A stretch of 64,000 nucleotides of DNA, taken from contig NZ_CP019067.1 of assembly GCF_001989615.1 (NCBI RefSeq), positions 1,054,001 through 1,118,000 on the forward strand, read 5' to 3'. Position 1 is the first letter of the stretch; the number at the start of each line of letters is the position of its first letter. The notes under the pieces were generated by a model. The model did not search any database. It saw nothing but the letters and a program-made list of their open reading frames with translations, and was not told the DNA's origin. The position numbers and the translations under genes are program-made. Positions 1-64,000 of this stretch are shown here, one piece after another. The stretch comes from Halorientalis sp. IM1011 (GTDB lineage Archaea > Halobacteriota > Halobacteria > Halobacteriales > Haloarculaceae).

Positions 1-60
1 GATAGCCGCGAACCGGCGTAGCGTCGACCGCTTGGACTCGTCCACCCCCTCCTCAGGCAT
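1..60 (-). CDS. N-terminal fragment of a haloarchaeal protein (possible HTH regulator), cut by the window edge
   Basis: Only the first 20 codons lie in the window. They read M-P-E-E-G-V-D-E-S-K-R and then a T-L-R-R-F-A-A segment. A TATA-like AT-rich block at 81-90 on the minus-strand template lies 21-30 bases upstream of the ATG, as expected for a leaderless haloarchaeal transcript. From memory, proteins with this DESKR..TLRRFAA start in haloarchaea continue into a winged-helix region, but that part is outside the window, so the function is a guess. The frame and promoter placement are what support a real gene. Confidence 0.55.
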   Translation of the reverse strand, partial: MPEEGVDESKRSTLRRFAAI

Positions 61-80
61 AGCTGATCGTTGGTAAGACG

Positions 81-90
81 AAGATAAAAC
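81..90 (-). promoter_or_regulatory. TATA-like promoter element for the gene starting at 60
   Basis: On the minus strand this reads GTTTTATCTT, the only AT-rich block in the region, and it is centred about 26 bases upstream of the start codon. That spacing fits a leaderless archaeal promoter. Confidence 0.45.
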
Positions 91-121
91 GGCTTCGACT
101 AGCCATCTTGGCCGATTCGCT

Positions 122-144
122 CACGGACGGCTGCGCCGTCCGTG
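122..144 (-). terminator. Hairpin downstream of the SPFH gene
   Basis: A perfect 10-bp inverted repeat (122-131 with 135-144, 3-base loop) begins 26 bases after the stop codon of the SPFH gene. It probably ends or stabilises that transcript. No strong U-tract follows. Confidence 0.4.
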
Positions 145-169
145 CGCCTCGATTGCGGCGATGGTCCGG

Positions 170-1351
170 TTACTTGCTGTCGGACTCGCCGTCGGTGTCG
201 CTGTCGTCCATGCTCGTTCCGCCGCCACCGCCGGTCTCGAAGTCGTCGTCCATCTCGTCGATGACCTCGTCGGGGTCCTTGATGTCGGCGGGGTTGTCGC
301 CCTGTTTGACGGCCTTGGCCTGTTCCTCCATCGCTTCGACGTCGACCTCGGCCTCCTGGTCGATCTGGCCGAGTATCTCCTCGATGTTGTCGAGACCGAG
401 CATCTCGCGAGTCTCGCTGTCGAACTCAAGGCTGTCGAGGGTGCCCTCGCCGTTGGTCTGGACGTCGCTGCCGGAGAGGTGCTTGCCGTAGCGGCCGACC
501 ATCGACGTCAGTTCCTGGGGCAGGACGAAGGTCGTCGACTCGCCCTGACCGATGTTCTCCAGCGTCTCCATGCCTTTCTCGATGACGGCGCGTTCGCCCA
601 TCGACTCGGCGGATTTCGCGCGCAGCACGGTCGAAATCGCGTCACCCTGGGCTTCGAGGATCTGGCTCTGCTTTTCACCCTGTGCGCGGATGATGTTGGA
701 CTGCTTGTCACCTTCGGCCTTCTCGACGGCGGAGCGGCGTTCACCCTGCGCTTCGAGGATCATCGCACGGCGGCGACGCTCGGCGGAGGTCTGCTGTTCC
801 ATGGCCTGCTGGACGTCCTGGGAGGGGTTGACCTCGCGGACCTCGACGGACTCGACGCGGATCCCCCACTCGTCGGTGGGTTCGTCGAGTTCCTTGCGGA
901 TCTTGGCGTTGATCTCCTGGCGCTTGTTCAGCGTGTCGTCGAGTTCCATGTCGCCCAGCACGGCGCGGAGGGTGGTCTGGGCGAGGTTGGAGACGGCGCG
1001 TTTGTAGTCGTCGACTTCGAGGTAGGCCTTCTTCGCGTCCATCACCTTGATGTAGACGACGGCGTCGGCGGTCACCGGCGAGTTGTCGCGGGTGATCGCT
1101 TCCTGCCGGGGCACGTCCAGCGTCTGGGTCCGCATGTCGAACGTGTGGGTGCGCGAGACGAACGGCGGGACGAAGCTGATCCCGGGTTCGAGCAGTTTGC
1201 GGTACTCGCCGAAGACCGTCAGCGCGCGCTTTTCCGTCGCGTCGACGATCTCGACCATCTGGTAGACCGTGACCACGGCGAGCACCAGCACCAGGATCAG
1301 GACGATGCTGACGGTGCCACTGCCGAGTTGCAGTACTGTCGCGGGGAGCAT
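170..1351 (-). CDS. SPFH/Band 7 (stomatin-like) membrane protein
   Basis: A 393-residue protein with one N-terminal hydrophobic helix (about residues 12-33), then a Band 7/SPFH domain containing the typical VDATEKRALTVFGEY and RTQTLDVPRQE segments. A long Ala/Glu/Gln-rich helical region follows, in which AQGE/AEGDKQS heptad-like stretches recur (about 190-260). An acidic Gly/Asp/Ser tail ends the protein. Stomatin/prohibitin-type proteins oligomerise in membrane microdomains and often pair with NfeD proteins; one lies upstream on the same strand (1925-2512), although 573 bases separate them. The ATG at 1351 is preferred over an upstream in-frame start at 1420, because the upstream residues are not hydrophobic or family-like and a TATA-like CTTTTCT sits near 1372-1382. 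Substrates are unknown. Confidence 0.92.
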   Translation of the reverse strand: MLPATVLQLGSGTVSIVLILVLVLAVVTVYQMVEIVDATEKRALTVFGEYRKLLEPGISFVPPFVSRTHTFDMRTQTLDVPRQEAITRDNSPVTADAVVYIKVMDAKKAYLEVDDYKRAVSNLAQTTLRAVLGDMELDDTLNKRQEINAKIRKELDEPTDEWGIRVESVEVREVNPSQDVQQAMEQQTSAERRRRAMILEAQGERRSAVEKAEGDKQSNIIRAQGEKQSQILEAQGDAISTVLRAKSAESMGERAVIEKGMETLENIGQGESTTFVLPQELTSMVGRYGKHLSGSDVQTNGEGTLDSLEFDSETREMLGLDNIEEILGQIDQEAEVDVEAMEEQAKAVKQGDNPADIKDPDEVIDEMDDDFETGGGGGTSMDDSDTDGESDSK

Positions 1352-1617
1352 TACTTCGACCTTCGGACGAACAACAGAAAAGGGTTCGGTCGGGCCGGAT
1401 TCGGCGGTCCCGTCCGGCAACTACGCGGGACGGGGCGTCTCCGGACGGGGCCAAAAGGGTTCGGTACGGTCGAAGAGTGGTTCCGTGATGGTTGGGTTGG
1501 GGGAGCGAAACCGGACATCGGCGGGCCGACGTGGGGGCCCGTCCGTTCCGTGGACACGGAACCACTGACACCAGTGGTGACCAGCCACGCAGTCGCTGAC
1601 AGCGCACGTGCCGTGAT

Positions 1618-1734
1618 CTACCCTGGCGACCACCTCCCGACGCCGGCGGTGCCGGCGAGCACTCTCGCCGCACGGGAACTGACCGAACGTGCGGCGTGCC
1701 TCCGTTTCCTGTACGCCCGTTTTCGGTTGGACAT
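1618..1734 (-). CDS. Possible very small, highly basic protein (38 aa)
   Basis: This short reading frame encodes a very Arg/Lys-rich N-terminus (MSNRKRAYRKRRHAAR) in a genome whose proteins are otherwise acidic. A TATA-like TTTATTA on the minus strand (1762-1768) is 28-34 bases upstream of the ATG, and a perfect dyad lies further upstream at 1787-1801. The promoter arrangement is the main argument for a real transcript. I do not recognise the family, and the frame could be fortuitous in GC-rich DNA. Another in-frame start further upstream exists but lies before the promoter. Confidence 0.3.
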   Translation of the reverse strand: MSNRKRAYRKRRHAARSVSSRAARVLAGTAGVGRWSPG

Positions 1735-1761
1735 TACATCTACACGTATGTCCGGGGTGGC

Positions 1762-1801
1762 TAATAAAGATTGGGTATAAGGAAGGTAATATCGGATATT
1801 A
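1762..1801 (-). promoter_or_regulatory. TATA-like element and upstream 15-bp dyad
   Basis: A TATA-like heptamer at 1762-1768 is followed upstream (minus-strand sense) by a perfect inverted repeat at 1787-1801, TAATATC-G-GATATTA. The dyad is 53-67 bases upstream of the 38-aa ORF, where an activator might bind. Confidence 0.35.
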
Positions 1802-1924
1802 GTGTTTGGTCGTGTGCAGGATTCCGACGAGGATAGGACAATCGTAAAATTATCTGCTCGATTCGCTCGGGTATCGACGGAACGGTGAGACGGTGCGGGG
1901 GAGAAACTGGGCGTCCGTCCGCGG

Positions 1925-2512
1925 TCAGGCCGTGTCCGGGTCCGCGTCGGGTTCGGCCGTCTCGGTGTCGTGTTTGCGGGCTTCCTCGGCGAGTTCCCGG
2001 TCGATGTCGTCGGAGATGTCATCGATGGCCTCGACGGTGACGACGTTGCCCCCGCCGGGGTCGATGACGATCACTTCGGTGCCCTCTGCGATCACGCCGT
2101 CGACACAGCGGGCCCGGTAGTGGGGATTGAAGCCGCCCTCGTCGAGTTTCACTTCGCCACCGGTCTCGGTGACGCGCTCGGTGACGCGGCCGGTCTTGCC
2201 CCGCAGGTCGTCGGAGGAACTGGTCTGGCCCGATCCCTTCCCGCCGTAGAAGTCGAACTGGCGGTAGCCGTAGAGGGTGATTCCGCCGACGACCAGCACC
2301 AGCGCCGCGAGTACCAGCGGCGCGAAGATGCCGATACTCGTGGGCAAGAGGAGGCCGGCGATGCCGGCGACCAGGAGGGCGACGCCGAGGACGATGAAGT
2401 GGGCTCCGGGGGCCAGCGCCTCGGCGATGACCAGCCCCGCCCCCGCGACCACGAGGAGCAGTGCGAGGTCCGACCCCAGCACCGAGGCCTGTGCGAACAA
2501 CCAGGATACCAT
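1925..2512 (-). CDS. NfeD family membrane protein
   Basis: A 195-residue protein with about four hydrophobic helices in residues 5-90 (including LLLVVAGAGLVIAEALAPG and a second pair around 40-85) and then a soluble NfeD C-terminal OB-fold at about 105-165. That domain has the family pattern G-K-x-G-x-V-T-E, H-Y-R-A-R-C-V and EGTEVIVID. The acidic tail is typical of haloarchaea. NfeD proteins act with SPFH/stomatin partners in membrane organisation, and the SPFH gene downstream on the same strand (170-1351) fits that pairing. The wide gap and its own promoter island argue that the two are not simply co-transcribed. Confidence 0.9.
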   Translation of the reverse strand: MVSWLFAQASVLGSDLALLLVVAGAGLVIAEALAPGAHFIVLGVALLVAGIAGLLLPTSIGIFAPLVLAALVLVVGGITLYGYRQFDFYGGKGSGQTSSSDDLRGKTGRVTERVTETGGEVKLDEGGFNPHYRARCVDGVIAEGTEVIVIDPGGGNVVTVEAIDDISDDIDRELAEEARKHDTETAEPDADPDTA

Positions 2513-2560
2513 ACCCGCGAGTAGGGCCGCCCCGGGGTTAAGCTTCGGGGGTCGGCGGGG

Positions 2561-2800
2561 TCAGATCACGCCCAGCACGACCAGAAAGAGCAGGACGGTA
2601 CACAGTGCTCCGAGCAGGACGAACGCCGTGTTCTCCAGCGACGGCGACCCCGGTTCCAGCGGCTCCTCCAGCACCATCGACCCGGCGACGTTCCCCTCCT
2701 CGCCCTCGCCATCGTCGGCGTCACCCTCGGGGTCGTCCTCGCCGGGGAGGTCCTCGAGTTCGAACTTCCAGCCACCGTCCTCGTCGTCCGCCTCGGACAT
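2561..2800 (-). CDS. Small haloarchaeal single-helix membrane protein
   Basis: A 79-residue protein. The first 50 residues are extremely acidic (runs of Asp/Glu/Gly), followed by one C-terminal transmembrane helix (about 56-78, rich in Leu/Val) that ends at the C-terminus, as in a tail-anchored protein. It resembles small conserved haloarchaeal DUF7312-type proteins, though that name is from memory. It lies 48 bases upstream of the NfeD gene on the same strand and may be co-transcribed. ATG at 2800 is chosen; an upstream in-frame start at 2827 adds nine residues. Confidence 0.7.
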   Translation of the reverse strand: MSEADDEDGGWKFELEDLPGEDDPEGDADDGEGEEGNVAGSMVLEEPLEPGSPSLENTAFVLLGALCTVLLFLVVLGVI

Positions 2801-2867
2801 GCTCGTCACTACTGGCCTCACGACCAAAAGGACACGGTCCGCGTACCGGTCGAAAAAGGCGACTGCC

Positions 2868-4958
2868 CTACTGGACCTTCGACCCCAGCGGCGCGTCGCC
2901 GTGGGTCGTCAGCAGGTCCGCCTCGTCGCCGGCCGCGAGGATCATTCCGTTGGACTCGACGCCGAACAGTTCCGCTTTCTCCATGTTCGCCAGCAGGACA
3001 CACCGCTCGCCGGGGAGTTCGTCGAGGTCGTGGAGTTGCTTGATGCCGGCGACCACCTGTCTGGTCTCGAACCCGATGTCGACCTCCAGGCGCGCGAGGT
3101 CGTCCGCGCCCTCGATGGGCTCGGCCACCTCGATCCGCCCGACGCGCATGTCGAGATCGCCGAAGTCCTCGAAGCCGATCCGCTCGTCGGCCAGCGGTTC
3201 GAGGTCGGCGTCGGCGGCTTCGTCGTCATCGTCGCCGTCCTCGGTGGCTTCCTCGACGCGTTCCTGCAGTTTCTCGTTCAGTTCCTCGATGCGCTCGTCT
3301 TCGATCTTAACGAACAGTTCGTCGGGTTCGCCGAACTCGGCGGGCGGGTCGTCGAGAGCCGCGTCCAGACTCGTCTCGTGGACCGACCCGTCCTCGCCGA
3401 GCTGGTCCCAGAGGTCGGCGGCCTTGCCGGGCATGACCGGCTGCATCAGCACGGCACAGGCCTTCGCCAGCTGGACGCAGTCCCGGATGACCTGGGCGGC
3501 TTCCTCGGGGTCCTCGTCGGTGAGCTTCCAGGGCTCGTTGCGCTGGATGTACTCGTTGCCGAAGTCGGCCAACTGGACGGCGGCCGCGCCCACGTCCCGG
3601 ATCCGGTAGTCGTTGAGCGCGGCCTCGAACTCGTCGATGGCGGTCTCGATCCGCTCGCGCACGTCGTCGCTGACATCGGTCTCGGGCGTGCCGTCGAAGT
3701 TGCGGTGGGCGAAGAGGAGAGATCGGTACGCGAAGTTGCCGAGGTTCCCCACGAGCTCGCCGTTGACCCGCTCGGCGAAGCGGTCCCAGGAGAAGTCCAC
3801 GTCGGTCTCCATCCCGCTCCCGTCGATCATGTAGTAGCGGAACAGGTCGGGGTGGAACCCTTCCTCCAGATACTCGTCGGCCCAGACGGCGCGATTCCGT
3901 GAGGTCGAGAGGGCCTTCCCGTCGATGCCGACGAAGCCGGTCGCCAGGATCGCGCGGGGTTCGTTGTAGCCCGCCCCGCGCAGCATGGCCGGCCAGAAGA
4001 CGGCGTGGTGCTGGATGATGTCCCGGCCGATCACGTGGACGATCTCACCGTTGTCCGCGCCGGTCAACTCGGACTCGTCCTCGACTGTCCAGACGTCTTC
4101 CCAGTCGTATTCGTCTTTCCCCACGCGTTCGGTGTACTGCTTGGTCGAGGAGACGTACTCGATGGGTGCGTCGACCCAGACGTAGAGGACCAGATCTTCG
4201 GCTTCCCCATCTTCGCCCGGATAATCGATCCCCCAGTCCATATCGCGGGTGATACAGAGGTCCTGCAACTCGCCCTCGATCCACTCGCGGGGCTGATTCT
4301 TCGCGTTGTCGGTGCCCTCGACGCGGTCGATGAAGTCCTGCAGGTAGTCCTGGAAGTCCGAGAGGCGCAGGAACTTGTGCTCGCGCTCGCGGTACTCGGC
4401 GGGGTTGCCGGTGAGCGTGGAGACGGGGTCCTCGACCTCGCCGGGTTCGAGGTGGCGCTGACAGCCTTCGTCGCACTCGTCGCCGCGGGCGTGCTCGCCG
4501 CAGTAGGGACAGGTCCCCTCGACGAGGCGGTCGGGAAGCCACTGGTCGGCGTCGGGGTCGTAGGCGACCTGGATCTCCTTCTCGACGACGTGATCGCCGT
4601 CGATCCACGAGCGGACGAACTCCCGGGTCGTCTCGACGTTCGTCTCGTCGTGGGTGTGGCCGTAGTTGTCGAACTCGACGTTGAACTGCGGGAAGGTCTC
4701 GGCGTACTCCTCGTGGTACTCCATCGCGAACTCCTCGGGGGAGACGCCTTCCTCGGCGGCGTTGACGGCGATGGGCGTCCCGTGCATGTCCGAACCGCAG
4801 ACGAAGGCGGTCTGCTGGCCGGTGCGTCGGAGCGCGCGGGCGACCGTGTCGCCGGTGACGTAGCCCCGGAGGTGGCCGACGTGCAGGTCGCCGTTGGCGT
4901 AGGGCAACCCGACCGTCACCACCGCGGGATTGTCGGTGGGAAACTCCTCGTGACTCAT
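2868..4958 (-). CDS. metG: Methionyl-tRNA synthetase with C-terminal tRNA-binding domain
   Basis: A 696-residue class I synthetase that charges tRNA-Met. The HIGH signature is present as HVGH (26-29), the zinc knuckle as four Cys (about 150, 153, 162, 166), and the KMSKS loop as the variant KALSTSR (348-354). The anticodon-binding helical domain follows. From about residue 590 there is an EMAPII/Trbp111-like OB-fold (DFGDLDMRVGRI to the C-terminus), an appended tRNA-binding module that is a separate gene in some archaea. The linker between them (about 560-590) is an acidic Asp/Glu stretch. It is monocistronic or loosely grouped with the small membrane protein downstream. Confidence 0.97.
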   Translation of the reverse strand: MSHEEFPTDNPAVVTVGLPYANGDLHVGHLRGYVTGDTVARALRRTGQQTAFVCGSDMHGTPIAVNAAEEGVSPEEFAMEYHEEYAETFPQFNVEFDNYGHTHDETNVETTREFVRSWIDGDHVVEKEIQVAYDPDADQWLPDRLVEGTCPYCGEHARGDECDEGCQRHLEPGEVEDPVSTLTGNPAEYREREHKFLRLSDFQDYLQDFIDRVEGTDNAKNQPREWIEGELQDLCITRDMDWGIDYPGEDGEAEDLVLYVWVDAPIEYVSSTKQYTERVGKDEYDWEDVWTVEDESELTGADNGEIVHVIGRDIIQHHAVFWPAMLRGAGYNEPRAILATGFVGIDGKALSTSRNRAVWADEYLEEGFHPDLFRYYMIDGSGMETDVDFSWDRFAERVNGELVGNLGNFAYRSLLFAHRNFDGTPETDVSDDVRERIETAIDEFEAALNDYRIRDVGAAAVQLADFGNEYIQRNEPWKLTDEDPEEAAQVIRDCVQLAKACAVLMQPVMPGKAADLWDQLGEDGSVHETSLDAALDDPPAEFGEPDELFVKIEDERIEELNEKLQERVEEATEDGDDDDEAADADLEPLADERIGFEDFGDLDMRVGRIEVAEPIEGADDLARLEVDIGFETRQVVAGIKQLHDLDELPGERCVLLANMEKAELFGVESNGMILAAGDEADLLTTHGDAPLGSKVQ

Positions 4959-5027
4959 GTGTCTACGGTCCCGACAAACGGCCTAAAACCCGCCGGTTCG
5001 CGGGCGCCCGTCGCTGGCCCATCCCGT

Positions 5028-5978
5028 TCAGGACTGTCCGTCGAGGACGCGTTCGTACACGCCGTGGAGTCGTTCGGCCGTCGCGTCGAGGCCGAGGTCG
5101 CGAACGGCCTCGCGCCCGTTCGAGTTTGCCCCGGCTTCCAGTGCGGCGACGAGGCCCTCGACCAGTTCCTCGTCGGTCCCGCCCACCGCCGAGAGGCGGA
5201 CGCCGTCGAGGCGTTCCGGGACGTCCCCCACCGGGGTCGAGACCACGGGGCAGTTACAGGCCAGCGCCTCCTTGACGGTGTTGGGCGACCCCTCCCGCTT
5301 CGAGGTCACGAGGAGGGCGTCGGCGGCGTTCATGTAGGTCGGCATCTCGCTGTGGGGAACGCCCGACGGGATTCGCAGGTCGACCTCGCCGTCGACCCGG
5401 TCGCGGGTGGCCGCCACGATCCGTTCGGCGCGGGGGTAGTTCTTCACGTCACGCGAGGGCGGGTACGGGAAGAGGACGATCGTCGGGTCGTGTGCCCAGC
5501 CCAGTCGATCGCGGGCGCGTTGCTGCGGTTCGGGCTGGAAGAGTGACAGATCCACGCCGTGGGGCACGACGTGGCAGTCCCGGTCCAGTTCGGCCGCCAT
5601 CCGGTCGGACATGACGACGACCTCGTCGACGCGGGCGGCGAAGGGGCGGACGAACCAGCCGGCCGATCCCATGAGATCCGACCCCCACAGCGAGAGCACG
5701 GTCGGCAGGTTCGGCTGGGCGACCGCCGCCGGGGCCGTCAGCCCGTAGTTCGCGTGGAGGAGGTCGTACTGCCCGAACGAGCGCTGGAGAACGCCGGGGA
5801 GAAAACGGAGGTAGTCCGTCACCGACCGGGTTCGGTCGCCGTCCCCGTGGACGGAGTTGGCCTCGTTGTGCCCCGGAACGGCGAGCACGTCGGCCTCGAC
5901 GCCGCGGTCCCGCAACCGATCGACCTGGGTCCGGAAGAACTGCGAGTCGTGGTTCGTGACGATGTTCAACACGCGCAT
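5028..5978 (-). CDS. Glycosyltransferase family 4 (GT-B) protein
   Basis: A 316-residue GT-B fold glycosyltransferase, somewhat short for GT4 (usually 350-400), with a compact N-terminal acceptor domain. The N-terminus (MRVLNIVTNHDSQFF) and the central VVPHGVDLSLF are typical. The C-terminal donor-sugar motif E-G-S-P-N-T-V-K-E-A-L-A (about 231-242) carries the conserved pair of acidic residues. It begins two bases after the ATP-grasp gene ends, so the two form an operon. It most likely acts on a surface glycan or a glycosylated small molecule, but the donor and acceptor cannot be read from sequence. Confidence 0.88.
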   Translation of the reverse strand: MRVLNIVTNHDSQFFRTQVDRLRDRGVEADVLAVPGHNEANSVHGDGDRTRSVTDYLRFLPGVLQRSFGQYDLLHANYGLTAPAAVAQPNLPTVLSLWGSDLMGSAGWFVRPFAARVDEVVVMSDRMAAELDRDCHVVPHGVDLSLFQPEPQQRARDRLGWAHDPTIVLFPYPPSRDVKNYPRAERIVAATRDRVDGEVDLRIPSGVPHSEMPTYMNAADALLVTSKREGSPNTVKEALACNCPVVSTPVGDVPERLDGVRLSAVGGTDEELVEGLVAALEAGANSNGREAVRDLGLDATAERLHGVYERVLDGQS

Positions 5979-5980
5979 GG

Positions 5981-7114
5981 TCAGGTTCGAAGCTGTCGCC
6001 AGAGCCCGCCGAACCCGTAAGCCACCGCCGGCAACGGGTCGTCGACCGAGAGGATGTCCCGCCTGTACCTACGCGCAAGCGTCCGGCAGAACGTCGCCGC
6101 GGCGGCCAGCCGATTCTCGCGCGCCAGCACCTGATAGGCGTCGCCGAACACCCAGTGGGCCCTGACGCCGCGTTCGTAGTCCAGCGCCGGCTCCGGGGAC
6201 TCCCCGCTGGCCATCCGATACAACATCACGGGCACGTTCACACCTGCGGCGATGGTCAGCCGGAGACTGCCCCACAGTCGCGGGTTGATCTCGATGAGGT
6301 GGGGCTCGCCCGTCTCGGCGTCGATCCGATACTCGGCCATGGCGACCCCTTCCCAGTCCAGCGCGGACAGCAGTCGATCCGTCTGCGCGACGAGGGCGGG
6401 GTCGTCCACCGTCTCCCGGAGCGTGCTCGGGCCGCCGTCGGGGTGGTTCGACCGGAGCCGCTGCTGGACCGTCACCCCCTGAAGTTCGCCGTCCGTGTCG
6501 TAGATCGTGTAGACGCCCCGCTCGCCCCCGTTCGGGACGAACGACTGAACGACGACCGGTCCGTGTGCGGCACGCGTCCGCTCGACGGCCGTTTCGAGTT
6601 CCTCGCGGGACTCACAGAGACTGACACCGTTGCGGCTCCGCCCCGTCTGGGGCTTGACGATCACCGGAAATTCGAGCGCCTCTACCGCACCGTCGATACC
6701 GACCTCGTCCGGGCGGACCGTTCGCGGACAGGTGATGCCCGCTTCGGACGCGGCCTGCATCGTCCGGAACTTGTCGTTGCAGACGCGAAACCGATCCGAC
6801 CGGGGGAACGGGACGGTCGCGTACTCCTCGAAGACCTCGCGGTGTTCGACGACCGGGGCGACGGTCTCGCCGCTGATCGGCAACAACAGCTCGTAGTCCC
6901 GATCCGCGAGTTCGGTCGTGAGCGTCGTGACGAACCTCGCGGCGTCCTCGCGTGGATCGGGATACCGCACGAACCGGTCGGTGTAGCAGGAGACTCGTGC
7001 CGGTGAGATGGACGACGAACTCCCCGCGGTCACGGAGACGTCCGCCCGTGCGAGTTCGCGGATCGCGACCAGCCCGTGACGCGTTTCGCCGCTCAACACC
7101 AGTGCTCTCCCCAT
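5981..7114 (-). CDS. ATP-grasp superfamily ligase (carbamoyl-phosphate synthase-like)
   Basis: A 377-residue ATP-grasp enzyme: a PreATP-grasp N-terminal domain (MGRALVLSGETRHGL), then the ATP-grasp core with the nucleotide-binding FPVIVKPQTGRS segment (about 155-166) and the metal-binding HLIEINPRLWGS motif near residue 284. Such enzymes join a carboxylate to an amine or thiol through an acyl phosphate. It is the first gene of an operon with the glycosyltransferase. Related ATP-grasp genes often sit in surface-polysaccharide or peptide-modifying clusters, but here only these two genes remain together. A perfect 16-bp palindrome overlaps the start codon (7113-7128). Substrates are unknown. Confidence 0.88.
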   Translation of the reverse strand: MGRALVLSGETRHGLVAIRELARADVSVTAGSSSSISPARVSCYTDRFVRYPDPREDAARFVTTLTTELADRDYELLLPISGETVAPVVEHREVFEEYATVPFPRSDRFRVCNDKFRTMQAASEAGITCPRTVRPDEVGIDGAVEALEFPVIVKPQTGRSRNGVSLCESREELETAVERTRAAHGPVVVQSFVPNGGERGVYTIYDTDGELQGVTVQQRLRSNHPDGGPSTLRETVDDPALVAQTDRLLSALDWEGVAMAEYRIDAETGEPHLIEINPRLWGSLRLTIAAGVNVPVMLYRMASGESPEPALDYERGVRAHWVFGDAYQVLARENRLAAAATFCRTLARRYRRDILSVDDPLPAVAYGFGGLWRQLRT

Positions 7115-7128
7115 GGCTATATAGCCAT
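7113..7128. promoter_or_regulatory. 16-bp perfect palindrome over the ATP-grasp start codon
   Basis: ATGGCTATATAGCCAT is perfectly self-complementary and includes the first bases of the start codon. A TATA-like TTACTTTT lies about 25-35 bases further upstream, so the palindrome falls at the expected transcription start. On the minus strand it also creates an upstream ATG followed two codons later by TAG. An operator is the simplest reading. Confidence 0.4.
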
Positions 7129-7573
7129 CCGAGATTCGCGAAAAGTAATTCCGTACTTATCGGGTCCGCCTGCACGGAGCGATGTCCCACCGCTCGGTAA
7201 CGCCGGCTTTCGAGTTTTTCCGTGTTCACCGATACCGCCGGAAGCACGCTTGTGACCGGACGCAACGACGATTCCGGAACCCCACTCGGTCAGCGGGAGT
7301 CGCCGGACGAGTGTCCGGACCCCGTCGCTCCGACGGGGAGCGGTTGTTGCCCGTTGGTTCTCCGGTTGTCGATGATACGTACGGTCGCCGGCCGATCGTG
7401 AATACGTACGGTCGCTTCGCAGACGGGAACCTGTCGCTCGATAGCACGTAATCCAGCCCTATCCGCCGATGGCGACGGAGTCCGAGAACGGGTCCGCAGC
7501 GATACGCCTCCCGGTCGATGACTGCTTCCGCCGGCCGAGGACTCGGTATGGCGACGTTCGGGACCTCGCCGAC
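7115..7573. other. 459-bp intergenic region with direct repeats and a hairpin
   Basis: No convincing gene lies here; the short frames present have no family features. The region holds the ATP-grasp promoter and palindrome at one end, a hairpin with an 8-bp perfect stem at 7320-7338, and two exact 14-base direct repeats at 7375-7388 and 7402-7415. Confidence 0.5.
7375..7415. repeat. Two exact 14-bp direct repeats, 27 bp apart
   Basis: ATACGTACGGTCGC occurs at 7375-7388 and again at 7402-7415. Each contains the palindrome TACGTA. The 27-bp period is about two and a half helical turns. It could be a pair of protein-binding sites or the trace of a short duplication. Confidence 0.45.
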
Positions 7574-8158
7574 TCAGGTTCGGACCGTCCACCCCGTATC
7601 GTCCTCTCGGCGGAGAACGGCGTCGAATAGCGTCGCGACGGTCGCCACGGTTTGCTCGTCCTGTGTCGCGGGGTCGAGGTGGGCGTGGACGGTGGCGTCG
7701 ACCGCCAGACACCGGCTGGTGATCGTGTGCAGAAAGCGGAACACGCGGTCGCGATCGGCGTCCCGGAGGAGTTCGGTCAGCGAGTTCAGACAGACCGTGA
7801 TCGGCTCGCCGTCGCCGTCCCAGCGGTCCAGATACCGCGAGACGGCGATGCTCGCCCCCGTGAGGTCGCTGGTCGGCACGTGGGTCGTGTGGACGCCGTC
7901 TGGCGGCTCCCCGTCGGTGCGTGCCTCCGGACAGACGATGGCCATCGACGCCGGCAACGAATCGTGGGCCACCTGCCAGTGGTCGACGATCTGCGTCGGT
8001 CGGCGCGTGTACGACAGCGACAGCACGTGCTGGTCGTCGGGGCTGTCGCTCGATAGCAGATCCACACAGAGGTCGTCGGCCGCCACGTCGGTCGTCGACG
8101 CCAGTACGAGCGCTCGCGGATGATTCTGGACCGACTGGGCTGTGAGCTCCGGTTCCAT
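7574..8158 (-). CDS. Haloarchaeal DUF7504-like protein (degenerate RecA/KaiC-like fold)
   Basis: A 194-residue acidic soluble protein with no signal peptide or membrane helix. It resembles haloarchaeal HTR-like/DUF7504 proteins: a first strand PRALVLAST, an internal LSLSYTRRPTQIVDHW, and a SEL/TELLRDADRDRVFRFLH helix followed by a VDATVHAHLDP strand that recalls the KaiC/RecA core without a Walker A motif. Such proteins occur near sensor kinases, but none is adjacent here. ATG at 8158 is chosen because upstream in-frame residues overlap the next gene and are not family-like. Exact role unknown. Confidence 0.65.
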   Translation of the reverse strand: MEPELTAQSVQNHPRALVLASTTDVAADDLCVDLLSSDSPDDQHVLSLSYTRRPTQIVDHWQVAHDSLPASMAIVCPEARTDGEPPDGVHTTHVPTSDLTGASIAVSRYLDRWDGDGEPITVCLNSLTELLRDADRDRVFRFLHTITSRCLAVDATVHAHLDPATQDEQTVATVATLFDAVLRREDDTGWTVRT

Positions 8159-8228
8159 TCCCCGTTCTGCTAACAAATGTTCGCCAGTCCGTCGAATAGC
8201 TTTCGGTCGTTTCAGCGCGAACCAAATG

Positions 8229-8780
8229 TTAGATGATCGCGAACGCGGCCACGCCAAAGGAGATGGTCACGAGCAGTCGGCCCACGCTCCCGGCGAACGT
8301 CGCCAGCGCGAACTTGCCGTAATCCTCTTCGAGAACGGTAAAGGCGTAGATCGAGATGGTATCGGGGAAGCCGGGGACACAGAGCGCGAGACCCAGTCCG
8401 ACGTACCCCCACTTCTGGGCGATCTGGACGGTCTTGCTCTCGGACCACTCCACCACGTCGAACCGCGACCGGCGCAGGAACCGGATCACCGGACCGGACT
8501 CCTTGGCCTCCTGGCCGATGTGGAAGGCGAAGACGCTCCCGGCCGCTTTCCCGAGGCCGCTGACGAGGACGATGAGTCCCAGTTCGGCCCAGTACGGAAG
8601 TCCGAGGTTGAGCGGCGTCGCGAGGACGACCTCGCTGGGGAGCGGGAGGACGAACGCGATCAGAAACGAGTAGGTGGCGATGATTCCCAGTCCCGCGGGA
8701 CCGGTGGCTGTCCGGACCGCTCCCTCGACGACCTCGAACTGGAGGAACCACTCCAGGACCGCAAGCGTCACAGCGGGCAC
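8229..8780 (-). CDS. VTT/DedA-like (SNARE-associated) membrane protein
   Basis: A 183-residue polytopic membrane protein of the VTT (DedA/YqaA-like) family. It has several hydrophobic helices, the conserved loop FVLPLPSEVVLATPLN (about 44-59) with its P-x-P-S-E motif, and a second re-entrant region SGLGKAAGSVFAFHIGQ (about 74-90) with the conserved Gly-rich turn. Family members are lipid scramblases or transporters. Translation probably begins at GTG 8780. It lies 70 bases upstream of the DUF7504-like gene on the same strand. Confidence 0.85.
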   Translation of the reverse strand: MPAVTLAVLEWFLQFEVVEGAVRTATGPAGLGIIATYSFLIAFVLPLPSEVVLATPLNLGLPYWAELGLIVLVSGLGKAAGSVFAFHIGQEAKESGPVIRFLRRSRFDVVEWSESKTVQIAQKWGYVGLGLALCVPGFPDTISIYAFTVLEEDYGKFALATFAGSVGRLLVTISFGVAAFAII

Positions 8781-8870
8781 TACGCGGCGATTTTTCTGCC
8801 GCCGCTGTAAGCTTTCATATTTGTGCTCCCGAGACCTCGGAAATCCGTCGTGTCGGGTCAGTAACCCCTC

Positions 8871-9923
8871 TCAGAACCAGTCGAGTTCGGCCACGAACGA
8901 CCGCAACATCGAGCGGGTGACGTGGGGCATACAGACCACGCGCATCTCGCCCGCACCGGTCTTGGTGACCCGCCAGCCCCGCTGTCGCAGGTCCTCCGTG
9001 ACGGGCATCGACATGTCGGCGGCGACGATCGGCAGTTCCGGGTCGACCACGTCGTGGCCCCGGGCGGCCAGTCGGTCGGCCAGCCACTCCGCGTTCTCCA
9101 TCGACTCGTGGTACTGCTCGCGGTAGCCGACGGGCCACAGCGCATCCATCGCGGCGACGGCGCTGGCCACGCCCGCCCCGCTCCGGGTGCCGGTCAGCGT
9201 CGCCTGCGATTTCGACTCCAGATACGGCGTCTCGACGGCGAGTTCGTCGAGCAGTGACTTCGAGTGGGTGACCAGTCCACCGGAGGGGATCGCGGCCTGC
9301 CCCATCTTGTGCGGGTCGATAGTCATCGTGTCGATGTCCGCGTGCCCGAAGTGCCACCGGTGGTCGGTGAAGGGGAGGACGAACCCGCCCCAGGCGGCGT
9401 CGACGTGACAGAGCGCGTCGACCTCGTTCGCGAGGTCCGCGATGGCTGGGATGGGGTCGACCCGGCCGTACTCGGTGGAGCCGGCGACGCCGGCCACGAG
9501 CACGGTGTCCTCGTCGATCACCTGTGCCATCGCGTCGGGGTCGGCCCGGTGGTCGTCGTCGGTCGGCGTCGTCCGCAACTCGACGTTGAGGATGTCGGCG
9601 GCCTTGTTGAACGAGAAGTGGGCGCTCTCGGGCGCGACCATGTTCGGGCGGTCGGTCTCGGCCCGGTTGCGGGCGATCCGAACCGCCTGGATGTTGGCTT
9701 CGGTCCCGCCGGAGGTGACGTACCCCGCGGGGTTCGGGAGGCCGGTGATCGTCCCGAGTGTGTCGACGGCCTCCGTCTCCAGTTCCGAGACCGTCTCGTA
9801 GGTGCCCGGATCGCCCGGGTTCGTCGCGAGGAACTCCTCGGCGGCCTCGCGAGCCGCTGGATGTGGCTTGGTGCACATCGAGGAGAGCACGCGGCTGAAG
9901 TCCTGCGGTTCGACCCGCTGCAT
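8871..9923 (-). CDS. mfnA: Pyridoxal-phosphate decarboxylase MfnA (L-aspartate decarboxylase in haloarchaea)
   Basis: A 350-residue group II PLP decarboxylase. Visible are the [10 protein letters not shown] substrate/PLP loop (71-80), HVDAAWGG with the cofactor Asp (173-180), and the Schiff-base lysine in TIDPHKMGQ (Lys206). In methanogens MfnA makes tyramine for methanofuran. Haloarchaea lack methanofuran, so the expected role is decarboxylating L-aspartate to beta-alanine for coenzyme A. That fits the pantoate kinase (40278) and phosphopantothenate synthetase (44179) in this window. ATG 9923 gives the family N-terminus; an in-frame start at 10025 would add 34 atypical residues. Confidence 0.9.
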
Positions 9924-10048
9924 ATCCTGCACAAGTGACGGCACCGGCTTAGGGGTTCCGCTCCGTTCACCACCTGCCACCCCAGTCCGTACGCTGTTTA
10001 CCCTGCCGGCAGGAACGATTAACACTCGTCACTCCGTATCCGACGGCG

Positions 10049-10798
10049 ATGGTACGAGACTCACTCGACGGTGACACGGCGGTGATCACCGGCGCGAGCG
10101 CGGGCATCGGCCGCGCCACCGCACACGCGCTCGCCCGCGAGGGCGCGAACGTCGTCCTCGCGGCCCGACGGGAGGACCGGCTCGACGAGGTCGCGACCAC
10201 CGTCCGCGAGGAGTACGGCACCGCGGCACAGGTCGTGCCGACCGACGTGACCGACGAGGACGCCGTGGCGGCGCTGATCGAGGCGACCGTCGAGGAGTTC
10301 GGGGGGCTCGATCTGCTCGTGAACAACGCCGGGCTCGCGCGGGGCTCCGAAGTCGAGGAGATGTCGACCGACCAGTACCGGACGATGATGGCCGTCAACT
10401 GCGACGGCATGTTCTTCGCGACGAAGGCCGCGCTGCCGCACCTCCGGGAGGGAAGCGGGACCATCGTCTACCTCGGGAGTTTCGCGGGCAAGTTCCCCCG
10501 GCCGTTCAACCCGGTCTACGCCGCGACGAAGTTCTGGACCCGCGGGTTCGCAAAGAGCGTCTCCGCGCAGGTCGGCGGCGACGACGTGGCCGTCACGGTG
10601 ATCAACCCCTCCGAGGTGCGGACCGAGTTCGGCTCCGAGTACGGCGAGTCCTTCGCCGAGCGCTTCGACGAGGGCGAGGTGAGCGAACCCGAGGAGATCG
10701 CCGCGGCGATCGTCTTCGCCGCCGAGCGCTCGCCCTCGATGGCCAGCGAGATCGACCTCTACCGGCGGGACAAGTTCGAACTGTTCGGGACGATGTAG
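10049..10798 (+). CDS. Short-chain dehydrogenase/reductase (SDR)
   Basis: A 249-residue classical SDR. The NAD(P) motif TGASAGIG is at 14-21, NNAG at 92-95, and the catalytic set is Ser144, Tyr157 and Lys161 (Y-A-A-T-K). Arg40-Arg41 after the second beta-strand suggests a preference for NADP(H). Substrate cannot be inferred. It is divergent from mfnA across a 125-bp promoter gap and convergent with the PEP synthase gene. Confidence 0.93.
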   Translation: MVRDSLDGDTAVITGASAGIGRATAHALAREGANVVLAARREDRLDEVATTVREEYGTAAQVVPTDVTDEDAVAALIEATVEEFGGLDLLVNNAGLARGSEVEEMSTDQYRTMMAVNCDGMFFATKAALPHLREGSGTIVYLGSFAGKFPRPFNPVYAATKFWTRGFAKSVSAQVGGDDVAVTVINPSEVRTEFGSEYGESFAERFDEGEVSEPEEIAAAIVFAAERSPSMASEIDLYRRDKFELFGTM

Positions 10799-10804
10799 TC
10801 ACCG

Positions 10805-10816
10805 GCCGAATTCGGC
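10805..10816. terminator. Small palindrome between convergent SDR and ppsA genes
   Basis: GCCGAATTCGGC is a perfect 12-bp palindrome in the 42-bp gap between two convergent stop codons, followed on the plus strand by GCGAAAAAG. It may serve as a weak bidirectional terminator. Confidence 0.25.
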
Positions 10817-10840
10817 GGGCGAAAAAGACGACGGCTGGCT

Positions 10841-13111
10841 CTAGCGCACCGAGTCGAGCAGGAGTTTCTGCTCGACGCGTTTGACCTCGTGCTGGACGTC
10901 GCGGACGGCGTCGATGTTGGCCGAGATGGAGGTCGCACCCTCGTTGACGAGGTGCTGAACCATCCGGGGCTTCGAGCCGGCCTGGCCACAGATCGAGGTG
11001 TTCACGTCGTGTTCACGGCAGGTCTCGATGGTCTGGCTGATGAGATCGAGGACGGCGGGGTGGAGTTCGTCGAACCGGTCGGCGACGTTCCCGTTGTTGC
11101 GGTCGACCGCCAGCGTGTACTGGGTGAGGTCGTTCGTGCCGAACGAGGCGAAGTCGATGCCCGCGTCGGCCATCTCCTCGACGCCCAGCGCGGCGGCGGG
11201 CGTCTCGATCATCACGCCCCAGGAGCGTTTCTCGGGGTCGATCCCGACCTCCTCCAGCAGGGCTTTGGCCTGCAGCACGTCCTCGGCGTCGTTGACCAGC
11301 GGGAACATGATCTCGACGTTGTCGTAGCCCATCTCGAACAGCTGTTTGAACGCCTCGAGTTCGTGTTTGAACACGTCGGGGCGGTCGAGGCTGCGGCGGA
11401 TGCCCCGGTAGCCGAGCATCGGATTGTGTTCCTCCGGCTCGTCGGAGCCGCCTTCGAGCTGGCGGAACTCGTCGGTCGGGGCGTCGAGCGTCCGGACCCG
11501 GACGGGTCGCGGGTAGAACTCGTCTGCGACCCCGCGGACGCCGTCGACGATCTCCTGGATGTAGGCGTCCTCGCCGTGGTCCTCGATGTAGCGCTCGGGC
11601 GTCTTGTTCGTCGAGAGGATCATGTGCTCGATCCGGAGTAGGCCGACGCCGTCCGCACCGGTCGCGGCCGCGCGCTCGGCTGCCTCCGGGATCGAGACGT
11701 TGACCTTGACCTCCGTCGCCGTCATGGGCTTGACGGGGGCCTGCGGGCGGACCTCCTCGACGGGTTCGGTCTCCTCTTCGGCCTGCCGGCCCTCGCGGAT
11801 GGTCCCCTTGTCACCGTCCAGGGTGACCAGCTGATCGTCTTCGAGCGCGTCGGTCGCCCCACCGGTCCCGACGACGGCGGGCGCGCCGAGTTCGCGCGCG
11901 ACGATGGCGGCGTGGGAGGTCATCCCGCCCTCGCTGGTGACGATGCCGGCGGCCCGTTTCATCGCCGGCACCATGTCCGGCGTCGTCATCTCGGTGACGA
12001 TGATGTCGCCCTCGCCGACCTTGTCGAGCTGATCGAGCTTGTCGACGATGCGCACAGCGCCCGAGGCGATGCCCGGGCTCGCACCGAGGCCCGAGAGAAG
12101 GACGTCCTCCTCTTCCTGCGCGGCCGCCGCGCCGGAGCCGTCGGCGGTCGCGGCCGACTCCCCGTCCTCCGAGATGGTCGTGATGGGACGGGACTGGAGC
12201 ATGTACACGTCGCCCTCGAAGATGGCCCACTCCACGTCCTGTGGGGTGTCGTAGTGGTCCTCGACGCGTTCGCCGAGTTCCACGAGCCGGTCGAGTTCGG
12301 CCTCGTCGAGGACGCGCTCGTTGCGTTGCTCCTCGGGGACGGGCCGCTCGTTGGTCTCGCCGGTCTCGGGATCCTTGGCGTACATCGTCTTCTTGTCGGC
12401 GACCTCGACGTCGGTCACCGCGCCGTCCGCCCGGTCGATCACGTAGTTGTCCGGCGTGACCGACCCGGAGACGACGCCCTCGCCCAGACCCCAGGCGGCC
12501 TCGATGATGACTTTCTTCTCGCCGGTCGAGGGGTGGGACGTGAACATCACGCCCGACTTCTCGGCGGCGACCATCTGCTGGACGACGACCGCGATGTCGA
12601 CCTTGTCGTGGGCGAAGCCCTGCTCCTGGCGATAGTAGGTCGCCCGCTGGGTAAAGAGGGAGGCCCAGCAGCGCTTGACCCGATCCAGGAGGTCCTCACC
12701 GGTGACGTTCAGGAACGTCTCCTGCTGGCCGGCGAAGGAGGCGTCGGGCAGGTCCTCGGCCGTCGCCGACGACCGGACCGCGACGAACGCCTCGTCCTCG
12801 CCGATCTCCTCGTAGGAGGCCAGGATCTCCTCGCGGAGGTCCTCGGGCATCTCCGTCTCCAGGATGAGTTCCTCTGCGCGGGCCTCGGCTTCGGCCAGCG
12901 CCTTCGAGTCCTCGGCGTCCACGTCGACCGCCTCGAACAGTTCCTCGTCGATACCTGTCTCCTCGATGAATCGTCGGTAGGTTCCCGCTGTCACGACGAA
13001 CCCCGGGGGAACCGGCAGGCCTGCGGCCGTGAGCTCCCCTAGCGAGGCCGCCTTCCCGCCGACCGACTCGAGGTCGTCTGCCCCGATTTCGTCCAGCCAG
13101 AGTACAGCCAT
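10841..13111 (-). CDS. ppsA: Phosphoenolpyruvate synthase
   Basis: A 756-residue enzyme that converts pyruvate, ATP and water to PEP, AMP and phosphate for gluconeogenesis. The order is ATP-binding PPDK N-terminal domain (SVGGKAASLGELT; later AVRSSATAEDLPDASFAGQQ), the swivelling phosphohistidine domain with GGMTSHAAIVARELG, and the C-terminal PEP/pyruvate barrel with the catalytic Cys in NTSICGQAG. An insert rich in Asp/Glu/Ala precedes the His domain. The ATG at 13111 is preferred: it has an AGGTGAGG Shine-Dalgarno-like stretch just upstream and a TATA-like CTTTATC about 30 bases away. Confidence 0.97.
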   Translation of the reverse strand: MAVLWLDEIGADDLESVGGKAASLGELTAAGLPVPPGFVVTAGTYRRFIEETGIDEELFEAVDVDAEDSKALAEAEARAEELILETEMPEDLREEILASYEEIGEDEAFVAVRSSATAEDLPDASFAGQQETFLNVTGEDLLDRVKRCWASLFTQRATYYRQEQGFAHDKVDIAVVVQQMVAAEKSGVMFTSHPSTGEKKVIIEAAWGLGEGVVSGSVTPDNYVIDRADGAVTDVEVADKKTMYAKDPETGETNERPVPEEQRNERVLDEAELDRLVELGERVEDHYDTPQDVEWAIFEGDVYMLQSRPITTISEDGESAATADGSGAAAAQEEEDVLLSGLGASPGIASGAVRIVDKLDQLDKVGEGDIIVTEMTTPDMVPAMKRAAGIVTSEGGMTSHAAIVARELGAPAVVGTGGATDALEDDQLVTLDGDKGTIREGRQAEEETEPVEEVRPQAPVKPMTATEVKVNVSIPEAAERAAATGADGVGLLRIEHMILSTNKTPERYIEDHGEDAYIQEIVDGVRGVADEFYPRPVRVRTLDAPTDEFRQLEGGSDEPEEHNPMLGYRGIRRSLDRPDVFKHELEAFKQLFEMGYDNVEIMFPLVNDAEDVLQAKALLEEVGIDPEKRSWGVMIETPAAALGVEEMADAGIDFASFGTNDLTQYTLAVDRNNGNVADRFDELHPAVLDLISQTIETCREHDVNTSICGQAGSKPRMVQHLVNEGATSISANIDAVRDVQHEVKRVEQKLLLDSVR

Positions 13112-13229
13112 GTCCTCACCTGGGAAGTACAGAACACCGATAAAGAAGGTTCCGAACCGAGCGTCCCGTGCAAGGCTTGCCGACCAGAACACCCTACAGC
13201 GGCCGCAGCGACGCCCGGAGCACCCGAAT

Positions 13230-14129
13230 TCAGGCCTCGATGATATCGTCGTCCTCGGTCTCGGGCACCACCAGATCACCGTCCATCGCGGTCACTGCCC
13301 ACCCGCCGACCTCGACCTCCGCGCCGACCCGGACGTACACCGTCCCCGGCCGGTCGACGAAATGCCCCTGTTCGAAGGCCATCTCCTCGGGCAGGTCGTC
13401 GAAGGCGTCGAACTCCCGCAGGTAGGCCCCGACCGCACCGCTGGCGGTCCCGGTCACCGGGTCCTCGGGCACACCGGCCTTCGGCGCGAACATTCGCCCA
13501 TGGAGCGTCGACTCCTCCTCCAGCGTGTCGAAGGTGAACGCGTAGACGCCGGCGGTGTCCACCTCCCGACTCAACTCGGCGATCGCCGCCATGTCCGGGT
13601 CGAGGTTACTGAGGTGTTCGAGGAAGTTCACCGGGATCACGAGGAAGGGCAGGCCCGTCGTGGCGCGCGCGAGCGGCAGGTCCGCGCCCACGTCCTCCAG
13701 TGCCGCCACGTCGACGCCGATGGCGTCGGCCACCCGGTCGTAGTCCAGATCGACCCGCCGGATCTCGGGCTGATTCTGGGTCATCCAGACGCCGCCGTCC
13801 TCGGTGACTTCGATGTCGAGCACGCCGGCCTGCGTTTCCAGGGTGTGCTCGCCGGCGTCGATCTCGTCGCGCTCGTAGAGGTAGGCGTGGCTGGCGATGG
13901 TCGCGTGGCCGCACATGTCGACCTCGGTCTCGGGCGTGAAGTAGCGGACCGCCCGGTCTGCTTCCTCGGAGGATCGAAGGAAGACGGTCTCGCTCGCGCC
14001 GAGTTCCGACGCGATGGCCCCCATCTGTTCCTCGTCGAGGCCGTCGCCGTCGGGTACGACGCCCGCGGGGTTGCCCGCGAGCGGCTCGTCGGTGAACGCG
14101 TCGACCAGAAGCGCCTGTCGCGTGTCCAT
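13230..14129 (-). CDS. PhzF family isomerase/epimerase
   Basis: A 299-residue two-domain PhzF (DAP-epimerase-like) fold. The N-terminus VDAFTDEPLAGNPAGVV (9-25) and GASETVFL with the catalytic Glu (about 46) are diagnostic. DMCGHATIAS in the first domain and GVPEDPVTGTASGAVGAYL in the second are the two signature loops. Substrates vary widely in this family and are unknown here. The start at 14129 gives the family N-terminus MDTRQALLVDAF. Confidence 0.92.
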   Translation of the reverse strand: MDTRQALLVDAFTDEPLAGNPAGVVPDGDGLDEEQMGAIASELGASETVFLRSSEEADRAVRYFTPETEVDMCGHATIASHAYLYERDEIDAGEHTLETQAGVLDIEVTEDGGVWMTQNQPEIRRVDLDYDRVADAIGVDVAALEDVGADLPLARATTGLPFLVIPVNFLEHLSNLDPDMAAIAELSREVDTAGVYAFTFDTLEEESTLHGRMFAPKAGVPEDPVTGTASGAVGAYLREFDAFDDLPEEMAFEQGHFVDRPGTVYVRVGAEVEVGGWAVTAMDGDLVVPETEDDDIIEA

Positions 14130-14194
14130 GTCTCCGCGTTCGCCCACCTGCCGCATAAGTGTCGGGTCCACCACCCGTTCCAGCCGGTCAGCCC

Positions 14195-14235
14195 GCGGTT
14201 CGGCACGACCGCGGTTCGGCACGACCGCGGTTCGG
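14195..14235. repeat. 16-bp tandem repeat, about 2.6 copies
   Basis: The unit GCGGTTCGGCACGACC runs at 14195-14210 and 14211-14226, with a 9-base third copy at 14227-14235, ending one base before the stop codon of the small gene at 14236-14343. It is a simple slippage-type repeat. Confidence 0.75.
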
Positions 14236-14343
14236 CTACGCGCGCCCGTCGTCCCGGACGTACTGGAGCGCCTCGATGAACCGCTCGGTGTCGACTCGCC
14301 CCTCGGCCTCGCTCAGGCGCTCCTGAAATTTCGATGGCGTCAT
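14236..14343 (-). CDS. Very small conserved-looking protein (35 aa)
   Basis: A 35-residue frame, charged and probably helical, beginning MTPSKFQERLSEAEG and ending with an RDDGRA tail. The codon pattern is typical of real genes here (G/C in third positions). On the minus strand an AT-rich GATAGATT lies about 25-30 bases upstream of the ATG, fitting a promoter with little or no leader. I do not recognise a named family. The 16-bp tandem repeat abuts its stop codon. Confidence 0.5.
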   Translation of the reverse strand: MTPSKFQERLSEAEGRVDTERFIEALQYVRDDGRA

Positions 14344-14418
14344 GTGTACTGTTACCATACGCCACAATCTATCATAGCTCTTTCGGTGGGTGGCATCGCG
14401 CCGAAAAACGGGATGGTC

Positions 14419-14637
14419 TCACTCCGTCCGCGGAGTGCGCCGTTCCGATGCGGTCGGGTCGTGGCCGTACCACAGCGCCACTGCACCGATTGCAGCCAGG
14501 AGTGCGAGCGCTCCGGTCAGTGCCAGCGACACCGGCCACGAGGCGATGGCGTACATATCGACGACGTACAACAGACTCAGGATGACGAAGCCCGCGGCCG
14601 AGAACCAGCCCAGCGGGCCGAACGAGTGGTCTGCCAT
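14419..14637 (-). CDS. Small two-helix membrane protein
   Basis: A 72-residue protein with two transmembrane helices (about residues 10-30 and 33-56) and a short, polar, Arg/Thr/Glu-containing tail. An unrelated-looking but similar-sized gene lies upstream (14745-14900) on the same strand. No functional motif is visible. ATG 14637 is chosen; in-frame sequence further upstream runs into other genes and lacks coding character. Confidence 0.6.
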   Translation of the reverse strand: MADHSFGPLGWFSAAGFVILSLLYVVDMYAIASWPVSLALTGALALLAAIGAVALWYGHDPTASERRTPRTE

Positions 14638-14744
14638 TGCATCGTCGACTTCCACGGCCAGACGCTTAACCACCCGTTCTTGGCGGCCTGAGATGACGAG
14701 ACCGACGAATAACGCTCGGTGAACGTTCGGCGTGGCGACCCGTT

Positions 14745-14900
14745 CTACGCCTCCGAGTCGGTCTCGTTCTCGTCCAGTTTCTCTTTTATCTCCCGGAGAC
14801 TGTTGATGCCGTACAGCCCGAGGATCAGCCACGCGACCGAGAACACCACGCCGAGGACGGCGAAGGTCAGTCCGATCGTCGTTTCGTTGATCGCGACCAT
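14745..14900 (-). CDS. Small single-helix membrane protein (51 aa)
   Basis: A 51-residue protein with one long hydrophobic helix (about residues 8-32, VLGVVFSVAWLILGLYG) followed by a charged amphipathic tail (LREIKEKLDE) and acidic end. It is divergent from the winged-helix gene at 15001. Third-position GC bias and the clean membrane-plus-tail arrangement support a real gene. Function is unknown. Confidence 0.5.
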   Translation of the reverse strand: MVAINETTIGLTFAVLGVVFSVAWLILGLYGINSLREIKEKLDENETDSEA

Positions 14901-15000
14901 GGTCGTATCGAGGGGTCCCGTGGATATAAGACGGAAGCCTCGGTTTCAGCGACTGAAGCCGTGCGACGCGGTTGATGATCGGTCCCCGAGGTGTGTGACT

Positions 15001-15345
15001 GTGGATGCAGACAGCGATGTCGACGCCATCGCGACGCTTTTGGCCGACGACTGCGCGCGGACGATCCTCGAAGCGACCGCCGCGGACGCCCTGTCGGCCG
15101 AGGAACTCAGCGACCGCTGTGGCGTCTCCGAGCCGACCATCTACAGGCGACTGGCGGATCTCCGGGCACACGATCTGGTCACCGAGCAGACCCGGGCCGA
15201 CGAGGACGGTCACCACTACAAGGTTTACACCGCCAGCCTCGACCGCGTCGTCGTCGAGCTCTCGGCCGACGGACTCACCATCCGCCTCTCCCGACGGGAC
15301 CGCATGGCCGACCGCTTCACCCAGTTCGTGGAGGACCTCAGATGA
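15001..15345 (+). CDS. Winged helix-turn-helix transcriptional regulator
   Basis: A 114-residue ArsR-like winged-helix protein. The helix-turn-helix is SAEELSDRCGVSEPTIYRRLADLRAHDL (about residues 31-58), followed by the wing (EQTRADEDGHHYKVYTASLDRV). The likely start is GTG 15001, seven bases after a GAGGTG ribosome-binding site; GTG 14995 is a near alternative. Its stop codon overlaps the start of the next gene (ATGA), so the two are translated together. This HTH plus DUF7521 membrane protein arrangement recurs in haloarchaea, which suggests that the membrane protein modulates or is controlled by the regulator. Confidence 0.85.
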   Translation: MDADSDVDAIATLLADDCARTILEATAADALSAEELSDRCGVSEPTIYRRLADLRAHDLVTEQTRADEDGHHYKVYTASLDRVVVELSADGLTIRLSRRDRMADRFTQFVEDLR

Positions 15346-15683
15346 CTGACCCACTGCTCCAGTTCACCGTTCGAGAGATCGGCACCGTGTCGGCGGCACT
15401 CACCTTCGCCATCGCCATCCTCGGCTTTCTGGTCGGCTACGTCGCCTTCCGGGGCTACCGCCGCAACGAGAGCCTCCCGATGCTGTTCGTCGCGACCGGG
15501 TTCCTGCTGACGTTCTGGGCCCCGGGCCTCCTGCTCGGCGTCACCGTCGCCCTCGACCAGCTCGCCACCTTCGCGCCCGGCATGCGGACGACGGTCGAGG
15601 TGGCCCTGTCGCTCGCGGGCGACGTGAGCACGCTCGTCGGACTGCTCTGTCTCCTCTATGGCCTCTGGATGCCGCGCGATTAG
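15342..15683 (+). CDS. DUF7521-like membrane protein
   Basis: A 113-residue membrane protein with three hydrophobic helices (about 14-36, 45-68 and 86-108) and short loops. It follows the HTH gene with an ATGA overlap. The genomic pairing and length match haloarchaeal DUF7521 proteins, a name recalled rather than searched. Its stop codon overlaps the stop codon of scpA on the other strand. Possible role: sensor partner of the regulator. Confidence 0.75.
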   Translation: MTDPLLQFTVREIGTVSAALTFAIAILGFLVGYVAFRGYRRNESLPMLFVATGFLLTFWAPGLLLGVTVALDQLATFAPGMRTTVEVALSLAGDVSTLVGLLCLLYGLWMPRD

Positions 15684-16651
15684 TCCGCGATGGCCTCTTC
15701 GGATCCCTGGGCCGCGTTGGGGTCCTGAATCCAGAGGTCCCCGAACAGGTCGTCCTGCTGGAGGTAGACCTGCCCGCGATGGGAGAGAAAGAGCAGTCCG
15801 AGGAAGGTCTCGACCCGGCTCCCGCCCGCGTCCTCGATCTCTGCGTAGAGGACCTCCTCACGGCCGGCCTCCCACTGTTCGAGGCAGGCCCCGTACACGT
15901 CGTCGATGATCGTGTCGATGTCCTCGCCGTGGGCGGTCCCGGTCACGTCCGCGGCCGTCGGCTCGTCGTCCATCCGGAACTCGTCGCCGCTCCGGTAGTC
16001 CAGTTCCTGTGTCCCCCGCTGGTACGTGCCGGGACTGTCGCTGGTGTCGTACTCTCTGGACTCTTTCCACCAGGTGTCCCGTTCGGCCTCCCGCAGATCG
16101 CGGACGAGTTCGTCCAGCGTCTGGGGCATCCCGCGGGCCCGCTTCCGTTCGAGCCGGCGGTCCATCTCCTGTTCCAGCGACGCGAACGGGTCGGCCTCGG
16201 GGTCGATCGGCGTGTCTTCGCCCATCGCCGCCGCCTCCCAGGGTTCGGGTTCGGGCTCCTCGTCCTCGTCGTCGTTGAGCATCGCGTCACTCTTCATCCG
16301 CAGGAGGACGCTCGCGTAGAACAGCGCCCGCCCCGACGTGCGGAGGTCCGCCTCGTCCAGCCGGTCGAGGAACTTGTCCGTCACCGTCACGATGTCGATG
16401 TCCCACGGCTCGATCTCGCCGTCTTTGGCCAGCTGGACCAGCACCTCGACGGGCTGGACGTCGTCCTCGTCCTCCTCGCCCGGTGGTTTCGGTCGGTCGA
16501 CGGCGGCATCGCCGGCCTCGGTTTCGGCCTCTTCGCCGCCGTCGTCGGCCGTCCCGTCGTCGCCGCCGAGCATCGACGACGCTCCATCGGGCTTGTCTCG
16601 GTCTTCGTGTCCGGCGATATTGAGGGGGATGTCGTCGTCCTCGTTAGTCAT
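15680..16651 (-). CDS. scpA: Segregation and condensation protein A (kleisin)
   Basis: A 323-residue kleisin that bridges the heads of SMC dimers for chromosome condensation. The N-terminal third is an acidic low-complexity region. The ScpA domain begins near residue 73 with PVEVLVQLAKDGEIEPWDIDIVTVTDKFLDRLDE and continues with LFYASVLLRMKSDAML. The C-terminal winged helix (VETFLGLLFLSHRGQVYLQQDDLFGDL) binds the SMC head. The gene overlaps the end of smc by eight bases, so it is co-translated. No scpB follows; the operon ends here against a convergent gene. Confidence 0.94.
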   Translation of the reverse strand: MTNEDDDIPLNIAGHEDRDKPDGASSMLGGDDGTADDGGEEAETEAGDAAVDRPKPPGEEDEDDVQPVEVLVQLAKDGEIEPWDIDIVTVTDKFLDRLDEADLRTSGRALFYASVLLRMKSDAMLNDDEDEEPEPEPWEAAAMGEDTPIDPEADPFASLEQEMDRRLERKRARGMPQTLDELVRDLREAERDTWWKESREYDTSDSPGTYQRGTQELDYRSGDEFRMDDEPTAADVTGTAHGEDIDTIIDDVYGACLEQWEAGREEVLYAEIEDAGGSRVETFLGLLFLSHRGQVYLQQDDLFGDLWIQDPNAAQGSEEAIAD

Positions 16652-19600
16652 CGGCCGGCACCTCCTCGTCACCGTCGCCACCGACTTCGCTCAGGTCGAT
16701 CCCGGTCACGGCGGAGACGTTGTCGTCCTGCATGGTGACGCCGATGGCTCGCTCCGAACGCTCCAGCAGGGCCGAGCGGTGTGAGACTACGACGAACTGT
16801 GCCTCACCCGCGAGTTCGTCGACCATCTCGCCGACCATCTCGGCGTTGGCCGCGTCGAGGAAGGCGTCGACCTCGTCCAGCGCGTAGAACGGCGCGGGGT
16901 TGTACCGCTGGATCGCGAAGATGAAGGCAAGCGCCGTCAGGGACTTCTCCCCGCCGGACATCGCCGCCAGCCGCTGGATCGGCTTGTCCTTGGGCTGGGC
17001 CTTCATCGTCAGCCCGTCATCGAAGGGGTCCTCCTCGTTTTCGAGGTGGAGCGTCCCAGTCCCGTTCGAGAGCCGCTCGAAGATGTCCTCGAACTGCTCG
17101 TTGATGCCTTCGTAGGCATCCATGAACGTCGCCTTCTTCTTGGCCTCGTAGGTGTCGATCCGGTCGCGAATGCCGTCCGCTTCCTCGACGAGGGTCGCCT
17201 TCTTCTCCTCGAGGTCCTCTAGGTCCGCCTTCACCTCGTCGTACTCCTCGATGGCGAGCATGTTGACGGGTTCGAGTTTCTCCATCTCCGTCTCGAGGCG
17301 GTCGATCTCGCGTTCGACCTCGTCGTGGTCGGGCACGTCCTCGGGGTCGTAGTCGCCGACCTGCCCTTCGAGTTCGTCGACCTCCCAGTCCAGGCGCTCT
17401 TCCTCGTCCCGCAGGTCCCCGAGGTCGTCCTCGACGCTCGTGACCTTCGACTGCTGTTCGTCGCGGATCTCCTTTGCCGCCTTGAGTTCGTCTTTGAGGT
17501 CCTCGCGTTCGTCTTTGAGGTCCGCGAGCTCTTCCTCCAGCTCCGCAACCGCTTCCTCTTTCTCTTCGAGCAGATCCTCCTGCTCGTCGATCTGGGCTTC
17601 GAGCTCCTCGATCCGCTCTTCCTGGTCAGCCTTGCGGTTCTGGGCCGCCTCGATGTCGTCGTGGAGTTCCTCGATGGCCTCCTCGGCGTACTGCTTTTCG
17701 AGCTGGAGTTCGTTCAGGTTGGCGTCGAGATCGTCGCGTCGATCCTCGAGGTCGGCGATCTCCTCGCGCACCTCGTCGGCCTGACTCGTCAGCTCCGGGA
17801 TCTCCGAGTCCTCGATCTCGCTCTCCAGATCGGCGATCTCCTCCTCGATGGCCTCGATCTCGGCCGTCTGCTCCTCGATCTCGCCCTCGAGTTCGTCCAT
17901 CCGGTCTGAGACTTCCTCTCGATCTTTCTCGATCTGGTCGAGTTCGGCCTCCAGCCGCTCGATCTTCTGCTGGATCTCCTCGCGTTCGGTCTCGAGGGCC
18001 TCGATCTCGCTTTCGATCTCCCGGACCTGGTCTGCGGCGTCGGATTTGCGGTCGCGGGCGTCGTCCAGCCGGTTCTCCACGTCCCGCAGGTCCGACCGGA
18101 TCGACTGCCGTTCGTCCTCGAGGTCGTTGATCCGCGCGGCGACCCGTTCGAGCTGGCCCTGCCCGCCCGAGAAGGAGTAGCGTGTCCCCTTCGAGGAGCC
18201 ACCGGTCATCGCACCGGACTTCTCGACGAGGTCGCCTTCGAGGGTAACCATCCGGAAATCGCCCATCAGGTCCCGGGCCGTGTCCATCTCGTCGACGATC
18301 AGCGTATCGCCCAGCACGTAGGAGAACACGCCCGCGTACTCCTGATCGAAGTCGACGAGGTTGTACGCGAAGTCGACCACGCCGTCGTGGCTCGGCAGGT
18401 TCGGCAGCGACCGCCGCTGCATCTTCGTGATCGGCAGGAAGGTCGCCCGGCCAGCGTTGCGTGACTTCAGGTACTCGATGCAGTGTTGGCCGATCCCGTC
18501 GTCGTCGACGACGACGTGGGCCAGCCGGCCGCCCGCCGCTGTCTCACACGCGGTGGCGAACTCCGGGTCGACCCCGCCCAGTTGCCCGACCGTGCCGTGG
18601 ACGCCGTCGATGCCGCCGTTGAGGATCGTCGTCACCGCCCGGCCGTAGGATGAGTCGCCGTCCTGCCCCGCCTTGGCTTCCAGTTCCGCGTACTCCTGCT
18701 GTTTGGCCGAGATCTCGTCTTCGATCTCGTCCAGATCCGACTGCAACTCGCGTTTCTCCTGTTTGAGGTCCTCGACGACGCCGGAGATGGTCCCGCGGTT
18801 CTCCTCCGCTTTCTCCAGTTCGTTCTCGAGGTCGGAGATCTCGGCGTCGATCTCGGGGAGGCGTGCCTCGGCCTCCTCGATCTCCTCTTCTTTCTCGCGT
18901 TGCTGGTTCGAGCGCCGGCGTGCCTCGTCCAGCAGTCGATCCTGCTCGCGCTGGAGGTCGTTTTTCTCGCTCTTTTTCTCCTCGAGCGTCCCGCGTTTCT
19001 CGTCGAGTTCCGCCTTCACCTCCTCGAACTCGGATCCGACTTCCTCGATGCGTTCCTCCAGATCGGCGAGTTCCCCTTCTTTCTCCTGGATGTCGGCCTT
19101 GACGCCGGATTTCGCGACCTTCGTCTCGCGGATGTCGCCCTCCAATCCGTCGATCTCCTCCTGTTTCCGGTCGATCTGGACGAACGCCTGCCGGCGCTCG
19201 TTCTCGGCGTCCTCGATCTTCTCCTCGGCGCTGTCGACCGCGTCTTCGAGCCGTGAGATCTCGCCTTTGACCTCCTCGATCTCGCGTTTGATCCGGAGTT
19301 GCTCGTCCTCGCCTTTCCGCTCGATCTCGGCGTTCAGATCCTCGAGGTCCTCTTCGAGGCGGACGACCTTCCCCTGGCGCTCGTCGAGTTCGCGCTGGAG
19401 GTCCTCCAGTTCGGCTTCGAGTTCGTCAATCTCCTCGCGAACCGATTCGAGTTCCGCGCGTTTGTCCTCCAGTTCGGCGGCTTTCCGGTAGGATTCGTAC
19501 TCTTCCTTCTCGTCGCGGAGGTCCTGATATTCGAGGGCGGTCTCACGTTCGTCTTCGAGCTGGTCGAGGCGATCCTGTTTCTCCTCGATTCGGAGCTGGG

Positions 19601-20234
19601 CCTCCTCGATGCGTTCCTCGACGACTTCCAGTTCCTCGAAGGCGTCCTCTTTCTTGGCGTCGAACTGGGCGACCCCGGCGATCTCGTCGATGATCTCCCT
19701 GCGCGCGTGCGGGGTCATGTTGATAATCTCGGTCACGTCGCCCTGCATGACGACGTTGTACCCCTCGGGCGTGACGCCGGCCTGTGCCAGCAGATCCTGA
19801 ATGTCCGAGAGGTTGACCGAGCGACCGTTGATGTAGTAATAGGAGTAGTAGTTGTCCTCGGTCTCCTTGACGCGGCGTTTGATGGAAATCTCGTCGCAGT
19901 CGCCCACGTCTTCGGTACCGGCGGCGTTGACGACGGTCCCGCGCTCTAAAGTACCGTCGGCGTTGTCGAGGATGACCTCGACGCTGGCCTCGCGTTCCTC
20001 GTCGCCCTCGCGCTCGCCGTCCTGGTGGCCGGGGTTGTAAATGAGGTCCGTCAGCTTCTCCGCCCGGATGCCCGAGGTACGGGCGAGTCCGAGCGCGAAC
20101 AAAATGGAGTCGATGATGTTCGATTTGCCCGAGCCGTTCGGGCCGCTAACTGTAGTGAAATCCTCGTAAAACGGGATTCGTGTCTTCCGGCCGAAACTCT
20201 TGAAATTGTCGAGGACGAGCTCTTTGATGTGCAT
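16644..20234 (-). CDS. smc: Chromosome segregation protein SMC
   Basis: A 1196-residue full-length SMC ATPase. The Walker A motif GPNGSGKSN is at 31-39. Long, strongly charged coiled coils (about 165-505 and 675-1030) flank a hinge domain (about 515-660) that contains GVHGTVGQLGGVDPEFATACE. The ABC signature SGGEKSLTALAF and Walker B FYALDEVDAFLDAAN are near the C-terminus. It forms the ring that, with ScpA, compacts and helps separate chromosomes. It is the second gene in a three-gene set: coiled-coil protein (20259), smc, scpA. The acidic C-terminus overlaps scpA. Confidence 0.98.
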   Translation of the reverse strand: MHIKELVLDNFKSFGRKTRIPFYEDFTTVSGPNGSGKSNIIDSILFALGLARTSGIRAEKLTDLIYNPGHQDGEREGDEEREASVEVILDNADGTLERGTVVNAAGTEDVGDCDEISIKRRVKETEDNYYSYYYINGRSVNLSDIQDLLAQAGVTPEGYNVVMQGDVTEIINMTPHARREIIDEIAGVAQFDAKKEDAFEELEVVEERIEEAQLRIEEKQDRLDQLEDERETALEYQDLRDEKEEYESYRKAAELEDKRAELESVREEIDELEAELEDLQRELDERQGKVVRLEEDLEDLNAEIERKGEDEQLRIKREIEEVKGEISRLEDAVDSAEEKIEDAENERRQAFVQIDRKQEEIDGLEGDIRETKVAKSGVKADIQEKEGELADLEERIEEVGSEFEEVKAELDEKRGTLEEKKSEKNDLQREQDRLLDEARRRSNQQREKEEEIEEAEARLPEIDAEISDLENELEKAEENRGTISGVVEDLKQEKRELQSDLDEIEDEISAKQQEYAELEAKAGQDGDSSYGRAVTTILNGGIDGVHGTVGQLGGVDPEFATACETAAGGRLAHVVVDDDGIGQHCIEYLKSRNAGRATFLPITKMQRRSLPNLPSHDGVVDFAYNLVDFDQEYAGVFSYVLGDTLIVDEMDTARDLMGDFRMVTLEGDLVEKSGAMTGGSSKGTRYSFSGGQGQLERVAARINDLEDERQSIRSDLRDVENRLDDARDRKSDAADQVREIESEIEALETEREEIQQKIERLEAELDQIEKDREEVSDRMDELEGEIEEQTAEIEAIEEEIADLESEIEDSEIPELTSQADEVREEIADLEDRRDDLDANLNELQLEKQYAEEAIEELHDDIEAAQNRKADQEERIEELEAQIDEQEDLLEEKEEAVAELEEELADLKDEREDLKDELKAAKEIRDEQQSKVTSVEDDLGDLRDEEERLDWEVDELEGQVGDYDPEDVPDHDEVEREIDRLETEMEKLEPVNMLAIEEYDEVKADLEDLEEKKATLVEEADGIRDRIDTYEAKKKATFMDAYEGINEQFEDIFERLSNGTGTLHLENEEDPFDDGLTMKAQPKDKPIQRLAAMSGGEKSLTALAFIFAIQRYNPAPFYALDEVDAFLDAANAEMVGEMVDELAGEAQFVVVSHRSALLERSERAIGVTMQDDNVSAVTGIDLSEVGGDGDEEVPADD

Positions 20235-20258
20235 GGGGGTGCTCGTGGCCGGAGCCCG

Positions 20259-20588
20259 TCAGGCGACGATGATGTCGCTGCCCTCGGACTCCGTCTCGTC
20301 TTCCGCCTCGGCGGCCTCGGATTTAGGCGCTTCGGCCGGCTCTTCCGCTGCCGCCGGCTCGGGTTCCGGTTCTGACTCGGGTTCGTCGGCCTCGCGCTCG
20401 GTCGGCGGCGTCGACGACCCGACGCCGCTGCCGTCGATGGTGTCCAGCCCGACCTGGTCGTCGACGACGTTCTCCAGTTCGCGGATGCGAACCTTGCACT
20501 CGACGAGTTCGTCGGTCAGCCCGTCGACCGTCGCTTCAAGCTCGTTCACGCGCGATTCGAGTTCCTCGACGCGATTGCCGCTCGCCAT
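20259..20588 (-). CDS. Coiled-coil protein upstream of smc (DUF7518-like)
   Basis: A 108-residue protein in two parts. Residues 5-50 form a heptad-patterned coiled coil (RVEELESRVNELEATVDGL) with a single Cys. The rest is a disordered acidic tail rich in Glu, Pro and Ala, ending in SEGSDIIVA. It ends 24 bases before the smc start on the same strand and is probably co-transcribed. The conserved placement next to smc suggests an accessory role, but this is inference. ATG 20588 is chosen over an upstream in-frame start at 20615. Confidence 0.75.
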   Translation of the reverse strand: MASGNRVEELESRVNELEATVDGLTDELVECKVRIRELENVVDDQVGLDTIDGSGVGSSTPPTEREADEPESEPEPEPAAAEEPAEAPKSEAAEAEDETESEGSDIIVA

Positions 20589-20803
20589 ACAGGGGTAACC
20601 TGCCCCTGTCGGCATAAAGTTACGTCAGACATTCACATATCTTCTGATAGGAATGGGATCGGTGAAAACCGACGCCACGCGTCCGTGGCGCGTGACTGGC
20701 GACTATCCGCTCCCGGGACCGTCGAGCGGAGGCCGGCCGATCGCGGGTGGTCGCGCCCGTGCCGTCCCGCAGACATTAGGGGCCGCACTGTGTAATGGGT
20801 GAC

Positions 20804-22231
20804 ATGTCCACGGAGCCCGAACCGCCGAGCGGGCACAATCGCGACGGCGAGCCCCCGGAGCCCAGCGCACCGGTCACGGAAGACGGCCCGACGGTCGACG
20901 AGGCCGACGGCGTCGAACTCGAACGGACGTTGTCGCTCTCGGGCGCGCTCTCGATCGGTATCGGGACGATGATCGGCGCGGGCATCTTCGTCTTCCCGGG
21001 GATCGCCGCGGGTGAGGCCGGCCCCGCGGCGGCACTCTCCTTCGGGATCGGCGCGGTGGTCGCGCTCCTGGTCGCGATCCCGACTGCCGAACTCGCGACC
21101 GCCATGCCCCGCAGCGGGGGCGGGTACTACTTCATCTCGCGCGGACTGGGCACGCTCGCCGGGACCGTCGTCGGCATCTCCCTGTGGCTCGGCCTCGTCT
21201 TCGCCTCGGCCTTCTACCTGGTCGGCTTCGGGAGCTACGTCGCGGCGGTCCTCTCGGAGGTCGGCGTCGCCATCGGCTTCGATCCCGTGATCGCGTCCGG
21301 CCTCGCCTTCGGCGTCTTCCTCACCGCGCTGTCGATGACCGGGACCGAGAACGCCGCGAAACTCCAGAACGGCGTCGTCGGACTTCTCCTCGTGATCCTG
21401 ACACTGTTTCTGAGCTACGGTGGGCTCGACGCGCTCGGCGTCTTCGGCCGCGCCAGCACGCCGGAGGCGTTCGCGCCGTTCGGTCCGCTTCCGATCTTCA
21501 CGACCGCGGCGCTCGTGTTCACCTCCTACCTCGGCTTCGCGCAGGTCGCGACCGTCGCCGGAGAGATCGAGGACCCGGGCCGGAATCTCCCGCTGGCGAT
21601 GGTCGGTTCGGTGGTGATCGTCGGCGTGTTCTACGTCGTGACGGTGTTCGTCGCCACCAGCGCCTTCGGCAGCGAGACGCTGGCCGGGTTCGGCGAGACG
21701 GCGATGGTCGAGGTGGCCCGGAGCTTCCTCGGCGTGCCCGGTGCGGTCGCGATCCTGATCGCGGGACTGCTCGCGACGGTCTCCTCGGCCAACGCGTCGA
21801 TCCTGAGCTCGTCGCGGGCCATCTTCGCCCTGAGCCGGGACGCCCTCTTCCCCCGGCGGGCCGGCGTCGTCAACCTCCGCTACGGGACGCCCCACGTCGC
21901 GCTGTTGCTCGCGGGCGTGCCGGTCGTCGTCCTCGTCGCCAGCGGCGAAGTGCAACTGCTCGCCGAGGTCGCCTCCTTCCTCCACCTCGTGATGTACGGG
22001 CTGATGTGTGTGGCCCTGCTGGCGCTGCGCCGCGACGAACCGGCGTGGTACGACCCCGACTTCCGCGTCCCCGGGTACCCGTTCGTCCCGATTCTGGGCG
22101 CGCTCGCGAGCTTCGCGCTCATGCTGTTGATGCAGCCACTCTCCCAGATCGTCGGCCTCGGACTGATGGCCGTCGCGGCCGGGTGGTACTATTACTACGC
22201 CGCGGACGTACAGTTACGAGGTGTCCTCTGA
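20804..22231 (+). CDS. APC superfamily amino acid permease
   Basis: A 475-residue transporter with an acidic hydrophilic N-terminus (about 45 residues) and then 12 predicted transmembrane helices. TM1 contains the APC signature [17 protein letters not shown], with the broken-helix glycines that bind the substrate amino group. An internal [14 protein letters not shown] loop is typical of the family. An ATG nine bases upstream (20795) is also possible; the spacing to an AT-rich ACATTAG block favours 20804. The stop codon overlaps the start of a UspA-like gene (TGATG), so the two are coupled. Substrate not determinable. Confidence 0.92.
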
Positions 22232-22941
22232 TGGTTCACGCACTCGTCCCAGTCGAAGTTCTCGAGAGCGAGACGGTTCCACAGGGCGTGATCGACCTGC
22301 TGGCCCCCGCGAACGTCACCGTGCTCGGGTATCACGTCATCCCCGAGCAGACCTCGCCCGACCAGGCCCGCCTCTCCTTCGAGGATCGGGCCAGAGACAA
22401 ACTCGACGACATCGAGGAGGCATTCGAGATCGCTGGCTCCGACGTCACCACGCGACTCGTCTTCACCCACGACAGCGAACAGACCTTCGACCGTGTCGCG
22501 GCCGAGACGGACGCGGACGTGGTCGTCCACCTGAACCCCTCGATGGACGCGACCGACCTGCTGGTCGCGCTCCACGGCGCGGTCGCCGCCGAGCGGATCG
22601 GCGAGATTGTCGCAGTGCTGGTCGCCGGCCGCGACATCGACGTCCGCCTCCGGGAGATCGACGGCGACGACGAGGACACGCTCAACCTGCTCGAACGGGC
22701 GCGACGGGCGATGGAGGACGGCGGCGTCGACCCGGACCGGATCGACGCCGAGCGGATCGAGACCGACCGGCCGGTCCGAACCATCGCCGAACTGGCCGCC
22801 GGCACGGACGCCACCGTCCTCGGGGAGCGAGCGGCCGACTGGCAGGAACTGGTCTTCGGCGACTTCGAGGAACGCGTCGCCGACGCGTCGCTCGGCGCGG
22901 TTCTGGTCGTCCGTCCGAGAGGGAAAGCCAGCGACGCCTGA
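22231..22941 (+). CDS. Universal stress protein (UspA)-like protein
   Basis: A 236-residue protein with a UspA-like alpha/beta fold ([13 protein letters not shown], then VLGYHVIPEQTSPDQARLSFEDRARDKL). The second half holds another partial domain that ends in a typical last strand, LGAVLVVRPRG. The classic ATP-binding G-x2-G-x9-G is not clear, so ligand binding is uncertain. It is translationally coupled to the upstream permease. In the permease at 29196-31406 the same kind of domain is fused to the C-terminus, so it probably regulates transport here too. Confidence 0.8.
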   Translation: MVHALVPVEVLESETVPQGVIDLLAPANVTVLGYHVIPEQTSPDQARLSFEDRARDKLDDIEEAFEIAGSDVTTRLVFTHDSEQTFDRVAAETDADVVVHLNPSMDATDLLVALHGAVAAERIGEIVAVLVAGRDIDVRLREIDGDDEDTLNLLERARRAMEDGGVDPDRIDAERIETDRPVRTIAELAAGTDATVLGERAADWQELVFGDFEERVADASLGAVLVVRPRGKASDA

Positions 22942-22961
22942 CCGACCCCCGTATACCGGGC

Positions 22962-23270
22962 TCAGGCGTCGCCCGTGTCGATCGTGATCGGATCGGTTGG
23001 CTCCTCGTCGTCATCGACTGCGTCGGCGTCGGATTCGGCGGCCCGGTCTTCCAGCAGGAGGCCGACGCCGCCGGCCGCGAGCAGGCCGACCCCGGCCGCC
23101 CGCACCGAGCGGACGTACCACGGCTTGGGCTCCAGTTCGTCCGTGTTCTCGAAGGCCAGTCCCCACAGGCGGGCGTTCAGCTTGATGCTGGTCTTCGGTG
23201 TCGCGGCGGCGAGCAACCCCTGAACGACCAGCCAGCCGTACCCCAGTCGGCGTAGTTTGTCCGTGACCAT
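22962..23270 (-). CDS. Haloarchaeal small membrane-associated protein
   Basis: A 102-residue protein. It begins with a basic amphipathic helix (VTDKLRRLGYGWLVVQGLLAA), followed by a helix with LKP-like W residues (ARLWGLAFEN, PKPWYVRSVRA), then a Gly/Ala/Leu-rich hydrophobic helix (about residues 58-73) and a very acidic tail. No known motif. It is convergent with the UspA-like gene, with a 20-bp gap, and divergent from gatB. Confidence 0.65.
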   Translation of the reverse strand: MVTDKLRRLGYGWLVVQGLLAAATPKTSIKLNARLWGLAFENTDELEPKPWYVRSVRAAGVGLLAAGGVGLLLEDRAAESDADAVDDDEEPTDPITIDTGDA

Positions 23271-23391
23271 ACCGGACCGTCGACGAGGACGGACAAGAAA
23301 GGTGCGTCTGCGGACGCCGAGGTCGGGCCCACCGACCGCGAGGCTCGCGCGGGTCGTTAGCCTTTAGCCGGCGGCACACGTTTCGCGAGTA

Positions 23392-24909
23392 ATGACAGCA
23401 CAGGCTGCCGAAACGGGGGATCTCGTCGCCGTCATCGGGCTGGAGGTCCACGTCCAGCTGGAGACGGACACGAAGATCTTCTGTGGCTGTTCGACCGCCG
23501 TCGGCGACGACGAGCCGAACACCCACACCTGCCCCGTCTGTCTCGGCCTCCCCGGTGCCCTGCCGGTCCTCAACGAGGGGGCCGTCGAGGCCGCCGTCAA
23601 AGTCGGGAAGGCCATCGACGCCGAGATTCCCGAGGAGACGCGATTCCACCGGAAGAACTACTACTACCCCGACCTGCCCAAGAACTTCCAGATCACCCAG
23701 TACGACGCGCCGATCTGTCAGGACGGAACGCTGGAGTTCGCCGTCGACGGGACGCGCCGCAGCGTCGACATCCGCCGAGCCCACCTCGAAGAGGACCCCG
23801 GCAGCATCAAACACGTCCGGGAGGGCACGGAGGGTCTGGAGAGTCGCACCGTCTCCATCGAACGCGCCGACTACACGCTGATCGACTACAACCGCGCCGG
23901 CACGCCGCTGATGGAGATCGTCACCGAACCGGACTTCCGCGAGCCCAGCGAGGTCCGCTCGTTCCTCGAAAAACTGGAGGAGGTTCTCGAATATCTGGGC
24001 GTCTTCGACCCGGCACGGGACGGCTCGCTGCGGATCGACGCCAACCTCTCGATGGTCCCCGCCGAGGCGGTCGACGACGACGGCGAGATTCCCGAGGAGG
24101 TACTGGAAGAGGCAAACCGAACGGAGGTCAAGAACATCTCCAGCCACAAGGGTGCGGAGAAGGCGCTGGCCTTCGAACAGTCCCGCCAGAAGAAACTCGT
24201 CCAGTCCGGCCGCGCGGTCGAGCAGGAGACCCGACACTTCAACGAGACCCACGGCAACACCGTCTCGATGCGCTCGAAGGAGGAGGAGAAAGATTACCGC
24301 TACTTCCGCGAGGCCGACCTCCCGCCGCTGCAGGTCGCCGACTGGAAGGAGGAGATCGCCATCCCGGAACTGCCCGACGCCCGTCGCGAGCGCTTCGAGG
24401 CGGAGTACGGACTCAGCGAGGAAGCCGCCTCGAAACTCACCAGTACGAAACAGGTGGCGGACTTCTTCGAGGACGTGGCCGCGGAGTTCGACCCCGACCT
24501 GGCGGCGACGTGGGTCGCTGACAACCTCCTGGGTGAACTGAACTACCGCGACATGGAGATCACCGACGTCGACGACCGTCTCGACGAGGTCATGCGGCTT
24601 GTCGAACTCGTCGCCGAGGACGAGATCACCGCGAAGAACGCCCGCGAGACGGTCCTCCGGGGGATGCTCGACGACGGCGATGACCCGGACACGATCGTCG
24701 AGGACGAGGATCTGGGCAAGACCAGTGGCGACGAGGTGGCCGCCGCGGTCACCGAGGCCATCGACGAGAACCCCGGCGCTGTCGAGGACTACCACGACGG
24801 CGACGACGGGGCGATCAACTTCCTCGTCGGGCAGGTGATGCAGAAGACCGGTGGGAGTGCCGATCCTGGCGACGTGAACCAGCTGCTGCGGGAAGAACTC
24901 GCGGAGTAA
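23392..24909 (+). CDS. gatB: Asp-tRNA(Asn)/Glu-tRNA(Gln) amidotransferase subunit B
   Basis: A 505-residue GatB subunit. It phosphorylates the side chain of Asp or Glu misacylated on tRNA-Asn or tRNA-Gln so that ammonia from GatA can amidate it. The N-terminal kinase-like cradle has GLEVHVQLETDTKIFCGC and HTCPVCLGLPGALPVLN (zinc/metal Cys residues), then FHRKNYYYPDLPKNFQITQYD. The C-terminal tail (from about 370) is the YqeY-like tRNA-binding domain. gatA and gatC are not in the window. A TATA-like CTTTAG block lies about 30 bases upstream of the ATG. Confidence 0.97.
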   Translation: MTAQAAETGDLVAVIGLEVHVQLETDTKIFCGCSTAVGDDEPNTHTCPVCLGLPGALPVLNEGAVEAAVKVGKAIDAEIPEETRFHRKNYYYPDLPKNFQITQYDAPICQDGTLEFAVDGTRRSVDIRRAHLEEDPGSIKHVREGTEGLESRTVSIERADYTLIDYNRAGTPLMEIVTEPDFREPSEVRSFLEKLEEVLEYLGVFDPARDGSLRIDANLSMVPAEAVDDDGEIPEEVLEEANRTEVKNISSHKGAEKALAFEQSRQKKLVQSGRAVEQETRHFNETHGNTVSMRSKEEEKDYRYFREADLPPLQVADWKEEIAIPELPDARRERFEAEYGLSEEAASKLTSTKQVADFFEDVAAEFDPDLAATWVADNLLGELNYRDMEITDVDDRLDEVMRLVELVAEDEITAKNARETVLRGMLDDGDDPDTIVEDEDLGKTSGDEVAAAVTEAIDENPGAVEDYHDGDDGAINFLVGQVMQKTGGSADPGDVNQLLREELAE

Positions 24910-24947
24910 GACCCCGATCGACCCTGGCGATTTTCGGCGGCCGCTCC

Positions 24948-25709
24948 TCAGTGCTCACCGTCGGCCAGCGCCTCGTCCGCGGCTGCCCGAACCCGCTCGT
25001 CGTCGTGGTTCTCCCTGGCCGCCCGGAGCGCGTCGCGTGCCGTCTCGTCGTCGACCTGTCCGAGCAGGGCCGCTGCCTGTCCGCTGACGCTGATCGAGCC
25101 GTCGTCGAGCCCGTCCACGAGCGCCGCCGTCCGGTCCGCGTCGAGGGTCGCCAGATCCCGGCTCGCTGCGCCGCGGTCGATCGCCGACAGCAGGTACTCC
25201 CGGGCCAGTTCGTCGTCCTCGCTCGTCTCGTCGGGCTCGGCAGCGACGGCGAACGCGTCGAGCAGGGCCTCGACCTGTGCCGGGGTGAACTCGTAGGTGA
25301 CACGCGCGAGCGCGTGGTACAGGCCCACCGCACCGGCGGCGCGGACGCCGGGGTCGTCGGCGAGGACGTACGGGAAGACGTCGTCGACGACCGTCGCGTC
25401 GGTGGTGACGGTCAGCGCCTCGGCGGCCGCGAGTCGGACGTGCCGATGTGGGTCGTCCAAACAGTCGACCAGCGGATCGGCGGCGACGAGTTCGTGGTAG
25501 ACCTCGACCGAGCCCAGGACCTCGGCGGCGGTGGCCCGGACGAGCGGGGATTCGTCGTCGAGGGCTCCGAGGACCTCCTCGGTCGCGTCGTGGCCGTGCT
25601 GGAGCGGATTGCGACCGATCTCGCGGATGCGGTCGGCCCGCTGTTCGGGGGACGGCCGGTCGCCGTTCCCGTCCGATCCCGGGAGCCACGACAGCAAGCG
25701 ACGGAGCAT
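24948..25709 (-). CDS. HEAT-repeat protein
   Basis: A 253-residue all-helical acidic protein with several HEAT/PBS-lyase-type repeats: for example ESPLVRATAAEVLGSVEVY, HRHVRLAAAEALTVTTD, DPGVRAAGAVGLYHALA, GSISVSGQAAALLGQVDDE and DERVRAAADEALADG. Such repeats form a curved protein-binding solenoid. No catalytic motif is seen. It is convergent with gatB and divergent from the topA region. ATG 25709 (MLRRLLSWLPGSD) is chosen over upstream in-frame starts that run into the topA promoter. Confidence 0.85.
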   Translation of the reverse strand: MLRRLLSWLPGSDGNGDRPSPEQRADRIREIGRNPLQHGHDATEEVLGALDDESPLVRATAAEVLGSVEVYHELVAADPLVDCLDDPHRHVRLAAAEALTVTTDATVVDDVFPYVLADDPGVRAAGAVGLYHALARVTYEFTPAQVEALLDAFAVAAEPDETSEDDELAREYLLSAIDRGAASRDLATLDADRTAALVDGLDDGSISVSGQAAALLGQVDDETARDALRAARENHDDERVRAAADEALADGEH

Positions 25710-25820
25710 CGTCGGACAGTGGCGGCCGCGAACGGATAAGCGTTGAGCGTGTGCGCTCGCGGCGCGTGGGCGCGCGGACCCGCGTAGTCCGGCGGTTTCG
25801 GCGCTCTCGCCGGCGAAAGG

Positions 25821-25826
25821 TTTAGA
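25821..25826 (+). promoter_or_regulatory. TATA-like element upstream of the topA leader ORF
   Basis: TTTAGA lies 27-32 bases upstream of the ATG at 25853 rather than of the topA GTG at 25885. The placement suggests that transcription starts at or next to the leader ORF. Confidence 0.4.
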
Positions 25827-25852
25827 AGCGGTCTGCGCATAGAGTCTGGCGA

Positions 25853-25894
25853 ATGACCACCCACGCACCGGGAGGTGGGCCGTCGTGGAGTTGA
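25853..25894 (+). CDS. Possible 13-residue leader peptide overlapping topA
   Basis: The frame reads MTTHAPGGGPSWS and stops at 25892-25894, which is inside the first codons of topA (+1 relative frame shift). Its ATG has the spacing to the TATA-like TTTAGA expected for a leaderless start. Inside it lies GGAGGT (25871-25876), a good ribosome-binding site eight bases before the topA GTG. It may couple or tune topA translation. There is no direct proof of translation. Confidence 0.3.
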   Translation: MTTHAPGGGPSWS

Positions 25895-28377
25895 TCATCA
25901 CCGAGAAGGACAACGCCGCGCGGCGCATCGCCGAGATCCTCAGCGAGGACAGCGCCGAGGCCGAGCGCCGGAACGGCGTCAACGTCTACCGCTGGGGCGA
26001 CAAGCGCGTCGTCGGGCTCTCGGGCCACGTCGTCGGCGTCGACTTCCCGCCCGAGTACTCGGACTGGCGGGACGTCGAACCCGTCGAGTTGATCGACGCC
26101 GAGATCACGAAATCGCCCACGAAGGAAAACATCGTCCGGACGCTCCGACAGCTCGCTGGCCGGGCCGACGAGGCAGTCATCGCGACGGACTACGACCGCG
26201 AGGGCGAGTTGATCGGGAAGGAGGCCTACGAGATCATCCGCGACGAGACGGACGTGCCGATCAAGCGGGTTCGGTTCTCCTCGATCACCGAACGCGAGGT
26301 GAAAGACGCCTTCGCCGACCCCGACGATCTGGACTTCGACCTCGCCGCGGCGGGGGAGGCCCGACAGATCATCGACCTGATCTGGGGCGCTGCACTTACG
26401 CGATTCCTCTCGCTGTCGGCCCGCCAGCTGGGCGACGACTTCATCTCCGTCGGTCGGGTGCAGTCGCCGACGCTGAAGCTGATCGTCGACCGCGAGCGCG
26501 AGATCGAGGCCTTCGAGCCCGACGACTACTGGGAGCTGTTCGCGGACCTCACCGAGGAGGGCGAGGCCTTCGAGGCCCAGTACTTCTACGACGACGACGG
26601 CAAGGAGGCCGAACGCGTCTGGGACGAGGACGCGGCCGACGAGGCCCACGAGCGGTTGCAGGAGGCCTCCAGTGCGACCGTCACCGAGGTCCGGCGGCGC
26701 ACTCGAACGGACGACCCGCCCGCGCCGTTCAACACCACGGCGTTCATCAGCGCCGCGGGATCGCTGGGCTACTCGGCTCAACGCGCGATGAGCATCGCCG
26801 AGGAGCTGTACACCGCTGGCTACGTCACGTATCCGCGGACGGACAACACGGTGTACCCCGAGGATCTGGACCCCGAGGAACTGCTCGGGGACTTCACGGA
26901 CACGAGCGCCTTCGGCGAGGACGCGGCCGCCCTCCTCAACCTCGACGAGATCGAGCCCACGCGGGGCGACGAGGAGACGACCGACCACCCGCCGATCCAC
27001 CCGACGGGTGAACTCCCGAACCGGAGCGAACTCGACGACGACGAGTGGGAGGTCTACGAACTCGTCGTCAGGCGCTTTTTCGCGACCGTCGCCGAGGCCG
27101 CCACCTGGGAACACCTGCGCGTCGTCGCCGACGCCAACGGCTGCCAGCTGAAGGCCAACGGCAAGCGCCTCGTCGAACCGGGCTACCACGCGGTCTACCC
27201 CTACTCCAGCGCGAGCGAGAACTTCGTGCCCGACGTGGAGGAAGGCGCGGAACTCTCGGTTTCGAACGTGGAACTGGAGGCCAAGCAGACCCAGCCCCCG
27301 CGCCGCTACGGCCAGTCGCGGCTGATCGAGCGCATGGAGGACATGGGCATCGGGACGAAGGCGACCCGCCACAACGTGATCGAGAAGCTCTACGACCGCA
27401 ACTACATCGAGAACGATCCGCCGCGGCCGACGACGCTGGCGAAGGCGGTCGTCGAGGCCGCCGAGGAGTTCGCCGACCACGTCGTCAGCGAGGATATGAC
27501 GGCCGAGCTCGAGGCCGACATGGCGGCCATCGCGGGCGGCGAGGCGACGCTGGACGACGTGACCGAGGAGTCCCGCGAGATGCTCGAACGCGTCTTCGAG
27601 GAACTCCACGAGTCACGCGAGGAGGTCGGCGATCACCTCCAGCAGTCGCTGAAGGCCGACCGGACGCTCGGCCCCTGTCCCGAGAGCGACCACGACCTGC
27701 TGATCCGGCAGAGTCGCCACGGCTCCCACTTCGTCGGCTGTGACGGCTTCCCGGACTGTCGGTACACCCTGCCGCTCCCCAGTACCGGCAAACCGCAGGT
27801 CCTCGACGAGGAGTGTGAGGAACACGGCCTCAACCACGTCAAGATGCTCGCGGGGCGGGACACGTTCGTCCACGGTTGCCCCCAGTGTAAGGCCGACGAG
27901 GCCGACGAGAGCGAGGACGAAGTGATCGGTGACTGCCCGGAGTGTGGCGCCGAGGAAGGGGGCGAACTCGCGATCAAGCAGCTCCGGAACGGCTCCAGAC
28001 TCGTGGGCTGTACGCGCTATCCCGACTGCGACTACTCGCTCCCCCTGCCCCGCCGGGGCGAGATCGAGGTGACCGACGAGCGCTGTGAGGAACACGACCT
28101 GCCCGAGTTGATCGTCCACAACGGCGACGAGCCGTGGGAACTGGGCTGTCCGATCTGTAACTACAGGGAGTACCAGGCCCGGCAGGCGGTCGACGATCTG
28201 GTGGATCTGGACGGTCTGGGCGAGCGGACCGCGGAGAAACTGGCCGAGGCAGAGATCGAGACGCTGTCGGATCTGGAGACGGTCGATCCCGAGGCGGTCG
28301 CGACGACGGTGCAGGGCGTCTCCGCCGACCAGATCCGCGAGTGGCAACAGCAGGCCGGGGCGGAGGCGGCTGACTGA
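25885..28377 (+). CDS. topA: DNA topoisomerase I (type IA)
   Basis: An 830-residue type IA topoisomerase that relaxes negative supercoils through a 5'-phosphotyrosine. The Toprim domain begins at once (MELIITEKDNAARRIAEIL) and has the metal-binding DYDREGELIG. The catalytic tyrosine lies in GYVTYPRTDNTVYP. The C-terminus (from about 590) has several Cys-rich zinc-ribbon-like modules (GCDGFPDCRYTLPLP, GCPQCKADE, DCPECGAEEG, GCTRYPDCDYSLPLP, GCPICNYREYQ) and ends in a helix-hairpin-helix (LDGLGERTAEKLAEAEIETL). The start is GTG, eight bases after GGAGGT. Confidence 0.97.
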   Translation: MELIITEKDNAARRIAEILSEDSAEAERRNGVNVYRWGDKRVVGLSGHVVGVDFPPEYSDWRDVEPVELIDAEITKSPTKENIVRTLRQLAGRADEAVIATDYDREGELIGKEAYEIIRDETDVPIKRVRFSSITEREVKDAFADPDDLDFDLAAAGEARQIIDLIWGAALTRFLSLSARQLGDDFISVGRVQSPTLKLIVDREREIEAFEPDDYWELFADLTEEGEAFEAQYFYDDDGKEAERVWDEDAADEAHERLQEASSATVTEVRRRTRTDDPPAPFNTTAFISAAGSLGYSAQRAMSIAEELYTAGYVTYPRTDNTVYPEDLDPEELLGDFTDTSAFGEDAAALLNLDEIEPTRGDEETTDHPPIHPTGELPNRSELDDDEWEVYELVVRRFFATVAEAATWEHLRVVADANGCQLKANGKRLVEPGYHAVYPYSSASENFVPDVEEGAELSVSNVELEAKQTQPPRRYGQSRLIERMEDMGIGTKATRHNVIEKLYDRNYIENDPPRPTTLAKAVVEAAEEFADHVVSEDMTAELEADMAAIAGGEATLDDVTEESREMLERVFEELHESREEVGDHLQQSLKADRTLGPCPESDHDLLIRQSRHGSHFVGCDGFPDCRYTLPLPSTGKPQVLDEECEEHGLNHVKMLAGRDTFVHGCPQCKADEADESEDEVIGDCPECGAEEGGELAIKQLRNGSRLVGCTRYPDCDYSLPLPRRGEIEVTDERCEEHDLPELIVHNGDEPWELGCPICNYREYQARQAVDDLVDLDGLGERTAEKLAEAEIETLSDLETVDPEAVATTVQGVSADQIREWQQQAGAEAAD

Positions 28378-28422
28378 CTGGGTTTCCGAAGTAGTTTTCA
28401 CGGTCCGTCGGAATCTCCGGGT

Positions 28423-29127
28423 ATGAGCGGGCCATGGACGGAGTGGGATCACGTGCTGAAGATCGACCCGGACAAGTCGCTGGTCGACGGCGAGACGTTC
28501 GAGGACGTGGCGGCGACCGGGACCGACGCCATCGAAGTCGGCGGCACCACGGGCATGACCGAAGAGAAGATGGCCCGGGTCGTCGAGGCCTGCGGGAAGT
28601 ACGACATCCCGATGTACATCGAACCCTCGAACCCGTCTTCGGTCGTCCACACCGACGCTCACGACGGGTATCTCGTCCCCATCGTGATGAACGCCGGTGA
28701 CGTAACCTGGACCACCGGCGCACACAAGGAGTGGGTCCGGCTGGACGACGACATCGACTGGTCACGCACCTGGACGGAGGCCTACATCGTCCTCAACCCC
28801 GAGGCGTCCGTGGCCACCTACACCGGGGCCGACTGCGAGCAGGACGCCGACGACGTGGCCGCCTACGCCGAGGTCGCAGAACAGATGTTCGGCCAGGAGA
28901 TCGTCTACGTCGAGTACTCCGGCACGCTGGGCGATCCGACGAAGGTTCGGGCGGCTCACGACGCCCTCGAGGACGCCACGCTGTTCTACGGCGGCGGCAT
29001 CCACGACTACGACTCGGCCCACCAGATGGCTCAGGAGTCGGACGTGGTGGTCGTCGGCGACCTCGTCCACGACGACGGAGCCGACGCCGTCCGCGAGACC
29101 GTCGAGGGTGCCAAAGACGCGAACTGA
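28423..29127 (+). CDS. Geranylgeranylglyceryl phosphate synthase (PcrB/GGGPS family)
   Basis: A 234-residue TIM-barrel prenyltransferase of the GGGPS/PcrB family. It joins geranylgeranyl diphosphate to sn-glycerol-1-phosphate, the first ether bond of archaeal membrane lipids. Recognisable are the N-terminal [11 protein letters not shown], the [10 protein letters not shown] strand-loop, [28 protein letters not shown], the phosphate-binding [10 protein letters not shown] and [12 protein letters not shown], and [11 protein letters not shown]. It starts 45 bases after topA on the same strand. Haloarchaeal lipids require this enzyme. Confidence 0.95.
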
Positions 29128-29195
29128 TTTTGGGGTGATCGCCCCGTCCGTCGCGAGTGCGGTCTCCTGTCCTCACTCCCCGTGAGCGACGGGCC

Positions 29196-31406
29196 TCAGA
29201 AGACGATTCGCTCGACGAGGCGGCGGAGGAAGCCGGGTCGCTCGGACCGGGCGGGTTCGATCTGGACGGCCGTGCAGTCGACGCTGTCGACGATCCAGTC
29301 GGCCGGGCGGCCGAACAGGTTGCTCCGGAGGCGACCGCCGTCGGTCCCGATGATCAACACGTCGGCCGGGTCGGTCGCGGAGACGAAGTCCCGCGCGGGG
29401 TCGTCGCTCTCGACGACCGAGCGGTAGACCGGCACCGAACAGAGTTCCTCCAGTTCCGCGAGGTACTCGTCGATAGTCTCGCGCTGGGTTTCGGTGGCGC
29501 TCCCCTCGACGGGGTAGAGCAGATCGATGCGCGACCCGGTCTCGCTCGCCAGTGCGTTGGCGATGGCGATCTTCTGGGGGTCGAACGGGCCGCGATCCGT
29601 CACGACGGTGATCGAGTGGATGTCCGTGAGGTCGCGCTCCTCGATCAGCAACACGTCACAGGGGGCCTTCCGGGTGATCCACTCGACGCCGGTTCCGAAC
29701 ACCGACGCGTACAGCGGGTCGTCCTCGCGTTCGAGCAGGAGGAAGTCGGCCTCTTCGTCCTCGGCGAAGTTGACGACGGCGGTCTCGACGTCGTGGCTGA
29801 CGACCTCGCCGTACTGGATCGGCACGTCGAACGCCTCGGTGAGTTCGGCCGTCCGCCGCTCGAAGGCCTCGTCGGACGCCGACGTGGTATCCGACGCGTG
29901 GTCGAGCGGCGCCTGATCTGGCACCTCGTCGAACTGGACGACGGTGACGCTCCCGTCGTTTTTCCGGGCGATGTCGGCTGCGATCCGGACCAGCGAGCGC
30001 TCACGCGCCGCGCTGGTGTCCTCCCTGATCGCGACGAGCACCTCGTATCCCTCGATCTCCTCGAAGGTCGACTTGGTGCGCTCGATGGCCTCCTGGCCGA
30101 TCGCCCGCCGGAGCACGTCCGTCGCCGCTCCCTCCCGCTCGACTTTCCCGCGTGCGTAGAAGAAATACCACAGGATCGAGCCGACGGTGATGACGACCGC
30201 GCCGACGAGCGGGACCGTCCCCATGAAGCCGATGAGCGCGAGGCCGCCGACGATCCCGGCGATCTGGGTCCAGGGGTACAGCGGCGACTCGAAACTGGGG
30301 TCGTACTGGCCCACGTCGCCCTCGCGGAAGGCCACGACTGCCCCGTTGACCAGGGCGAAGACGACGATCTGGAAGGCACTGGCGAGTTTCGCGATGTTCT
30401 CGACGGGGACGAACGCGATCAGGACCAGCATGACCGCACCCGTGAGCGTGATCGCCTTCGAGGGGGTCCCCCAGGACTCGTGGATCTCCGTCAGCGACGG
30501 CGGCGCGAGTTTGTCCCGGGCCATCGCGAAGGGGTACCGCGACGAGGAGAGGATGCCCGCGTTGGCGGTGCTGATCAGTGCGAGGACGGCCGCGACGATG
30601 ACAGCGACCACGCCGGGGAACGCGAGCGTCGCCTCGGCAGCGTGGATCATCGGCACCGCCGAATCGCTCAGCAGGTCCGGCGGCGTCACGCCGACCATGA
30701 CGACGACGATCAGGACGTACAGCAGCGTCGTGAACCCGAGCGAGACCAGAATTCCGAGGGGGATGTTCCGGTCGGGGTCCTCGATCTCCTCGGCGATGCT
30801 CGCGACCTTGGTCACCCCGGCGTAGGAGACGAACACCAGGCCGGTCGCGGCGAGCAGTCCGCCCGCGCCCTTCTCGAAGAACCCGCCGTAGTAGCTCCCG
30901 GACGTACTCGGGAGGCCACCGATCACGAACCACACCATCGCCAGGAGCATGACGACGACGATGCCGATCTGGAGTCGGCCAGTCTGTTTCGCGCCGACGA
31001 GGTTGACGACGATCAGGAGGACTGCCAGCGCGAGCGCGATCGGTTTGACGGGGAGATCGAACAGGTACAGCAGGTAGGGGACGCCACCGATGAGCGCGAA
31101 CGCGCCCTTGAACGCGAGCGAGAACCACGTTCCGACGCCGGCGATCGTGCCGAGCAACGGCCCCATCCCGCGCTCGATGTAGATGTAGGTGCCGCCGGCC
31201 TCGGGCATCGCGGTCGCCATCTCGGCTTTGCTCAGCGCCGCGGGCAAGACGAGGACGCCGGCGAGGAGATACGCCAGGATGACCGCCGGGCCGGCCGTCT
31301 TCAGCGCGAGTCCGGGCAGGATGAAGATCCCGCTCCCGACCATCGCACCGACGCTGATCGCGATTACCGCAGGCAGTCCGAGATCGCGTTCGAGTTCTTT
31401 TGGCAT
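29196..31406 (-). CDS. APC permease fused to C-terminal universal stress protein domains
   Basis: A 736-residue fusion. Residues 1-440 are an APC-type permease with about 12 helices; TM1 carries AISVGAMVGSGIFILPGLA. From about 455 to the end lie two UspA-like domains, starting YEVLVAIREDTSAARERSLV and SITVVTDRGPFDPQKIAIANAL. The second ends in LIIGTDGGRLRSNLFGRPADWI, close to the classical ATP-binding G-x2-G-x9-G-S pattern. The cytosolic domains may sense nucleotide and control transport. ATG 31406 is used; in-frame upstream residues overlap the next gene's 3' region. Substrate not determinable. Confidence 0.93.
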   Translation of the reverse strand: MPKELERDLGLPAVIAISVGAMVGSGIFILPGLALKTAGPAVILAYLLAGVLVLPAALSKAEMATAMPEAGGTYIYIERGMGPLLGTIAGVGTWFSLAFKGAFALIGGVPYLLYLFDLPVKPIALALAVLLIVVNLVGAKQTGRLQIGIVVVMLLAMVWFVIGGLPSTSGSYYGGFFEKGAGGLLAATGLVFVSYAGVTKVASIAEEIEDPDRNIPLGILVSLGFTTLLYVLIVVVMVGVTPPDLLSDSAVPMIHAAEATLAFPGVVAVIVAAVLALISTANAGILSSSRYPFAMARDKLAPPSLTEIHESWGTPSKAITLTGAVMLVLIAFVPVENIAKLASAFQIVVFALVNGAVVAFREGDVGQYDPSFESPLYPWTQIAGIVGGLALIGFMGTVPLVGAVVITVGSILWYFFYARGKVEREGAATDVLRRAIGQEAIERTKSTFEEIEGYEVLVAIREDTSAARERSLVRIAADIARKNDGSVTVVQFDEVPDQAPLDHASDTTSASDEAFERRTAELTEAFDVPIQYGEVVSHDVETAVVNFAEDEEADFLLLEREDDPLYASVFGTGVEWITRKAPCDVLLIEERDLTDIHSITVVTDRGPFDPQKIAIANALASETGSRIDLLYPVEGSATETQRETIDEYLAELEELCSVPVYRSVVESDDPARDFVSATDPADVLIIGTDGGRLRSNLFGRPADWIVDSVDCTAVQIEPARSERPGFLRRLVERIVF

Positions 31407-31446
31407 TGTGTAGAGGTGTAATTGGCGACGATAGACGGACGTGTGC

Positions 31447-31896
31447 TCAGGTGCCGGATTCCGGCGTCGAGAGCTGGTCGCGGATGGCTCCTGCCAGCAG
31501 GGACGGTGTATCGACGAGGAGGATGTCCGTGTTCTCGAAGGCGTCACGGTAGGCTCGTCCGGCGACACACGCGATCACCTCGTCGACGTCACAGCTCACG
31601 CTGAGCAACTGCGCCGTCAACAGCGCTGTCCGATCCAGATCGGAGGCCACGACGGCCGTATCGACACCAGACGCGACGGGGCAGAGGCTCCTGGCGTCGG
31701 TCAGATCGACACGGTGTGCGTCCAGTCCGGCGACGTCTGCCTGTCGAACGAGTCGCTCGTCGTTGCTGGCGAACCGAACCGTTGCGGATTCGTCAAGATG
31801 AGTTGCCAGCCCCATCGCACCGTCACCGCCAACGATCAGAAGCGACCGGCTATCGGCCGCTGATCCGCCGGACAGCCGTCGTTTCTCGGCAATCAT
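31447..31896 (-). CDS. NAD-binding (TrkA-N/RCK_N-like) domain protein
   Basis: A 149-residue single-domain protein. It has a Rossmann-like start (SLLIVGGDGAMGLATHL, with Gly-x-Gly-x-x-Gly), an acidic end of the second strand (RFASNDERLVRQADVAG) and a VDTAVVASDLDRTALLTAQLL helix. That pattern resembles the RCK_N domain of K+ channel and transporter regulators. It lies 40 bases upstream of the permease-Usp gene on the same strand, so it may regulate that transporter. The fold assignment rests on pattern only. ATG 31896 is preferred to a far upstream start at 32067. Confidence 0.65.
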   Translation of the reverse strand: MIAEKRRLSGGSAADSRSLLIVGGDGAMGLATHLDESATVRFASNDERLVRQADVAGLDAHRVDLTDARSLCPVASGVDTAVVASDLDRTALLTAQLLSVSCDVDEVIACVAGRAYRDAFENTDILLVDTPSLLAGAIRDQLSTPESGT

Positions 31897-32076
31897 TTTA
31901 GTGTGTCTGGTCGACAGACGAACTGCTTCGCTGGGCTCCGAACCATCCGGAGACTGTGGGTTCGTCCGCCGTCTTGTCGCTAGTCGTTGCTGGATCGGGA
32001 TAAATAGACCGATTATTCTGCGCGAAGCGGAAAATAGGCTGGTATGAAAAAACAAACCGTCAAGCATCTACGACTC

Positions 32077-32556
32077 CTACTTCTCCGGAGCGAATCCCTC
32101 GTAGGGGTGGACGTACTCGTTGCGGATGATGTCCTCGTCGACGACCTGGAGGCCGAGTGCGTCCAGTTCCTGGCCGATGCGGCTGAGGTCGTCCCCGTCG
32201 CTGCCGACGACCTCCACGTGGATGTTCTCGCTGCCGGTCATGACTTCCTGGACGTCGACGACGCCGTCGATCTCGAGGGCCTCTCTGGCCAGTTGCTCGC
32301 GTTCGGGGATCTCGGCGTTACAGATGATGAGCGTGTGGAGCTGGAACCCGGCTCGCTCGTAGTCCACGTCCAGATTGTACCCCTTGATGACGCCCCGTTC
32401 CTCCAGTCGGTTGATCCGGTTGCGGACGGTACTGGCGGCCACGTCCATCTCCTCGGCGATGGTGCTCGCGGAGGTCTTGCGCGCGTCGTGCTGGAGGCGA
32501 TAGATGATGTGCCGATCCAGTGCGTCGAGTTCGACGATGTCGTCGCGGTCGCTCAT
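32077..32556 (-). CDS. Lrp/AsnC family transcriptional regulator
   Basis: A 159-residue Lrp-type regulator. The N-terminal helix-turn-helix is [48 protein letters not shown] (about residues 9-56), followed by the RAM/AsnC ligand-binding ferredoxin-like domain with [19 protein letters not shown]. Family members sense amino acids or other effectors and control metabolism and transport. It is divergent from aspS, with a 106-bp shared promoter gap. Confidence 0.94.
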
Positions 32557-32631
32557 AGCGGGTGGACTCGGTATCTCACAAAAAGTGTACCGTCGCCGAC
32601 CGACCGGCACTGCCGGACCGCAAACGACGGT

Positions 32632-32638
32632 GCTTAAG
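32632..32638 (+). promoter_or_regulatory. TATA-like promoter of aspS
   Basis: GCTTAAG lies 25-31 bases upstream of the aspS ATG, which fits a leaderless or nearly leaderless transcript. Confidence 0.45.
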
Positions 32639-32662
32639 TCCCGGCCGCCGATACCCGACAGC

Positions 32663-33967
32663 ATGGACGACCGCACCTACACCGCGGACGCCGAGCCGGG
32701 CGACACGGCCACCGTCGCCGGCTGGGTCCACGAGATCCGCGACCTCGGCGGCATCGCCTTCCTGATCGTCCGGGACACCACCGGCAAGATCCAGGTCAAG
32801 TTCGAGAAAGACGAGATGGACGACGACCTCGTCGAGACAGGGCTCGACGTCCACCGCGAGAGCGTCGTCGCCGTCACCGGCGACGTCGAAGAGGAGGAGC
32901 GCGCCCCGACCGGCGTCGAGATCGTCCCCGACTCGCTCGACGTGGTCGCCGAGGCCGACCCCGAACTGCCGCTCGATCCGTCGGGCAAGGTCGACGCCGA
33001 ACTCCCGACCCGACTGGACAACCGGACGCTCGACCTCCGAAAGCCCGAAGTCAAGGCCATCTTCGAGATCCGCGCCGCGGCCCTCGAAGCGGTCCGCGAC
33101 GCCTTCCGCGATCTCGGGGGTACGGAGATCAACACGCCGAAGATCGTCGCCACGGGGACCGAAGGCGGCACCGAACTGTTCCCGATCACCTACTTCGGGC
33201 AGGAGGCGTTCATGAACCAGAGCCCCCAGCTGTTCAAACAGCTGATGGTCGGCTCCGGCCTCGAACGCGTCTTCGAGATCGGTCCGATCTTCCGTGCCGA
33301 GGAGCACAACACGCCCCGCCACCTCAACGAGGCGACTTCCATCGACTTCGAGTCGGCCTTCTACGACCACACCGAGGCGATGGACGCCTGCGAGGAGATC
33401 GTCAAGGCCGCCTACGAGGGCGTCGCCGAGAACTGTCAGGAGCAACTGGACGCCCTCGACATGACCGAGGAGTTCGAGGTCCCCGAGGGTGACTTCCCGC
33501 GGATCACCTACGAGGAGGCCCTCGAAAAGATCAACGCGACGGGCGAACTGGACGAGGTGCTCGTCTGGGGCGACGACCTCTCGACGGAGGCCGAACACGT
33601 CCTCGGCGACGAGGTCGGCGAGCACTACTTCATCACCGACTGGCCCAGCGAGATCAAGCCCTTCTACATCAAGGATCACGACGACGACGAGGAGGTGTCG
33701 ACGGGCTTCGACATGATGCACCCTTCGATGGAACTGGTCTCGGGCGGCCAGCGTGAACACCGCTACGACCGCCTCGTCGAAGGCTTCGAACAGCAGGGTC
33801 TCGACCCCGAGGCCTTCGAGTACTACACCAAGATGTTCAAGTACGGGATGCCGCCCCACGCCGGCTGGGGCCTCGGTGGCGAGCGCCTCATCATGACGAT
33901 GCTCGGGCTCGGAAACATCCGGGAAGCGGTTCTGTTCCCGCGAGACAGGCAACGGCTGAGCCCGTAG
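32663..33967 (+). CDS. aspS: Aspartyl-tRNA synthetase (archaeal type, probably non-discriminating)
   Basis: A 434-residue class IIb synthetase. The N-terminal OB-fold anticodon domain runs to about residue 105 ([21 protein letters not shown]). The catalytic domain has motif 2 ([27 protein letters not shown]) and motif 3 ([16 protein letters not shown]). It ends [10 protein letters not shown], the usual archaeal AspRS C-terminus. Because the genome has GatB and AspRS is of archaeal type, it may charge both tRNA-Asp and tRNA-Asn; this is inference. A second, diverged copy of the last codons lies 53 bases further on (34020-34052). Confidence 0.96.
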
Positions 33968-33996
33968 GGCGAAGCCGTCCCTGGCGAGCGGGAGCT

Positions 33997-34016
33997 TGTC
34001 AGAGCTTGCTCTGACA
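33997..34016 (+). terminator. Inverted repeat after aspS
   Basis: TGTCAGAG-CTTG-CTCTGACA is a perfect 8-bp stem with a 4-base loop, 30 bases after the aspS stop. It could terminate aspS or mark an insertion junction. Confidence 0.35.
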
Positions 34017-34052
34017 GTGTTCCCGCGAGATCGCCAGAGACTGAGTCCGTAG
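34017..34052 (+). pseudogene. Diverged remnant of a second aspS 3' end
   Basis: The sequence encodes [11 protein letters not shown] and a TAG stop, the same ten final residues as aspS (33935-33967). In the 33-base alignment seven bases differ, and every difference is silent (GAC/GAT, AGG/CGC, CAA/CAG, CGG/AGA, AGC/AGT). A second copy that changed only at synonymous sites must have evolved as part of a functional aspS elsewhere. It is therefore either a foreign or duplicated gene end joined here by recombination, or a relic left by an integrative element that used the gene's 3' end as its target. Confidence 0.7.
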
Positions 34053-34196
34053 GACTGGGCGCTGGCAGTCGAGGGGGAGCGCGGAAGTCACAGCCCGCGC
34101 AGGCGGGCACCGCCGAGCAGGAATGTCTTCCAGAGTTCTGCCGAGCGAAGCGAGTCTCGACGGGTCCACCACTCGCGGGTGGCCTGCCACCGCGAT

Positions 34197-34622
34197 CTAG
34201 GCGGGTCTCGAACGGACGCCGACCCGGAGATCGGCCGGACATTCGGAGGGCGGTGACGGCATGTGAGTCGTCAGTGATCCGGATCGCCGCTGGACGGTCA
34301 CGCGGACCGTACAGGTCGTGTTCTCCCCGCTGAGTTCGATCCGGTACCGGCCCGTCTTCTCCGTCGTCCAGATCTCGTTCCCACCGCTGTCCGTCGAGTC
34401 GTGTGTCCCCCGGTAGACCTGACGATACTCCCCGTCTCGATCTCTCGTGATCGTGACGGTCACCTCCCCGTCGGTATCCTGCAGCGAGATCGTGACGACT
34501 TCGGTCTTCGTCGTACTCAACCCGAGGCCGATCACCCCACCCAGGACGAGGATTCCGACCAGGCCGGCGATCCACAACTTCGGTCGGTCGATGGACATCG
34601 GTATCGCGTCTGCGTCCGCCAT
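34197..34622 (-). CDS. Membrane-anchored hypothetical protein
   Basis: A 141-residue protein with one N-terminal transmembrane helix (about residues 13-34, WIAGLVGILVLGGVIGLGL) and an external domain of beta-strand character rich in Thr, Ser and charged residues (VTVTITRDRDGEYRQVY; RYRIELSGENTTCTVRVTV). It has two Cys and one N-x-T site. The domain looks like a small Ig-like or jelly-roll fold, but I do not recognise the family. Starts at 34622 or at an internal Met (34598) are both possible. It has no obvious operon partner. Confidence 0.6.
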   Translation of the reverse strand: MADADAIPMSIDRPKLWIAGLVGILVLGGVIGLGLSTTKTEVVTISLQDTDGEVTVTITRDRDGEYRQVYRGTHDSTDSGGNEIWTTEKTGRYRIELSGENTTCTVRVTVQRRSGSLTTHMPSPPSECPADLRVGVRSRPA

Positions 34623-34670
34623 CGATACCAAAGAACAATCAACTCGGTATCAATTCTTTCCTTGCTCCCT

Positions 34671-35195
34671 TCACTCCGTCTCGCCGACGGCCTGTTCGCG
34701 CAACTCGCCGGTCAGGTGGAGGCCGTGGCTGTCGATCCGGCGGACGACGCGTTTGGCCTGTGACTGGGAGAAGTACTTGTCCGAGACTGCCGCCCGGACG
34801 ACGACGCCGAAGGTCCCGGCGACCGTCGCGCCGAACCCCTCCGCGACGGTTCGGAGCCGCCGGTCGTCGGAGAGCAGGCCGACCGTCGGCCCATCGGCGG
34901 TCGCGTCGTTCTCCGTCGCCGCCAGAATCCCTTCGATCACGCGCACGTCGCTGGTCGACTCCGCCGCGTCCAGCACGCGGCGGGCGTCCTCGGTCCACTC
35001 GGTCTCGACCGACCCGGTCACGACGTCGTGGTCCTCGGCGAACCGGTCGAGGTTCGTCCGCGCCGGCTCCGTCGTCACTTCCGCCCGGACCGCGTCGGGG
35101 AGGGCGATGGTGCCGTCGAAGGCACCGAGCAGATCGAGTTCGCCGACCGCGCCGAGGGCGGTCAGGACCGTGGCGTCGACGTAGATCCGGCTCAC
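34671..35195 (-). CDS. PIN-domain (DUF3368-like) toxin
   Basis: A 174-residue PIN-like nuclease candidate. It begins IYVDATVLTALGAVGELDLLGAF with the first conserved Asp, then LPDAVRAEVT, and later a VRVIEGILAAT and LSDDRRLRTVAEGFGATVAGTFGVV region that matches the DUF3368 type of PIN protein. The C-terminal helix (DKYFSQSQAKRVVRRIDSHGLHLT) is typical of that type. PIN toxins cut RNA. The gene starts with GTG overlapping the antitoxin stop (GTGA), so the two are coupled. Confidence 0.82.
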   Translation of the reverse strand: MSRIYVDATVLTALGAVGELDLLGAFDGTIALPDAVRAEVTTEPARTNLDRFAEDHDVVTGSVETEWTEDARRVLDAAESTSDVRVIEGILAATENDATADGPTVGLLSDDRRLRTVAEGFGATVAGTFGVVVRAAVSDKYFSQSQAKRVVRRIDSHGLHLTGELREQAVGETE

Positions 35196-35494
35196 AGTTC
35201 CCTCGCGTTGTCGGCGTCACGCCGGAGGTCGGCCGCGCTCAACTGCGTCGTGAGGTTGCGCCTCCGGGCGACCTCCATCCATTCGGCGACCGAGAGTCCC
35301 GAGATCCGGGCGGCCTCCGTGACCGCGATGTCGCCCTGCTGGTAGCGCCCGACGGCCTCGCGGGTCCGTAACTCCGCCAGTCCCTCTTCGAGGGCCTTCC
35401 TGATCGTGGTACTCCGGTCGTCGTCCAGCAACTCCGCGACTCGTTCCAGTTCCGCCAGTTCGTCCTCCGAGAGCCGCGCGCTGATCGTCGGCAT
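35192..35494 (-). CDS. UPF0175 / ribbon-helix-helix antitoxin
   Basis: A 100-residue antitoxin. Its N-terminus (PTISARLSEDELAELERVAELLDDDRSTTIRKALEEGL) fits a ribbon-helix-helix DNA-binding fold. The second half (GDIAVTEAARISGLSVAEWMEVARRRN) is the UPF0175 helix-turn-helix-like part. It is the first gene of the toxin-antitoxin pair. A 27-bp near-perfect palindrome (35494-35520) begins at its start codon, as expected for autoregulation. UPF0175 plus DUF3368 is a recognised pairing. Confidence 0.85.
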   Translation of the reverse strand: MPTISARLSEDELAELERVAELLDDDRSTTIRKALEEGLAELRTREAVGRYQQGDIAVTEAARISGLSVAEWMEVARRRNLTTQLSAADLRRDADNAREL

Positions 35495-35520
35495 GTATGC
35501 GTAGTGATACTATGCATACA
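35494..35520. promoter_or_regulatory. Palindromic operator of the toxin-antitoxin pair
   Basis: TGTATGCGTAG-TGATA-CTATGCATACA has 11-base arms with one mismatch. It overlaps the antitoxin start codon by one base and extends upstream, so a protein bound here would block a leaderless start. Ribbon-helix-helix antitoxins usually bind such sites. Confidence 0.65.
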
Positions 35521-35609
35521 AAGAACTATCGGCGCCTGCATCACGGTTCGGTGGAAGTCGAGTGCTAGCAGCCCGCGTCGGATACAGCTAAGGTGGATTC
35601 CGTCGTAGT

Positions 35610-35894
35610 ATGGTCGATATGTCCACGTTAGCGGCCACCGACCCGACTGCGGACGAGTGGGTAGACATCCGGATGACCGACCCAGGGGCAGGCGAGTGGG
35701 AACTCGACGCCGTCGTCGTCGACGGCCGGATGGAACACGTCGACCTCCGGGTCCGGGAGGACCTGGTGGCGTCGTTCGTCGAGTGTCTCGCCGACGACCT
35801 CTCGGCCAGCCAGCGTGCGGCGCTCCTCGACCGCCTCGCCGACGACGGTGACGGCGGGGACGACGCCGACGGAGACGAACCCGGCGAAGACTGA
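35610..35894 (+). CDS. Small acidic hypothetical protein
   Basis: A 94-residue soluble protein with a strand-rich start (EWVDIRMTDPGAGEWELDAVVVDGRMEHVDLRV), a helix (REDLVASFVECLADDLSASQRAALLDRLAD) and a disordered acidic tail rich in Asp and Gly. I do not recognise the family. ATG 35610 has an AT-rich CTAAG about 24 bases upstream; ATG 35619 is also possible. It is convergent with the following hydrolase gene, with a 1-base gap. Confidence 0.6.
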   Translation: MVDMSTLAATDPTADEWVDIRMTDPGAGEWELDAVVVDGRMEHVDLRVREDLVASFVECLADDLSASQRAALLDRLADDGDGGDDADGDEPGED

Positions 35895-35895
35895 G

Positions 35896-37212
35896 TCAGT
35901 CGGGCCGCAGGCCCCGATCCAGCGTCGCGAGCGTCCGTTCCCACGCCGCTGCATCGGCGCGGGCGTACCCCGCCGGGGTGCCGCCCATGTCGAGCGCGAG
36001 GGGACGGCCGGGAATCGGGACCGGCCGCGTCGCCCGCTCGGTCGTCGGGTGGTAGGGGACCTTGATGTCGTGGCCGGCCCCCGGGACTCGAAGGTGTTCG
36101 TAGGAGTGGGGATACTCGCTTTCGTCCAGCCGGGCCATCGCTCGGGTGGCGAGTCGCTCGGCGGGCCAGACCCGGTCGTCGTCGCCGGTCACGAGCAGGA
36201 TCGGACCGCCGATCTCCTCGACGGGGATCGTCGCCGCCCGAACTCGCGCTTCACTCGCCCGGTTCAGCCCACGCTCGAAGAGGGGGCGCAGTGAGAGCGG
36301 CCGGCCCCGGAGCCACCGGGCGACTGCCCGCCCCCGGAATCCGGGCGGTCGCGCGAGCGGGACGAACGGCAGGGACTCGCCGTCCACGGTCCAGGCCGAG
36401 CCGGGATCGCGCAGTAGTTCGTTGCCCTGGAAGGTAACGGTGCTCGGCGCGTAGCCGACGGCGGTTCGGAGGCGGTCACAGCGGCTGGCCACGTGCAGGG
36501 CCAGTTCGCCGCCCCGCGACCAGCCGACGACCCCCAGCGGTTCGGGTCGAACCCGCTCGCGACCGGCGAACCACTCCACCGCCCGCTCGACGTATTCGAG
36601 TGGGACCTCGACGAGTTCGCTCGGAAGGTCGCTCCGGCCGAAGTACGCCAGCGCCAGCACGGCGTAACCCCGCGAGGCCAGCAGTGAGGCGACCCGCCGG
36701 GAGGGGAAGCCGCCGCTGGAGCCACCGAGGAGGAGGACACCTGGGTGGCGTCCGCCGTCGTCCGCGGACCCGGCGGGTGGGTCGTACAACCGCGCGACGT
36801 GGTCGGGGTGTTCGACCCGCTCGACCGTGACACCCTCGCGCTGGAACCGGCGCTCGACGGTCGCGCTGGCGACTCGTCGGTCCCCCACCGTCGCTGTGAG
36901 CGAGACGTTCCCGTCGGTTCGGGTACGCTCGCGGGGAGCGGGGCGGGCACCGACGCGTTCGGCCGACCAGACCAGCCCCATCGCGTCGGCCTGCCCGTAG
37001 GTTCCAGTGAGCGGCCGCTGGGCGTCGAGGTCTGCGGTCCCGGCGGCGTCGGTTCGCACTGTCGCGCGGCCCTCCCAGAGCGCGCCGTCGAGCGGCATCC
37101 TGGCGCGGACAGTCACGCACCGCTTTGGCGGGAAGCCGGCCAGTCGGACCGCGAACCGCTCGTCGACCAGCGGGCGGACGGGATCGACGGCGATCCGCGG
37201 CGTGTCGCCCAT
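35896..37212 (-). CDS. Acyl-CoA thioesterase/BAAT-type alpha/beta hydrolase
   Basis: A 438-residue protein with the two-domain build of bile-acid CoA:amino acid N-acyltransferase and acyl-CoA thioesterases. The N-terminal beta-sandwich (VRPLVDERFAVRLAGFPPKRCVTVRA) is followed by an alpha/beta hydrolase domain. The nucleophile elbow is VVGWSRGGELAL (Ser), the acid is in LLVTGDDDRVWP (Asp), and the base is in VPGAGHDI (His). Most family members have Cys or Ser as nucleophile; here it is Ser, which fits a thioesterase or hydrolase. Substrate unknown. ATG 37212 (MGDTPRIAVDPVRPL) is preferred to 37383. Confidence 0.85.
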   Translation of the reverse strand: MGDTPRIAVDPVRPLVDERFAVRLAGFPPKRCVTVRARMPLDGALWEGRATVRTDAAGTADLDAQRPLTGTYGQADAMGLVWSAERVGARPAPRERTRTDGNVSLTATVGDRRVASATVERRFQREGVTVERVEHPDHVARLYDPPAGSADDGGRHPGVLLLGGSSGGFPSRRVASLLASRGYAVLALAYFGRSDLPSELVEVPLEYVERAVEWFAGRERVRPEPLGVVGWSRGGELALHVASRCDRLRTAVGYAPSTVTFQGNELLRDPGSAWTVDGESLPFVPLARPPGFRGRAVARWLRGRPLSLRPLFERGLNRASEARVRAATIPVEEIGGPILLVTGDDDRVWPAERLATRAMARLDESEYPHSYEHLRVPGAGHDIKVPYHPTTERATRPVPIPGRPLALDMGGTPAGYARADAAAWERTLATLDRGLRPD

Positions 37213-37466
37213 GACTCGGGTCTGGCAGGCGACGGTGAAATCGGTGGCGGCTGGGGCCAGATCCGACGGGAGGCACCCCGACGGCGACGCCGACAAGCTC
37301 GACGAGCGCACCACTGACACGATCATCAGGTCTGTGACAGTCTTGTAAAACGTCTGCTTCAATTCGCGTGTATTCGTCCTCAACCCCCTAATTTAAACAT
37401 GAAAATATTGTAATACTAACTGGCAGGGACGGATATCGGAGTCTCGTTACCTGCACCGAGAAAGAG
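37213..37466. promoter_or_regulatory. Divergent promoter region (hydrolase / UbiA)
   Basis: This 254-bp gap separates two divergent genes. An AT-rich stretch at 37388-37420 (AATTTAAACATG and AAAATATTGTAATACTA) is the likely source of the UbiA promoter; the hydrolase side is GC-rich. Confidence 0.35.
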
Positions 37467-38405
37467 ATGACAAAGGATCGATACAGATCGAGCGAACTCG
37501 AACAGGCATCGAATCGATACGATCGAGCGATCGCGAACCTCTGGCGGAGCTTCTGTCGGCTGTGGCGGGCCTTCCAGTACAGTTCGCTGTACGTCGCGGT
37601 TCTCGCGACGACGGAGGTCGGCGTCGCGATGTTGTTGCTGGACGTGCCGCTCAACCCGGCACCGTTCGTCGTCGGACTGGTTACGTTCGCCGTCTACGCG
37701 ACGGACCGGATCGCAGACGTCGAGACCGACGCGCTCACCGACCGTCGGAAGGCGGCGTTCGTGCGACAGTACGAACGCTACCTCTATCCACTGGCCGCGG
37801 GGGCGTACGGGTTGGCCGTCACCCTCGCGGTGCTCGGGGGGCCGGCTGCGCTGGCCCTGACGCTGCTCCCCGGCGTGTTCTGGGTGTTTTACGCTGCCAA
37901 CTGGTTCGACGGTATCACCGAGACGTTCTACCGGCTGAAAGAACAGTTGGTGGTGAACACGGCGATGGTCGCGTCGGGGTGGGCTGTGACGCTCACGTTC
38001 CTCCCGATCGCCTTCGCTGACCGGGCCGTCACGTTGTCGGCGGCGGTCGTCTTCGTCTACTTTTTCCTGCGAGTGTTCGTCCTCGCCGAAGTCGGGAACA
38101 TCCCGGACCGGACGGGTGACGACGCGATCGGTGTCGACACCATCCCGGTGGTGTTCGGACTCGTCGGGACCCGCTACGCGCTGTATCTGGTGAATCTGCT
38201 GACGGCCGGACTCGTCGCGCTCGCGCTCGCGGACGGACTCCTCACGCCCGTCCACGCCGCCGTCCTGTTGCTCGCGACCGGGTACTCCGTCGTCGTGACC
38301 GGCCTGATCGGCCGCTGGGAGAACTTCTCCGGGCTCTCACAGGCCGTCGAGTCCGAACACTTCCTGACGCTCGCGATACTCTGGGCCGCCCTCCTGATTT
38401 TCTGA
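37467..38405 (+). CDS. UbiA family prenyltransferase-like membrane protein
   Basis: A 312-residue polytopic protein with about eight hydrophobic helices. The first Asp-rich motif is YATDRIADVETD (residues 77-88, Asp80/84/88) and the second is NIPDRTGDDAIGVDTIP (about 212-228). These motifs bind Mg-prenyl diphosphate in UbiA enzymes, which attach prenyl chains to aromatic or polar head groups. Which reaction it does (quinone, lipid or heme) cannot be told. The N-terminal 35 residues are unusually long and charged. Confidence 0.85.
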   Translation: MTKDRYRSSELEQASNRYDRAIANLWRSFCRLWRAFQYSSLYVAVLATTEVGVAMLLLDVPLNPAPFVVGLVTFAVYATDRIADVETDALTDRRKAAFVRQYERYLYPLAAGAYGLAVTLAVLGGPAALALTLLPGVFWVFYAANWFDGITETFYRLKEQLVVNTAMVASGWAVTLTFLPIAFADRAVTLSAAVVFVYFFLRVFVLAEVGNIPDRTGDDAIGVDTIPVVFGLVGTRYALYLVNLLTAGLVALALADGLLTPVHAAVLLLATGYSVVVTGLIGRWENFSGLSQAVESEHFLTLAILWAALLIF

Positions 38406-38456
38406 CCATCCCACCTACTCTCCGTTTATTGTTGTATTTATAGAACAACAGATACC

Positions 38457-38463
38457 TTTATAC
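38457..38463 (+). promoter_or_regulatory. TATA-like promoter of the 38489 histidine kinase
   Basis: TTTATAC is 26-32 bases upstream of the GTG start, at the position expected for a leaderless transcript. A short inverted repeat (TTGTT...AACAA) lies just upstream. Confidence 0.5.
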
Positions 38464-38488
38464 TGATTTCACCCATCCCTTTTCGAAA

Positions 38489-40204
38489 GTGTGGGATATT
38501 AGCACACTTTCGGCCGTCTATGCGATCACCCTCGGCGTCGGGGTCACCGCGGCGCTCATCGCGTGGCGTGAGCGTGACGAACCGGGTGCACTCCCGCTGA
38601 TGGGTATGTTTATCGGGCAGTGTCTCTGGGTGACGTTCGCCCTGTTCGACCTGCAGTCCGGCACCTTCGAGGGGAAACTACTCTGGAGCGAACTGCTCTG
38701 GATCGGTGTCGTCGTCATCCCCGTCTGCTGGCTGCTGTTCTCGCTCGAATACACCGGACGCGACCAGTTCGTCAGGCCACGGTACATCCTCGTCCTCTCG
38801 GTCGTCCCCGCCATCACTGTCGTTCTGGCGGTGACCAGCAGATCCCACGACCTGCTGTACACGTCGTCGGAACTCGTGATGTACCAGGGCCAGACGTTCC
38901 TGAACCGGTCTATCGGCCCCTGGATCTGGGTCATCATGGGATATACGTACCTGCTGGGCGTCCTCGGTTCGATTCCCCTGCTCGATTTCATCAGGTGTGA
39001 ATCGACGATGTTCCGCGGACAGAGCGGGGCGATCCTCCTGGGAACGCTGGCCCCGTGGGTGAGCAACGCGCTCTTTCTCGGCGGCGTGATCTCGATTCCC
39101 GCGTTCGATCCGACGCCGATCGCGTTCTCGGTGTCCGGGATCGCGTATCTCGGCGCCGTCACCCGGTTTCAGCTGTTCAGTACGACGCCGTCGGCCGGAC
39201 AACACGCCCGCCGGTTGTTCATCGACCAGTTGCAGGAAGGTGTCGTCGTGATCGACGACCACGGATTCGTGGTCGACGTCAACGACAGCGCACGGGAGAT
39301 CTTCGGCGTGGGAGAGGAGCGAATCCTCGGCGATCAGGCGCGGACACTCTTCCGACGGTGTGATACGGCCGAACGCGACGACGTTCACAGCAGTGGAAAG
39401 ACGATCTACAGTCCGCACACGGAGACGCTGTACGACATCACCCGGACGGAAATCTCGGACAGCCACGACCGACGGGTCGGGATGATATTCTCCTTCCACG
39501 ACGTCGGCGATCACGTCCGGAACCAGCAGCGCCACGAGGTGCTGAACCGACTGTTTCGACACAACATCCGGACGGAGACGAACCTGATACTCAGCCACGC
39601 GGAACTGCTCGAATCCGATCCCGATACCGGCGATCCCGCCACGATCAAACGGGGTGCCTATCGGATCGAGGACACGGCCGAGAAGGCCCGCACGATCCTC
39701 GACGTGTTCGAACGGGGTCGGACGCGAGACACCGCCGCGGACCTCTCCATGCTGCTCTCCCGCTGTGTCGATCTGACTGCCGCCCGGTATCCGACGGCGA
39801 CCATCGAGTCCGACCCCGTCCCGGACGGGGTGTACGTTTCCGAGGTCCTCGAAACGGTGTTTCTGAACGTGCTCGACAACGCCGTCGATCACAACGACGA
39901 CTCGAACCCACACGTCTGGGTGACCGTCGAAACGGACGAGGAGACCGTCACGGTCGAGTTCGCCGACGACGGTCCCGGTATCGACGACTACGAGCGATCG
40001 GTCATCGAGCGCGGGACCGAGAACTCGCTCCAGCACAGCAGCGGCCTCGGCCTCTGGCTGATCAAGTGGGGAACCGAGATCGCCGACGGGACGGTCACCT
40101 TCCGGGAGAACGACCCGACCGGAACGGTCCTCACGATCACCGTTCCGACGGTCGATCCGGCGGCGAAGATGGGGACCGATCTTGAACGACTGCTCGAACC
40201 CTGA
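38489..40204 (+). CDS. 7TM-sensor histidine kinase with PAS domain
   Basis: A 571-residue membrane histidine kinase. Residues 1-215 are the seven-helix sensor domain (N-terminal 7TM type), residues about 230-335 a PAS domain (GVVVIDDHGFVVDVNDSAREIFGV), then a histidine-box LFRHNIRTETNLI with the likely phosphorylated His (about 352-364) and the HATPase domain (N box VFLNVLDNAVDHND, G1 FADDGPGIDD, G2 SGLGLWLIKW). No response regulator is next to it. The start is GTG with a TATA-like element 26 bases upstream. Signal unknown. Confidence 0.93.
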   Translation: MWDISTLSAVYAITLGVGVTAALIAWRERDEPGALPLMGMFIGQCLWVTFALFDLQSGTFEGKLLWSELLWIGVVVIPVCWLLFSLEYTGRDQFVRPRYILVLSVVPAITVVLAVTSRSHDLLYTSSELVMYQGQTFLNRSIGPWIWVIMGYTYLLGVLGSIPLLDFIRCESTMFRGQSGAILLGTLAPWVSNALFLGGVISIPAFDPTPIAFSVSGIAYLGAVTRFQLFSTTPSAGQHARRLFIDQLQEGVVVIDDHGFVVDVNDSAREIFGVGEERILGDQARTLFRRCDTAERDDVHSSGKTIYSPHTETLYDITRTEISDSHDRRVGMIFSFHDVGDHVRNQQRHEVLNRLFRHNIRTETNLILSHAELLESDPDTGDPATIKRGAYRIEDTAEKARTILDVFERGRTRDTAADLSMLLSRCVDLTAARYPTATIESDPVPDGVYVSEVLETVFLNVLDNAVDHNDDSNPHVWVTVETDEETVTVEFADDGPGIDDYERSVIERGTENSLQHSSGLGLWLIKWGTEIADGTVTFRENDPTGTVLTITVPTVDPAAKMGTDLERLLEP

Positions 40205-40277
40205 GTCCGCGCCGCAACCGTCCGGAACTCGCCGGCAACGACCACCTTTTATTCGCCCGGGGGACCGACCGGGAGGC

Positions 40278-41105
40278 ATGACTGAAGTCGAAGCGTTCGT
40301 CCCGGGCCACGTCACCGGCTTTTTCACCATCCACCGGGACGACGACCCGACGAAGGCTGGGTCGCGGGGCGCGGGGCTGACACTCACCGACGGCGTCACC
40401 GTCACCGTCCGCCCGGCCGAGGAGACGAGTGTCCGCTGTAACGACGTCCCGGTCGAGATGGACGCCGTCGAGACGGTCCTCGACACGCTCCAGGCGACCG
40501 CCCGCGTGGACGGGCAGACGCCACTGCCCATCGGCTCCGGGTTCGGCGTCTCGGGCGCGATGGCACTCGGCACCGCGCTGGCGGTCAACGAGGCGTTCGA
40601 TCGCCGGCTCTCGGTCAACGAACTCGTCACCATCGCTCACGGCGCGGAAGTGCAGGCGGGTACGGGACTGGGCGACGTGGTAGCGCAGGCCCACGGCGGC
40701 GTCCCGATCAGACTCGAACCCGGCGGGCCACAGGACAACCTGCTGGATGCGATCCCCGCACGCGGTCCCATCGAGTACCACACGCTGGGGGAACTCTCGA
40801 CCGAGGAAGTCATCTCCGGAAACACGGAGCTGCTGGATCAGGCCGGCAAGCGCGGGCTCTCCCGCGTGGTCGAGGAGCCCACGCTGTCGTCGTTCATGCG
40901 TGCGTCCCGGCAGTTCGCCCGTGAGGCCGAACTGCTCACCCCCGAGGTCCGGGACGTGATCCTCGACGTGAACGAGGCCGGCGGCGACGCCTCGATGGCG
41001 ATGCTCGGACAAACCGTGTTCTCCATCGACGGCGGGCTCTCGGCGGCCGGCTACGACCCCGCGACCTGCCGGATCGACCCGACGGGCGCGCGACTGCTGG
41101 AGTAG
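40278..41105 (+). CDS. Pantoate kinase (GHMP kinase family)
   Basis: A 275-residue GHMP-fold kinase that makes 4-phosphopantoate in the archaeal CoA pathway. The N-terminus (EAFVPGHVTGFFTIH) matches archaeal pantoate kinases, and the ATP-binding glycine loop is PLPIGSGFGVSGAMALGTAL (about residues 82-101). It replaces bacterial pantothenate synthetase/kinase chemistry together with the ligase at 44179. A GGGAGG ribosome-binding site precedes the ATG. The 13-repeat membrane protein lies between the two pathway genes. Confidence 0.93.
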   Translation: MTEVEAFVPGHVTGFFTIHRDDDPTKAGSRGAGLTLTDGVTVTVRPAEETSVRCNDVPVEMDAVETVLDTLQATARVDGQTPLPIGSGFGVSGAMALGTALAVNEAFDRRLSVNELVTIAHGAEVQAGTGLGDVVAQAHGGVPIRLEPGGPQDNLLDAIPARGPIEYHTLGELSTEEVISGNTELLDQAGKRGLSRVVEEPTLSSFMRASRQFAREAELLTPEVRDVILDVNEAGGDASMAMLGQTVFSIDGGLSAAGYDPATCRIDPTGARLLE

Positions 41106-41185
41106 CGGTCCGATTTCGGTCGCCGAGCTTCGTGTGAACCAACCCCACGTTTAAGGTACCGAGTGGTCCAACCACGAACTGTACA

Positions 41186-44110
41186 ATGGCAACGGGATCG
41201 CAGCCTGACAGCGTCTTCTACGGCCTCTACGACGAGTACATGGGGGAGGCACGGACGAAACCGGAGGTGTACGGCTACTGGGTACTGGTGATCGGACTGC
41301 TCGCGGTACTGGCTGGCGTGGTGGTGTTCGCCACCGGCAGGACGGGACTGCTCGGACTCGGGCCGGTGGCCGTCACGGAACTCGCGCTGGTGTTCGTGGC
41401 GGCCGGGGGCCCGCTTTTCCTCCTGGGTGCGATCCTCCAGTTGCCCCTCCGCAGGCGGGCGGTGCCGGTCGCCGTCCTCGGCGCGCTCGCGTCCGTCGCC
41501 ACCGTCGGGTACTTCCTGCAGATATACCCGAATCAGTGGGGCGTCGGGCGGACCGAAGGGCAACTCTTCCTCGCGGGCTACGGCGGCGGACTGGCACTGC
41601 TGGCGCTGGTCGCTGCCCTCGTGCCGGTGGTGACCGGCAGACGGAGTTACTTCCTGGCCGACGAGGCGGCGAGCGCGCAAGGGTGGGTGGTCGAGGACGA
41701 GACCGAAACCCGCGTCTCGGACGTGCTGGTCGGCGAGGCCGACCGCGACGGTGTGTTCGCGGTGTTCCCGGGCGAGTCGGGCTGGCACTGGTGGTTCGTC
41801 GAGCAGGCGGCCGTCGCCGACGGCACCCGGGCCTACGACAGTCGGGCCGACGCCGAGACCGCGCTCGAAGGGATCAAGGCGAAGGTGGCGGGTGCGAGCC
41901 TGCTCGAAATCAACCACGCCGCGTTCAGGCTGTACCGCGACGACGACGAGGACGGCGAGTCGACCGTCCGCTGGCGGCTGGTCGACGAGGACGGCGTCGT
42001 GCTGGCCGACAGCGACGGCCGCTACGCCGACCGCGAAAAGGCCGAGAACGCGGTGAACCTGCTGAAGGAACACGGTCCCGGTGCCTCGCTGCTCGACGTG
42101 GAGGAGGGTGCCTTCGAGGTGTACGGTGACGGCTCGGAGTGGCGCTGGCGGCTGGTCGACGAGGACCGCGGCGTGCTGGGCGAGAGTCCGCAGGCCTACG
42201 AGGACCGCGAAGCGGCCGAGGCGTCGGTCGCCTCGATCCGGGAGGTCGCCCGCGAGTCGCCGGTGATGGACGTGGAATCGGTCGGCGTCGAGTTGATAGA
42301 GGACGAGGGTACCTGGCGCTGGGAGCTGGTCGACGCCGACGACGAGACTATCGCGGAGTCCTGCGACGAGTTCGAGAGCCGCGAGGCGGTCGAGGACTCC
42401 GTTCGCCGGATCATGGACGGGGCCGTCGACGTGCCCTTCCTCGAAGCGAACTCGCCCGCCTACGAGATCGTCGAGGACGAGGCGGGCGGCTGGCGCTGGC
42501 GGCTGGTCGACGACGAGGACGTGGTCGTCGCCCGCAGCGAGGGCGCGGTCCCCTCCGAGGAGAGCGGGCGCTCGGTCGTGAGCCGCGTGAAAGACGTGGT
42601 CGAGGACGCGCCGGTCGTCGAACTCGACGACGCGGAGTACGAGATCTACCCCGAGGGCGACCGGTGGGCCTGGCGGCTCGTCACGGAGGACCGCGAGATC
42701 GTCGCGCGCAGTCCGGCCAGTGCGACTTTCGAGGACCCGGCGGCCGCGGAAGCGGCCGTCGAGGGGATGCGCGAGGAGATCGCGGACGCCGACCGGATCG
42801 AGTTCGACAGCGCCGCCTTCCACCTCTACGAGGCCGACGAGGGGAGCTGGAACTGGCGGCTGGTCGACGCCGACGGCAGCGTCGTCTCCGACAGCGGCCA
42901 GGAACACGCCTCCCGCGAGGACGCCGCGGCCGCGATGAACACGATGAAAGAACACGCACCCGACGCCGACCTCGTCGAGATCGGCAGCGCAGCACTGGAG
43001 CTGTACGAAGCGGATTCGGAGTGGCACTGGCGGCTGGTCGACGCCAGTGGGGAGACGCTGGCGACCAGTCCCGGCCGGTACGAGAGCGACGAATCCGCTC
43101 GCGAGGCGATGGACGCCCTCTCGATTCTCGCTCCCGAGGCCGACACGCGCCGGATGGACGCCGCCGTCTTCCAGGTGTACGTCGACGAGGGCGAGCGCCG
43201 GCAGTGGCGCTGGCGGCTGATCCATCCCGACGGGAGCACGATCGCCCGCAGCCGCGAGGGCTTCGCCGACCGGGAGAGCGCGACCGAGTCCGCCGGGTCG
43301 GTCGCCAACTTCGCCGCCGACGCGGCCGTCCACACCGTCGGGGACGTGGCGATCCGCTTCTCGGTCACCGTGGGCGAGGAGGGCGAGGCATGGGAGTGGG
43401 AGATCGTCGACCGCGAGCGCGACCCGCTGGCCGTCGGCACCGAGCAGTTCCCCTCCCGCGACGCCGTGGCGTCGACCGCCCGCCTCGTCCGGGACAACGC
43501 GGGTGGCGCGAGCGTCTTCGCCGTCGACCCGGCGGCGTTTCGCGTCGAAGCCGTCGAGGATGCCGAGGCCGACCGCTGGCGCTGGCGACTCGTGGACGCC
43601 GACCGGTCGACGCTGGCGGTCGGGGCCCGGACCCACGAGAGCCGCGAGAGCGCCCGGGTCGACCTGACGCGGGCCCGCGAACTCGCCGGCGGCGCGGGCC
43701 TGCTGGATTTCGACCTCGCCGCGTTCGAGGTCACCGAACGCGAGGCGGGGTGGATCTGGCGGTTCGTCGACACCGCGGGGAACACCGTCGGCGTCAGCGG
43801 CCCGACCTTCGACTCCCGGAGCGCAGCAGAGCGCGCGCTCGCGTCCGTCCGGGAGATGCTGACGACGGCGAGCCTGCTGGAGATCGAATCGCCGGCCTTC
43901 GAACTCCACGAGGACGCGGGAGACGGTGAGGAGGCCGTCGACGCCACACCGGGCCGCGGGACGGGCGAGTGGCGCTGGCGACTGGTCGATACGGACGGAC
44001 GGACCGTCGCCGAGAGCAAACGGACCTACCAGACCCGCCGTGAGGCGCGGGAGGCACTGGGAAGTCTCCGGGAGTTCGGCCCCGACGCCGCCACCGAGAC
44101 CCAGGCCTGA
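41186..44110 (+). CDS. Membrane protein with 13 tandem DUF1508-type repeats
   Basis: A 974-residue protein. Residues about 28-170 form around four transmembrane helices. From about residue 190 to the end there are 13 tandem units of roughly 60 residues, each with a core such as W-R-W-R-L-V-D and then a charged, alternating segment that ends R-E-x-A-x-x-(A/S)-(V/L). The cores are near residues 200, 261, 319, 377, 436, 493, 554, 613, 673, 735, 798, 855 and 929. DUF1508 (YegP-like) units are usually one or two per protein, and they form small beta-rich domains. Here they form a long acidic soluble array. It lies between two CoA genes but shows no enzymatic motif. Confidence 0.9.
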   Translation: MATGSQPDSVFYGLYDEYMGEARTKPEVYGYWVLVIGLLAVLAGVVVFATGRTGLLGLGPVAVTELALVFVAAGGPLFLLGAILQLPLRRRAVPVAVLGALASVATVGYFLQIYPNQWGVGRTEGQLFLAGYGGGLALLALVAALVPVVTGRRSYFLADEAASAQGWVVEDETETRVSDVLVGEADRDGVFAVFPGESGWHWWFVEQAAVADGTRAYDSRADAETALEGIKAKVAGASLLEINHAAFRLYRDDDEDGESTVRWRLVDEDGVVLADSDGRYADREKAENAVNLLKEHGPGASLLDVEEGAFEVYGDGSEWRWRLVDEDRGVLGESPQAYEDREAAEASVASIREVARESPVMDVESVGVELIEDEGTWRWELVDADDETIAESCDEFESREAVEDSVRRIMDGAVDVPFLEANSPAYEIVEDEAGGWRWRLVDDEDVVVARSEGAVPSEESGRSVVSRVKDVVEDAPVVELDDAEYEIYPEGDRWAWRLVTEDREIVARSPASATFEDPAAAEAAVEGMREEIADADRIEFDSAAFHLYEADEGSWNWRLVDADGSVVSDSGQEHASREDAAAAMNTMKEHAPDADLVEIGSAALELYEADSEWHWRLVDASGETLATSPGRYESDESAREAMDALSILAPEADTRRMDAAVFQVYVDEGERRQWRWRLIHPDGSTIARSREGFADRESATESAGSVANFAADAAVHTVGDVAIRFSVTVGEEGEAWEWEIVDRERDPLAVGTEQFPSRDAVASTARLVRDNAGGASVFAVDPAAFRVEAVEDAEADRWRWRLVDADRSTLAVGARTHESRESARVDLTRARELAGGAGLLDFDLAAFEVTEREAGWIWRFVDTAGNTVGVSGPTFDSRSAAERALASVREMLTTASLLEIESPAFELHEDAGDGEEAVDATPGRGTGEWRWRLVDTDGRTVAESKRTYQTRREAREALGSLREFGPDAATETQA
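41786..44080 (+). repeat. 13 coding repeats of about 180 bp in the DUF1508 array
   Basis: Units recur about every 175-190 bases; the sequence TGGCGCTGGCGGCTGGTCGA or close variants of it (coding W-R-W-R-L-V-D) are visible near 42142, 42492 and 43579, and more diverged forms in the other units. The repeats are diverged at the DNA level, so the array is old rather than recently amplified. Confidence 0.75.
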
Positions 44111-44178
44111 TCGGAGTAGCCGACGCCGCGCTCGCGCTCATCGGTCGATTTTTCACACCTGCGAGGACTTGCCCGAGT

Positions 44179-44925
44179 ATGGACGAGATCGACGTTCCCG
44201 AGAGTCACCCCCGCTACGAGTCCCTCCTCACGCGACACCGGATCGAGGAGGGGGTCGACCTGGGGATCACCTCGCGACAGGGGCTGATCGCACAGGGCCG
44301 GGGCGAGGCCTACGACTACCTGCTCGGCGAGCGGACCCTCGAAAGCGCCGACAGCGCCGAACGCGCCGCCGCCGCCCATCTGCTTCTGGCCGACCACCCT
44401 GTCCTCTCGGTCAACGGCAACGCCGCTGCACTCGTGCCCGGCGAACTGGTGGACCTGGCAGAGGCGACTGGCGCGGATCTGGAGGTCAACCTGTTCAACC
44501 GAACCGAGGAACGCATGGAACGCATCGCCGACCACCTCCGCGAGCACGGGGCCGAGGCGGTCAAGGGCCTCGACGCCGACGGCCGGATCCCCGGCCTCGA
44601 CCACGAGCGCGCGAAGGTCGACGCCGACGGCATCGGCGACGCCGACGTGGTGCTCGTCCCCCTCGAAGACGGCGACCGGGCCGAGGCGCTCGCGGAGATG
44701 GGCAAGACGGAACTCGTGATCGACCTGAACCCGCTCTCCCGTTCGGCCCAGACCGCGACGGTCCCGATCGTCGACAACATCATCCGTGCGGTGCCGGGGA
44801 TCACCGCCCACGCCCGTGACCTCGCGGACGCCTCCCGGGCCGAACTGGAGGGGGTCGTCGAGAAGTTCGACCGCGAGGCGGCCCTGCGGGCGGCCGAGGA
44901 CGCGATCAGGAGCGGCGAGCTGTGA
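44179..44925 (+). CDS. 4-Phosphopantoate--beta-alanine ligase (phosphopantothenate synthetase)
   Basis: A 248-residue archaeal phosphopantothenate synthetase that joins 4-phosphopantoate and beta-alanine using ATP. Family segments include IPESHPRYESLLTRHRIEEGVDLGITSRQGLIAQGRGEAYDYLLGE at the N-terminus, VNGNAAALVPGELVDLAEATGADLEVNLFNRTEER, and VIDLNPLSRSAQTATVPIVDNIIRA at the C-terminus. The upstream pantoate kinase supplies one substrate, and MfnA (8871-9923) probably supplies beta-alanine. It is convergent with the next kinase gene (6-base gap). Confidence 0.94.
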   Translation: MDEIDVPESHPRYESLLTRHRIEEGVDLGITSRQGLIAQGRGEAYDYLLGERTLESADSAERAAAAHLLLADHPVLSVNGNAAALVPGELVDLAEATGADLEVNLFNRTEERMERIADHLREHGAEAVKGLDADGRIPGLDHERAKVDADGIGDADVVLVPLEDGDRAEALAEMGKTELVIDLNPLSRSAQTATVPIVDNIIRAVPGITAHARDLADASRAELEGVVEKFDREAALRAAEDAIRSGEL

Positions 44926-44931
44926 CGCCGA

Positions 44932-47838
<2,907 letters not shown>

Positions 47839-47849
47839 CCACCTTTTTC

Positions 47850-47881
47850 GCGAGGGGGTCGCCAGCGGCGACCCCCCTCGC
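47850..47881 (+). terminator. Long GC-rich hairpin after thi4
   Basis: GCGAGGGGGTCGCC (47850-47863) pairs with the complementary run at 47867-47881 across a 3-base loop, with a single bulged C. It begins 11 bases after the thi4 stop, just after a CTTTTTC run. It is the first of three consecutive hairpins. Confidence 0.5.
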
Positions 47882-47921
47882 CAAAAACGTGGTTTCCGTG
47901 AGCCGAAGGCGAACGGGAGCT

Positions 47922-47944
47922 CGAAAGACGCTGGGCGTCTTTCG
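47922..47944. terminator. Second hairpin in the thi4 downstream region
   Basis: CGAAAGACGC-TGG-GCGTCTTTCG is a perfect 10-bp stem with a 3-base loop. Confidence 0.4.
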
Positions 47945-47954
47945 GTGGCGAAAA

Positions 47955-47986
47955 AGCCGCGAGCGCGGCGCGCCGCGCTCGCGGCT
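47955..47986. repeat. Perfect 32-bp palindrome
   Basis: AGCCGCGAGCGCGGCG is followed immediately by its exact reverse complement (47971-47986) with no loop. It is the third hairpin between thi4 and the convergent M48 protease gene and could terminate either transcript or form a cruciform. Confidence 0.6.
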
Positions 47987-48044
47987 GCTACGCTCGTGCC
48001 CTACCGTCACCGCACAGCGACCGCCGACATCGCCAGCACTCCCG

Positions 48045-49391
48045 TCAGCTCTGCTCTCGTTCCAGTCGTCGCAACTGTTCCAGTCGCTTAGCCGTCGGCG
48101 GGTGCGTCCGGAACCAGCCGCTGCCGGACTCGCCGTTCGTATCGTCGCCGTCGACGACGCCACCGGATCGGTGGAGCGGGAGGATAGACAGTGCGGAGAC
48201 GCCCGCCGCGTGTCTGAGGTCGCGGTCGGGGGTGGCGTCGATCCGCGCGTCGAGTTTCCGGAGCGCGCTGGCCAGTGTTGCGGGCGACCCCGTAACTTCG
48301 GCCGCCACCCGGTCGGCGGTCATCTCACGGGCCCGCGAGAGGTAGGCGGCGTTCGCGCGACCGATGCCCCGGACGAACAGGGCGAGGGGGATGAAATGCG
48401 CGAAATAGTGACCGGTTTCTCGCCCGCCGCGGTCCGGCGCTTTGTGACCGAGGGCAGACAGCGAACTGCGGGCGAGCATGCCGTTCGCGACGACGATAGG
48501 GCCTGCGAGGATCGTCATCACTGTGGCGTCGCGGTTGGCGACGTGGGCGAGTTCGTGGGCGATCACGGCGTCCAGTTCGTCGCCGGTCAGCGTGTCGAGC
48601 AATCCCGTCGAGAGGACGAGGCGTGTCTCGATCGGGCGGAACCCGACGACCAGTGCCTCGGGCGTCTGTCGGTCCGCAAGTGCGAGAGTCGGTGCTGGCA
48701 CGTCCAACTGCGCGGCGATCCGGGTTACCCGCGCGTGAAGGTCCGGCCGGTCGGCCGTCGACACGACGGTCGCACCCGCACTGTCCGTGACGGTGCGTAG
48801 CTGACGGTACTCCACGGCCCCGATCAGTGTCAGAATCACCGCTCCGGCGACGAACCCGATCTGACTGGCGTACCACCCCGGACCGAACAACGCCCAGACG
48901 GCCACCCAGACGGCGACGAACAGACAGATCGTACACAGACCGAAGACGAGAACCGTGACGAACAGCCGAACCGTGAGGCTCCAACTGCCGTACTCCGCCA
49001 TGTCCCGGAGCGCGAGGAGGAACCCCACGAGACACCCACCCGCCAGCAGCAGGACCACGGTCGCGTCGACGATGCCGGGAGACCCGTCGGTGAACGGCGA
49101 GACTGCGACGACGAGTGACACGACCAGCACGAACAGCGACGCGGCGAGACCGATAACGAGCAGATGCCCCGCAACCGAGAGCCGGCTCGTGGCGCTCTCG
49201 TGACCGTACCTGACGCTCGCGACGCTGGAACCCAGTGTGACGACCGTCCCGACCACGACGCCGACACCCCGGCCCGCCACCGCTGTCGTCCCGAGAGCGA
49301 ACACGCCCCAGAGCAGGCACAGCAGGCAGAGGGTCACCGTACAGAGGGCTACTGTCCCCAGGACGCCCGTCGTCTCCCCGTTCGTCTCCAT
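48045..49391 (-). CDS. M48 family membrane metalloprotease (HtpX-like)
   Basis: A 448-residue protein. The N-terminal 200 residues hold about six hydrophobic helices, more than the four usual in HtpX. The peptidase domain has the zinc motif HELAH (279-283) and the third zinc ligand region REMTADR (Glu356). The downstream HPPTAKRLEQL is the family's C-terminal signature. HtpX-type proteases degrade damaged membrane proteins. It is the first of several protease genes in a row. Confidence 0.93.
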   Translation of the reverse strand: METNGETTGVLGTVALCTVTLCLLCLLWGVFALGTTAVAGRGVGVVVGTVVTLGSSVASVRYGHESATSRLSVAGHLLVIGLAASLFVLVVSLVVAVSPFTDGSPGIVDATVVLLLAGGCLVGFLLALRDMAEYGSWSLTVRLFVTVLVFGLCTICLFVAVWVAVWALFGPGWYASQIGFVAGAVILTLIGAVEYRQLRTVTDSAGATVVSTADRPDLHARVTRIAAQLDVPAPTLALADRQTPEALVVGFRPIETRLVLSTGLLDTLTGDELDAVIAHELAHVANRDATVMTILAGPIVVANGMLARSSLSALGHKAPDRGGRETGHYFAHFIPLALFVRGIGRANAAYLSRAREMTADRVAAEVTGSPATLASALRKLDARIDATPDRDLRHAAGVSALSILPLHRSGGVVDGDDTNGESGSGWFRTHPPTAKRLEQLRRLEREQS

Positions 49392-49559
49392 ACACGCCGT
49401 TGACAGGTGTCCAGAGTATCAGCTTTCCGAACCGACGGAAACGACCAGTCGTCGCGTGCGTCGACGCTGTGGGGTTCGATCGTCACGCGGATCGAGACCG
49501 CCACCGCACCGCCACCGCTGCCACCGGAACTAAGTTCGCCCTGTCCGACCCCGCTACTG

Positions 49560-51572
49560 ATGAGACGACGACGCGTGCTGGTATTCTGTCTGCTGGCCGT
49601 ACTCGCTCTCGGTGTCTGTCTGACCGGGACGGCGGCTGCCGACGCCGGGGACGCGACCGCCGCGAACGCGACGGCCAGCGCCACGCAGGACGGCGAGACG
49701 TTGCAACTCACGAAACGCCTCCACCTGACACCCGACCGCCCCGGCCAGATCGAGGTCACGGCGCGGTTCGACGACCCCGACAATCTGGTCGAACTGGAGA
49801 CACAGGTGCCCGCCCGGGCGACGGTGATCGATACCGACGGGTTCTCGGGATCGGGCGGCGGGTACGCCTGGGACGGTCGGACGGACGCACCGAGTCTGAC
49901 CTACCGGCTGCCGGTCAACGAGACGCGCGAGACCGAGGGGCCGCTCGCTGGGCGGGGTGACTACACCTTCGTCGACGCCGGGGAGTGGGCGATCGTCCGG
50001 ACACCACAGGTCGGCGTCTCCTGGAGCTGGCGTGGCGGGAACGTTACGCTCGACCGGCGGACGACCGTCGACGGCGAGGGCGTCGCCAGCGAAGCCATGG
50101 CGTTTCTCGGCCCGCACAGTGAGTACACCCGGCGAGCCAACGGCCAGCGCTTCCGGCTGATCGTGCCGGCGGCGGCCTCGCTGGCCGAATCCCGGAGCCG
50201 GATCTTCGAGTCGATGACGGCGGCCTCGGATACGTTGCAGGTTGGTGCCCGCGACGCGAGCGTGTTCATGATCGCCGCGCCGACGACGAGCGTCGAGTGG
50301 TCCGTCCAGGGACTCCAGACCGGGGGCGACTCCTTCTGGGTGCAGGACGATCAGGGACTGCAGGTCCCGGACAACGTCTGGCTCCACGAGTACGTCCACA
50401 CGCGACAGGACTACGACCGCAACGACGGGACCCGCTGGTTCACCGAAGCCAGCGCAACGTACTACGCCGCGCTGCTCTCCCTCGAACAGGATCGGATCGG
50501 CTTTTCGGCCTTCCGCAGCCGGTTGCGGGCCGGCGACGTTCGCTCGGACCCCGGCGAGGTGCTGGCGGCTCCGTCGACCTGGTCCGGTCGGACGCCCTAT
50601 CTGAAGGGCGCGCTCGTGGCGGGCGAACTCGACCGACAGATCCGCCTGGCGGCCGACGGCCGACGGCTCCAGACCGTCTTCCGGCGCATGAACGCGGCCG
50701 AGGAACCACTGACGGCGGCGGCCTTCGAGGACATCGTGACCGACGTCGCCGGCCGGGAAGTCGGTCGGCTCGCGGACCGCTACACCACCACCGACGCCAC
50801 CCCGTCGATGTGGTCTCGCACCGAACACCTGCGGGCCTTCGAGGGGGCGGCTCCACGGATCGAGTACGCGTTCGCGCCGGCGTCCGAGCGATTCCGGGTG
50901 GCCGGCCCATACCGCAACGGGTCGCTCGACGCAGGCCAACCGGTCGAACTGGCGACCGGTGAATCCCTCTCGCTCGACGTGCTCGTCGAGAACACCGGGG
51001 ACGCGGCCGGCGAGTTCGAGGCCGCCTTCGCGGTCGACGGGCGGCGACTCGACGAACAGGCGGGATCCCTCGACCCCGACGAGCAGCGTCGGCTCACGTT
51101 CTCGCACACGTTCGACGAGCCGGGAACCTACACGCTCACCGCCGGGACCCGGACGGTCGAGGTCGCGGTGCGTGGCCCGTCACCGCCGGCCGTCGTCGAC
51201 CTGCAGGCGAACGCCTCCCGCGTGACGGCCGGCGACGTCGTCGAACTGACCGCGCGACTCGGCAACGACGCGACGATTCCGGCCGCCGGGACGCTCACGC
51301 TCTACCGGAACGACACGGTGGTGTCGACGCGCGAGGTCGTCGTCGGACCCGGCAGCGAGCAGGAGATTACGTTTGCTATCGAACCGCCGGCCGGCACCCA
51401 TCGGTTCCGCCTCGGCAACGCCACGGCGACGGTGACCGTCGACGCACCGCCGACGGAGCGCGACGGGACGGGTTCGACCGGGACGACCGCGAACGGTCCC
51501 GGGTTCGGCGCTCCAGCCGTCGTTCTCGCGGTGATCGTCGTCGCACTCGCCGGCCGCCGTCGCCGGACGTAG
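49560..51572 (+). CDS. Exported zinc metalloprotease-like protein with PGF-CTERM tail
   Basis: A 670-residue exported protein. It has a signal peptide (RRRRVLVFCLLAVLALGVCLTGTAAA), a beta-rich region, and a gluzincin-like core with HEYVH (His276, Glu277, His280) and Glu296 in RWFTEASATYYAALL. Two CARDB/Ig-like modules follow (about 470-535 and 555-625). A Thr/Gly linker and PGFGAPAVVLAVIVVALAGRRRR end the protein, a PGF-CTERM-type archaeosortase signal for lipid anchoring. ATG 49560 is the start that gives the signal peptide. Substrate unknown; it is distantly similar in its zinc region to the lipoprotein at 52391. Confidence 0.85.
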   Translation: MRRRRVLVFCLLAVLALGVCLTGTAAADAGDATAANATASATQDGETLQLTKRLHLTPDRPGQIEVTARFDDPDNLVELETQVPARATVIDTDGFSGSGGGYAWDGRTDAPSLTYRLPVNETRETEGPLAGRGDYTFVDAGEWAIVRTPQVGVSWSWRGGNVTLDRRTTVDGEGVASEAMAFLGPHSEYTRRANGQRFRLIVPAAASLAESRSRIFESMTAASDTLQVGARDASVFMIAAPTTSVEWSVQGLQTGGDSFWVQDDQGLQVPDNVWLHEYVHTRQDYDRNDGTRWFTEASATYYAALLSLEQDRIGFSAFRSRLRAGDVRSDPGEVLAAPSTWSGRTPYLKGALVAGELDRQIRLAADGRRLQTVFRRMNAAEEPLTAAAFEDIVTDVAGREVGRLADRYTTTDATPSMWSRTEHLRAFEGAAPRIEYAFAPASERFRVAGPYRNGSLDAGQPVELATGESLSLDVLVENTGDAAGEFEAAFAVDGRRLDEQAGSLDPDEQRRLTFSHTFDEPGTYTLTAGTRTVEVAVRGPSPPAVVDLQANASRVTAGDVVELTARLGNDATIPAAGTLTLYRNDTVVSTREVVVGPGSEQEITFAIEPPAGTHRFRLGNATATVTVDAPPTERDGTGSTGTTANGPGFGAPAVVLAVIVVALAGRRRRT

Positions 51573-51627
51573 CGCGACTGGCCCGAGACCCATAACCCGT
51601 AACTTCGGCGGTCACGGACTGTCGGGT

Positions 51628-52389
51628 ATGCCCGACCGCGTCACGCTCTACCGCGCCCCGACCACCGAAGCGGACGCCGACGCCATCGCCGACTGGCTCG
51701 ACGAGCGCGTCCCCGCGACCGTCGAGGTACGCGACCGCTTTCTCGACCGCGAGGACGACGGTCTCGCCGAAGCCTTCGCCGAGGCCAGAGTCCTCAGCCC
51801 CTACGAGCGGGAGACGGGCAACACGATGCTGGGCATCGTCCGCTACGAGGAGCGCGCGCTGGAACACCCCGAGCGCGCCGGCGGCGTCATCTACGACGGA
51901 CTGTCGGTGCAGGACGCGCTCCGCGAGCGCCTGCCCGCCGACGAGCGCTCGCTCGATCACCTCCACGTCCCGCTTCTGGATCGGGTCCTCGGAACGTGGG
52001 GCGACCACGACGGCCGCTGGCACAAGCGCGTCAACGTCCTCGGCCAGCCCGCGCTGGTCTCGGTGCCCGGCCTCTACGAGGCCCCAGCCAAGCCCGAACA
52101 GTACTACAAGGAGAAACAGCGCACGGCGATGGTCAGCGGCGACGCGCCGCCGCGGGAGGTCCTCGAATCACAGGTCGAGGGGGAGTTTCTGGTCGAGGAC
52201 GACCCGCGGACGACCGAGGCGATCGCGGGGTACGTCCTGCAGGCCTACCACTTCCTCGCGACCGGTGAGGACTTCTGTGAGAACGAAGAGTGCCGGCTGG
52301 CCAATCCCCACCGCCAGCCCGGCGTGATCGAGGCACAGTTGCGCGAACCCGAGTTCTGTGCGGCGCACGCCGAGCGGTACGAGGCGTAG
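51628..52389 (+). CDS. Conserved haloarchaeal protein (possibly DUF6775)
   Basis: A 253-residue soluble acidic protein. It has a Cys/His-rich C-terminus (DFCENEECRLANPHRQPG, then EPEFCAAHAERY) that probably binds a metal and looks like a small zinc finger, and a central DHDGRWHKRVNVLGQPALVSVPGLYEAPAKPEQYYKEKQ segment. I recall this family as putative metallopeptidases, but no HExxH motif is present, so that label is weak. It follows the protease at 49560 by 55 bases on the same strand, and is convergent with the next gene (1-base gap). Confidence 0.6.
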   Translation: MPDRVTLYRAPTTEADADAIADWLDERVPATVEVRDRFLDREDDGLAEAFAEARVLSPYERETGNTMLGIVRYEERALEHPERAGGVIYDGLSVQDALRERLPADERSLDHLHVPLLDRVLGTWGDHDGRWHKRVNVLGQPALVSVPGLYEAPAKPEQYYKEKQRTAMVSGDAPPREVLESQVEGEFLVEDDPRTTEAIAGYVLQAYHFLATGEDFCENEECRLANPHRQPGVIEAQLREPEFCAAHAERYEA

Positions 52390-52390
52390 G

Positions 52391-53722
52391 TCAGGACCCG
52401 ACCTGTACCGTGACGTTCGCGGTCGTGCCCTCGACCGAGACGGTGTCGACGAACGACTCGGGGCCGAACACGAACGCGGTCGTCCCGTCGTCGACCCGGA
52501 CCGTCTCGAACCCGCGGCCGGAGTCGGTCACGCGGGCGGTCTCGTACTCGTCGAGGGCGTCGAACGCCTCGTCGGCCTCGCTGCTGTTGTCCCAGCGGTG
52601 GGTCCAGACCCAGGCGAACTGGTCGGCGTCGGAGCGGTTCCGGAACACCGACAGTTCGTCGGTCCCCCACCCGGTCGCCGCCGCCGCGGCCCGCTCGACG
52701 GACAGTTCGGTCCCGAGCGCGTGACGGGTCGTCATCTCGCCGAGCGTGTTGTTGCCGAGCAGTCCCCACTCGGAGTCGGTCTCGACCGTGACCGAGAGGT
52801 CTTTCTCCGGTTCCTCCTCGCGGGTGTAGTTGTGCATCACCTGCTCGGTCGTCCGCGGGTACTCCTCGTAGACGGCGGAGAGGTTCGCGGGTGAGTCGAT
52901 CTCGTCAGCCACGTACTGTTTGCCGAACAGGTACGGGGCGAGTGCGGACCGGGTGGTCGCACCGCCCTGCTCGTACCGCTCACGGACGAACGCGGAGTTG
53001 TTCCGCACGTCCAGATGCCGGTGTGCGTACGCGTCGGCCGTGTAGACGGCTCCGCCCTCCTGGAGAGCGCGGTAGGTCTTGCGCTGGTCGGTCATGATGC
53101 CGCCAGTTCGGAGCCTGTCGAGCCAGGGGAGCATGTTCCCCTGATACTGGATCGTGTGCGCGAACTCGTGTGTGAGGACGCGCTCGACGACACCGGGCGG
53201 ACCCTGCCCGGGATGGACGTAGACGTAGCCCGTGAACGGTGTCACCCCCGTCGGCTCGCTCCAGTTCACCGAGACGTTCTCGAAGCCGAGCGCCGCGTTG
53301 AGCGGGCTCGCGGCGATACTCGGGAGCGTGCCGCGCCACTCGCTCAGGTTCCGGATCGCGACCGGTCGCGGCTCCACATCTGTCCCCAGGAGCGTCTGCG
53401 TCCGGTCGAACGTCCGGTTCACGTCGAACGGCAGCGTCCCGTTCTGGACCTGGATACTGTACCCGCTCGTCTCCCCGCGGTCGTCGGTCTCGTTACTCGG
53501 CGGTCCCTCGTCGTCAGGCGTCGCGGTACCCGCAGGCGTGTCCGTGTTGCCGGGGTCGGGCGTGTCGGTCGATGCCGGGGAGTCGGTCGTCCGGTTGGTC
53601 GCGGTCGGTGCGTCCGTATCTTCCGGTTCCGTGGTCGTGCCGTCGCTCGGGCCGGCCCCACACCCCGCCAGCACGAGGAGGAGGGCGACCGCGAGCGGTG
53701 CGAGTTTCTTGGCGGACAGCAT
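52391..53722 (-). CDS. Secreted lipoprotein with HEFAH zinc-protease motif
   Basis: A 443-residue lipoprotein. The signal peptide ends in a lipobox LAGC (Cys21), followed by a long Thr/Pro/Asp/Ser linker (about 25-90). The catalytic-type region has HEFAH (185-189) and a downstream Glu in ALQEGGAVYTAD (Glu222), so zinc binding is plausible. The distance HEFAH-to-Glu (32 residues) is larger than in the paralog-like protein at 49560. The C-terminus is a beta-rich extension. ATG 53722 is chosen; a GTG at 53740 is also in frame. It may be co-transcribed with the upstream methyltransferase. Confidence 0.8.
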   Translation of the reverse strand: MLSAKKLAPLAVALLLVLAGCGAGPSDGTTTEPEDTDAPTATNRTTDSPASTDTPDPGNTDTPAGTATPDDEGPPSNETDDRGETSGYSIQVQNGTLPFDVNRTFDRTQTLLGTDVEPRPVAIRNLSEWRGTLPSIAASPLNAALGFENVSVNWSEPTGVTPFTGYVYVHPGQGPPGVVERVLTHEFAHTIQYQGNMLPWLDRLRTGGIMTDQRKTYRALQEGGAVYTADAYAHRHLDVRNNSAFVRERYEQGGATTRSALAPYLFGKQYVADEIDSPANLSAVYEEYPRTTEQVMHNYTREEEPEKDLSVTVETDSEWGLLGNNTLGEMTTRHALGTELSVERAAAAATGWGTDELSVFRNRSDADQFAWVWTHRWDNSSEADEAFDALDEYETARVTDSGRGFETVRVDDGTTAFVFGPESFVDTVSVEGTTANVTVQVGS

Positions 53723-53758
53723 ATTAGTTCCCACTGACACGAGCCGAAAAAAGCGTTC

Positions 53759-54421
53759 CTACACGCGGCCGGAGAGCAGGCCGAGGTAGCCGCCGGCGAA
53801 CGTCTCGTAGCGGCGGTCCTCGGTGCGGGTGGCCAGCGCGGTCCGGCCGGCCTCGACCCGGCGCTCGAAGGCCGCGGTCACGGACTCCTCTGGCACTCTC
53901 CAGCCGGGCGAGCCCGCCCAGAGGAACGCGGCGAACGCGAGGTTGAGCGGCCAAGTGAGCGGGTGGTCGCTACGCTGGAAGTTCAGGACGGCGACGCGGC
54001 TGCCCGGCCGACACAGGGCCACCCAGTCGTCGACGACCGCCGCAGGGTCGCGGAACAGGCCGAGGACGAACGTCCCGAGGACGGCGTCGACCGGTCCCGA
54101 GATCGGTGGCTGGGTCGCGTCGCCCTCACAGAAGTCGACGTTCGACCAGCCGTCGTCGGCGGCTCGCTCCCGGGCCCGGTCGAGGAGCGGCCGGGTCACG
54201 TCGACGCCGACGACTCGGCCCTCGGACCCGACCTGCTCGCGGAGGTAGGGAACGTTCGCACCGGTGCCACACCCCATCTCGACGACGGTATCACCGGGTG
54301 AGAGATCGAGTGCGCCGGCGGCCCGCCGTCGCCAGGACCGCACGCCCGGGACGGTCGCAAGCCGATCGTACAGTCCGGTCCACCGGCCGTAGAACTCACG
54401 GACGCGGTCGACGTCGGCCAT
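53759..54421 (-). CDS. Class I SAM-dependent methyltransferase
   Basis: A 220-residue UbiE/Menaquinone-type methyltransferase. Motif I is VVEMGCGTGANVPYL (about 46-60), the acidic motif II end is VVGVDVTRPLLDRARERA, and the post-motif region is VDFCEGDATQPPISGPVDAVLGTFVLGLFRDPAAVVDDW. The acceptor is unknown. Its start overlaps the thiR stop (TGATG at 54421), so the two are translated from one mRNA. Confidence 0.9.
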   Translation of the reverse strand: MADVDRVREFYGRWTGLYDRLATVPGVRSWRRRAAGALDLSPGDTVVEMGCGTGANVPYLREQVGSEGRVVGVDVTRPLLDRARERAADDGWSNVDFCEGDATQPPISGPVDAVLGTFVLGLFRDPAAVVDDWVALCRPGSRVAVLNFQRSDHPLTWPLNLAFAAFLWAGSPGWRVPEESVTAAFERRVEAGRTALATRTEDRRYETFAGGYLGLLSGRV

Positions 54422-55317
54422 CAGAGACTGTCCCGGAGCCGCCCCGCGACCGTCGGCGCGTCGGGACCCAGCACGTAGATCACGGGCTCGATTCCGAACC
54501 CGCCGCTCTGGTAGAGGACGTCCGCGTCGGGTGTCGCCGCCAGCGCGTCCGGGATGGCGTCCTCGATGCCGGTCTCGGCGTCGAACTCGGTGACTGTGTG
54601 ACCCTGCGATTCGAGCGCGTCGAGGAGGGCCGGATCGTACCGGACGTTGATCGCAGCGCGGGCGTCGCTCCCGTGTTCGCGGGCGGTCAGGAGGACGCTC
54701 GCGACGTACTCGCTGACGCCGAACTCCGGTTCGGCCGGAATCTCCGGGCGGCCCTTGAGGTCGATGATGCGGCCGGGCACCGCCACCACGTCCTCGATGC
54801 CGGTCGCGTCGGGTAGCGCCTCCACCAGATTCGTCCCGACTGCGGGGATGTGCCGGGAGAAATCCGCCGTGTTCTCGATCACCGTCAGCCCCCGCCGGAC
54901 CGAGGCCAGGGCCTGCTCGGCCACCCGCACGTCGCTGTCGGGATCGTGCACGTCGAACGCGCCGCCGTAGTCGGCCAGTTCGGGGACCTCCTCCTGGTGG
55001 AGCTGGGCGAGCACGTCCCCCTGTTCGAGCTGACGGATGACGACCTCGGTCTCGACCAGCGCCTGGACGGGACTCATCTCACCGTCGGTCAGCCCCTCGC
55101 CGAGTCGCTCGACCAGATCGACCAGCCGCTCGTCGCTCAGCAATCGCTCGTTGCGCGCCACCTCTCCGTGGACGTACTTCGAGACGGCGCTCTGGCTGAT
55201 CCCCAGGAGGCCGGCCACCTCGCTCTGTGTCAGCCCCCGCTCCCGCAACTCCTCGGCCAGCATCGACCGGAAGGTCGGCAGAAACTCCTCGACCACCACC
55301 TCCTCGATGAATCTCAT
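54421..55317 (-). CDS. thiR: ThiR-type thiamine regulator (HTH + ThiN domain)
   Basis: A 298-residue protein with an XRE-type helix-turn-helix (RGLTQSEVAGLLGISQSAVSKYV, residues 27-49) and then a ThiN domain (about 125-298), the thiamine-phosphate synthase-like domain used as a ligand sensor. Landmarks include RGLTVIENTADFSRHIPAVGTNLVEALPDATG, PGRIIDLKGRPEIPAEPEFGVSEYVASVLLTA, AINVRYDPALLDALESQG and YQSGGFGIEPVIYVLGPDA. Such proteins (ThiR) repress thiamine genes in archaea. thi4 in this window is an expected target. ATG 55317 is chosen; the upstream alternative at 55416 lies in the promoter region. The methyltransferase follows with an overlap. Confidence 0.9.
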   Translation of the reverse strand: MRFIEEVVVEEFLPTFRSMLAEELRERGLTQSEVAGLLGISQSAVSKYVHGEVARNERLLSDERLVDLVERLGEGLTDGEMSPVQALVETEVVIRQLEQGDVLAQLHQEEVPELADYGGAFDVHDPDSDVRVAEQALASVRRGLTVIENTADFSRHIPAVGTNLVEALPDATGIEDVVAVPGRIIDLKGRPEIPAEPEFGVSEYVASVLLTAREHGSDARAAINVRYDPALLDALESQGHTVTEFDAETGIEDAIPDALAATPDADVLYQSGGFGIEPVIYVLGPDAPTVAGRLRDSL

Positions 55318-55584
55318 TGCCCCCACTCCGGCGCGAACTGGCATAAAAACCGTGCCGAGCGACTCGCCGGAGGGACACGGCAACTGATTCGATACCATCA
55401 ATAATGTATCATACAACTCTATCTGGTAGATTTGCTCACAGACAACCTTCTAATAGCTTCTAGAGCCTGTCTTTAACAAACTGGCAAGTAAATGAATACC
55501 AAGAGATATTATATATCTCAAAAATAGTAGAGTAGAAAACAATAACTGGGGGAGCTGTGGAACACCGGACACGGTTCCGAAGAG
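55318..55584. promoter_or_regulatory. AT-rich divergent promoter region (thiR / subtilase)
   Basis: This 267-bp gap is the most AT-rich part of the window, especially 55385-55550. It includes a perfect 17-bp dyad GAGATAT-TAT-ATATCTC (55503-55519) that contains a TATA-like run for the subtilase, and AT-rich blocks near 55400-55425 for thiR. A 5' untranslated leader of about 40 bases is implied for the subtilase. Confidence 0.45.
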
Positions 55585-58500
55585 ATGGTCGCAACAAACC
55601 GGTGGTCGATCGCAGTCGGTGTCGTACTGTTCGTGAGTCTCGTGGCCGGTACGGCGGCCGCCGCACCGACCGCGGGACCGCTTGCTACGGACGGCAACGA
55701 GACCGCGGCCGCCAACGAGTCCCTGACCTCGTCGGGGCACTCCCGTATTCACGACGATTTGCTCGGTGCCGGACGCGAGTCGCCCGCGAACGGGTCCGAC
55801 TCCGCTGGACGCGGCGAGGGCGGCGACCAGTTCGTCGACGCGACGGTCGTGGCACAGCCTGACAGCGCCGGCTCGGCTGCGGCGGCCGTGCGCGCCGCGG
55901 GCGGCCACCTGGATTCCCGCTACGAGGACGAACTGCAGGTCCGACTCCCCGCGCGGGCACTGACCCAGGTCGCGAATACGTCGGCGGTCCGGGTGATCCG
56001 ACCCCCGATTCCCATCGAGCCGACGAGCGTCGAGGGGCTACCCGCGATGCGGGCCGAGCGCGTCCACGACCTCGGATACGAGGGCGCGAACGCGACCGTC
56101 GCGATCATCGACACGAGTGGGTACGACCTCGACAACCCGGCCTTCGGGGATCAGGTCGTCGCCACGCGGGACTTCTCGGGCAACGGCATCGAGGGCGGTG
56201 CGGGCTCACACGGGACCAAGACGGCAGAACTGGCCGCCCGGACCGCACCCGGGGCCGACGTGGTGCTGGTCCGGATCCGCACCACGACGGATCTGAAGCG
56301 CGCGGTCGACTGGCTCCGGACCGAGACGGTCGCCAACGTGGTCTCGATGTCGCTGGCGTGGCCCAACACCGCGGGCCCGCTCGACGGCACCGACGACATC
56401 GACCGGAAGATCGGCGAGTTCGTCGCCGACGGCGGGGTCTGGGTCACCTCCGCGGGCAATTACGCCAACGGCCGCCACTGGAACGGCTCATGGCGGGACC
56501 CGGACGGCGACGACGTGCTGGACGTGGACGGAGGAGGGGCCGTCGCGGTCGATCCGCCGAGCAGCGGGTCCGCGGACGTATTCGTCAGCTGGGACGACTG
56601 GGTAACCCGGGACGAGGACTACGACGTCCTGTTGGTCGACGGGGACGGAACCGTGCTGGACCGCTCGACCAATACGCAGGACGGGGCCACGTTCGGCCCG
56701 TGGGAGCGGGTCACCGTCGACGCAAGTGACGCGGACCCGCGGCTCCGGATCGTCCACCGCTCCGGGTCGAGAGACGCCGAGTTCGACGCGTTCACGTTCG
56801 GCCGGGCGGGTTTCGATCCGAGCGACGCCCGGCGGAGCCTGCTCATCCCCGCGGCCAGTCCCGACGTGATCTCGGTGGGCGCGGTCAACTACGACTCCGG
56901 TGAACTGGCGGATTACTCCTCCCGGGGGCCGACAATCGACGGGCGGCTGAAGCCCGACGTGGTCGCGCCGGACGGTGTCAGCACCGACACGGGCTGTTGT
57001 TTCTACGGCACGTCGGCGGCCGCACCCCACGCCGCCGGGGTCGCGACGCTCGCGCTGGATGCGAACGCCAGCCTCTCGCCAGCCGCGGTTCGGACGGTCC
57101 TGCGCCGAACCACGACGACCGTCCGCGACGGCGAACCCACCGTGACGACCGGCTGGGGGCTGGTAAACGCCACCGGCGCGGTCGCCGCGGTGGAGCGGGT
57201 CGCCCCCACCGTCGGGAACGCGACGCTCACGCCGCGGACCGACGGCTGGCTCGGCGTCGGCGACGAGGTACGGGTGACCGCGACGGCGACCGACGATCTC
57301 GCCGTCGACCGGGTCCGAGCGAACGCCTCCACCCTCGGCGGTGGACCCGTCGCACTGACCGACGGCGACGGGGACGAGACCTACGACGGGACCGTCACGG
57401 TCGGGGCGAACGCCACCAGCGGCGAGCGGGCGGTGACGGTCACCGCGACCGACGCGGCGGGCAACACCGACGTCGACGCGACGGGGACGGTGCAGGTGGA
57501 CACGACCCCGCCGACGGCGACCGGGGTGAAAATTGCGGACGCGACGGACGCCGACGGCGTCGTCGGTGACGGCGACGAACTCACGCTGGCCGCATCGGTC
57601 GCGGACGACGACGCGGGCGTCGCCGGGGTCGCGGCCGACGCCTCGGCCTTCGGCGCGGGCACGGTCGCGCTCACCGACGGGGACGGCGACGGCACCTACG
57701 ACGCGACAGTTGCCGTCGAGGGCACCGACGCCGCGACGGACGGCGAGTACGCGGTCGAGGTCGTGGCGACCGACGGGGCCGGCAACGACCGATCGGAACG
57801 CACCGGGAGGCTCGCGCTGGACACCCCGCCCGCCATCCGGAACCTCTCGGTCCGGAACCTCGCGGGCCCAATCCTGGAGTTCGCTTTCGACGCCTCGGAG
57901 GAACTGGACGCGATCACGGCCACCGTCGACGGCCCAGCGTCCGTGACGCTGACGGCGGCGAACTTCTCGGCGACGGACGGCCGCTACGTGGCCACGTGGA
58001 ACGCCAGCCTCGACGGGAGGTACACGGCGACGCTCGACGCGGCTGTCGACGACGCGGGCAAGGACGGCGCGACCGGCCAGTCCGAGCAGGTCGTGATCGA
58101 CACGACCGCGCCCGACCTGTCCGGGGCGACGCTCGCGGACGGGACGGACGGCGACGGGACCGTTGGCGAGGGTGACGACCTCGAACTCGTCGCGAACGTG
58201 TCGGACGCGACCGCAGGCGTCGCGGAAGTCACGGCCGACGCGTCGGCCTTCGGCGCAGGCCGGGTCCGACTGACCGACGGTGACCAGGAGGGGACCTACG
58301 AGGCGACCGTTGCCGTCGACGGCACCAACGCGACGAGGGACGGCGACTACGCGGTCGAGATCGTGGCGACCGACGAGGCCGGCAACCGTCGCGCGGTCGA
58401 TACCGGCGCGCTCGGGCTGGATACGCCGCCCCGGATCGCCAACCTGACCGTCCGGAACCCGACCGGCCAGCGGATCGCGGTCGGGTTCGACGCCTCGGAG

Positions 58501-60726
58501 GAACTGGACGCGATCACGGCCAGCGTCGACGGCCCTGCAAGCGCGACGCTGACCGAGACGGACTTCTCGGCGACGGACGGCCGTTACGTCGCCACGTGGA
58601 ACGCGGGCCTCGACGGGACCTACTCCGCCACGCTGGACGGGGCGGTCGACGACGCGGACCAGAACGGCGCGAGCGGGCAGTCGGACACGGCCGTGATCGA
58701 CACGACCGCCCCGGTGGTGTCGAACGCCACGCTCGCGGCCGCGACGGGTGCTGCCGTCCGCGACGGCGACACGCCCGTCGTGAGCGCGACCGTTTCGGAC
58801 GCGACGACGGGCGTGGGAGCCGTCAGTGCCGACGCCTCGGCTCTCGGAGCCGGGACGATCACCCTGACCGACGACGACGGAGACGGGACCTACGACGCGA
58901 GCATCGCCGTCGACGGGGACGAAGCGGCGGGGGACGGCGAGCGGACCGTCGAGGTCACGGCGACGGACGCGGCCGGCAACGAGGTCCGCGCCGCGACGGA
59001 CCCGGTCAAGCTCGATACGACCCCGCCCGCCCTGACGGTCGGCCTGCGGGACCTGCCCGACGGCGACGGCGGCGTCGAGGTCGGGGATCGAGTCGAGATC
59101 ACCGCGACCGCGACCGACGCCACGACGGGCGTCGCCGGGGCACGCGCCGACGCGTCCGCGCTCGGTGCGGGGACGGTCGCGCTGACCGACGGGGACGGTG
59201 ACGGAACCGTCAACGCGACCGTCCCGGTCGCGAGCCAGCGCTGGGTCCCGGACGGCGAGGCGACCGTCGCGGTGACCGCCACCGACGGGGCCGGCAACGA
59301 GGGCCGGGCGACGACCGAGCCCGTCGTCGTCGACTCCCCGCCGGAGGTTGGAGAGTTCTCGCTGGCGACACGCACCGACCAGCGGATCGTGGTGACGGTC
59401 CGCGCTTCCGAGCCGCTCGGGACGCTCCGGGTGGGCCTCGACGGCGCGACGACCGCCACGCTCTCGGCCGACGCGTTCACCCGGAGTGGATCGACGCCGC
59501 CCTACACCTACCGCGCGGTCAGGTCGGTCGGGACCGGCGGCGAGGTCACCGCGACCCTCGAATCCGCGACCGACGAGACCGGGCACGACGGGGCCAGCGG
59601 CCAGTCCGCCACGGTCTCGGTCGACCCGGCCGACCGCCGAGGCGGTGGCGGCGGGGGGTCGAGCGGCGGCGGAGGTAGTGGCGGCGGCGGAGGTAGTGGC
59701 GGCGGGGGCACCAGCGGCGGTGATGGTGGCGGTGGCACCGGGGGTAGTTCGTCTGGTGGTTCCTCGCCCGCCCCCGGAGCCGACGTGACGGTCCTTCCGA
59801 CCGGCGGGACCAGCGCGGAGGCGTCCGTCCGGCGGGCCGACGAGGGCGAGACCGTCTCGCTCCCCGTCGGCGTCACCACCGCGAACGCCCGTCTCAGTCT
59901 GGATCGGCTGTCCGTGACCGCCGCCGACTCGGACTACGAGGTGGCAGTCAGCGCCGCCACGACTGCGCCTGCGAACGTTCCGTCACCGGCCGGTGCGCTC
60001 GGCTTCCTGACCGTCGACCACTCCATCGCCGACGCGAACGTCTCGGGCGCGACGTTCCGGTTCGGTGTCGACGCGGCGACGCTCGCAGAACGGAGCACCG
60101 GCCCGGGCGCGGTCGCCCTGCTCCGCCGGACGAACGGGTCGTGGACGGAGCTCGCGACGGCCCACCGCGGGACCGAGAACGGGACCCATCGGTTCGCGTC
60201 CGAGAGTCCGGGGTTCTCGGTGTTCGCCGTCGCGACGCCGGCGGCCGCCGATCTCTCGGTGACCAACGTCACGGTGAACCGATCGACCGCTGCCCGGGCC
60301 GAACCGATCGGCGTGACAGCCGCGCTGGCAAACGACGGCCCGGTGACCGCGACGCAGCGGCTGAACGTCACCGCCAACGGGACGCTGGTCGCGAACGAGA
60401 CCGTGACAGTCCCTGCCGACGGGCAGCGGACCGTGACCGTCCCCGTCGAGTTCGCAGAGATCGGGGCCTACGCGCTCGCGGTCGACGACGTGGCCGCCGG
60501 TACGGTCACGGTCACCGTCCCTGTCGACACCCACGAGCCGTCCGGCCCCGCGACGACGTCCACCCCGGACCGGAACACTCGTTCGAGTCAGACATCCGAG
60601 TCCGAGACGGTGACCGACGATCAGCCGAGCACCACAACGGACGCCAGCGGCCCCGGCTTCTCGGTACTGGTGGCCCTCGTCGCGCTCGTGCTGGCTGCAC
60701 TCGGTCTGGCGCGCCGGGTGCCGTAG
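55585..60726 (+). CDS. Very large exported subtilase (S8) with Ig-like repeats and PGF-CTERM
   Basis: A 1713-residue exported serine protease. After a signal peptide (to about residue 28) comes an I9-like propeptide, then the S8 domain (about 145-540). The catalytic triad is Asp176 (VAIIDTSGYD), His209 (GSHGTKTA) and Ser477 (YGTSAAAPHAAG), with the oxyanion Asn292 (TSAGNY). Residues about 540-1350 hold eight Ig-like modules of two kinds in order A-A-B-A-B-A-A-B. A Gly/Ser-rich linker (about 1351-1400) precedes a PGF-pre-PGF-like domain, a CARDB-like module and PGFSVLVALVALVLAALGL, a PGF-CTERM tail for archaeosortase. It probably acts at the cell surface. Confidence 0.95.
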   Translation: MVATNRWSIAVGVVLFVSLVAGTAAAAPTAGPLATDGNETAAANESLTSSGHSRIHDDLLGAGRESPANGSDSAGRGEGGDQFVDATVVAQPDSAGSAAAAVRAAGGHLDSRYEDELQVRLPARALTQVANTSAVRVIRPPIPIEPTSVEGLPAMRAERVHDLGYEGANATVAIIDTSGYDLDNPAFGDQVVATRDFSGNGIEGGAGSHGTKTAELAARTAPGADVVLVRIRTTTDLKRAVDWLRTETVANVVSMSLAWPNTAGPLDGTDDIDRKIGEFVADGGVWVTSAGNYANGRHWNGSWRDPDGDDVLDVDGGGAVAVDPPSSGSADVFVSWDDWVTRDEDYDVLLVDGDGTVLDRSTNTQDGATFGPWERVTVDASDADPRLRIVHRSGSRDAEFDAFTFGRAGFDPSDARRSLLIPAASPDVISVGAVNYDSGELADYSSRGPTIDGRLKPDVVAPDGVSTDTGCCFYGTSAAAPHAAGVATLALDANASLSPAAVRTVLRRTTTTVRDGEPTVTTGWGLVNATGAVAAVERVAPTVGNATLTPRTDGWLGVGDEVRVTATATDDLAVDRVRANASTLGGGPVALTDGDGDETYDGTVTVGANATSGERAVTVTATDAAGNTDVDATGTVQVDTTPPTATGVKIADATDADGVVGDGDELTLAASVADDDAGVAGVAADASAFGAGTVALTDGDGDGTYDATVAVEGTDAATDGEYAVEVVATDGAGNDRSERTGRLALDTPPAIRNLSVRNLAGPILEFAFDASEELDAITATVDGPASVTLTAANFSATDGRYVATWNASLDGRYTATLDAAVDDAGKDGATGQSEQVVIDTTAPDLSGATLADGTDGDGTVGEGDDLELVANVSDATAGVAEVTADASAFGAGRVRLTDGDQEGTYEATVAVDGTNATRDGDYAVEIVATDEAGNRRAVDTGALGLDTPPRIANLTVRNPTGQRIAVGFDASEELDAITASVDGPASATLTETDFSATDGRYVATWNAGLDGTYSATLDGAVDDADQNGASGQSDTAVIDTTAPVVSNATLAAATGAAVRDGDTPVVSATVSDATTGVGAVSADASALGAGTITLTDDDGDGTYDASIAVDGDEAAGDGERTVEVTATDAAGNEVRAATDPVKLDTTPPALTVGLRDLPDGDGGVEVGDRVEITATATDATTGVAGARADASALGAGTVALTDGDGDGTVNATVPVASQRWVPDGEATVAVTATDGAGNEGRATTEPVVVDSPPEVGEFSLATRTDQRIVVTVRASEPLGTLRVGLDGATTATLSADAFTRSGSTPPYTYRAVRSVGTGGEVTATLESATDETGHDGASGQSATVSVDPADRRGGGGGGSSGGGGSGGGGGSGGGGTSGGDGGGGTGGSSSGGSSPAPGADVTVLPTGGTSAEASVRRADEGETVSLPVGVTTANARLSLDRLSVTAADSDYEVAVSAATTAPANVPSPAGALGFLTVDHSIADANVSGATFRFGVDAATLAERSTGPGAVALLRRTNGSWTELATAHRGTENGTHRFASESPGFSVFAVATPAAADLSVTNVTVNRSTAARAEPIGVTAALANDGPVTATQRLNVTANGTLVANETVTVPADGQRTVTVPVEFAEIGAYALAVDDVAAGTVTVTVPVDTHEPSGPATTSTPDRNTRSSQTSESETVTDDQPSTTTDASGPGFSVLVALVALVLAALGLARRVP
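57534..58733 (+). repeat. 600-bp period tandem repeats in the subtilase
   Basis: The first A-B module pair (about 57534-58133) and the second (about 58134-58733) align in exactly the same register, 600 bases apart. For example, the stretch coding S-E-E-L-D-A-I-T-A occurs at about 57895 and 58495 with almost no changes. Confidence 0.7.
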
Positions 60727-60736
60727 CTCGACGGTC

Positions 60737-60895
60737 TGATCGCCTCCTCACGCTACTCGTTCTCGGCGATAGGGTTCGACGCAGCGGACCGAAGTCCGTC
60801 GCGTCACACTTGATCCCCTCCTCACTCTGCTCGTTCTCGGCGATAGAGTTCGACGCGACGGACCGAAGTCCGTCGCGTCACACTTGATCGCCTCC
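60737..60895. repeat. Tandem 74-bp repeat (two copies plus 11 bp) at a convergent gene end
   Basis: Unit 1 (60737-60810) and unit 2 (60811-60884) differ at about 6 of 74 positions, and an 11-base third copy follows (60885-60895) inside dcd. Each unit begins with the complement of the last dcd codons and its stop region, and ends with the hairpin. It looks like a duplication of the dcd 3' end and its terminator. Confidence 0.8.
60852..60879. terminator. 12-bp-stem terminator hairpin between subtilase and dcd
   Basis: GACGCGACGGAC-CGAA-GTCCGTCGCGTC is a perfect 12-bp stem with a CGAA tetraloop. It overlaps the dcd stop codon. A near copy with an imperfect stem lies in unit 1 (about 60778-60805). 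Together they can end both convergent transcripts. Confidence 0.6.
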
Positions 60896-61468
60896 GAACT
60901 CGTGATCTCCCTGAATCTTCGACGCTTGGGGCCCCGCCTGGTCCTGATACTTCGAGCCGCGCTCCTCGCCGTACGGGCGGTCCGCGGGCGTCTTCAACTC
61001 GGTGAAGGTCAACTGCGAGATACGCATCCCCGGTGTCAGCGCGACGGGCGCAGTTCCCAGATTCGACAGTTCGAGCGTGATCTGGCCCTGATACCCCGGA
61101 TCGCACAGGCCGGCGGTGGCGTGCACGACGATCGCCAGCCGACCCAGCGAGGATCGTCCTTCGACGTGGGCGATCAGGTCCGCCGGGATCTCGACGCGCT
61201 CGACGGTCGTCCCGAGAACGAAGTCGCCGGGGTGGAGGATGAACTCCTCGCCCTCGTCGACGTGGGTCTCGTCGACGTACTCGGCGACCTCCTGCTCGCT
61301 GTTGGGGTGGATACAGGGGATGTTGGCGTGCTGAAACTCCAGGAACTCCCGACCCAGCCGCAGGTCGACGCTGGCGGGCTGGACCTGAAGGTCGACGTCC
61401 TCCAGCGGCTCGATCACGAGGTCGCCCTCGGCGAGCCGGTCGAGGATGTCCGCGTCCGAGAGGATCAT
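60878..61468 (-). CDS. dcd: dCTP deaminase
   Basis: A 196-residue enzyme of the dCTP deaminase/dUTPase family. It supplies dUTP (and then dUMP) for dTTP synthesis. The N-terminus ([21 protein letters not shown]) and the core motifs [37 protein letters not shown] are diagnostic, with the catalytic Glu of VEGRSSLGR (about 127) and the family's Ser/Arg pair. Whether it is monofunctional or bifunctional cannot be decided by eye. It is convergent with the subtilase and divergent from pth2. Confidence 0.94.
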
Positions 61469-61561
61469 ACTCCTACCAGCGGGACCACCCGTCTAAAAAT
61501 ATCCGGCTTCCTCCGACGGCCAACGGTCAGACCTATTGTCACCGACCCGCTCCCCCGAGGT

Positions 61562-61900
61562 ATGAAACAGGCAATCGTCGCGCGCGCCGACGTGGGGATG
61601 GGGCAGGGCAAACTCGCCGCACAGGTGGCCCACGCCTCCCTCTCCGCGTACGAGGACACACCGGACGGGACCCGCCGCGAGTGGAAAGGCGGCGGCCAGA
61701 AGAAGGTCGTGCTGAAAGGCGAGAGCGAACAGCAACTGTTCGAGCTGGCCGACGCGGCCGAACGCGAGGGACTGCCCCACGCTGTCGTCCGTGACGCCGG
61801 GCACACACAGCTCGAACCCGGGACCGTCACCGCGCTGGCGGTCGGGCCGGGTCCGGAGGATGCCATCGACCGCGTGACGGGCGAACTCTCGCTGTTCTGA
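61562..61900 (+). CDS. pth2: Peptidyl-tRNA hydrolase, archaeal type
   Basis: A 112-residue Pth2 that frees tRNA from dropped-off peptidyl-tRNA. The N-terminus has [20 protein letters not shown] and then [10 protein letters not shown], with the conserved K-G-K-x2-A-Q-x2-H-A catalytic set. The body has [51 protein letters not shown], the complete family pattern. Length and start (ATG 61562) match the family. It is divergent from dcd. Confidence 0.95.
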
Positions 61901-61941
61901 GTGGGGAAACGCCTAACTTTCGCTGTCAACGACGTATTAGC

Positions 61942-62187
61942 ATGAGCCATCAGGTCCGCCTCGACGACGACGTGTACGAGCGTATCAAGAGTCGGAAACG
62001 GAGCGACGAGACGTTCAGCGAGGCGATCGAACGGCTGACGAGCGAGTGGACGCTGCTCGATTTCGCGGACGGTGCGCCGGTCGTGGACGCGGAGACTCAC
62101 CGTGATGCACTGGCCCAGTCCGAGAACCAGGGGATAGGGGACACGCGGGACCGACTGGAGCGCATGGACGTCGAGGACGAGGGATGA
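61942..62187 (+). CDS. VapB-type antitoxin
   Basis: An 81-residue protein with a ribbon-helix-helix-like N-terminus (QVRLDDDVYERIKSRKRSDETFSEAIERLTSEWTLLDFADG) of the archaeal VapB/DUF217 type and an acidic C-terminal tail that would wrap the toxin. Its stop overlaps the start of the PIN gene (ATGA), the usual vapBC arrangement. No obvious palindrome lies at its start, in contrast to the other toxin-antitoxin pair of this window. Confidence 0.85.
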   Translation: MSHQVRLDDDVYERIKSRKRSDETFSEAIERLTSEWTLLDFADGAPVVDAETHRDALAQSENQGIGDTRDRLERMDVEDEG

Positions 62188-62579
62188 TCCTCGACACCGA
62201 ATTCCTGATCGAACTCGACAACCAGAGTCAGAGCGCGATAGAGAAAGCGGCCGAACTCGAGTCGGCGGACGTGCCGCTTCGCGTCCCGACGCTCGTGGTT
62301 CAGGAACTCTACGTCGGAGTCGGCGCGGGCTCCAGATCGTTCGAGAATGCCCGGAAGTACGAGGCACTCGTGGCGAACAAGCCGGTCGTGGAGATCGACG
62401 GGAAAATCGCGCGGCAGGCCGGCGCGCTGGAGGGACAACATGTGACCAGTGACGAGAAACCCGAACTCGGCCCCGGCGACGCCATCGTCGCCGCGACAGG
62501 ACTCCAGTACAACGAGCCAGTCGTGACGAACGACGGCGATTTCACTCAGGTCGACGGACTCGCCGTGGAGCTCGTCTAG
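62184..62579 (+). CDS. VapC-type PIN-domain toxin
   Basis: A 131-residue PIN ribonuclease. The acidic active-site residues are in MILDTEFLIEL (Asp4), VVQELYVG (Glu), GPGDAIVAATGL (Asp about 99) and VTNDGDFTQV (Asp about 117). VapC toxins cut tRNA or rRNA when the antitoxin is lost. It is translated with the VapB gene upstream. Confidence 0.9.
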   Translation: MILDTEFLIELDNQSQSAIEKAAELESADVPLRVPTLVVQELYVGVGAGSRSFENARKYEALVANKPVVEIDGKIARQAGALEGQHVTSDEKPELGPGDAIVAATGLQYNEPVVTNDGDFTQVDGLAVELV

Positions 62580-62691
62580 CGTCATCGAGCTGGGCGCTCT
62601 CGGCGCGCCGTGGTAGGTCGGAACTCTCTCGCAAGGATCCACAGACAGTTGGCACGGAGACCTTTGCGGCTCGATTTCGTCTGTCGACTCG

Positions 62692-63330
62692 ATGTTCGCC
62701 GACAGGAGTGACGCGGGCGAGCGCCTCGCCGAGCGACTCGCGAGCGAGGACGTCTCGGTCGATCTCGTGCTGGCGATTCCGCGGGGCGGCCTGCCGCTCG
62801 GGCGCGCGGTCGCGGACGCGCTCGACGTCCCGCTGGACGTGGTGGTGGCGAAGAAACTCGGCGCGCCGCGCAACCCCGAGTTCGCCATCGGAGCCGTCGC
62901 CAGCGACGGGAGCACCTGGTACAACGAGGACGCCATCGACCGACTCGGCGTGAGCGGCGCGTACGTCCGCGATGAGTGGCAAGAACAGACCGTCGCCGCA
63001 CGGCAGAAGGCGGCGACGTACCGACAGGGGAAACGACTCGGCGATCTCGACGGACAGGCGGTGGCCGTGGTCGACGACGGCGTCGCGACCGGGTCGACCG
63101 CGCGGGCGTGCCTGCGACAGGTCCGGGAGGCCGGGGCCGACCCGCTGATCTTCGCCGTCCCGGTCGGGCCGTCAGACACCGTCGCGGAACTGGGAGCCGA
63201 GGCCGACCGGGTGATCTGTCTGGACACGCCACCGGACTTCCGCGCGGTGGGCCAGTACTACCGGAGCTTCGAGCAGGTCCCCGACGAGGAGGCGCTGACC
63301 TACCTCGATCGGGACGAAGCGAAGATGTGA
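62692..63330 (+). CDS. Phosphoribosyltransferase family protein
   Basis: A 212-residue PRTase-fold protein. The PRPP-binding loop is AVAVVDDGVATGSTARA (about 122-138) and the flexible-loop region is VVAKKLGAPRNPEFAIGAVA. The N-terminus (MFADRSDAGERLAERL) matches the type found as stand-alone phosphoribosyltransferases or near erythromycin-esterase-like proteins. The base or substrate is not determined. A TATA-like CTTTGC lies about 30 bases upstream. Confidence 0.88.
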   Translation: MFADRSDAGERLAERLASEDVSVDLVLAIPRGGLPLGRAVADALDVPLDVVVAKKLGAPRNPEFAIGAVASDGSTWYNEDAIDRLGVSGAYVRDEWQEQTVAARQKAATYRQGKRLGDLDGQAVAVVDDGVATGSTARACLRQVREAGADPLIFAVPVGPSDTVAELGAEADRVICLDTPPDFRAVGQYYRSFEQVPDEEALTYLDRDEAKM

Positions 63331-63394
63331 GCGAGTTCGAAGATTCCGCCGCGGATCTCCACCCTTTTGTCGGACGCAGACCAACCCCGGAGCA

Positions 63395-63424
63395 ATGACC
63401 ACCGAGTTCCGGGTGAGCCGCTGA
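63395..63424 (+). CDS. Possible 9-residue leader peptide overlapping truD
   Basis: The frame reads MTTEFRVSR and its TGA shares the A of the truD start (TGATG). A CTTTT block lies about 29 bases upstream of this ATG, at leaderless-promoter distance. It may couple translation into truD. The same arrangement and the same first three residues (MTT) occur before topA. It could be chance. Confidence 0.25.
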
Positions 63425-64000
63425 TGCGCGAGGCCGAACCCGTCGAACGCGCCGTCGGGATGGAGTACTACGCGAGCGACGCCGCCGGCGTCGGGGGCCG
63501 CCTGCGCGACCGGCCCGAAGACTTCCGGGTCACCGAGATCGAGGCGTTCGACCCCGAACCGGTCGACGCCGACCCCGGCGCGTACCCACACGTCCTCCTG
63601 CGCGCGACGCTTTCCGGCTGGGACACCAACGACTTCGCGAGCGCCCTCTCGAACGCCCTCGAATCCAGCCGCGAGCGGATCTCCTGGGCCGGCACGAAGG
63701 ACAAACACGCCGTCACGACCCAACTGTTCTCCGTCGCGGACGCCGACCCCGAGGCCGTCGCCGCCGTCGACCTCTCCGACGCCGACATCGAGGTCCTCGG
63801 ACGGACCGGTCGCCCCATCTTCTTCGGCGATCTTGCGGGCAACGCCTTCGAGGTCACCGTCCGGGAGCCCGAGCGTCCGGAGACGGTCGACGCGATCACC
63901 GCCGACCTCCGGGCGTTCGCGGGTGACGACCCGGCCGGTGACGGCGACACGGACGGCCCCGTCACCGTCGGCGTGCCCAACTACTTCGGCCAGCAGCGCT
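63424..64000 (+). CDS. truD: tRNA pseudouridine(13) synthase TruD, cut by the window edge
   Basis: The first 192 residues of TruD are present and the gene runs off the right edge. The family start ([33 protein letters not shown]) is clear, and the catalytic Asp is in the [13 protein letters not shown] motif (Asp93). The last visible residues, [10 protein letters not shown], are the conserved NYFGQQRFG segment. TruD modifies U13 of certain tRNAs. Confidence 0.95.

Follow-up and report, generated by a model that had tools for sequence, protein, structure and literature searches.

A fixed-number array of 13 DUF1508 units on a DUF7139 membrane anchor at a haloarchaeal coenzyme A locus

Gene and domain organization

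The window, as we call the whole 64,000-nucleotide stretch of the Halorientalis sp. IM1011 genome that was analysed, contains an open reading frame for a membrane protein in which a DUF7139 domain precedes 13 DUF1508 units (Table 1). The initial annotation had described 13 such units on a four-helix membrane anchor, and the Pfam search, a family-specific profile and an AlphaFold model all confirm this. Pfam assigns the N-terminal region to DUF7139 (PF23600) with an E-value of 4.8e-22 and 78.6 bits (cut-off 30), covering profile positions 5–148 of 150. The anchor was thus rightly recognized, but this N-terminal part is an already named and near-universal haloarchaeal family. A conserved lead motif with the consensus LYxxYVGEPxSKxDVYGYW stands before the first helix; hydropathy and AlphaFold concur on four membrane helices, and the part of the model C-terminal to them consists of 13 β-β-β-α units.

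For the whole protein, the Pfam search gave a DUF1508 (PF07411) match with an E-value of 7.4e-85 and 279 bits in 11 separate stretches, and 11 units each exceed the Pfam cut-off (22 bits) singly. Units 1 and 10 fall below this cut-off singly and are recovered by the family-specific profile, which was made from the array units themselves together with their relatives and finds 13 units in total, each scoring 31.7 to 69 bits. Unit 6 has long insertions in many Natrialbaceae, and in unit 13 a loop insertion separates strands 1 and 2. The non-enzymatic look of the protein, remarked on earlier, is supported. The domains are known ones, whose arrangement here is unusual and strictly conserved. Our literature search returned papers on DUF1508, none of them about the 13-unit protein, and none on DUF7139.

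Table 1. Positions of the features at the array locus (window coordinates) and of a second DUF1508 protein of the same genome.
Feature	Position	Strand	Evidence
Pantoate kinase, upstream neighbour, 80-base gap	40182..41105	+	annotation of neighbours; conserved position
Possible archaeal TATA-like stretch (TTTAAG), ~35 bases 5' of ATG	41145..41165	+	read directly
974-residue membrane protein, DUF7139 anchor and 13 DUF1508 units	41186..44110	+	ORF, Pfam, family-specific profile
DUF7139 membrane domain, residues 13–154	41222..41647	+	Pfam
TM helix 1, residues 25–52	41258..41341	+	hydropathy, AlphaFold model
TM helix 2, residues 60–84	41363..41437	+	AlphaFold model; K/R-rich inner loop after
TM helix 3, residues 92–113	41459..41524	+	AlphaFold model
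TM helix 4, residues 123–150	41552..41635	+	AlphaFold model; GRR/GEK-type positive residues after
DUF1508 unit 1, residues 188–228, degenerate	41747..41869	+	32.7 bits (family-specific profile)
DUF1508 unit 2, residues 236–291	41891..42058	+	63.0 bits
DUF1508 unit 3, residues 299–350	42080..42235	+	68.4 bits
DUF1508 unit 4, residues 358–409	42257..42412	+	56.1 bits
DUF1508 unit 5, residues 416–468	42431..42589	+	54.3 bits
DUF1508 unit 6, residues 474–526	42605..42763	+	family-specific profile
DUF1508 unit 7, residues 534–586, middle unit	42785..42943	+	family-specific profile; predicted hairpin tip
DUF1508 unit 8, residues 593–643	42962..43114	+	69.0 bits
DUF1508 unit 9, residues 651–706	43136..43303	+	56.1 bits
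DUF1508 unit 10, residues 712–765, degenerate	43319..43480	+	31.7 bits (family-specific profile)
DUF1508 unit 11, residues 774–827	43505..43666	+	47.9 bits
DUF1508 unit 12, residues 836–888	43691..43849	+	58.9 bits
DUF1508 unit 13, residues 895–959	43868..44062	+	65.8 bits
4-Phosphopantoate--beta-alanine ligase, downstream neighbour, 68-base gap	44179..44925	+	annotation of neighbours; conserved position
Amphi-Trp and DUF1508 protein	L001:535-1653 (G000:C1 ~1986786-1987904)

Genomic neighbourhood

The location between two coenzyme A (CoA) genes is as first described, the neighbours being pantoate kinase and 4-phosphopantoate--beta-alanine ligase. The same order (kinase, array, ligase) is found in Halorientalis, most Natrialbaceae, Halorubellus, Salinarchaeum and others, making this a conserved gene wedged into an archaeal CoA locus. 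Halosimplex, Halomarina, Haloferax marinum and a further genus have the array gene at another location, so the link to CoA is old but not obligatory. This distribution cuts both ways for the idea that the protein tethers the two CoA enzymes at the membrane. The shared location is what such a tether would lead one to look for, and where the array gene is absent the CoA pair can adjoin directly, as in a Halorientalis genome (G006) in which 60 bases separate the two genes; however, the CoA genes exist in genomes without the array gene and the array gene has other locations in several genera, and we regard a tether as improbable. Two similar multi-TM sensor histidine-kinase-like genes (∼25% alike) flank the CoA locus, at 38489-40204 and 44932-46761 of the window.

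Constancy and age of the array

The copy number of tandem domain arrays is usually variable. Units scoring at least 20 bits with the family-specific profile were counted in copies from relatives, in 59 named genome records and in 80 further loci, and exactly 13 units were found in 116 of 122 distinct arrays; the repeat number, which the initial annotation had proposed to compare among haloarchaeal genomes, is therefore constant. Weak first units, frame breaks or contig ends explain the six exceptions: one has unit 1 at 15 bits, one is a second-copy paralog in which unit 1 cannot be detected, one has unit 1 in the preceding frame, and the others are due to the end of a contig, to a frameshift and to a metagenome copy that is broken. 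Of the 392 Halobacteriales genomes sampled, 102 have the 13-unit gene, as do 39 of 95 genera; every one of the nearest named genomes belongs to Halorientalis. Six Natrialbaceae genomes (G193, G133, G371, G316, G197 and G404) have a second, diverged 13-unit copy (L215-L220), with unit 1 below threshold in two of the six. The Natrinema thermotolerans copy (L058 / L135) has two overlapping frames inside the array, which points to a sequencing error or else to a gene that is broken.

When 364 units are placed in a tree, ten of the 13 positions in the 13-unit type each come out as a perfect group with members from all 21 genomes, and the remaining three are mostly grouped. Units cluster by position and not by genome across genera and families, which means that the length of 13 units predates the split of these families and that units have not been exchanged since. 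The same grouping rules out concerted evolution and recent amplification. Duplication with a period of two is ruled out as well; the similarity table has no two-unit rhythm in the likeness of neighbouring units.

Each unit is under purifying selection. Whole-gene dN/dS is 0.17–0.23 against the four nearest Halorientalis and 0.34–0.44 against two more distant ones, and by region it is 0.07–0.46 throughout (against the two nearest Halorientalis); values for single units scatter up to 0.88, from small counts. These values and the position-wise grouping bear out the earlier proposal that selection has maintained the array. Conservation peaks in unit 7 (score 3.49), with units 13, 2 and 8 next, and units 5, 10, 11 and 9 belong to the least conserved. 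No other unit comes as close to canonical DUF1508 as unit 7, whose ADSGQEY corresponds to ADSGEGY in a related five-unit type (see below).

A functionless repeat expansion, neutral or in decay, could be read into the weakness of units 1 and 10 and into a few frame-broken copies (L058/L135, L140 and L057). Against this stand the constant number, the position-specific conservation across families and the purifying selection, and we consider decay to be ruled out by the unit counts, the dN/dS values and the unit tree. The test for decay named at the outset, homologs with erratic repeat numbers and stop codons, thus turned out negative.

Membrane topology

Positively charged loops tend to lie on the cytoplasmic side of a membrane (the positive-inside rule). 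Across 21 orthologs, the loop between TM2 and TM3 has a mean of 2.5 K+R and 0.05 D+E and the stretch after TM4 a mean of 1.4 K+R, compared with 0.3 and 0.5 K+R for the two outer loops. By that rule, the bias would place both ends of the protein, and with them the array, in the cytoplasm. The window protein contains no N-glycosylation sequon, and the 21 arrays together have 12, compared with 21.5 expected from composition. The ‘long stalk’ of the initial annotation, if taken to point outwards, is not supported by this charge pattern. An outward stalk or adhesin would suit a long repeat array with an acidic surface on a membrane anchor, but the positive loops that the four helices place on the side of the N- and C-termini, the lack of a visible signal peptide, the sequon counts and a constant repeat number, unlike that of typical surface arrays, make it very improbable.

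Predicted fold and unit pairing

Two AlphaFold models were compared with known structures. Model 1 is of the full-length protein, from an alignment of 21 sequences, and has a mean pLDDT of 81 with a pTM of only 0.55. Model 2 is of the array only, with the Natrinema zhouii sequence as the query and 58 sequences, none of which is from the first alignment; its pLDDT is 84.7 and its pTM is 0.63. The best structural matches to model 1 are the two-unit bacterial proteins yegP (PDB entry 2k8e) and SO3888 (PDB entry 2k49), both with Z = 14.9. The superposition on 2k8e aligns 114 of 116 residues over the model range 240..903, running from unit 2 to unit 12. As two units of ∼57 residues fill 114 residues, the matching pair consists of units 2 and 12, which are not neighbours. 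In model 2 the match to 2k8e (Z = 16.0) spans 239..574, which is unit 5 with unit 9, and other rows join unit 2 to unit 12 (66..744). A YegP-like unit fold with two-unit pairing is thus found in both predicted models, with Z values of 14.9–16.0 to 2k8e and 2k49.

Unit pairs were read from the first and last aligned residues of the structural matches, and both models fit a register of i + j = 14, in which unit i lies against unit 14 − i in the manner of the two YegP halves. Read from these range ends, the models strongly hint at an antiparallel hairpin of six pseudo-dimers. The initial idea of the stalk as a straight fibre is not supported, both models folding back to about half the length. A register of i + j = 15 was dropped: the yegP match, in which nearly all residues are covered, stops at residue 903 in model 1 and 574 in model 2, where units 12 and 9 end. 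The ranges for 2k49 extend slightly further, into units 13 and 10, which we ascribe to the aligned tail or tag of 2k49, and some weak structural rows (prolyl oligopeptidase) pair unit i with unit 15 − i. Stacked mutual information over 116 sequences is highest for i + j = 14 among ten registers (z = 1.7, with Neff ∼52 and a noisy within-unit control), and a unit-level coevolution test of the pairing, underpowered at this Neff, is not significant (p = 0.17–0.35). Coevolution thus agrees weakly with the i + j = 14 hairpin.

Comparison with known proteins

YegP and SO3888 (UPF0339) share the unit fold and the two-unit pairing with the array (rmsd 1.6–3.0 over 107–114 residues). They are soluble proteins of two adjacent units, whereas in the array distant units of one chain are predicted to pair (2 with 12, 5 with 9) and there is a membrane anchor; with its 13 units, the window protein does not belong to the two-unit YegP type. 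The closest solved relative by sequence is HVO_2922 (PDB entry 6q2z; E = 2e-7, profile E = 1e-12), with unit 7 in the best stretch of both searches. HVO_2922 has 60 residues, a single unit and no membrane part, and the ‘two-unit haloarchaeal type’ cited by the initial annotation is in error: the two-unit proteins, YegP and SO3888, are bacterial. The 974-residue protein, with 13 units and a membrane domain, also falls outside the HVO_2922 equivalog (NF041908), the score of 285 bits being a sum over ten repeat stretches, and the HVO_2922 name would therefore mislead. The only other DUF1508 protein of the source genome combines an Amphi-Trp domain with a single canonical DUF1508 unit C-terminal to it (Table 1).

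Cis12 (All3315) from the thylakoid-anchored contractile injection system of Anabaena (PDB entry 7b5h) was found with a profile E-value of 1e-3 and at Foldseek rank 1. Its structural match has Z = 8.1–8.6 across models; VIA-align gives Z = 8.1 and an rmsd of 2.6 over 100 residues, and the match at Z = 8.1 covers the model range 69..738, which is units 2 and 12. A C-terminal extra region of Cis12, residues 610–1100, forms the connector from the baseplate to the membrane (PMC8894136), and the DUF1508-like part overlaps it. By analogy, Cis12 shows that such repeats can be structural spacers near a membrane. Cis12 differs in being a baseplate subunit of an injection system. The source genome has no tail-sheath gene, and sheath genes occur in 12 of 116 relatives, only three of which (G070, G080 and G112) have the 13-unit gene; the role of the array is therefore not the same as that of Cis12, and a link to an injection system through a Cis12-like membrane connector is ruled out. 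The phage family search gave only unnamed repeat-type matches. In 7b5h (chain AD), the membrane-connector region itself apparently consists of DUF1508-like units; DUF1508 is absent from the main text of the structural paper (PMC8894136).

A set of 18 paralogs (class B, L061-L078; for example L071:4932-6596) carries DUF7139 and exactly five DUF1508 units in 18 of 18 cases. They share the anchor, the domain type and a fixed number with the 13-unit protein and differ in that all of their units are canonical (NGNxIADSGEGY) and more alike one another than are those of the 13-unit type. CoA genes were looked for beside the class B genes and were not found. Alternating linker lengths in the class B sequences suggest one lone unit and two neighbour pairs.

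Model and function

The ‘scaffold of unknown purpose’ of the initial annotation remains the best reading. We put at about 50% the probability that the protein serves as a cytoplasmic scaffold or fixed-length spacer tethered to the membrane, with the array as a hairpin and unit 7 at its tip. Through the four DUF7139 helices it would be anchored in the cytoplasmic membrane, both termini lying inside, as the loop charges indicate, and the 13 units are predicted to fold back into an antiparallel two-stranded rod with the pairs 1:13, 2:12, 3:11, 4:10, 5:9 and 6:8. Unit 7 would cap the far end of the rod and the C-terminus would return to the membrane. Most units may have turned structural, with unit 7 retaining the canonical surface motif, which would make it the likeliest docking site for a partner. 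That partner may belong to CoA synthesis, with the flanking genes, a link that is weak because the array gene lies elsewhere in some genera. The number may be fixed at 13 because the loss or gain of one unit would shift every pair out of register.

More tentatively, the protein may be an intracellular membrane-anchored molecular ruler: a chain of 13 domains that zips up through six long-range pseudo-dimers and is capped by a unique, functional tip unit, and in which the pairing register would have frozen the repeat number across the order. We would hold this for possible and somewhat doubtful. The array, fixed at 13 across ∼39 genera with each unit having its own identity, makes a clean test case for repeat-number fixation, and it provides a concrete, testable fold for the widespread DUF1508 and DUF7139, neither of which has a known function.

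Nearly all Halobacteriales genomes (228 of 243) encode DUF7139, with C-terminal ends that vary: DUF7140 with a Cys motif, a short tail, or five or 13 DUF1508 units. These varied ends give DUF7139 the appearance of a general platform in the membrane whose inner ends can be exchanged. The same distribution would suit a membrane sensor or regulator, in which DUF7139 senses a cue in the membrane or outside and serves as a platform with interchangeable cytoplasmic ends, the DUF1508 array relaying the cue by binding or releasing a partner. A signalling domain is absent, however, neither DUF1508 nor DUF7139 has a known ligand and the short outer loops leave little room for an outside sensor; we judge such a role to be unlikely. 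The source genome encodes two further DUF7139 proteins (L079 and L080), one of which ends in DUF7140 with the Cys motif (CGNCEHF); the other has a short tail and is encoded just upstream of an apparent DNA primase large subunit gene.
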